Under the pieces are notes generated by a model. That model was not told the origin of the DNA. It saw only the letters and a list, made by a program, of their open reading frames with translations, and searched no databases. Below, in pieces: positions 1-23,312 of a DNA stretch of 23,312 nucleotides (within the stretch, counting starts at the first letter, position 1; each line of letters begins with the position of its first letter). A program made the position numbers and the translations under genes. Source of the stretch: a virus. The stretch spans positions 1 through 23,312 of the IMG/VR virus record IMGVR_UViG_3300031963_000950; one strand, written 5' to 3'.

Positions 1-285
1 CTTGCGATAGTGCTCCGCATACGAGACATGGTTGCTGCACGGTAGCTCCTCTGCGTCCAGGTCGCCTGCGGTGCCGTGCCAACGGCTGGCATTAGGCGCC
101 AGCTCCTAACCGCATCGTCTTGCGCCAGACGTGCGATGTAGCAAACAGGGACAGCAAAGCCAGTCCCGTGCGACATTGTATTTCAGGGCAGCTTCATGTC
201 GCGAGCTTTATTGCCCAGCAGAGTCAGCCTAGGTTCCTGGTCTGCCTTAGCGTGAAGATTACTACACTAACTCTTCACATGTGTG
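1..285. other. Left-edge region without a supportable gene
   Basis: I see no confident gene here. On the minus strand one frame could start with ATG at 92, behind an AGGAG about ten bases upstream, and run off the left edge. A second frame is open from a TAG at 106-108 to the edge and gives a more protein-like translation (it includes GTAGDLDAEELPCSNHV) but has no start codon after that stop. A 7-bp inverted repeat, GTGAAGA/TCTTCAC at 252-278 with a 13-base loop, lies just past the stop of the metallopeptidase gene. It has no T-run and is at best a weak terminator. Confidence 0.4.
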
Positions 286-693
286 TCAGATGTGTGGCAC
301 AGGTAGCATCGGTGCAAGCAACTCAGCGATGGCATCCGTACCACGCTCGTAGTGATCCTCGTAGACAGCGTGCCATGGTGTCCATGCTGCTGTTCCAAGC
401 ACGTCTTCCAGTGCAGACACGGCATGGTCAGCCATGCCCAGGTGTATGTGCAGCAGCTCATGGCAGATGGTCAGCCGCTGGTCTTCAGGCTTCTGATTCC
501 AGAAGAGATTGCCTACACGCAGGGTCGCGCTTGCAGCTTGGCTATGGACCTCAATGTCTGCGTACCGATCCTCTGGCGCCGTGTCGCTAAGCACGCTGAT
601 CTTCCAGCTACCTAGGTTCAGCAGTGCGGCACAGTCCCGAACGTACACCTCTAGCTTGTTCAGCTTGTCGGAGCGCGGTGTTCCCTTCGCCAT
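286..693 (-). CDS. Putative zinc metallopeptidase (HExxH, small zincin)
   Basis: A 135-aa protein of unknown substrate. The motif HELLHIHLG near residues 79-87 is a classic HExxH zinc site in which His and Glu would bind zinc and activate water. An acidic stretch with Glu and Asp about 30-40 residues later (YERGTDAIAELLAP) could supply the third ligand, as in small zincins and the IrrE/ImmA and SprT-like groups. There is no signal peptide or membrane segment, so it should act in the cytoplasm. It is the last gene of the leftward block and stands alone behind one copy of the 68-bp intergenic element. The ATG follows GGGAG. The motif is clear. The biological role (repressor cleavage, host protein turnover or other) is not visible in the sequence. 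Confidence 0.7.
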   Translation of the reverse strand: MAKGTPRSDKLNKLEVYVRDCAALLNLGSWKISVLSDTAPEDRYADIEVHSQAASATLRVGNLFWNQKPEDQRLTICHELLHIHLGMADHAVSALEDVLGTAAWTPWHAVYEDHYERGTDAIAELLAPMLPVPHI

Positions 694-731
694 ATCTCTC
701 CCAATACTTCCGCAATTGCTTCTACAGTTTA

Positions 732-799
732 AGGTGTCTAGGTATTACCCCGCTCCGAAATGCCCGTCTCCGTTGATCCTAGACGGGCATTTTAGTAAC
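732..799 (-). promoter_or_regulatory. 68-bp tripartite intergenic element, copy 1
   Basis: Minus-strand reading: GTTAC (799-795), 11 bases, TCTAGGATCAACG (783-771), 30 bases, TAGACACCT (740-732). Four other sites in the window have the same boxes at the same spacings (the copy at 6152 lacks GTTAC). It fills the gap between the unknown gene ending at 801 and the metallopeptidase start at 693. Function unknown; promoter, RNA element and module boundary are all possible. Confidence 0.75.
758..793 (+). terminator. Intrinsic-terminator-like hairpin in element copy 1
   Basis: AAATGCCCGTCT (758-769) pairs perfectly with AGACGGGCATTT (781-792) around an 11-base loop that contains the conserved box of the element. 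A T-run follows on the plus strand, so by shape it would stop rightward transcription, antisense to all nearby genes. The structure is certain; its use as a terminator is inferred. Confidence 0.6.
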
Positions 800-800
800 A

Positions 801-1328
801 CTAGACCGAATCAGTCGCTTCCGCGTCAAGCTGGGCGTCTGACTTAACGGCGCCGATCATAGCAGTTGGAGCCTCCTGGTACCTCTCCATGATCAGTGTC
901 AACGTCCTATCCAATGCCTCAAGCCATGGTTCACGGTGCGACATGAGCGGATACCGTGAGCCGATTGCATCTTGCGCAAGGTAAATGTTCCCTCGTGTAG
1001 CCAGCAGAGCGCGTGCGATCTCCACGGGTCGCGGGTCTCCAGCTCTCGCCCTACATCGTTGAAGCCTCTGGATCGCAGCTCGCATTGGGTAGCGATACCG
1101 CGTAGAGATCGTCGTTTGTTTGGTCGCCTGCTCTGCCTGCGTTCCCTCAGAAACGTAGGACTCATCCCGTTCCGCCACGGTCGCGAATGCAGCATGGTCA
1201 ATGAATCCGCTGAACTCTTTGGTCCAGGCTGGATTACCGCCATCATCCATCTCCTTGGCACGATGCATTGCCAACGGCAAATCGTCAATGTGATTCATGA
1301 ACCAAACGACCTTGCTTGATAGGTTCAC
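801..1328 (-). CDS. Hypothetical protein (175 aa)
   Basis: Function not recognised. I chose the GTG at 1328 because its GTGA overlaps the stop of the upstream gene and GGGAGG lies nine bases before it; a longer reading back to 1364 has no such support. The product is mostly helical and polar with several Arg-rich segments and no membrane span or clear catalytic motif. It is translationally coupled to the 186-aa gene upstream, so the two probably act together. Its stop is directly followed by the GTTAC box of element copy 1. Confidence 0.6.
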   Translation of the reverse strand: MNLSSKVVWFMNHIDDLPLAMHRAKEMDDGGNPAWTKEFSGFIDHAAFATVAERDESYVSEGTQAEQATKQTTISTRYRYPMRAAIQRLQRCRARAGDPRPVEIARALLATRGNIYLAQDAIGSRYPLMSHREPWLEALDRTLTLIMERYQEAPTAMIGAVKSDAQLDAEATDSV

Positions 1329-1885
1329 GCTACGATCCTCCCTGCAACTGTCTGTCTTACACACGGCGCTCGCAGCGCCATGCCGCTAATTTCACGAGCC
1401 GCCTCGTCTATCGCTGCTACCTCTTCACACCGTTCACACTTGCTTACCCAGTCGTAATCCAGGTCATTGTCTGGATGCCGAATCCAGTCTCCCATGACAT
1501 GACCTTGCAGCTTCACCGAAATCTCTGCAACCGATAGCTGCGCGAGTTTGCGCCAGTCTCCGTCATACCGCTCTACCTTCCAGAATGCTTCCACCCTGGG
1601 CTTCATTGCCTGCCGTGTCTTCTTGGCATCGCGTTTGACTTGTCGCAGCGTCACGGTGCGCCATGCTTCCGCTGGTGGCTCGCCGTAGACCTGGACAATC
1701 CGAACCTCAATATCCTCTGGCACGCGACGCTCCTGCGACATGAACGCCAGCAAAGATCTCTTACTAATGCCGATGGACGCAGCCATCGCTTCAGCCTGCG
1801 CACCACGCCCCCCAAGCTCTGCGGGAAAGTGCGTGTCAGCTAGTTTCCGTAAGTACTCTCCTGTGAGCGAAGAAATCTTCAACAT
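1325..1885 (-). CDS. Hypothetical protein with HTH-like segment and Cys pair
   Basis: A 186-aa protein of unknown function. The start at 1885 is chosen because GGGAGG lies four bases upstream. Residues about 30-65 (around AQAEAMAASIGISKRSLLAF) resemble a Cro/XRE-type helix-turn-helix. A CxxC pair (CERC) and a further Cys near the C-terminus could bind zinc. A basic stretch lies mid-protein (VKRDAKKTRQAMKPR). A small DNA-binding regulator is plausible but unproven. It is the first gene behind element copy 2 and overlaps the next gene by GTGA. Confidence 0.6.
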   Translation of the reverse strand: MLKISSLTGEYLRKLADTHFPAELGGRGAQAEAMAASIGISKRSLLAFMSQERRVPEDIEVRIVQVYGEPPAEAWRTVTLRQVKRDAKKTRQAMKPRVEAFWKVERYDGDWRKLAQLSVAEISVKLQGHVMGDWIRHPDNDLDYDWVSKCERCEEVAAIDEAAREISGMALRAPCVRQTVAGRIVA

Positions 1886-1901
1886 CTTACCTCCCACTTT
1901 C

Positions 1902-1969
1902 AGGTGTCTACATACCCAGCCACTTGTTTGCGTGCCTCTACGTTGATCCTACAGGGTCATTTTCGTAAC
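1902..1969 (-). promoter_or_regulatory. 68-bp tripartite intergenic element, copy 2
   Basis: Minus-strand reading: GTTAC (1969-1965), 11 bases, TGTAGGATCAACG (1953-1941), 30 bases, TAGACACCT (1910-1902), then 16 bases to the ATG of the 186-aa gene, including GGGAGG. The hairpin formed around the central box is weak here compared with copies 1 and 4. Confidence 0.75.
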
Positions 1970-1983
1970 ACAACTCACAAAAC

Positions 1984-2469
1984 CTAGGGAATCACCTCCA
2001 CTTTGACTTTTAGCACTCCTCGCGACAATGGCGTGTCTGGTCCAGCAACTGCCCTCCAAGCCTCTGGCGACAAGTCAACCAGCTTCTCATTCTTACCCTC
2101 GCGGCACTGACACCAGTCAACGACCCAGGCGACGATGGAGCGACCGCTTGCAAGGTTGGTGACAATAATCCGATACGGAGGCTTACCCCACTTGAAGTCA
2201 CATTTTTTTCCGCATAGCTTTCGCAGCTTTGGTCCAGCGGCTGCGTAAAACTTATAGCCCTCGCGCACATACCAGGTTGATTGCCCTCCTCGCTGGGCGT
2301 CAAACCATGTCGCCCTACCAATGACCGATGGCATTCCAATCATCTTCAATTCAAGCGGTGTGGGTTCGGGCTTGAAAGAATCTCGCAGCTCAACGTTCGG
2401 CTTGTTCATGAACAGCGACATGCCCAGCCCAAGCGCCAAGGTGAGCAGGATGAGAGCAACGCGGCGCAT
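1984..2469 (-). CDS. Secreted RlpA-like double-psi beta-barrel protein
   Basis: A 161-aa protein starting with a typical export signal (MRRVALILLTLALGLGMSLF), so it should be secreted or anchored in the membrane. There is no lipobox cysteine. After a Pro/Lys linker, residues about 50-160 resemble an RlpA-like double-psi beta-barrel: GRATWFDA, the VVDWCQC segment, LVDLSPEAW with the conserved Asp, and a C-terminal RGVLKVKVEVI strand. RlpA-like domains act on or bind peptidoglycan, and related folds occur in expansins. Two Cys pairs suggest disulfides outside the cytoplasm. The ATG overlaps the upstream stop (TAATG). A secreted wall-acting protein inside an early-type operon, far from the lysis genes, is unusual. 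The fold is fairly sure; the activity is not. Confidence 0.65.
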   Translation of the reverse strand: MRRVALILLTLALGLGMSLFMNKPNVELRDSFKPEPTPLELKMIGMPSVIGRATWFDAQRGGQSTWYVREGYKFYAAAGPKLRKLCGKKCDFKWGKPPYRIIVTNLASGRSIVAWVVDWCQCREGKNEKLVDLSPEAWRAVAGPDTPLSRGVLKVKVEVIP

Positions 2470-2684
2470 TACTGCTCCCTAGTCTCCACGCGAGCCGATA
2501 CGATTGCTCGCTCAATGTCTGCTACTCCAGCCACAATCTTGATGGCAGCCGTTACCCCGTCCAGGTAGCCAAGCGAATAGTCGGTGTCTCCCAGGATCTT
2601 CGCGACCTCGTGGCGATGGTTGATCAGCTTAAGCACTCGCATCTCCACCGAATCAACTTCTTTGTTTTTATGCTTCGGCATCAT
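2469..2684 (-). CDS. Hypothetical small protein (about 71 aa)
   Basis: Not recognised. The start is one of two adjacent ATG codons (2684 or 2681) behind AAGGAG; both overlap the end of the methyltransferase gene. The product has a basic, hydrophilic N-terminus (PKHKNKEVDS) and a mixed helical remainder with no recognisable motif. It is coupled by TAATG to the secreted RlpA-like gene downstream. Confidence 0.6.
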   Translation of the reverse strand: MMPKHKNKEVDSVEMRVLKLINHRHEVAKILGDTDYSLGYLDGVTAAIKIVAGVADIERAIVSARVETREQ

Positions 2685-3321
2685 CAATCTCCTTCCAGCT
2701 TGGCGCCACATCTGGCTTTTGCCACACGGTCACATGCGATTCTAGTATTGGCATAATCCCAGCGCGACTTAAGACACGAAATACCTCTTGACCCTTACCG
2801 CGCGTGCGCTCTAGGCAATCGTCAACGGCGATTAGGCATCCCGATGGAATGACGTCCCAAGCTAAACCCAGCTCTTTACGATGGTGGATAGGTGAGTTCA
2901 TGCTTCCGTCCCAATCGTAAGAGTCCAGGTACAGGAAATCAGCCGCGTGCAGAGTCTGCAACTTTGGCAATAGATCCAATGAGTCTCCACATAAGGCAGA
3001 TGCGTTCGGCGCTAGCTGCATTGCCGTGTCGCAAGCTTTTTGATCTAGGTCAATTGACGTTAGCGATCCGCCATGCTCAGAGATCATCCAGTCCCAAACA
3101 ATCGTGCTTTGACCATCCCCCAGCCAGTTCCCAGGTTGGCGGACGCAGCCAGTTTCAACAATGATCAATGGGCGATTCTTACTGGCTAGGAATTCCGTAA
3201 TTAGGATGAACGCGTCTGTTCGTATATTCCTGCTATCAAACCATTGTCCAAACTTCATTTCAAACTTGCTTTTTGAGTCAAACAACGGCTTGGTGCCATT
3301 TAAGCTAATCCTGATTCCCAT
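2668..3321 (-). CDS. Class I SAM-dependent methyltransferase-like protein
   Basis: A 217-aa protein. The start at 3321 is chosen for the strong AAGGGGGG just upstream and the 17-base overlap with the preceding gene. The order of motifs fits a Rossmann-type methyltransferase of the Methyltransf_24 or sugar O-methyltransferase kind: IIVETGCVRQPG (SAM loop), SLTSIDLDQKA (acidic residue for the ribose), NASALCGDSLDLLP, ADFLYLDSYDWDG, and CLIAVDDC. It lacks the DPPY/NPPW or PCQ motifs of DNA methyltransferases, so a small-molecule, sugar or protein target is more likely. Target unknown. Confidence 0.65.
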   Translation of the reverse strand: MGIRISLNGTKPLFDSKSKFEMKFGQWFDSRNIRTDAFILITEFLASKNRPLIIVETGCVRQPGNWLGDGQSTIVWDWMISEHGGSLTSIDLDQKACDTAMQLAPNASALCGDSLDLLPKLQTLHAADFLYLDSYDWDGSMNSPIHHRKELGLAWDVIPSGCLIAVDDCLERTRGKGQEVFRVLSRAGIMPILESHVTVWQKPDVAPSWKEIDDAEA

Positions 3322-3703
3322 TGTCGCCCCCCTTCGTGAAGTGCGCGACAAACTCATCCAGCGACATGATGACAATGCTTCGGCGCCGCGTACCAGGTCC
3401 AGGGCTGTCGCCCATGACAAGAATGCGGATCTGATCGCCCTTGGCTGGTACCTGGGTCAGCCAGTTCCAGAGTCGCTCTGGAAAGCTCTTACCCACCTTT
3501 GTCTGCGCGACGATCGTGCCGTCTCCCGACTGCACGTCAATCTTCGTCCCGAACTGCCCCACACGCATTCCGTTAAGCGCAGCCGCGACCTCCCTTTCAT
3601 AAGAATTGCCCCTTTGCCTACTTCGCTTCCCGCGAACGCGACGCGCAGTCATCGCTGGGTCATCGTTCGCCGCCTGGATTTGCTGGTCTTTGAAGTAGCC
3701 CAT
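3305..3703 (-). CDS. Hjc-like PD-(D/E)XK nuclease
   Basis: A 132-aa protein starting at the ATG that overlaps the upstream stop (TAATG). The pattern RGNSYEREVAAAL (Glu), GTKIDVQ (Asp) and IVAQTK (QxK) fits the E-D-ExK layout of Hjc/VRR-type nucleases of the PD-(D/E)XK superfamily. These cut Holliday junctions or other branched DNA using two metal ions. The N-terminus is very basic (RRVRGKRSRQRG), consistent with DNA binding. Gln replaces the usual Glu of the ExK, which is tolerated in this superfamily. A likely role is resolving replication or recombination intermediates made by the phage exonuclease and annealing proteins. Confidence 0.7.
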   Translation of the reverse strand: MGYFKDQQIQAANDDPAMTARRVRGKRSRQRGNSYEREVAAALNGMRVGQFGTKIDVQSGDGTIVAQTKVGKSFPERLWNWLTQVPAKGDQIRILVMGDSPGPGTRRRSIVIMSLDEFVAHFTKGGDNGNQD

Positions 3704-3903
3704 TAGCTTCGTCCATACTTCTGTGCAAGGTAAAGATCCATTTGCTCCAGGCACGGATTGCAGTGGACTGACTCGCGATACTGGTCGCGCGTCAGCTTGG
3801 CGTCGCATTCAGCGCATCGGAATCCGCGTGACCGCACGCGCTTTGTCTTTGGTTTGCCAAGCATCTCGTTAAGCATGGCGTCTAGCGGATTGTTTGCCCT
3901 ACG
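3703..3903 (-). CDS. Small zinc-ribbon protein (66 aa)
   Basis: Function unknown. The start at 3903 follows AGGA and overlaps the upstream stop by a few bases. A basic segment (KPKTKRVRSRG) precedes a zinc-ribbon-like pair CAEC and CNPC about 20 residues apart. Such proteins often bind nucleic acids or RNA polymerase. It is coupled by TAATG to the Hjc-like nuclease. Confidence 0.6.
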   Translation of the reverse strand, partial: RRANNPLDAMLNEMLGKPKTKRVRSRGFRCAECDAKLTRDQYRESVHCNPCLEQMDLYLAQKYGRS

Positions 3904-4144
3904 CATTTGCTGTCCTATTTGTAAAGTCCGCCCATGCAACCTGTGCCGTGCTCTTGCTAAACACATTTCGGTAGCAAATAAGGCAATAAGCGTAAACCTT
4001 GTCGCGATGCTTCCTCTGGTCGGTCCAGTAATTAATGTGGTGCAACAGGTTTTGTTTTGGATGACCGCACATGTCGCACCAGCCGACTGAGCGACCAACG
4101 ATTGTTCCTGCGATTAGCTTTACCGTTTTAGTTGCCTTGCTCAT
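3899..4144 (-). CDS. Small HNH-like or zinc-binding protein (81 aa)
   Basis: The start at 4144 is chosen over the ATG six bases earlier because GGAGG directly abuts the earlier one. The layout CDMC, LLHHI, then CLICYRN resembles the zinc and His skeleton of a minimal HNH nuclease (His pair followed by a CxxC). The usual downstream His/Asn is not clear, so it may only be a zinc-binding fold. It lies in a run of short overlapping genes downstream of the 4934 promoter. Confidence 0.5.
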   Translation of the reverse strand: MSKATKTVKLIAGTIVGRSVGWCDMCGHPKQNLLHHINYWTDQRKHRDKVYAYCLICYRNVFSKSTAQVAWADFTNRTANA

Positions 4145-4155
4145 GTTCATCCTCC

Positions 4156-4527
4156 TTACAGCTTTACTGGTGTCATTACCACCTTGGCAATGCCCTGGTT
4201 GTAGAGTTCCTCTAGGATTCTTTTTGAGATTCCTGCGCGGCTGCGAGCCGTCCGCTTTGACTCTTCGTCGTAGTCATGACCCATGTCCGAATAGTAATCA
4301 AGCCATCCGTCTGCTAGGTAGACCATGAGATCTGCTGCCTCTTTGCTAAGAGTCATTGCGGTTGCTCCGCAGTTAGTCGCATCCAGGGCTTGGCGAAGTT
4401 CAGCAGCTCCGACTGCCATGGCTCCCCATTGCTCCTGGATTTGCTCTGGCGTGTATTGGAGCAGGGCGTCCTCCATTCGGCTGACGTAGAGATCCTTGCG
4501 AGCCTTGGAGCCGCGAAGCCTGAACAC
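4156..4527 (-). CDS. Hypothetical protein (123 aa)
   Basis: Not recognised. The GTG start shares one base with the stop of the upstream gene. The protein is rich in Ala, Glu and Leu with a predicted helical core (PEQIQEQWGAMAVGAAELRQ), a basic N-terminus and no membrane span or metal motif. It is the second gene after the 4934 promoter and is probably expressed early. Confidence 0.6.
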   Translation of the reverse strand: MFRLRGSKARKDLYVSRMEDALLQYTPEQIQEQWGAMAVGAAELRQALDATNCGATAMTLSKEAADLMVYLADGWLDYYSDMGHDYDEESKRTARSRAGISKRILEELYNQGIAKVVMTPVKL

Positions 4528-4856
4528 TATTCGCCTCCTTCGCTGATTGCCATTTCATTTGGATCGTAGGTAGCGACGCCCTGGCGGATCAGCGCCTTGA
4601 TCGTTGACTTTGCGCTGTTGATGATCTTTAGATTGTCGCGCTTCTCTTCGCCGTACCAATGGTCTCCGCTCCAGTATTCTGCGTCGCTGATTAGTTCGTC
4701 AAGAGCTTCGTCGGTCATTCGGAGTGTGACTGTGAGCTTGTTCCTGGAAAGTTCAACCGATGTGAAGTCAAGATCTCGCGAGTAGTGATCGTCCCAGAAG
4801 ATCACTGGAACTTTTACGATTGCGATTCGCGTTGACTGAACTTCCTGGTTTGCCAT
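4527..4856 (-). CDS. Hypothetical early protein (109 aa), first gene of operon
   Basis: Function not recognised. The start at 4856 (MANQEVQS) is placed by AGGAGG eight bases upstream. A longer reading frame back to 4934 would run through the promoter and leader hairpin and is rejected. The sequence alternates beta-like and acidic helical parts (TDEALDELISDAEYW) with no catalytic motif. As the first gene after a strong promoter with operator and leader hairpin, it may be among the earliest and most abundant products of this operon. Confidence 0.65.
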   Translation of the reverse strand: MANQEVQSTRIAIVKVPVIFWDDHYSRDLDFTSVELSRNKLTVTLRMTDEALDELISDAEYWSGDHWYGEEKRDNLKIINSAKSTIKALIRQGVATYDPNEMAISEGGE

Positions 4857-4876
4857 TTCCTGTACCTCCTTTTTCG

Positions 4877-4895
4877 GGAGAGCTGTCTTCTCTCC
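4877..4895 (-). promoter_or_regulatory. Leader hairpin with AAGACAG loop (leftward early operon 2)
   Basis: On the minus strand GGAGAG-AAGACAG-CTCTCC forms a 6-bp stem with a 7-base loop. It starts about 3 bases after the predicted transcription start and ends a few bases before AGGAGG. Two other promoters in the window have leaders with different stems but the same loop, which points to a sequence-specific loop reader or shared mRNA-stability function. Confidence 0.75.
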
Positions 4896-4899
4896 TCTG

Positions 4900-4934
4900 G
4901 TACAAGTGTACAACATGGCATTCAAGTCTGTCAA
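4900..4934 (-). promoter_or_regulatory. Leftward promoter with GTAC-N4-GTAC operator
   Basis: Minus strand: TTGACA (4934-4929), 18 bases, TACACT (4910-4905). The perfect palindrome GTAC-AAGT-GTAC (4900-4911) covers the -10 and the start region. It drives the genes from 4856 down to about 1984. The palindrome is one of only three GTAC-N4-GTAC sites I could find, all on promoters of the same design. Confidence 0.75.
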
Positions 4935-4958
4935 CCCCCTATTTTGAGCACGATTTTT

Positions 4959-5150
4959 CTATTTGCCCCAGCAGTTGCGATGCCACCAGGTCCAGCGGTC
5001 CCGAAACCTGGTCTCTTGATAGCTGCGCGACAAAACTCGCAGCGAATCTTTTTGTGCGGCAATTTCTTTGGCGCAGTGTGCGCAGTTGCGCATGACCCAG
5101 ATCACCGTGCCTTTATTCTCCGCAGTCTTCGCAGGCTTCTTTGTAGCCAT
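4959..5150 (-). CDS. Small basic zinc-finger-like protein (about 63 aa)
   Basis: Function unknown. A Lys-rich start (MATKKPAKTAENK) is followed by CAHC and, near the end, HRNC, a possible C2HC zinc site, with an aromatic cluster WTWWH. The ATG at 5150 lies within the end of the upstream gene (38-base overlap). A later GTG near 5093 would avoid the overlap and keep the zinc motif, so the start is uncertain. The stop is about 25 bases before the next promoter. Confidence 0.5.
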   Translation of the reverse strand: MATKKPAKTAENKGTVIWVMRNCAHCAKEIAAQKDSLRVLSRSYQETRFRDRWTWWHRNCWGK

Positions 5151-5358
5151 CTTCACTCCCATTCACTGCGCTCATCAACTTATGCGCTGCAACATGCACC
5201 GCATCCTCTACCGTCACTCCCTGGTATGCAATTTCCTGACCGTCGGAATCTACCAGAATCACAGCGGTGCCGTGTTCCGTTTTGGTCACGCCGTCAAATT
5301 TGTACCCAATGTTTTCTGCGAGGAAGTTCAGCGTCTTGAAATCTTCTTCTCTGCTCAT
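5113..5358 (-). CDS. Hypothetical small acidic protein (81 aa)
   Basis: Not recognised. The ATG at 5358 is preferred over a GTG six bases earlier because GGAG is well spaced before it. The product is acidic, with a beta-rich middle (GTAVILVDSDGQEIAY) and a Cys pair at the end (CEDC). It directly follows the LexA-like domain gene and is probably co-translated with it. An acidic partner or DNA-mimic role is only a guess. Confidence 0.6.
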   Translation of the reverse strand: MSREEDFKTLNFLAENIGYKFDGVTKTEHGTAVILVDSDGQEIAYQGVTVEDAVHVAAHKLMSAVNGSEDGYKEACEDCGE

Positions 5359-5360
5359 GG

Positions 5361-5558
5361 TCACTCCAACACGCGAATGCTTCGCGCCGTTCGGTCTGAC
5401 TTCGCAATTCTTCCGTCACTTGCAAGCGCCATAAGTTCGCGCTGCACCGTGCCGTGCGACATGTCCAGCCGCGCTACCAGCTCCCTGATCGTTGGCGCGT
5501 AGCCTTTCTCGCGCACAAAGTTTCTGATCTCGCTAATAAGTTCCTGCTGTCTTGTCAT
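5361..5558 (-). CDS. Stand-alone LexA-type winged-helix DNA-binding domain
   Basis: A 65-aa protein that matches the N-terminal DNA-binding domain of LexA along its whole length: KGYAPTIRELVARLDMSHGTVQRELMAL, then the wing GRIAKSDRTARSIRVLE. LexA is about 200 residues and carries a C-terminal Ser/Lys autoprotease that inactivates it after DNA damage; that half is absent here. The recognition helix (SHGTVQ) resembles the Gram-positive LexA type, which binds GAAC-N4-GTTC. The window has three GTAC-N4-GTAC palindromes on early promoters, with the same half-site length and spacing, which are good candidate targets. Without the protease it should not respond to RecA. The ATG overlaps the kinase stop (ATGA) and follows AGGAGG. 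The family is confident; the targets are inferred. Confidence 0.8.
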   Translation of the reverse strand: MTRQQELISEIRNFVREKGYAPTIRELVARLDMSHGTVQRELMALASDGRIAKSDRTARSIRVLE

Positions 5559-6121
5559 AGCTCATCTCCTCCTGTCATCCACTCATGCAATCTTCGGAAT
5601 GTCTGATCGCTGTCAATGTTTGTTGTGTCCAGCGATAGGTCAAACCGAACCTTGTCCCACTCTTGCTCCGTCACATCATTGGCGCCGCTAACCCCTCCAG
5701 CGACACGCCAATCTCTCTTGCGAATGTCTGCCGTTACCTGAACGATCTTGAAGCCGCTCTCTAGCTTACGAAGATAGTCAACCTCGCGAATCAAGCGCAA
5801 GTCATCTACCACCACTGAGCGCCCCATCATCTTGGCTCCCTGGTATTTCTCGCGCCAAAGACCCAGCCAGTAATCCTGGTCTACCTCTCGCAGCGCCTTA
5901 CCGATTCCCTGAAGAAGCTCGCGCCCAGTTGCAATCCAAAGCTTCTCGTTTCGGATCACATCAAACAGCGTTCCCTTCTGCAAGCCTGGGTATCTTTGGC
6001 GTGCAATCTCTTTGACTGCATCCGCGATGCCAATGCGTACATAGCCGCGATGCTCAACAAGATTCATGGCGAGCGTTGTTTTGCCAGACCCTTGCGGTCC
6101 AATGATGGCAATGTCGTTCAT
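5555..6121 (-). CDS. Deoxynucleoside monophosphate kinase
   Basis: A 188-aa P-loop kinase. GPQGSGKTT (residues 8-16) is the Walker A loop that binds ATP. The segment RSVVVDDLRLIREVDYLRKL resembles the conserved region of phage T4-type dNMP kinases, where an Asp pair and Arg face the acceptor nucleotide. These enzymes raise dNMPs to dNDPs to feed phage DNA synthesis in the cytoplasm. Length and motif order are normal for the family. The gene sits between the recombination/replication genes and the LexA-like gene, behind element copy 3. The start is supported by GGGGGAAA upstream. Confidence 0.8.
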   Translation of the reverse strand: MNDIAIIGPQGSGKTTLAMNLVEHRGYVRIGIADAVKEIARQRYPGLQKGTLFDVIRNEKLWIATGRELLQGIGKALREVDQDYWLGLWREKYQGAKMMGRSVVVDDLRLIREVDYLRKLESGFKIVQVTADIRKRDWRVAGGVSGANDVTEQEWDKVRFDLSLDTTNIDSDQTFRRLHEWMTGGDEL

Positions 6122-6151
6122 TGCATTTCCCCCAAGCGCCCTAAAAGTTTT

Positions 6152-6203
6152 AGGTGTCTAGACATTGGGCGTTACCGTTTCGGCGCTCTCCGTTGATCCT
6201 ACA
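6152..6203 (-). promoter_or_regulatory. Intergenic element, copy 3 (lacks GTTAC box)
   Basis: Minus strand: TGTAGGATCAACG (6203-6191), 30 bases, TAGACACCT (6160-6152). The GTTAC box of the other copies is replaced by unrelated bases, although the AAAATGACCC that follows it is kept. Uniquely, the copy lies inside coding sequence: the nuclease gene reads through the central box and stops at the TAG of the second box. Confidence 0.7.
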
Positions 6204-6760
6204 GGGTCATTTTCTGGGGCTAGACCCCAAAACGACCGAATCGCCGTCTCATCAATGAATTGTCGGACTGGCATCAAACGAGCGGCGTGGAGACGTAGCC
6301 GAACGCCATGACCGTAATCATGTTGCTCAGCTTCGCGCATGAACCTGGATCGGGAGCAGACGCCGCCAACGCGGAACACTCCGTCCACTGGATGACGTCG
6401 GTCTCCCAGCATCTGGACAAGGATCGCGGCATGCGACTTGAACGCAGCTTCGTCATCAAAGATCAGCTGTTCCAAGGTTGACGTCTTGGCGTCCCAGGTA
6501 AGACCGAACGCGGTAAAGTCAGCGCCGCTGTCACCAGCCTGACCGATCTCCCAGTTCAAGACTTCATAGCCAAGTCCCAGTGCCTGTACAGCCGCCATCT
6601 CTCCCAGCCTTCCCATCAAGTCCACAGCCTCTGAGCTGCTGTGTCTGTCATACCACTTATCCGTGACCATATGTTCCGCCTTAAATGCTTGCTTCGCAGC
6701 AGTCCAGTCCAAGGCTTTCTTCAAAGCTTCTGCGGTCATCGGTACGTCAACCCAGTTCAT
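6158..6760 (-). CDS. PD-(D/E)XK superfamily nuclease
   Basis: A 200-aa protein. GRLGEMAAVQAL (Glu), GDSGADFTAF (Asp) and WDAKTS (DxK) are spaced like the catalytic residues of PD-(D/E)XK nucleases, which cleave DNA with divalent metal. It overlaps the upstream replication gene by ATGA. About the last 16 residues are encoded by the conserved intergenic element and end at the TAG of its TAGACACCT box, so this tail is probably not part of the original fold. The role is likely DNA processing in replication or recombination; the exact substrate is unknown. Confidence 0.65.
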   Translation of the reverse strand: MNWVDVPMTAEALKKALDWTAAKQAFKAEHMVTDKWYDRHSSSEAVDLMGRLGEMAAVQALGLGYEVLNWEIGQAGDSGADFTAFGLTWDAKTSTLEQLIFDDEAAFKSHAAILVQMLGDRRHPVDGVFRVGGVCSRSRFMREAEQHDYGHGVRLRLHAARLMPVRQFIDETAIRSFWGLAPENDPVGSTESAETVTPNV

Positions 6761-7239
6761 TTGAGCCCTCGCTTTATAATACTTCCAATAAGCTCTGGCT
6801 TAATATAAGTATTAAGTCTCTTGTCTCTAGTGTCTTGTCTCATGTCTCTAGTCTCTTGTCTCCCGCCGTGACTTGGCGTGACATTGACCGTGACAGAGCC
6901 GTTATCAAAACGCTCTGTTTGCGTGACAGACCGCTCCCGATGGCGCTGCTGTCGGAGGGTAGCCGTCGGATCAATCTGGAACTTCGCCCAGTTATCTACG
7001 ACCAGGCGTCCGCCCTCCTCCTTGATCAAGCCGCAGCTCAAGAGCGCCTTCAGGTGCCGATGCAGCCGCTGCGGGGTCAGCGCCTTCAAATGCTGCACCG
7101 ACGCAAAGCCGCCCTGCGGCTTCTGTCGCTTCGCCATCACCCAGATGGTCATGACCAGGCGGAACTCTGAGTCGTTGAGCACCGCGATTCGCGGGTCTTC
7201 AAGAAAGTCTGTAAAGAGCTTCAGATACTGTCCGCGCAT
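6757..7239 (-). CDS. Winged-helix replication initiator-like protein
   Basis: A 160-aa protein. Residues 1-75 look like the winged-helix domain of phage replisome organisers: FTDFLEDPRIAVLNDSEFRL, LTPQRLHRHLKALLSCGLIKE, GRLVVDNWAKFQ. The C-terminal half is a low-complexity, charged linker (RQETRD and RQDTRD repeats) encoded by tandem heptamers that could be the origin, as iterons lie within the lambda O gene. Such proteins bind the origin and load helicase; no helicase gene is visible in the window. Length is short for the group and there is no obvious helicase-interaction domain. The ATG follows GGAGG and lies behind element copy 4. Confidence 0.65.
   Translation of the reverse strand: MRGQYLKLFTDFLEDPRIAVLNDSEFRLVMTIWVMAKRQKPQGGFASVQHLKALTPQRLHRHLKALLSCGLIKEEGGRLVVDNWAKFQIDPTATLRQQRHRERSVTQTERFDNGSVTVNVTPSHGGRQETRDMRQDTRDKRLNTYIKPELIGSIIKRGLK
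6777..6864. other. Candidate replication origin (tandem heptamers plus AT-rich tract)
   Basis: Seven tandem 7-bp units with consensus GTCTCTW lie at 6816-6864 inside the replication gene. Next to them an AT-rich stretch (6771-6815) carries the 8-bp inverted repeat TAATACTT (6777-6784) and AAGTATTA (6807-6814). A 7-bp period is not set by the codon frame, so the repeat is a DNA-level feature. Iterons beside an AT-rich tract inside an initiator gene is the lambda-type origin layout. Four GTGAC copies just beyond (6868-6927) may belong to it. Confidence 0.5.
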
Positions 7240-7275
7240 GTCGCCTCCACTTTCTTTAATCGCCTTCCAAGTTTC

Positions 7276-7343
7276 AGGTGTCTACATACCCGAAACAATT
7301 TTCTCAAGCCTCTGCGTTGCGCGTAGACGGGCTTTTTTGTAAC
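7276..7343 (-). promoter_or_regulatory. 68-bp tripartite intergenic element, copy 4
   Basis: Minus strand: GTTAC (7343-7339), 11 bases, TCTACGCGCAACG (7327-7315), 30 bases, TAGACACCT (7284-7276). The central box is the most diverged of the five, yet all spacings are unchanged. It precedes the replication gene. Confidence 0.7.
7306..7338 (+). terminator. Terminator-like hairpin within element copy 4
   Basis: On the plus strand AAGCC-TCT-GCG pairs with CGC-AGA-GGCTT with two 2-base bulges, followed by a run of six T (7333-7338). By form it would stop rightward transcription, antisense to the genes around it. Confidence 0.5.
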
Positions 7344-7361
7344 ACAACTCCCAAATGGGGC

Positions 7362-7394
7362 GTTGACGGTAGGGAAGACAGCCCTACCGTCAAC
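7362..7394. promoter_or_regulatory. Orphan 13-bp perfect hairpin with AAGACAG loop
   Basis: A perfect 13-bp inverted repeat (7362-7374 with 7382-7394) encloses AAGACAG when read on the plus strand, the same loop as the three promoter leaders. It lies 4 bases past the stop of the annealing-protein gene. No plus-strand gene follows, and no T-run follows on either strand. Confidence 0.7.
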
Positions 7395-7398
7395 TGAA

Positions 7399-8121
7399 TC
7401 AAAACGGCAGATCTTCCAGAGTGTCCTCTGGGACCAGCCGTGTCGGTGGCGCAGCCGCAGCTGAGCGAATCGGATTCTCCTTCGCCCAGGCTAGCGCAGG
7501 CTTCTCATTGCAATACCCAGAGCTGTCTTTCGTGCCGCATGTGTAGAAGGCTGCGTAGGGCTTGCCAACCTTACTGACACCAGCATCGCGGACCTTCCAA
7601 GCAGTGCCATGCACTGGACACGCGCCTCCGTTCCCTCCACTAAGTGCGGAGATCATTGTCCGAACAGCATCGGGGTTTGCAAAGTCTGACGCAATGTCAT
7701 CAATCCGACGCTCCATCGTAATCGGTCCATCCGACTGGACGATTGGCGCGCTAGATCTTTCTGGAGAGTACAGGTCTCGTGCCACACCTAGCTGAACAGC
7801 TGCGCGGCGCAAGGCGTCTGACGCTGCTGACTTTAAAGACTCTGGGTCACGGTCACTGTTCGGATATCCGTAATCTGAATGAGTCACGGTCTTGTCTCCG
7901 ATCCTCGCAGTGATCTTTCCCTTCACAACCGATTTAGACAGATCCGCAACCTTAACTTTGAATGACCAACTCCCAATGCCTAGCACGCTGGTCAGCCGCT
8001 CTGCCACTGCGCGCGAATCAACATAGGTGAACACCATGCCCCCTGGTCCCTGGCGCTTTTTGAGTTGGCTTTCGGGAAACGGTGCAGCTAGCTCTCGCGC
8101 AATCTGATTTTCGTCCTTCAT
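7399..8121 (-). CDS. Rad52-like single-strand annealing protein with SSB-like tail
   Basis: A 240-aa protein of the phage Rad52/Rad22 type. The start PFPESQLKKRQGPGG, then AVAERLTSVLGIGSW, and the signature SLKSAASDALRRAAVQLGVARDLY fit this family, which coats single strands and anneals homologous DNA. Residues about 165-205 hold a zinc-ribbon-like CPVHG, YTCG and GYCN set found in actinophage relatives. The last residues, EDTLEDLPF, closely match the acidic C-terminal tip of bacterial SSB (DDDIPF type), which docks host repair and replication proteins. With the upstream YqaJ-like exonuclease it forms a two-part recombination system. The ATG follows GGAGG and element copy 5. Confidence 0.8.
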   Translation of the reverse strand: MKDENQIARELAAPFPESQLKKRQGPGGMVFTYVDSRAVAERLTSVLGIGSWSFKVKVADLSKSVVKGKITARIGDKTVTHSDYGYPNSDRDPESLKSAASDALRRAAVQLGVARDLYSPERSSAPIVQSDGPITMERRIDDIASDFANPDAVRTMISALSGGNGGACPVHGTAWKVRDAGVSKVGKPYAAFYTCGTKDSSGYCNEKPALAWAKENPIRSAAAAPPTRLVPEDTLEDLPF

Positions 8122-8159
8122 GCTACCTCCAAACTTTCTTCAAGTGCCTGTGAAGATTC

Positions 8160-8227
8160 AGGTGTCCAAGTACCTGGACTTTCTTTTGCGAGCCTCTCCG
8201 TCGTTCCTACACGGTCATTTTTGTAAC
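8160..8227 (-). promoter_or_regulatory. 68-bp tripartite intergenic element, copy 5
   Basis: Minus strand: GTTAC (8227-8223), 11 bases, TGTAGGAACGACG (8211-8199), 30 bases, TGGACACCT (8168-8160). It separates the exonuclease and annealing-protein genes, which are usually tightly coupled in phages. Confidence 0.7.
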
Positions 8228-8244
8228 TCTTCGCCCGAAAGTGC

Positions 8245-9192
8245 CTATACGCCGTCAAGTTGATCCTCCTTATATTTGAAGACGCGCGCCCCTGGGACCT
8301 CTCGTGTGTGCTTCGCAATGATCTCTTGACCGACGCGAGCTTCTTCTGCCACTGCCTTCCAGTCGGTGCGCTGTGAGTTTTTGTTTGCGCGCCATGTCGC
8401 AACCCATCCCGTATTGCCCACGATCCCTTGGCGCTCTCCAATGGCTTCCTTGATTGAGATCGCCAGATTGCTGATCTGCTCATCTAGCAGCCTAGACTCG
8501 TACAGCGCCTGCGAGTACATCGCAGCTACCCGATCAATGCCTGTGTCTGCGGTCGCCCACTCCTCTGACGAATGCGGCTTGACGGCGGCGAGCACGTCAG
8601 AGTCGCGACCATCCAGGGCTGGCGCCGTGCGCGTCTCAACCGCCTTACGGAACAGCTCTGCCTTTCGGAACATCTCTGTCTGCAAGTTGCGGTCAGCCTT
8701 CACGGTCTCTTCGCGGAAGACCAGACCGCCCAGCAAAGCCGCGACGGTCATCTCTTCAAACCCAGAAATCAAGAGCTGCCACTGACATTGGACACTCACG
8801 AATTCTGGGATTCCGATGCGCCATAGCGGACTGGCAGACGTTTTAATTTCCACAATGTGATCCTCTCCCTGGACCATTCGGTCAATGGAGCACATCGCCC
8901 ACGGCACATCTTTAAGCCTTAGCACGCCATTGCTGCGGCGCAGCTTTTTGCCTTCATGCTGCGACTCCCACCAGGTAGCTACTGCGTCTTCAAGGATCAG
9001 ACCACGGTGCGCCGCCTCGCCAACTGGCTCTGGCTGGAACTGCCCAGTCTTCTCCGCGTAAAGCGCAAACGCCGTCTTCCATGGAGACACGCCCATGATT
9101 GCCGTCATGTCTGTCGCCGTGATCCCAGTCTTTCGCAGCTCTAGCCAAGGCTCTGAGCCTTGCGGGGCTGCAACGAATTCATACTGCCTCAC
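8245..9192 (-). CDS. YqaJ-like recombination exonuclease
   Basis: A 315-aa protein. The GTG at 9192 is chosen because GTGA overlaps the upstream stop and AAGGAGG lies just before it; a longer form to 9225 has no ribosome site. The motifs GSEPWLELRKTGITATDMTAIMG, LEDAVATWW, SIDRM and HIVEIKTS follow the order of the YqaJ/lambda-exonuclease branch of PD-(D/E)XK nucleases, with Asp and ExK as metal ligands. These enzymes resect double-strand ends to give single strands for an annealing partner, here the Rad52-like protein encoded next. The C-terminal third is helical with a likely DNA-binding segment (GWVATWRANKNSQ). Used in recombination and concatemer formation in the cytoplasm. Confidence 0.8.
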   Translation of the reverse strand: MRQYEFVAAPQGSEPWLELRKTGITATDMTAIMGVSPWKTAFALYAEKTGQFQPEPVGEAAHRGLILEDAVATWWESQHEGKKLRRSNGVLRLKDVPWAMCSIDRMVQGEDHIVEIKTSASPLWRIGIPEFVSVQCQWQLLISGFEEMTVAALLGGLVFREETVKADRNLQTEMFRKAELFRKAVETRTAPALDGRDSDVLAAVKPHSSEEWATADTGIDRVAAMYSQALYESRLLDEQISNLAISIKEAIGERQGIVGNTGWVATWRANKNSQRTDWKAVAEEARVGQEIIAKHTREVPGARVFKYKEDQLDGV

Positions 9193-9377
9193 TTTGCCTC
9201 CTTCTTGCGATCCGTTTTTGCCCATCCGTCACCAACAAATTGCACCGACGCAGCCGATATCTGGCGGGGCATCCAATGCTGACAGACGGGACAGCGAAGC
9301 TTTGGCTCCGCCGTCATATCTTGCAATACCTCTTCAGAGTGACCGCACTCCTTGCAGAGATAAAGATAGATAGGCAT
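9189..9377 (-). CDS. FmdB-like zinc-ribbon protein (62 aa)
   Basis: MPIYLYLCKECGHSEEV followed by LRCPVCQ matches the FmdB zinc-ribbon family (MPxYxYxCxxCG start, second CxxC about 20 residues later). Members are small nucleic-acid-associated proteins of poorly known role. The C-terminus is basic (TDRKKEAK). Its start overlaps the upstream stop (TAATG), and its stop overlaps the exonuclease GTG. Confidence 0.75.
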   Translation of the reverse strand: MPIYLYLCKECGHSEEVLQDMTAEPKLRCPVCQHWMPRQISAASVQFVGDGWAKTDRKKEAK

Positions 9378-9547
9378 TACAATCCAACGACCCAGACGAA
9401 AAGAAAGAGTAGCCCGATGGCGAGCACGGTTGTGGTAAACCGATCCCGCGCATGTGCCTCAATCAGCTCCGCCTCTCGCTGGTATGCCGTCTTGCGAATC
9501 GGCATGTTGCGATATGTAATCGGCACCGTGCGCCTGCTCTTGCTCAT
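9377..9547 (-). CDS. Small single-pass membrane protein (56 aa)
   Basis: A short gene not obvious by length alone but framed by perfect overlaps: ATGA with the gene upstream and TAATG with the FmdB-like gene. The first 37 residues are basic and soluble (MSKSRRTVPITYRN), then one hydrophobic helix VLAIGLLFLFVWVVGL ends the protein. The N-terminus should face the cytoplasm. Function unknown; early small membrane proteins of phages often block superinfection or alter host membranes. Confidence 0.6.
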   Translation of the reverse strand: MSKSRRTVPITYRNMPIRKTAYQREAELIEAHARDRFTTTVLAIGLLFLFVWVVGL

Positions 9548-9627
9548 GACATGGACCCCAGGGCGAGCAGCAATACCATGGCTGCAATGCCCATGAATAC
9601 GGTTGCGATCTCAGCTAGTACTTTCAT
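9544..9627 (-). CDS. Very small membrane peptide (27 aa)
   Basis: A 27-residue peptide, almost all hydrophobic (VFMGIAAMVLLLALGSM after MKVLAEIAT). GGGAGG lies about ten bases upstream, and ATGA overlaps join it to both neighbours, which supports translation despite its size. It probably inserts as one helix beside the 56-aa membrane protein. Function unknown. Confidence 0.55.
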   Translation of the reverse strand: MKVLAEIATVFMGIAAMVLLLALGSMS

Positions 9628-9791
9628 AGGTCTACCGCCCTCCCTGACTTAGTAACCCTAAAGTAAAACTTCGGGGTCTCATTTGGAATGCTCGCCTTGC
9701 ACGGCTTGCAAATCCGCGTATAGATATTGTTGTTATCCGATGGAACCGTGACAGCCTTGTCACACTTCCAGCAGTTGGTCTTGACCTTCAT
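9624..9791 (-). CDS. Small zinc-finger protein (55 aa)
   Basis: The start at 9791 is chosen for GGAGG seven bases upstream and the ATGA overlap. Two pairs, CWKC and CKPC, about 22 residues apart, make a likely zinc ribbon. The rest is basic and polar. Role unknown; one of several zinc-ribbon-like early proteins in this phage. Confidence 0.6.
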   Translation of the reverse strand: MKVKTNCWKCDKAVTVPSDNNNIYTRICKPCKASIPNETPKFYFRVTKSGRAVDL

Positions 9792-10036
9792 GCTGACACC
9801 TCCACATTCTTTTCGTCGTAGCGATTCACTGCGCCCTGCATCCAGAATGCAAGAGCGTTGAGGCGCCTGGCATCTTTCCATGCCTGATCGCTTCGCTTAA
9901 GGTCCGCACCCTCCAGGTTGCGCGCAGCATCAAAGAGCATCAACGCGGCGTCGCGGAGATTCTCACTAGCTGTCTCAACCTTATCCCTGTTGCTCTCGTT
10001 GATCTCTGTGTTGAAGCTTGGCTTTCGTCCCGCCAT
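9788..10036 (-). CDS. Hypothetical helical protein (82 aa), first gene of leftward operon
   Basis: Not recognised. AAGGAGG lies just before the ATG. The protein is mostly helical with a long amphipathic stretch (NLRDAALMLFDAARNLEG) and an N-terminal basic part (MAGRKPSF). No metal or catalytic motif. It is the first gene after the promoter, operator and leader hairpin at 10062-10119, so it is probably strongly and early expressed. Confidence 0.65.
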   Translation of the reverse strand: MAGRKPSFNTEINESNRDKVETASENLRDAALMLFDAARNLEGADLKRSDQAWKDARRLNALAFWMQGAVNRYDEKNVEVSA

Positions 10037-10061
10037 TTTGTGTGCCTCCTTTTGCCTCTTG

Positions 10062-10080
10062 GACCAGCTGTCTTCTGGTC
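10062..10080 (-). promoter_or_regulatory. Leader hairpin with AAGACAG loop (leftward early operon 1)
   Basis: Minus strand GACCAG-AAGACAG-CTGGTC, a perfect 6-bp stem. It begins about 3 bases after the predicted start of transcription and ends about ten bases before AAGGAGG. The loop is identical to those at 4877-4895 and 10258-10274 while the stem differs. Confidence 0.75.
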
Positions 10081-10089
10081 TCTAGGGAG

Positions 10090-10119
10090 ACTGTACAGGC
10101 GTACCGCCTGGGCTGTCAA
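10090..10119 (-). promoter_or_regulatory. Leftward early promoter with GTAC-N4-GTAC operator
   Basis: Minus strand: TTGACA (10119-10114), 18 bases, TACAGT (10095-10090). The palindrome GTAC-AGGC-GTAC (10093-10104) overlaps the -10. It faces away from the rightward promoter at 10222, forming a divergent control region. Confidence 0.75.
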
Positions 10120-10160
10120 CCCCTAAACCAGCCTTCTGGCATGAATATTTTTTATCCAGT

Positions 10161-10202
10161 CTGGATTGTAACAATAGCCAGGGAAGCTCCTGGATTGTTA
10201 CA
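10161..10202. repeat. Direct repeat CTGGATTGTWACA between divergent promoters
   Basis: CTGGATTGTAACA (10161-10173) and CTGGATTGTTACA (10190-10202) start 29 bp apart, with a small CCAGG/CCTGG inverted repeat between them. They lie midway between the two divergent early promoters and could bind an activator or repressor. The repeat is certain; the role is inferred. Confidence 0.6.
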
Positions 10203-10221
10203 GCGATTTTTGAAACAGGGC

Positions 10222-10250
10222 TTGACAAGCTCCTGGTACGGGCGTACCTT
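10222..10250 (+). promoter_or_regulatory. Rightward early promoter with GTAC-N4-GTAC operator
   Basis: TTGACA (10222-10227), 17 bases, TACCTT (10245-10250). The palindrome GTAC-GGGC-GTAC (10236-10247) covers the spacer and the first bases of the -10. It drives the only plus-strand genes in the window. Confidence 0.7.
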
Positions 10251-10257
10251 ACTGGTA

Positions 10258-10274
10258 TCGGGAAGACAGCCCGA
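10258..10274 (+). promoter_or_regulatory. Leader hairpin with AAGACAG loop (rightward operon)
   Basis: TCGGG-AAGACAG-CCCGA, a perfect 5-bp stem starting at about +1 of the transcript. Only four bases separate it from AAGGAGG. This is the shortest hairpin-to-ribosome-site distance of the three leaders. Confidence 0.75.
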
Positions 10275-10291
10275 ACAGAAGGAGGCAGAAA

Positions 10292-10555
10292 ATGACAAAG
10301 TTTCAGGAGCTTAAGGGACTGATCAAGACGGGGCGATGCGAGCTGTGCAATGGCTTGACAGACATGTCAGCTGGTAGCCGAAACATTCGCATTGTTGCAT
10401 GCGAGCACAATCTTGCAGATGTGTGCGAAGCACTCCTGGAGGCTGGTGTGTACGGCGCAACAAAGTTTGATGCGTTCCGCAAGAAGACCGCAGCTGAGAT
10501 TCGCGATGGCGCCTGGGAAGGCGGAATGTTTGTGATCGCTAAGGAGGCAATCTAA
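10292..10555 (+). CDS. Hypothetical small protein with Cys motif (87 aa)
   Basis: Not recognised. First gene of the rightward operon, ATG six bases after AAGGAGG. CELCNG near residue 16 plus a later CEH and one more Cys could bind a metal. The rest is helical (LADVCEALLEAG) with a basic patch FRKKTAAEI. The divergent position opposite the other early operon suggests a control or early takeover role. Confidence 0.6.
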   Translation: MTKFQELKGLIKTGRCELCNGLTDMSAGSRNIRIVACEHNLADVCEALLEAGVYGATKFDAFRKKTAAEIRDGAWEGGMFVIAKEAI

Positions 10556-10680
10556 TGCCAAGCAAGAAAGTATGCAAGGGATACAACAGAATTAGCTTCA
10601 AGCCTTGCACGGTCTGGGCTGCAAAGGGAAGCGACTACTGCCGAATTCATGCGCTCCGCATGGCAAAGGAGGCAATGTAA
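10555..10680 (+). CDS. Tiny Cys/His zinc-knuckle-like protein (41 aa)
   Basis: A 41-aa gene joined to both neighbours by TAATG overlaps and preceded by AAGGAGG, which supports expression. Its Cys at 7, 18 and 29 and His at 32 (CKGYN, KPCTV, YCRIH) are spaced like a C3H zinc knuckle, and it is basic. Such C/C/C-x2-H motifs are seen in small phage proteins of unknown role that probably bind nucleic acid. Confidence 0.6.
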   Translation: MPSKKVCKGYNRISFKPCTVWAAKGSDYCRIHALRMAKEAM

Positions 10681-11045
10681 TGAGCTGGCGAGCAAACCTA
10701 ACCGACGCTCAGCGCGAGCTGGTCAGCAGGATGGAAGCTGCCCACAACGCGCGCAGGATTACGACGCGAGATACAGAAAACTGCGTCAACTGCGAAGCCT
10801 GGTGGAACGCGTCGGATGCTCACGGCTACACGGTCTGGTGCGACTGTGCCAACGGTCAGCGGCTAAAGACGTTGTATGCCCAGCATCTTCAGGATCAGCT
10901 GCTGGAGCAACAGCGCCAATCAGCAGCAGCTGCGCGCCTTGCCAAGGCTTGCACGCGCTGCGGCGGCTCTGGCGTGTACGGTCACCACGGCACATGCTTC
11001 CGCTGTAACGGAATCGGGGTTGATCCGAAATATCTTAAGAAATAG
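10680..11045 (+). CDS. DnaJ-type zinc-finger-like protein (121 aa)
   Basis: Function unknown. AAAGGAGG lies upstream of the ATG, which overlaps the previous stop. Cys pairs occur in two places: CVNC with WCDC in the first half, and CTRCGGSG with CFRCNGIG near the end. The latter are CxxCxGxG-like repeats as in the DnaJ zinc-binding domain. A glutamine/alanine-rich helix links the two. With no J domain, it is unlikely to be a full chaperone; a zinc scaffold protein is likelier. Confidence 0.65.
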   Translation: MSWRANLTDAQRELVSRMEAAHNARRITTRDTENCVNCEAWWNASDAHGYTVWCDCANGQRLKTLYAQHLQDQLLEQQRQSAAAARLAKACTRCGGSGVYGHHGTCFRCNGIGVDPKYLKK

Positions 11046-11052
11046 AAATGGC

Positions 11053-11093
11053 GCCCTGGACGCGGTGCGGGAGGCACGCGACGCGTCCAGGGC
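11053..11093. terminator. Long hairpin between convergent operons
   Basis: GCCCTGGACGCG (11053-11064) pairs perfectly with CGCGTCCAGGGC (11082-11093), and the loop can form a further GTGC/GCAC stem. It lies 8 bases past the end of the rightward operon and 15 bases past the end of the leftward late operon. It lacks a T-run on both sides, but position and strength suggest a bidirectional stop or a 3' end-protecting structure. Confidence 0.65.
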
Positions 11094-11107
11094 TGGACTG
11101 GCTCGCC

Positions 11108-11326
11108 TTACGGCTCACCAGCATTGTCATCGGGTAGGGAGTTATTCTCTGCTAGGTCCACAATGACCCCAATGCAGTCGCTGCAAATCGCGTGCTCCGC
11201 GACCAGCTGTAAGCCCGTAGCTAGATCCCTACCCAAAACTACGGTGTTAAAGTAAAAGACGCGACCGCGCTCTTCGCACACGTCGCAGATCCCATTGCCC
11301 CCCTTGTCGGTTACTGCGTAAGGCAC
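11108..11326 (-). CDS. Small zinc-motif protein (72 aa)
   Basis: Function unknown. CDVC near residue 14 and CSDC near residue 48 make a plausible zinc ribbon. The tail is acidic (DLAENNSLPDDNAGEP). The GTG start overlaps the end of the metallophosphoesterase gene by 16 bases; no strong ribosome site is seen, so translation may depend on coupling. Last gene of the leftward late block before the convergent hairpin. Confidence 0.5.
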   Translation of the reverse strand: MPYAVTDKGGNGICDVCEERGRVFYFNTVVLGRDLATGLQLVAEHAICSDCIGVIVDLAENNSLPDDNAGEP

Positions 11327-12501
11327 GGTAGGACTCTTAGGTCATCCCAGAATCCGCCACCGACCGTCATGGTTAGGATTCCCGCTGGAGCCGAAGCGCC
11401 CTGCGTTTCCGTAAACCATTGTGACCCACCGTCCAGGGACGGCGCCTGCACAAATGTGCGAGCGCCAGACTGCTGCACCACGAGATGATGCAGATGCCCC
11501 GCCAAGAGCAGCGAGCTGTCCCCAGTGCGCTGCAAGCCAAGTGCCTGTTTCGCCCACCACGTCAACGGATTGCCACGGAATTGATGACCGTGTGCCAGTC
11601 CGACGATGGTGCCGCAAACGTCCAGGGTCATGGTTAGATCATTCTTTGGGAACGCAAACTTCACATGGTCGTAATCAGGGTTTGCCCCTACGACCTCAGC
11701 CGCCTGCTCAAAGACCGCCACGTCATCATTGTCGCCAAACGTGGTGAAGGCTTTACCGCCCCTGCGATTCTCTCCGTGATTGCCTGGAATGGCGGCGACG
11801 ATTACCTGTGGCGCAAATCGCGCCCAGCTCGTGATCGCTTTTACGAGCAGGCGCCGTGCAACCGTGATCTGCTCGCGCCGATCCAGGTCAGTCTGAAATG
11901 CCTGCATGTCGTAGTGACCGTCGCAGCTCTCTACGACGTCTCCAAGCCCTACCACCACGAGCCTAGAGAGCGGACGCCCAGTCTTCACTAGCTCTTTCCA
12001 ACGGGCTTCCACCTCGTTGATCCCAGCCAAGAATCTGGCGACAATCCCAGCGGTCCCGCCGCCTTCGCCCTTTCCAAGCTGTAGGTCGCTGATTGCGACC
12101 AGCATTGCCAGCCCCTCTTCGCGGACCAACGGCTTGGAAAACTTATGTTTCTTAATTTCTTGCACGAGCCGTTCCAGATCCGCGTCTTGCGACACGGTGC
12201 GCTGAACGACTTTGCCCTTCCACTGTCGGTTGAGCTGACCTAGCGGATCGCCCCACACGTTGAACAACACTGGCTCAACGACCTGGAACTTGTCAGGGTC
12301 TAGCCCCCACACCTTCAGGATCGTGTCCCAGTTCGGCGCATTCTCCGCTGGGAGTGCGCCCGTAACGATGGTTCCCTCTTTGCCGTTCCAAGCAACGCCT
12401 GGTTCCCATCCCTGCGAATGGGTGCGCGACGGAGACTTTGGCTCTTCTAGCTCGTTTTGTACGGCGAGGATTTCCTCCATCGCCTTATCTAATTGACTCA
12501 T
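11311..12501 (-). CDS. Calcineurin-like metallophosphoesterase
   Basis: A 396-aa protein. I start it at the ATG at 12501, whose ATGA overlaps the upstream stop; a GTG at 12516 is an alternative. The five metal-site motifs of calcineurin-like phosphoesterases are present in order: ISDLQLGKG, GLGDVVE, GNHGE, GLAHGHQF and LAGHLHH. These enzymes hydrolyse phosphodiesters or phosphomonoesters with two metal ions. Phage members are often called DNA polymerase II small-subunit-like, but the substrate is rarely known. The first 110 residues are a non-catalytic region with no recognised domain. It lies just after the lysis genes, outside any clear pathway context. Confidence 0.75.
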   Translation of the reverse strand: MSQLDKAMEEILAVQNELEEPKSPSRTHSQGWEPGVAWNGKEGTIVTGALPAENAPNWDTILKVWGLDPDKFQVVEPVLFNVWGDPLGQLNRQWKGKVVQRTVSQDADLERLVQEIKKHKFSKPLVREEGLAMLVAISDLQLGKGEGGGTAGIVARFLAGINEVEARWKELVKTGRPLSRLVVVGLGDVVESCDGHYDMQAFQTDLDRREQITVARRLLVKAITSWARFAPQVIVAAIPGNHGENRRGGKAFTTFGDNDDVAVFEQAAEVVGANPDYDHVKFAFPKNDLTMTLDVCGTIVGLAHGHQFRGNPLTWWAKQALGLQRTGDSSLLLAGHLHHLVVQQSGARTFVQAPSLDGGSQWFTETQGASAPAGILTMTVGGGFWDDLRVLPCLTQ

Positions 12502-12740
12502 CGTGGGCATTTGCACTGCTGACGGCGGTGCCGATTCAGCGTGTGATCCTGCACTTCGTATTTGTATGCGACCCGAATCGCCTCGCTTAGCTGTCGCTTA
12601 CTACGCGTTTTGTCTGCAAGCGCAACATTGAGCGCACTTCGCTCTTCGTCATCCAGCGCGGCGAGCAGTAAGCCAACCGAACACGGCGGTCCCTTGCGGA
12701 CCTTACCTTGCGTTCCAAGCGCATCGTCCAATCTAGCCAT
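12498..12740 (-). CDS. Small HTH-like protein with C-terminal Cys pair (80 aa)
   Basis: Function unknown. The pattern PPCSVGLLLAALDDEERSAL, then SKRQLSEAIRVAYK and HTLNRHRRQQCKC looks like a small helix-turn-helix protein in which Arg-rich RHRR ends the recognition helix, with a CxC near the end. It could regulate late genes or bind phage DNA. The ATG follows GGGAGG. It lies between the holin and the metallophosphoesterase, after a short gap with a hairpin. Confidence 0.55.
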   Translation of the reverse strand: MARLDDALGTQGKVRKGPPCSVGLLLAALDDEERSALNVALADKTRSKRQLSEAIRVAYKYEVQDHTLNRHRRQQCKCPR

Positions 12741-12759
12741 GGTGTGCCTCCCTTTTTAC

Positions 12760-12788
12760 TCCCTGCAAGTGCAGGCACCATGATCATA
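12760..12788 (-). promoter_or_regulatory. Possible weak promoter and leader hairpin
   Basis: Minus strand TATGAT (12788-12783) resembles a -10 box but I see no -35. About ten bases later CCTGC-ACTT-GCAGG (12773-12760) forms a hairpin before GGGAGG. This loosely recalls the early leaders but has a different loop. Low confidence. Confidence 0.25.
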
Positions 12789-12797
12789 AGTATGCCG

Positions 12798-13058
12798 TTA
12801 CTTCTTTGCCGTCTTGTCTGTGGAGCTGCTGGTCACCCCGTAGGCGGTGTTGGCTGGGTCCAGGTACCGCTGAATGGTCTGGAGGAACGAAGCTAGTCCA
12901 GCGGAGAGGATTACCTTGAATCCGTCGCCAGTCAGGTCTAGCAGGGGGATGCCCATTCCCAAAGCCACCGCGATGGAGACCGTGAGGAACGTGCGCCCTG
13001 CGTCCAGCAGCGCCTCATCTACCGACGTGCGTGCGAAAAGATCTTTAAGCCAAGTCAT
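12798..13058 (-). CDS. r1t-type holin
   Basis: An 86-aa membrane protein. The order LLDAGRTFLTVSIAVALGM (first helix), LLDLTGDGFKVILSAGLASFLQ (second helix) and the ending YLDPANTAYG matches the r1t-type holins common in phages of Actinobacteria and Firmicutes. Holins gather in the cytoplasmic membrane and open at a set time, letting the endolysin reach the wall. The C-terminal tail is charged and cytoplasmic (STDKTAKK). It follows the C39-like peptidase gene with AAAGGAG just before the ATG. Confidence 0.75.
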   Translation of the reverse strand: MTWLKDLFARTSVDEALLDAGRTFLTVSIAVALGMGIPLLDLTGDGFKVILSAGLASFLQTIQRYLDPANTAYGVTSSSTDKTAKK

Positions 13059-13060
13059 GT

Positions 13061-13669
13061 CTACTCCTTTGCCGTGACGATTACGACGTGCTTGAACGCT
13101 GGTCCAGGCTTAGACGCAGCGATTTGTTTGAGCTGGTCTTCGGTCAGCTTGACGCCGAACTGCTCTTTGCCTTTGCCAGTGCGCGTGGGGCATGCCCACT
13201 GCCAACCCTCTACGGGGCAGAAAGCTGCGGCGGTCATGTGACCGTATCCAGCCTCTAGCACTTTCTTATCTTTCTTTGCCCAGTAGGAAGCCCAGTTGAC
13301 GTGCCACTTGCTGATCTCTACTCCAGCGGGATAGGCGGCTGGACCCTGTTGGACCCACACGATTAGACCAGCGCCAGCCTTTGCTGACTCAACAACGTCA
13401 TCCCATGAGTCTGCGTAGCGCGCCTTTCCGCCCATGTGCTTGACGGTCTTGATCAGATCTCCAAGGGAGCTGCCGTTATCCGACACGCCGTCGCGATCCA
13501 CTTGTCCCGTCGCAGCCTTCTTCGCGGCAATGCCGTCTGCTGCGCTGAACTGTTTGGTGTACTTCGTCGCATACGACAAGGCGCATGCTGCGGATGATGG
13601 ACCGCAATCGTCAAGCACGCCATTTTTTTCAATGTGATCTAGCTGTGACTTAATCTGGAGTTTAGGCAT
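13061..13669 (-). CDS. C39-like cysteine peptidase, candidate endolysin
   Basis: A 202-aa protein. The start at 13669 is chosen for AAGGAGG upstream and the 8-base overlap with the previous gene. DDCGPSSAACALSYA (Cys22) is the nucleophile region of Peptidase C39-like domains, and GYGHMTAAAF near residue 145 supplies the His; an Asp or Asn would complete the triad. Such domains form the catalytic part of many actinophage endolysins and cut peptide cross-links in peptidoglycan. There is no signal peptide, so export depends on a holin, encoded next. No separate cell-wall-binding domain is evident; the C-terminal 50 residues are basic and may help in binding. Confidence 0.7.
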   Translation of the reverse strand: MPKLQIKSQLDHIEKNGVLDDCGPSSAACALSYATKYTKQFSAADGIAAKKAATGQVDRDGVSDNGSSLGDLIKTVKHMGGKARYADSWDDVVESAKAGAGLIVWVQQGPAAYPAGVEISKWHVNWASYWAKKDKKVLEAGYGHMTAAAFCPVEGWQWACPTRTGKGKEQFGVKLTEDQLKQIAASKPGPAFKHVVIVTAKE

Positions 13670-13919
13670 CCCCAAGCTCCTCCTTGATGAAGACCGCAAG
13701 GGCACGTGCCGCCTGCTCAAAGCCAAGCGCAGCGGAAATCGGATGCCCCTCTGTTACGCCCTCTGCGTAGTAATTGCCATCGTCCGCGAGACGCCAGAGT
13801 GTGCCGCCGAAGGCGCTGTTGTTATCGTTCGGAACAAGCGCAACCCACTCACCAGGGGCGGTGTCTACGCGAGTCCAGCCCTGCTGGTGCAGCTCTTCAA
13901 TGTGATCCGCTGTAGTCAC
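13662..13919 (-). CDS. Hypothetical protein in lysis region (85 aa)
   Basis: Not recognised. The GTG at 13919 is preferred because GGAGGG is seven bases upstream; longer in-frame forms run through the 56-aa membrane gene. The product has a beta-rich middle (GEWVALVPNDNNSAFGGTLWRL) and an Ala-rich C-terminal helix with no membrane span. It lies between the small membrane protein and the endolysin, so a lysis-related role is possible. Confidence 0.55.
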   Translation of the reverse strand: MTTADHIEELHQQGWTRVDTAPGEWVALVPNDNNSAFGGTLWRLADDGNYYAEGVTEGHPISAALGFEQAARALAVFIKEELGDA

Positions 13920-13921
13920 GA

Positions 13922-14092
13922 TCATTCCCTCCATCTCAATGGTCCAGTAATTAGCCAGACGAATGTCAGCGCAAGAAAAAGCGCAGACATTGTTTCCTGT
14001 GTTCCCCCTGGGGGAAGCACGATAACTGCAAAGCCCAGCCCCAAAATGGTCCAGGCTCCACCGATCAGATCTAGAATAATATTCTTTAACAT
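13922..14092 (-). CDS. Small two-helix membrane protein, holin-like (56 aa)
   Basis: A short gene whose ATG overlaps the previous stop (TAATG). Two hydrophobic helices, about residues 8-27 (DLIGGAWTILGLGFAVIVL) and 36-51 (SALFLALTFVWLITG), are linked by PPGGTQE, with a charged end RWRE. Size, topology and place among lysis genes fit a class II holin or antiholin. It would be the second or third holin-like protein of this cassette; which one sets lysis timing cannot be told from sequence. Confidence 0.6.
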   Translation of the reverse strand: MLKNIILDLIGGAWTILGLGFAVIVLPPGGTQETMSALFLALTFVWLITGPLRWRE

Positions 14093-15231
14093 TAGCGGCG
14101 CACCTTTCTGCTACGCGCACCCATCTCGCCGCCTCCAGCGCCACCACCTCCACCGTTGTTGTTGCTTGGCTGTCGCGCAGCGTTTGCCGCCGCTGCTGCA
14201 ACACTTGCAACTTGACTGGAGATAATTGCGACTGCTACGGGTTGCGCTTCTTCACGTTCAGTTTCGTCAAGGTCTTTGCCAAGCTCAGTAATCGCAGCAA
14301 TGTCAGAAATAAAATCTGCTGCGGCTGCAACGGCTGCTCCAGCAACTTCAGCAATCGCTTCAGCTACAGGCGGCAAATCGGGCTGCTCTGGCTCAGGAGT
14401 AGGAATAGGACTGGTATCAGGAGATACGGAAGGAGATGGCGAAGGCGTTTCTGGTGCAGGCGTCTCCGTTGGAGCGGGAGACGGGGCGGGAGAATTCGTG
14501 GGTCCAGGAGTTGGCGTTGGTTCAATGCTCACCTCTGGGCTTGGCGTTGGCTGAGGCGTGGGGTCTGGTGTCAGTTCAGGGGTAGGCGTAGGCTCTGGAG
14601 TTGGCTCAGGGCTAGGAGTAGGCTCTGGGCTAGGCTCCACGGTCGGTTCAGGCGTAGGAGGCTCTGTAGGCGACGGAGACGGCTCCTGGGTCGGATCTGG
14701 CGTAGGAGTCGCGGTTGGCTCAGGAGACGCCGTAGGGGACGGCGTAGGGCTACCTACGACCCAGGTCGTATTGTTGACTTGCAAGAAGCCCGATCCGCAG
14801 CAGGAGTCAGTGCTTAGGACGCGGAATCCAAAGATCCCGCCTGCGGTGACGTAGACGGATTGACTGCCGCTCTGTTGCAGCGGGTTGTACCCAGCCTGGT
14901 CCCAGATCGCTAGATCAATCCAGCTCTCATCAAGAAGCATCTGCGCGCGGTCGTAGAACGCACCGTCAGTAGTCCAATACGCCCAGTCAAAAGATACCGT
15001 CTCGCCAACGGATGAATCTGTTGTTAGTCCCGTCACAGTATTTTGCCACGGGTACCCAGGTCCAGCGTTGTTGCTACCTTCAATCAGGATTGTGCCATCG
15101 CTTAGCGTAATCGTGCCGTTGGAATCAATCTGCTGATCCCACGCATCGGCACTGTCAAGCGCGTAGGCGCTCGCAGCGAACGGCAACAGAGTTGCCAGTG
15201 TCAGCAGGAACGCAAGTGCGCGTTGACTCAC
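14092..15231 (-). CDS. Secreted protein with long Pro/Thr-rich stalk (379 aa)
   Basis: Function unknown. Residues 1-23 form a signal peptide ([19 protein letters not shown]). Residues about 25-160 are a beta-rich globular domain with Trp and a CC pair. Residues 161-288 (bases 14368-14751) are a PT/PE/PS-rich stretch typical of extended wall-spanning stalks. Then come Ala-rich hydrophobic helices ([13 protein letters not shown], then [19 protein letters not shown]) and a Gly-rich, basic tail (GARSRKVRR). The GTG overlaps the upstream stop (GTGA). The layout suggests a protein exported across the membrane, with its head presented through the thick wall. It could take part in lysis, bind sugars or alter the surface of the infected cell. 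No catalytic motif seen. Confidence 0.65.
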
Positions 15232-15410
15232 TTACCGTTAGACAGCCAAGCGGTTAGACCTCCCAGTCCACTTAGTCCAAGCAACGCAATCACAAACTTA
15301 GCTAAACGATAGGCGCCACGGGTCTCTGCCATCTCAACGCGCACGCAGGCAAGATCGGATTCAATCCGATCAAGCCGCTCTAGGATCGCGTCAACTTGAC
15401 TCTTAGTCAT
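15228..15410 (-). CDS. XhlA-like coiled-coil membrane protein (60 aa)
   Basis: A short N-terminal coiled coil ([19 protein letters not shown]) is followed by one membrane helix ([18 protein letters not shown]) and a short basic end. This is the plan of XhlA-like proteins, which work beside holins in some phages of Gram-positive bacteria. It opens the lysis region and overlaps both neighbours by ATGA and GTGA. Baseplate or tail-membrane contact is another possibility. Confidence 0.6.
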
Positions 15411-15646
15411 TCAGGATCAGCGGGAGTTTCAGGCTCCGCTGGAACTTCTGGCTCTTCGGAGATCACAGGGTCAACCCAGCCTGCGCGCACGACAAGCGCG
15501 GTGCCGTCAAAGAGATACTTCGCCGTTCGGAAGATCTCCCAATCGGATGGAATCTCTGCCGCTGGAATCTCTGTTCCGCCAGCGAACTCCTCGCCCCAAG
15601 TGGTGATCTCGTTGTGTTCGTCTCGTGCAACAAGTAGTTTTGCCAT
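15407..15646 (-). CDS. Small acidic tail-associated protein (79 aa)
   Basis: Function not recognised. It follows the fibre-like gene by about ten bases with GGAG upstream. The N-terminal 55 residues are mixed; the end is acidic and Pro-rich ([16 protein letters not shown]). Small proteins in this place are sometimes fibre chaperones or minor tail parts. ATGA couples it to the XhlA-like gene. Confidence 0.6.
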   Translation of the reverse strand: MAKLLVARDEHNEITTWGEEFAGGTEIPAAEIPSDWEIFRTAKYLFDGTALVVRAGWVDPVISEEPEVPAEPETPADPE

Positions 15647-15655
15647 ATTCGCTCC

Positions 15656-17449
15656 TTATGCCATCTCAATGATTTTCAACGAGAACTTCGCCGTTCCAGC
15701 ATCACCGTCAACTGGAATTGTATAACTTGTCGCGATCGCGTTGCGACTGAACACGCCAATCAGTGGTTCATTCGGTGGAACATATAGCGGGAAGTCTCCT
15801 CCTGTGAAGAACTGCTGAGGCGTTGTACTGTTTACCCACGGCGAGCCGATGAACTGCGAGAACGGGAAGCCAGAGGCTGTCACAAGTGTCACTGGTCGCC
15901 AACGGTCGCTTTGGTTTTCGTCAAAGAATACGAGCCTTCCTTTTGCATACGCAGGCAGAAGTGTCGCTTCAACAATGTTGTTCGCAAACGAGTTTGTGAC
16001 GATTGACGAGCCGAGTGTGGTAGACTGATAAAGGTGATGCGTTGCAGAGCCATCGCCTGCAAAGCCCATAAGCGGTTGTCCGTTGCTAACCCCCGCTCTG
16101 CGGAACATATGCGCGCGAGGCTGATAGAATGCACCAGCGGTTCCCATACGAAAGATTGCTTGAGTCTTTTGTGTGTCTGAACTGCTAGTGGCATAGAGTC
16201 GCGTGGTCTGATCCCAATACATCTTGTTGTAAAAACGCTCCTCGCCAGCGAGAATCGTTCCCGAAGTTTGTCGTGATTGGAAGAGCACAGTGCCTGCTGT
16301 TCTATCAAGCCCCAAAATCATATTGGCAGCGGATGTGTAGCCGTCTAGCACAGACACTCTGGTGTTCAGCACAATCGCGGTGCACGCAGAGTCCCACCAA
16401 CCATTGAAAATGGGCTGGATTGGGGCTGATGTCGTGGTGTTTCCCTTTTGGAATCCCGCCCAACCGTATGAAGTTGTTGCGGTTGAAACTGCGCTAATGC
16501 TTGCGCTCCCTACCTCGTAGGCGATGCGGTGGAACGACACGGTGCTACCAGTAGCCGTAACGCTCGTTCCCCAAGCGTAAATCGTGCCGTTGCCTGCGGC
16601 AACTGGTGGAACATAAAGAGCAAAGTTTACGCCGCCTCTGCTGGTTGCTGACGAAACGAAGAACGGAGCCGTGTAGACAGACCCGCTGACATCGTTTACG
16701 ACATAGACCAGTGATGTTCCAGCACTATCGGCATTGTAAGAATCCCACGAGTAGTGAATCCCGATAGAAGAAACATAGGCATAGTTGCCTTGATAGAACG
16801 GTCTGGTGTTATAACTTGATGCGTCTGTCTTGGCATTCCAAATCGTCGCGTTCCACATATTGGAAGCAAGCGTGTTGTTGTATTTTCTAAGGGTGATCGT
16901 GCGATTGCCAGAAGTAGTTAGTGCAACATCTTCCGAGTAGTGCATCGCGGTACCAGAAGCGAAACCATAACCCATTGTTTCAACAAACTGCAAAGTTCCG
17001 CCAACGGCGAGTGTATTCGTTGTACTTGCGGCAAGTACCGCTGAGTTTAGATTGAATCTATAAATATCGCGACCGCCAGTAGCTTGCACATAACTGACCG
17101 CGTATAGTTCGGTGCCACCACCACTTACACCCCACGAAGCCCTGACTCCAGCCGCGTAGGTTGTTGATGTGACAGTGCCAGCCGTCCATACAACATCAAC
17201 AACAGTTCCGCTGAGCGCGCCTGCGCCTGCCAGCGTCGTAAACGCCGCGCCGCCTGCGCCATCTGCCGCGAGCACCTGACCATTGGTTGCGCCTGTGGAC
17301 TTAAGGTATGAACCTTCAATCTTCGCGCCAGCATCTGCGCTGCCGCTATGCACATGCGAAGTCGTTGCATCAAGCACATCGCTGCGAAGATTATTGTATT
17401 GCGACGCAAGTGCGACGCTACCAGCTGTTACGGTACCGCTATTAGGCAT
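15656..17449 (-). CDS. Tail fibre-like protein (597 aa)
   Basis: Probable receptor-binding or baseplate fibre protein. The N-terminus (GTVTAGSVALASQYNNLRSDVLD, then HVHSGSADAG) has the look of a virion-attachment region of phage fibres. The remainder is Ser/Thr/Gly/Tyr-rich beta sequence without charged clusters, typical of trimeric fibre shafts or sugar-binding heads. No endosialidase-like catalytic motif or intramolecular chaperone was recognised. GAGG precedes the ATG. The gene follows the hub and carbohydrate-binding-like genes, the usual place for host recognition. The family is inferred from composition and position. Confidence 0.6.
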   Translation of the reverse strand: MPNSGTVTAGSVALASQYNNLRSDVLDATTSHVHSGSADAGAKIEGSYLKSTGATNGQVLAADGAGGAAFTTLAGAGALSGTVVDVVWTAGTVTSTTYAAGVRASWGVSGGGTELYAVSYVQATGGRDIYRFNLNSAVLAASTTNTLAVGGTLQFVETMGYGFASGTAMHYSEDVALTTSGNRTITLRKYNNTLASNMWNATIWNAKTDASSYNTRPFYQGNYAYVSSIGIHYSWDSYNADSAGTSLVYVVNDVSGSVYTAPFFVSSATSRGGVNFALYVPPVAAGNGTIYAWGTSVTATGSTVSFHRIAYEVGSASISAVSTATTSYGWAGFQKGNTTTSAPIQPIFNGWWDSACTAIVLNTRVSVLDGYTSAANMILGLDRTAGTVLFQSRQTSGTILAGEERFYNKMYWDQTTRLYATSSSDTQKTQAIFRMGTAGAFYQPRAHMFRRAGVSNGQPLMGFAGDGSATHHLYQSTTLGSSIVTNSFANNIVEATLLPAYAKGRLVFFDENQSDRWRPVTLVTASGFPFSQFIGSPWVNSTTPQQFFTGGDFPLYVPPNEPLIGVFSRNAIATSYTIPVDGDAGTAKFSLKIIEMA

Positions 17450-17463
17450 GTTCCCTCATCCTC

Positions 17464-18393
17464 CTATGCAGTTGTGGTGAGCGCCCAGCTTACCGTGAGT
17501 AGGCTGTTCGGCTCTTTATAGATGCCGCTACCAGCTGCGTATCCAGTGATAGCGAGTAGATTGCTAGATCCGTCAAATAGTCCAAGCACATAGAATGTTT
17601 CGCCGATTGCGTCTGCCAATTGCCATGTGCTTGTTGATGTGACCGTGCGCGTTGATCGCGTGCTTGTCGTAGCCTTCGTGTCGTAGATTGCAGGCACGTT
17701 GGTAGCCGCGCTGGTCGTATCCAGGTTCCCGTTCACTACGAAGGCATTGTCAATGTAGGCAGTGGCGGTACCAGCGGTACCAGCCACGAGCTGGAAGCCG
17801 ATCCCCGTGGTGTCGTTCCACGATGGTCCACCAGCGGTGACGTTGAAGCTGCTGATCGGCACGCGGCAGACTGCCCAGGTTGCGTCAGCGAATGTGACGC
17901 CTGCGGCGGTCTCTAGGTCCGCGACGGTGATGCCGTAGTAGGAGGATGCGTTTCCTGCGCTGAAGATGCGCAGCTGGGACGCGCTCTTGTTCACGCGGCT
18001 GACCGTCGTAAAGCGCAGTGACAGCTCAATGGATGAGCCGCTTACCACGGTAGAGCTGCTGATCGTGCTCGCGTCGTAGACATACTGCGTGCCAGAAGGT
18101 GCAGCCTCAATCTTGAAGGCGCCAACCCCTTGTCGGTAGATGCCAGAGTCAACGGTCGCGGTTCCCGTAAATCCCGTCGTAGAGTCAAAGTCATAGATCC
18201 TGGTGCCGCCGCTGCTGCTCTTAATGCTGCTAACGGTCAGAGTCCCAGCCTCACCAGCGAGCGCGGCTGCGAGCCGCTCAGCTCCAACAAGCGTGAACGT
18301 GTTGGACTGTTGACTGCGAAGGATCGTGCCATCTGGTCGGTGCAGCGTTGCTGTTACGAGACCAGTTGGCTTCGTCAAATAGCTTTCAAACAT
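17464..18393 (-). CDS. Tail protein with possible carbohydrate-binding domain (309 aa)
   Basis: The ATG at 18393 (MFESYL) is chosen because GGGGA sits just upstream and the preceding stop is one base away; an earlier in-frame start would lie inside the hub gene. A short N-terminal part is followed by a beta-sandwich-like region (residues about 60-225, starting near TRIYDFDSTTGFTG and ending near TATAYIDNAFVV). This is laid out like CBM4/9-type jelly-roll modules that bind glycans. The C-terminus is another small beta domain. Likely a minor tail or adhesin part that touches the cell envelope. Function inferred from pattern and position. Confidence 0.5.
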   Translation of the reverse strand: MFESYLTKPTGLVTATLHRPDGTILRSQQSNTFTLVGAERLAAALAGEAGTLTVSSIKSSSGGTRIYDFDSTTGFTGTATVDSGIYRQGVGAFKIEAAPSGTQYVYDASTISSSTVVSGSSIELSLRFTTVSRVNKSASQLRIFSAGNASSYYGITVADLETAAGVTFADATWAVCRVPISSFNVTAGGPSWNDTTGIGFQLVAGTAGTATAYIDNAFVVNGNLDTTSAATNVPAIYDTKATTSTRSTRTVTSTSTWQLADAIGETFYVLGLFDGSSNLLAITGYAAGSGIYKEPNSLLTVSWALTTTA

Positions 18394-18394
18394 T

Positions 18395-20191
18395 CTATCC
18401 CCACACTTGCTGGTCCCAATATCCAGTTTCCCAGACAAGGGCTTGAGTTACGCTTGTTGTAATTGTATCTGAAACTGCGCCAACTTCGTTTCCAATTCTT
18501 GTGGGATCGGGCAGTGGACCCCAAAAGGTGTTGCTATCCCAGGTAAGCTCTGACTCGCCAACTCCAGCTGGCGCCCAATACCACGGTCCAACTGGCTCTC
18601 CCAGCGTGATTGAGTCGGTGACTCCGCCGATAAGATCTGTGACCAACACGGATGTTGGACCAGGCAAAGACGGAAGACCGTCAATGCTGCACTGGTATCC
18701 GTTTTGCGCGTTGAAGCTCCAGTTGATTGTTGCGACTTGCTGTAGGTAGGTTGCATTCTTTTCCGAATCAAGCACCGCAAACACTTCACCAGCCTTGATA
18801 GGCACGCCTGGAGCAGACGGGATCGCCACGCGTACTCTTCGCACGCTTCTGAAGTACAGAAGATCAAGCGCGCGCTGGTATGCCTCGTCTACGCTTGGCA
18901 AATACGGATCGCTGATCGTCTGCTCTAGGATCTGTCCAAGGAGATCCTGACCGTCGCCATCGTCCGCCTGCACCGCATAGGGGCTGGAGAGACGGGCTGG
19001 TTTGCCAACGAGCGTGAACGTGCGCACATAGACTGGCACGCTGTTCATGTTTCGGAACGTGATCTCGCCACGGTTCCCATCGCCCGTCGCAGTGCCGCCC
19101 AGGGTCATGTCGTAGTAAAGCTTGTTATCAAGCGTGAGACGTGCGGCTGGTGTTCCAGCCTCCATCGTGACCGCACTTCCAGATCCATCGCTTGCGGCGT
19201 TTGCCACTGCACTGGATGGGTTAGCGGTGCCGCTCGCCCAGCTTACTGGCGTGTATTCAACCCAGCGAGTCTGATCCTGTGCGTTCAGAGAGATCGTGAC
19301 CTGACCAGGAATGTAGTACGTCCCTACCGATCCAGTCGCCTCAATTGCGGCTGGGATCTTGATAGGCGTAGTGACTTGCCAAACCGTCTCATCGCTTACT
19401 GCGCTCGCGCGATCCTCGTATGCAAGCGTGACGCGATTGATTGCCTGTGAAGTATTCCTGGTGATCGCGATATCAAATGGGAAGGTGTCTTTATTGAGCG
19501 TGATCAGCGGCGTCTGAAGCTCAGCCTCTCGTGTCGCATTGTCAACGAATACCAGCGTGCCGCCATCGTTGACGTAGATGCGTCCGCCCTCTGCAAGCGC
19601 AAGAAGTCCAAGCTCATCCGCTAGTCGCCCACCAACCGCAGCGGCAAACTGCGCTGTTCCGAACGCCGTCCCCTGGGTTGCATATGCGGCTGTTCCAAGA
19701 CCAGCCTTCTCAGCGAGACTTCCGAACACCGACGTCATGCCAGTGTTTGCAGTCGGACCGTAGAAGGTAGGAATGTTTGCGAAGCGGCTGGAGATATCCG
19801 TTAGGCGCAGCGTCGCAACGCGTCCCTGCTCCAGCGGCTCAAGCTCGCGCACCACAAAGACGCCGATCTGTCTAAAGTTTTCCTGACCAGCGTAGTAGTA
19901 GCCAAGAGAGACCTTGGCTCGCACGTCCAGGAAGGCGCCCTGAATGTAGGGATAAATTGGCGACTGCGTATTCTCAGCGGTAAAGCGATTGTCAAGATTG
20001 TCCAGCGTGAAGTTTGCTTCCGCTGGTTGCAGTGATCCAGTATCCTGATCAATGCTCTCAATGCCTGTAGCCTCTAGTACATATGACGTTTCGTCAACGT
20101 ACTCAGATCCGTCCCATGCAATCTCAAGCTTAAGGATAGGTCGCTGCTGTTTGTCTCCTATGGCGGCGACTAGATTTGCACTAAGTGTCAT
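18395..20191 (-). CDS. Tail hub-like minor tail protein (598 aa)
   Basis: Probable baseplate hub (tail-associated protein). The N-terminal 330 residues (FRQIGVFVVRELEPLEQGRVATLRLTD, then domains with alternating beta strands) resemble the large hub proteins that follow the Dit-like gene in siphophages and form the ring closing the tail tube. The region around residue 430-500 (QTISDPYLPSVDEAYQRALDLLYFR) resembles the domain linking the hub to further fibres. No peptidase or lysozyme motif was seen. GGAGG precedes the ATG. Gene order (tape measure, Dit-like, hub) supports the call. Confidence 0.65.
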   Translation of the reverse strand: MTLSANLVAAIGDKQQRPILKLEIAWDGSEYVDETSYVLEATGIESIDQDTGSLQPAEANFTLDNLDNRFTAENTQSPIYPYIQGAFLDVRAKVSLGYYYAGQENFRQIGVFVVRELEPLEQGRVATLRLTDISSRFANIPTFYGPTANTGMTSVFGSLAEKAGLGTAAYATQGTAFGTAQFAAAVGGRLADELGLLALAEGGRIYVNDGGTLVFVDNATREAELQTPLITLNKDTFPFDIAITRNTSQAINRVTLAYEDRASAVSDETVWQVTTPIKIPAAIEATGSVGTYYIPGQVTISLNAQDQTRWVEYTPVSWASGTANPSSAVANAASDGSGSAVTMEAGTPAARLTLDNKLYYDMTLGGTATGDGNRGEITFRNMNSVPVYVRTFTLVGKPARLSSPYAVQADDGDGQDLLGQILEQTISDPYLPSVDEAYQRALDLLYFRSVRRVRVAIPSAPGVPIKAGEVFAVLDSEKNATYLQQVATINWSFNAQNGYQCSIDGLPSLPGPTSVLVTDLIGGVTDSITLGEPVGPWYWAPAGVGESELTWDSNTFWGPLPDPTRIGNEVGAVSDTITTSVTQALVWETGYWDQQVWG

Positions 20192-20199
20192 GTCGCCTC

Positions 20200-20604
20200 C
20201 TAGCTAGTGCGCGCGTCAACCTCAACGAGCACGATGGTGAAGTCAGCTTTGTCAACAGTCGGATAGGTATTTGAAGGATCGCCAATCTCATCAATGCGCA
20301 CGGTGACTCCAGGCTGCGCGTCGGTCCACGGTCCACCCGTCCAGGTGAACGTCGCTGACGTTTGATTGGAGACGTTGTTCCAGTAGAGATCTACCAAAGA
20401 GTTCCACAGCGAGATATCTGCATATTCAAACGCCAAGGCATACCGATAGCGATAACCCACCGACCAGGTGCGGATAGACCCGTTGATCGTCATGCGGCTC
20501 CCGCCCACCGTCTCCCAGCTGATACGGGTCTGCGTAGACCTTGCAGGAAATGGAAGCGTGATCGTCGTTGCGCCAGATACTAGTGTCGGTTGAGATACGC
20601 TCAC
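20200..20604 (-). CDS. Dit-like distal tail protein (134 aa)
   Basis: A beta-rich protein (VSQPTLVSGATTITLPFPAR, TWTGGPWTD) directly after the tape measure gene, which is the usual position of the distal tail protein that links tube and hub. It is shorter than most Dit proteins (about 200-300 aa) and would contain only the core domain. The GTG start overlaps the tape measure stop (GTGA). A generic minor tail protein is the alternative. Confidence 0.5.
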   Translation of the reverse strand: MSVSQPTLVSGATTITLPFPARSTQTRISWETVGGSRMTINGSIRTWSVGYRYRYALAFEYADISLWNSLVDLYWNNVSNQTSATFTWTGGPWTDAQPGVTVRIDEIGDPSNTYPTVDKADFTIVLVEVDARTS

Positions 20605-23072
20605 GCGGCTGCTCCTCTCCTAATCGTTGGTGGAACCGTGAAGCGCCTCTTGCTCTCTTCTTCAATCGCGCCGTATACGCGTCGCGCAAACTCGCGAGCG
20701 TCGGAGCTTGATCCAAGGAATGCTCCAGCCTGGACGGTCACATTGATGCCGCCTCCGCCAATAACATTTCCGTTCATACCAGGCACGAATAGCTCTGGTC
20801 CAAATTCTCCGACCATGTAGCCCTGACCAGCTGCAACTGCGCCACCTAGCGCGCGTGCTCCATACGCTGGGCTGCGCAACGGAATCGGACCACTTCTACC
20901 AGCGCCGCCACCTCCGCCGCCCTTTCCGCCGCCTTTGCCGCCGCCTTTGCCGCCGCCCTTTTTGCCGCCGCCAAATAGACCAGACAAGCCTTCATCATCT
21001 GTTAGTCGCCCAGTGTCGCTACCCAAACCGAATGGATCGGAGAGGAATCCAAAGATATCCCCGATTGAGCCTAGGAATCCCAGGGCGCTCTTGATATCTC
21101 GCAGCGCCTTCGCAAAATCTTGACCAGCCTTCGCCGCGTCTTTGAAGGCGTCAGCGAATGAATCAACAACGGGCTGATCGCTCTCAAGCTGATCCATAAG
21201 CAGACCGTGATCGTGGGCGGAATCCCGAACAGCCTTGTTGTTATCCTTCTGTGCTTCCAGTTGCGTTTCAAGACCAGCGAGCTGCTCCTGAAGCGCAATC
21301 AAGAAGGCGTCGTTGCTGCTCTTTACAGCCGCCTTCTTTTCCTTCTCTCGTTCTAGGCGCTTCTGGTGTGCGGCAATTTCTTTGGTCTCTTGCTGCGCGC
21401 GGATCGCATCGCGAGCCAGTGCAAGGTTGATCTCAATTTGCTTAATCGCCGCAGAGTCGCCGTTTGCAATGGCGATCTTAAGCGCGGATTCTTGCTGCTG
21501 CTCAATAAGTCGCAGCTCAGCAATATTCTTGGCAAAGTCTTTATCGGACAGCGCCAGCTCTTGAATCCTCTGGGATAGATCAACCGCAGCTTGGATCTGT
21601 CCGCGCGCAGCGTCTACTGCCGCCTGTCGCTTTGTCTCAGCCTCAAACTTTGCAATGTTGGCACGGGCATCTGCAACTGCCTTTTCGTAGCGCGTCTGGT
21701 CTTCAGCATACTGCTCAACCATGCGCTGCTCGCGCTCTGCATAATCAATCGCTACCTGGAATTGTTTGTCAAGATCTGATTCGGCTGCAAGCGCAAGGTC
21801 GCGCTCCGCACGAAGGTTAGCAAGATCTCGCTGCGCCTTGATCTTTGCGTCAGCAGCTTCCTGCTCTGTGTCCGCGAGATCCTGCGCCAACTCCTTGCGA
21901 CGCTCATCTAGTTGATACTGTCGCTCCGTTGCGTCAAGTCCCGCGAGCATTGCGTCAAACGCAGTCTTTGCCTGCTCAACCTGGGCGCGCATGACGTCGC
22001 GAATCGCGTCGCGCTGATCCTTAAGCTTCTGAATCTGTCGCGTGAGCGCGGCAGTAACTTTGCTCGCTCCGCCAGATGCGCTCCCAGAAGCCCCGCCGCT
22101 CGCCTTATATGCCGCGATCTGTTGCTTGATTGCAGCGATCTGCGCTTGGAGTCCAGCCTTATTGGTGTTGATTGCGGAGCTGGTACCGCGAAGGCTGTTG
22201 ATGAATGAGGACGCGGCGTCAGTTGCGCCAAGGAGTCCAGAGATAAATCCGCCGATTGCACCAGCAACGGCTGCAAGAGTCTTCAGAAGACCCTCGCGAT
22301 TCTCCATTACCCAGTTGCGAATCGCGTTGACGATGTTGATGATCGCTGGGAGCAACTGGTTTGCAAGAGTGATTTGCAGTCCTTGGACCGTCAAACCCAG
22401 AAGGTTCATACTTCTGTCCGCATCCTCTGCTGCGGTAATCGTCTTGGAGTCAAGCACCAATCCCATTCTCTCTAGCTCATCCGCTGCTCCTGCTGCGGCT
22501 TCGTCTGAAAGATTGAGATAATCAATGAGAGCAAGTGCTTGCTTACCAAACAAGTCAACGGCAATTGCAGTCTTTGCGGCACCATCTTCCATCTGCCCCA
22601 GCTTGCTTCTGGTGCTATCCAGGATGGTAACCATGTCAAGCAAGTTACCTTCGCCATCGCGAACAGTAACGCCTAATGCGGCAAACTTGTTTTCGCTCTT
22701 AACGACTTCGCTGGAGAGCGACTTGAACGCCGTTGACAATCCCTCTGTTGGAACGCCAAGAAGATTGAGCGTTCCAGCAAGAATTGATGACTGCTCTGCG
22801 CTTGCTCCAGTTGCATCGGCAATCTCATCAATAGATCGTGCGTAGGCGAGGGCTTTTGGCACCGCCTGTGTGAACAGCCCAGTGACCTGGCTGAAGGCAT
22901 CAAACGCAACGCCTGCAACACGCTGACCGATGCCCTGACCGATACCCGTGAAGACATTGTTCAGCTGCTTACCAGCTGCGCGAAGAAGATTGAACTCACG
23001 CTTGATCTGCCTAAACGCAGGATCAATCGCGGCTTTACCTTCAATGACAATGCCAACTCGCTTATCAGCCAC
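20601..23072 (-). CDS. Tail tape measure protein (823 aa)
   Basis: Sets tail length and is carried into the cell with DNA. The N-terminal 200 residues (IDEIADATGASAEQSSILAG, LGQMEDGAAKTAIAVDLFG) match the common start of siphophage tape measures. Hydrophobic helices occur around residues 230-290 (LLPAIINIVNAIRNWV, AVAGAIGGFISGLLGA). Long coiled coils follow (about 330-630). A Gly/Lys-rich segment lies near 700-735 and a small C-terminal domain ends the protein. No peptidoglycan hydrolase domain is seen. At about 1.5 angstrom per residue it implies a tail near 120 nm. The GTG start overlaps the GT stop by 8 bases. Confidence 0.85.
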   Translation of the reverse strand: MADKRVGIVIEGKAAIDPAFRQIKREFNLLRAAGKQLNNVFTGIGQGIGQRVAGVAFDAFSQVTGLFTQAVPKALAYARSIDEIADATGASAEQSSILAGTLNLLGVPTEGLSTAFKSLSSEVVKSENKFAALGVTVRDGEGNLLDMVTILDSTRSKLGQMEDGAAKTAIAVDLFGKQALALIDYLNLSDEAAAGAADELERMGLVLDSKTITAAEDADRSMNLLGLTVQGLQITLANQLLPAIINIVNAIRNWVMENREGLLKTLAAVAGAIGGFISGLLGATDAASSFINSLRGTSSAINTNKAGLQAQIAAIKQQIAAYKASGGASGSASGGASKVTAALTRQIQKLKDQRDAIRDVMRAQVEQAKTAFDAMLAGLDATERQYQLDERRKELAQDLADTEQEAADAKIKAQRDLANLRAERDLALAAESDLDKQFQVAIDYAEREQRMVEQYAEDQTRYEKAVADARANIAKFEAETKRQAAVDAARGQIQAAVDLSQRIQELALSDKDFAKNIAELRLIEQQQESALKIAIANGDSAAIKQIEINLALARDAIRAQQETKEIAAHQKRLEREKEKKAAVKSSNDAFLIALQEQLAGLETQLEAQKDNNKAVRDSAHDHGLLMDQLESDQPVVDSFADAFKDAAKAGQDFAKALRDIKSALGFLGSIGDIFGFLSDPFGLGSDTGRLTDDEGLSGLFGGGKKGGGKGGGKGGGKGGGGGGAGRSGPIPLRSPAYGARALGGAVAAGQGYMVGEFGPELFVPGMNGNVIGGGGINVTVQAGAFLGSSSDAREFARRVYGAIEEESKRRFTVPPTIRRGAAA

Positions 23073-23312
23073 GCTTACTCCTTACCCTTGACGCAGACGC
23101 CTGCGCTTGTGACTCTACCTTCTGGAAGTACAGACCCCGAATGATCCAGTCTGCATTTGGTGCGTGCTCCAGTTCCCACGGAGCGATGTGCCAACGTCTT
23201 GCTAACGCGTCCAACGCGTAATCAAGCGGAACGGTGACTGGCTTTCCGTCCCCTAATCCTGCTGCGGCGAGACTTCTTGCAAGGCGTTGGCGTTCACTTT
23301 TGGGAGTGCCGT
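23065..23312 (-). CDS. Tail assembly chaperone, GT-type extension (partial)
   Basis: Partial at the right edge. This frame encodes the last 81 residues of a protein with helical, Trp-rich sequence (YALDALARRWHIAPWELEH, NADWIIRGLYFQKVESQ), typical of the T part of lambda-like G/GT proteins that sit directly before the tape measure. It is entered from the zero frame by a -1 slip at CCCAAAA (23298-23304). The stop overlaps the tape measure start by 8 bases. GT proteins bind tape measure and tail tube subunits during assembly and are absent from virions. Confidence 0.7.
   Translation of the reverse strand, partial: GTPKSERQRLARSLAAAGLGDGKPVTVPLDYALDALARRWHIAPWELEHAPNADWIIRGLYFQKVESQAQASASRVRSKRG
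23253..23312 (-). CDS. Tail assembly chaperone, G-type zero frame (partial C-terminus)
   Basis: Only the last 19 codons are in the window. The zero frame runs through the slippery site as CCA AAA and ends at TAG (23255-23253), 14 codons later. Without a slip the ribosome makes this short G form; with a slip it makes the extended form. Confidence 0.6.
   Translation of the reverse strand, partial: TALPKVNANALQEVSPQQD
23298..23304 (-). promoter_or_regulatory. Programmed -1 ribosomal frameshift site CCCAAAA
   Basis: On the minus strand C CCA AAA is a canonical X XXY YYZ heptamer in the exact reading phase needed to move from the zero frame to the open -1 frame. It lies directly before the tape measure gene, where such a site is expected. 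The upstream part of the gene lies outside the window, so the zero frame could not be followed further. Confidence 0.7.

Follow-up and report, generated by a model that had tools for sequence, protein, structure and literature searches.

The window analysed here is the whole of a virus record of 23,312 bp, and it carries on its minus strand a gene for a predicted winged-helix replication initiator. This gene belongs to a block of recombination and replication genes, in the order YqaJ/RecE-like exonuclease, Rad52/Erf-like annealing protein, initiator, an ORF without family matches and a dNMP kinase. The ORF without matches in Pfam or PHROG (200 aa, 6158-6760) starts on the stop codon of the initiator gene, with an ATGA overlap; in L068 and L072, the initiator gene instead lies directly 5' of an apparent nucleotide kinase gene. 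A protein with a LexA-like DNA-binding domain is encoded close by (5361-5558). The following features were identified in the initiator gene:

6757-7239, minus strand: winged-helix replication initiator gene (160 aa), with the entire element in its linker-coding part (from the ORF, PHROG matches and a structure model)
6867-6927, minus strand: part A, boxes with ACG, putative binding sites of the initiator (from their positions and the boxes of homologues)
6922-6927, 6889-6894, 6877-6882 and 6867-6872, minus strand: GTCACG boxes of part A
6899-6903, minus strand: AACGG box of part A
6814-6862, minus strand: part B, seven tandem heptamers GAGACNN (from repeat finding, DNA-level constraint in relatives and ranking for periods 6-9)
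6775-6814, no strand: part C, AT-rich, candidate DNA unwinding element (from nearest-neighbour energy)
6777-6793 and 6798-6814, within part C: inverted repeat, not conserved
6760-6801, minus strand: short conserved C-terminal peptide KPELIGSIIKRGLK (from translations and the homologue alignment)

On the coding strand, part A lies just upstream of the array and part C just downstream of it, an order read directly from the sequence. Array and boxes, direct repeats that could serve as initiator sites, both lie inside the reading frame for the replication initiator, whose own PHROG matches are weak, and next to an AT-rich element defined by a stability minimum.

The gene is replication-like, as the initial annotation had proposed. 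The protein matches phrog_186 ('DnaD-like helicase loader', E = 2.4e-5) and also phrog_270, and its match to Phage_rep_org_N falls under Pfam's cut-off. Its relatives match phrog_3926 ('replication initiation protein'), with a best E of 2.5e-9 and matches in 9 out of 18 members. A CLP1_P match in Pfam, below the cut-off and in a single member, was judged spurious. In the AlphaFold2 model, of low confidence, residues 23-89 form helices and a beta hairpin like those of a winged helix, whereas most of the linker (residues 106-145) has a pLDDT below 50. When this low-confidence model was compared with the PDB by Foldseek, the matches were weak, all to generic winged-helix regulators and all above E = 0.001. 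No homology to A118 gp49 emerged from a profile comparison, and no C-terminal DnaD-like domain was matched; the protein ends about 20 residues past the array and is best read as a minimal initiator without such a domain. The conserved C-terminal peptide, [IV]GxI[IL]xxG-like in relatives, is a possible contact for a helicase or loader. Neither the window protein nor a homologue of the 6-bp class (see below) had a tblastn match among named phages, Rfam gave nothing, and a scan of genome_contigs gave a single short weak match. Searches for helicase and loader genes in ten family records, all of them fragments, yielded nothing for PF03796 and, for PF01695, only P-loop noise.

The initial annotation had described seven tandem heptamers within the gene, out of phase with the codons, and both observations hold. 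The coding strand, read from 6862 to 6814, gives the units GAGACaa, GAGACta, GAGACat, GAGACaa, GACACta, GAGACaa and GAGACtt; the GAGACNN of one strand is NNGTCTC on the other. Tandem Repeats Finder reports 6816-6862 with a period of 7 and 6.7 copies. GAGACNNGAGAC occurs four times in the window, every copy in the array, with 0.04 expected and none of 100 shuffles reaching four. The gene scores 20 for periods 6-9, the maximum in 2000 codon shuffles being 13, and in the near-identical locus L062 no other ORF scores above 9. The heptamers are out of step with the codons, so that 3 x 7 bp encode a 7-residue repeat (RQETRDM/RQDTRDK). As a point of likeness to the DnaA-trio/DRE elements of B. subtilis (see below), TnnT steps occur nine times on one strand of the array and never on the other, but the motif is so loose that this count is no test.

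We then compared the array among homologues. The close clade comprises six IMG/VR relatives, 80-100% identical, with five distinct sequences including the window's own. Throughout this clade the array keeps its position and its seven units without any indel, also among relatives at 80-89% protein identity. Across the five distinct sequences, variation affects 2 of the 35 sites in the GAGAC core and 7 of the 14 in the 2-nt spacers (Fisher P = 0.001). Of the third codon positions, 43 of 88 vary in the N-terminal domain, but 1 of 12 in the core (P = 0.011). In the wider family, we found 36 loci representing 30 distinct genes, and a wider second profile scan gave the same 36 loci. A GA-rich array is present at the equivalent spot in all 30 distinct homologues. 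Its period is 7 (GAGACNN; peptide type ETRDKRQE) in the window clade, L068 and L069, 8 (GAGACTAA; peptide type ETKRLRDIETKR) in L070, L071 and L073, and 6 (GAGANA; peptide type EREKEKE) in the remaining homologues. When all ORFs were scored for periods 6-9, the initiator gene ranked first in 28 of 30 loci; initiators averaged 21.4, and the 373 remaining ORFs, many of which come from related loci, averaged 6.5. Scanning for arrays of the 6-bp pattern recovered ten contigs of the family and one plain GA microsatellite (L143).

The repeats could be a by-product of purine-rich codons, if the protein needed a charged, flexible linker of E, K, R and D; in the window family, the encoded linker does carry charged residues, and it is predicted to be disordered. 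However, codon choice within the array is extreme. In the 6-bp class, GAG outnumbers GAA 112 to 0, AAA and AAG stand at 64:4 in the array vs. 40:106 in the N-terminal domain, and isoleucine is always ATA within the array vs. 5 of 82. Moreover, the middle base of the ANA codon can be any of the four (K, R, I or T). A free residue-deciding base between fixed outer bases is the opposite of protein constraint, and the third positions of the core are nearly fixed. We therefore hold this protein-level explanation to be very unlikely. The array appears to be constrained as DNA: the motif stays, and the peptide and the period change. The comparison of homologues that the initial annotation had proposed thus gave the opposite of a conserved protein sequence devoid of DNA repeats.

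To see where else such arrays occur, we scanned IMG/VR for four GAGACNN units and obtained 53 stretches, many of them ordinary minisatellites. GAGACNN minisatellites are widespread outside initiator genes (L011, L019, L040 and others), some contigs having several; one lies inside a DnaG-type primase gene (L012, 3885-6209) and another towards the 3' end of the gene for a terminase large subunit (L056, 3475-4782). Arrays of this kind are also found in the linkers of other replication proteins, in L009 (phrog_1408, E 1e-18) and L013 (phrog_16167, E 6e-29). In L035 (primosomal protein, DUF1376) and L060 (weak DUF1376 match), the arrays have the opposite orientation and hence encode other residues, which is a further point against the need for a charged linker. 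The occurrence of GAGACNN minisatellites in unrelated contigs and genes speaks for a functionless repeat, made by slippage and tolerated in the linker. Such neutrality is nevertheless highly improbable for the initiator genes, given a copy number fixed without indels at 80-89% protein identity, spacers that diverge around a conserved core, and an array present in 30 of 30 homologues and always beside a stability minimum.

This minimum corresponds to part C. By nearest-neighbour energy, no 40-bp stretch of the 23.3-kb window is less stable than 6775-6814 (-42.7 vs. a mean of -57.6), in agreement with the AT-rich stretch initially annotated beside the array. In the homologous loci, 30 in number and 4-12.5 kb long, the array spot ranks first for low stability in 19 and second to fourth in 11. 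The inverted repeat noted in this stretch is present in the window, with 14 of 17 pairs, but it fails as a conserved element, with 11 of 17 pairs in L063 and 8 of 17 in L064-L066. GC skew, suggested as a check of the origin, was uninformative: it shows no turn at the array and so lends no support to an origin there. Elsewhere in the window, GC and AT skew are both reversed at 10001-11100, where plus-strand ORFs (10292-10555 and 10605-11045) lie between minus-strand blocks. At 14549-14749, G-rich tandem repeats with periods of 30, 18 and 48 are found in a minus-strand gene (14092-15231) encoding a long Pro/Thr/Glu/Ser repeat.

In part A of the window clade, the ACG boxes are irregular and low-scoring, and they are less certain here. 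In many relatives, ACG boxes recur with a period of about 11 bp (10-12 bp, about one helical turn); at the position of part A, L084 carries three copies of GCAACGGTTAT and L091 three of GAAACGCAAAT, both at an 11-bp period. We also surveyed 13 named phage initiators, including those of Listeria A118, several Staphylococcus and Bacillus phages, and Shewanella and Vibrio phages; ten of these, A118 gp49 itself and those retrieved through their similarity to it, are not independent. The initiator gene is first in its own locus in 10 of 13 cases for periods 6-9 and in 10 of 13 for periods 10-14. Most show the same order, with 11-12-bp boxes, then a 6-9-bp array, then the C-terminal domain. The boxes read ACATCAAAACA in Staphylococcus 713, ACAACAAATCA in SA345 and ACAACGAAAGGG in A118, and the short arrays read AATAATGAT at 9 bp in most and GAATTAAA at 8 bp in A118. 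For most of these initiators, 0-1 of 300 codon shuffles reach the observed score; the short arrays are weak in A403 (11/300) and in lambda, where a AAAAGAAAAAAGAAAA run is reached by 14/300. SA345 lacks the short array, A403 has no significant boxes, and in Pookie the two signals overlap. TP901-1 Rep has neither repeat type, and the Andrew initiator has 11-bp boxes with no short array after them; in this Arthrobacter phage (gp47; L129, 8718-9497), GAACCGTCCTT is an exact 11-bp repeat present three times in the linker. The phage replication module review of Weigel and Seitz (2006) may already cover parts of this layout.

The shared layout also bears on a regulatory role, for instance an operator by which the initiator gene would be autoregulated and which would not be an origin. 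Initiators often autoregulate, and the LexA-like DNA-binding-domain protein is encoded close by. The repeats are located near the 3' end of the gene, however, distant from its start, and an origin better fits both the melting minimum and the layout common to known initiators. We consider an operator to have very little probability.

A stronger alternative is that, in line with the initial annotation, the heptamers themselves are the duplex binding sites of the initiator (iterons), and that the upstream boxes are incidental. No repeat in the window clade is more regular than the array, with its constant seven units, and the upstream boxes of this clade are weak. On the other hand, a period of 6-8 bp would be short for winged-helix domains placed side by side on duplex DNA, the period differs among relatives sharing the same domain, and helically phased boxes lie upstream in most relatives and named phages. 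The short units and the lineage-variable period thus argue against ordinary iterons, an interpretation that we find rather unlikely. Its probability overlaps with that given to the main explanation below, both being origin readings. The ACG boxes look more like initiator boxes than the heptamers do, and the heptamers, which adjoin the melting region, are probably an element for opening or for action on single strands.

Origins within initiator genes are known. In lambda, initiator-bound direct repeats and an AT-rich unwinding element lie in the initiator gene (PMC7466680, PMC5043065), and oriL of SPP1, in gene 38, likewise has direct repeats and an AT-rich DUE (PMC6316719). As in the window, lambda O has its repeats followed by an AT-rich stretch in mid-gene, between the DNA-binding and C-terminal parts (PMC7466680; L140). 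Lambda differs in having four 18-bp iterons and a short array that is weak, the two initiators are at most possibly related, and no P-like loader was found in the fragment records of the window family. By eye, lambda O AAAGACACTATTACAAAA (L140, about 2125-2145), which follows the iterons, and AAAGACACTCTTACTAAA of L077 (about 5828-5845), which ends the array, agree at 16 of 18 bases; they encode KDTITK and KDTLTK at an equivalent place in otherwise unrelated initiator genes. SPP1, like the window, has its own annealing protein and exonuclease (PMC6316719). Besides oriL, however, it possesses a second origin, together with a loader and a DnaB-type helicase; the likeness is drawn from its published description. 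In Listeria A118 gp49, Staphylococcus 713 and Bacillus 279BB001, the linker region contains boxes of 11-12 bp and, after them, an array with units of 6-9 bp. These DnaD-like initiators measure 220-310 aa with a C-terminal domain, whereas the window protein has 160 aa and ends after the array; arrays of the A118 gp49 type are AT-rich with a period of 9 or 8, that of the window GA-rich with a period of 7. Finally, the DnaA-trio and DnaD recognition element (DRE) of B. subtilis oriC are short single-strand elements with flexible spacing beside duplex boxes, an example of how such elements can serve in the way proposed here for part B (PMC10201434). Their likeness to the window is in layout alone, with neither DnaA boxes nor a DnaD domain involved.

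Taken together, this freshwater phage appears to carry its replication start site inside its own initiator gene. We consider it probable, from sequence comparison, that 6775-6927 is a replication origin in the part of the gene coding for the disordered linker, of the lambda O/SPP1 gene-38 kind as the best reading, and that it works through parts A, B and C as set out below. This is favoured by a motif kept despite changes of residues and period, the ranking in 28 of 30 loci, the melting minimum at the same spot, the order of parts common to known initiators, the GAGACNN arrays in other replication linkers, and the lambda and SPP1 precedents. It is weakened by the irregular part A of the window clade, the GC skew without a turn, the lack of a helicase or loader in the fragment records, and the TP901-1 Rep and Andrew exceptions. 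The lambda-O-like origin of the initial annotation is therefore well supported by comparison in its location, and less so in its details: the heptamers probably do not correspond to the lambda iterons, since the ACG boxes, at about 10-12 bp and just upstream, look more like the sites of the initiator.

For origin activity, we infer binding, opening and helicase loading in four steps. The winged-helix domain would bind the ACG boxes of part A as duplex DNA. The complex so formed would strain the adjoining DNA, and the AT-rich part C and the GA array of part B would open. The opened array would then offer a repeated, strand-specific sequence, which the initiator, a loader or the helicase might grip. 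Lastly, the host helicase would be loaded, perhaps via the conserved C-terminal peptide.

More tentatively, part B may represent a kind of element that differs from iterons, is met again in many phage initiators and acts on opened single-stranded DNA. By analogy, it would be a DnaA-trio/DRE-like element with a 6-9-bp tandem register, fixed within a lineage and changing between lineages, placed between the initiator boxes and the gene part for the C-terminal end. We regard this generalization as conceivable rather than likely. If true, it would set apart two repeat types easily lumped together as iterons, and it would provide a sequence-only rule for finding origins in uncultivated phages: in the linker of a winged-helix initiator, seek 11-12-bp boxes and then a 6-9-bp array. 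The lineage-specific period of the array (6, 7, 8 or 9 bp) would also make its reader directly testable.
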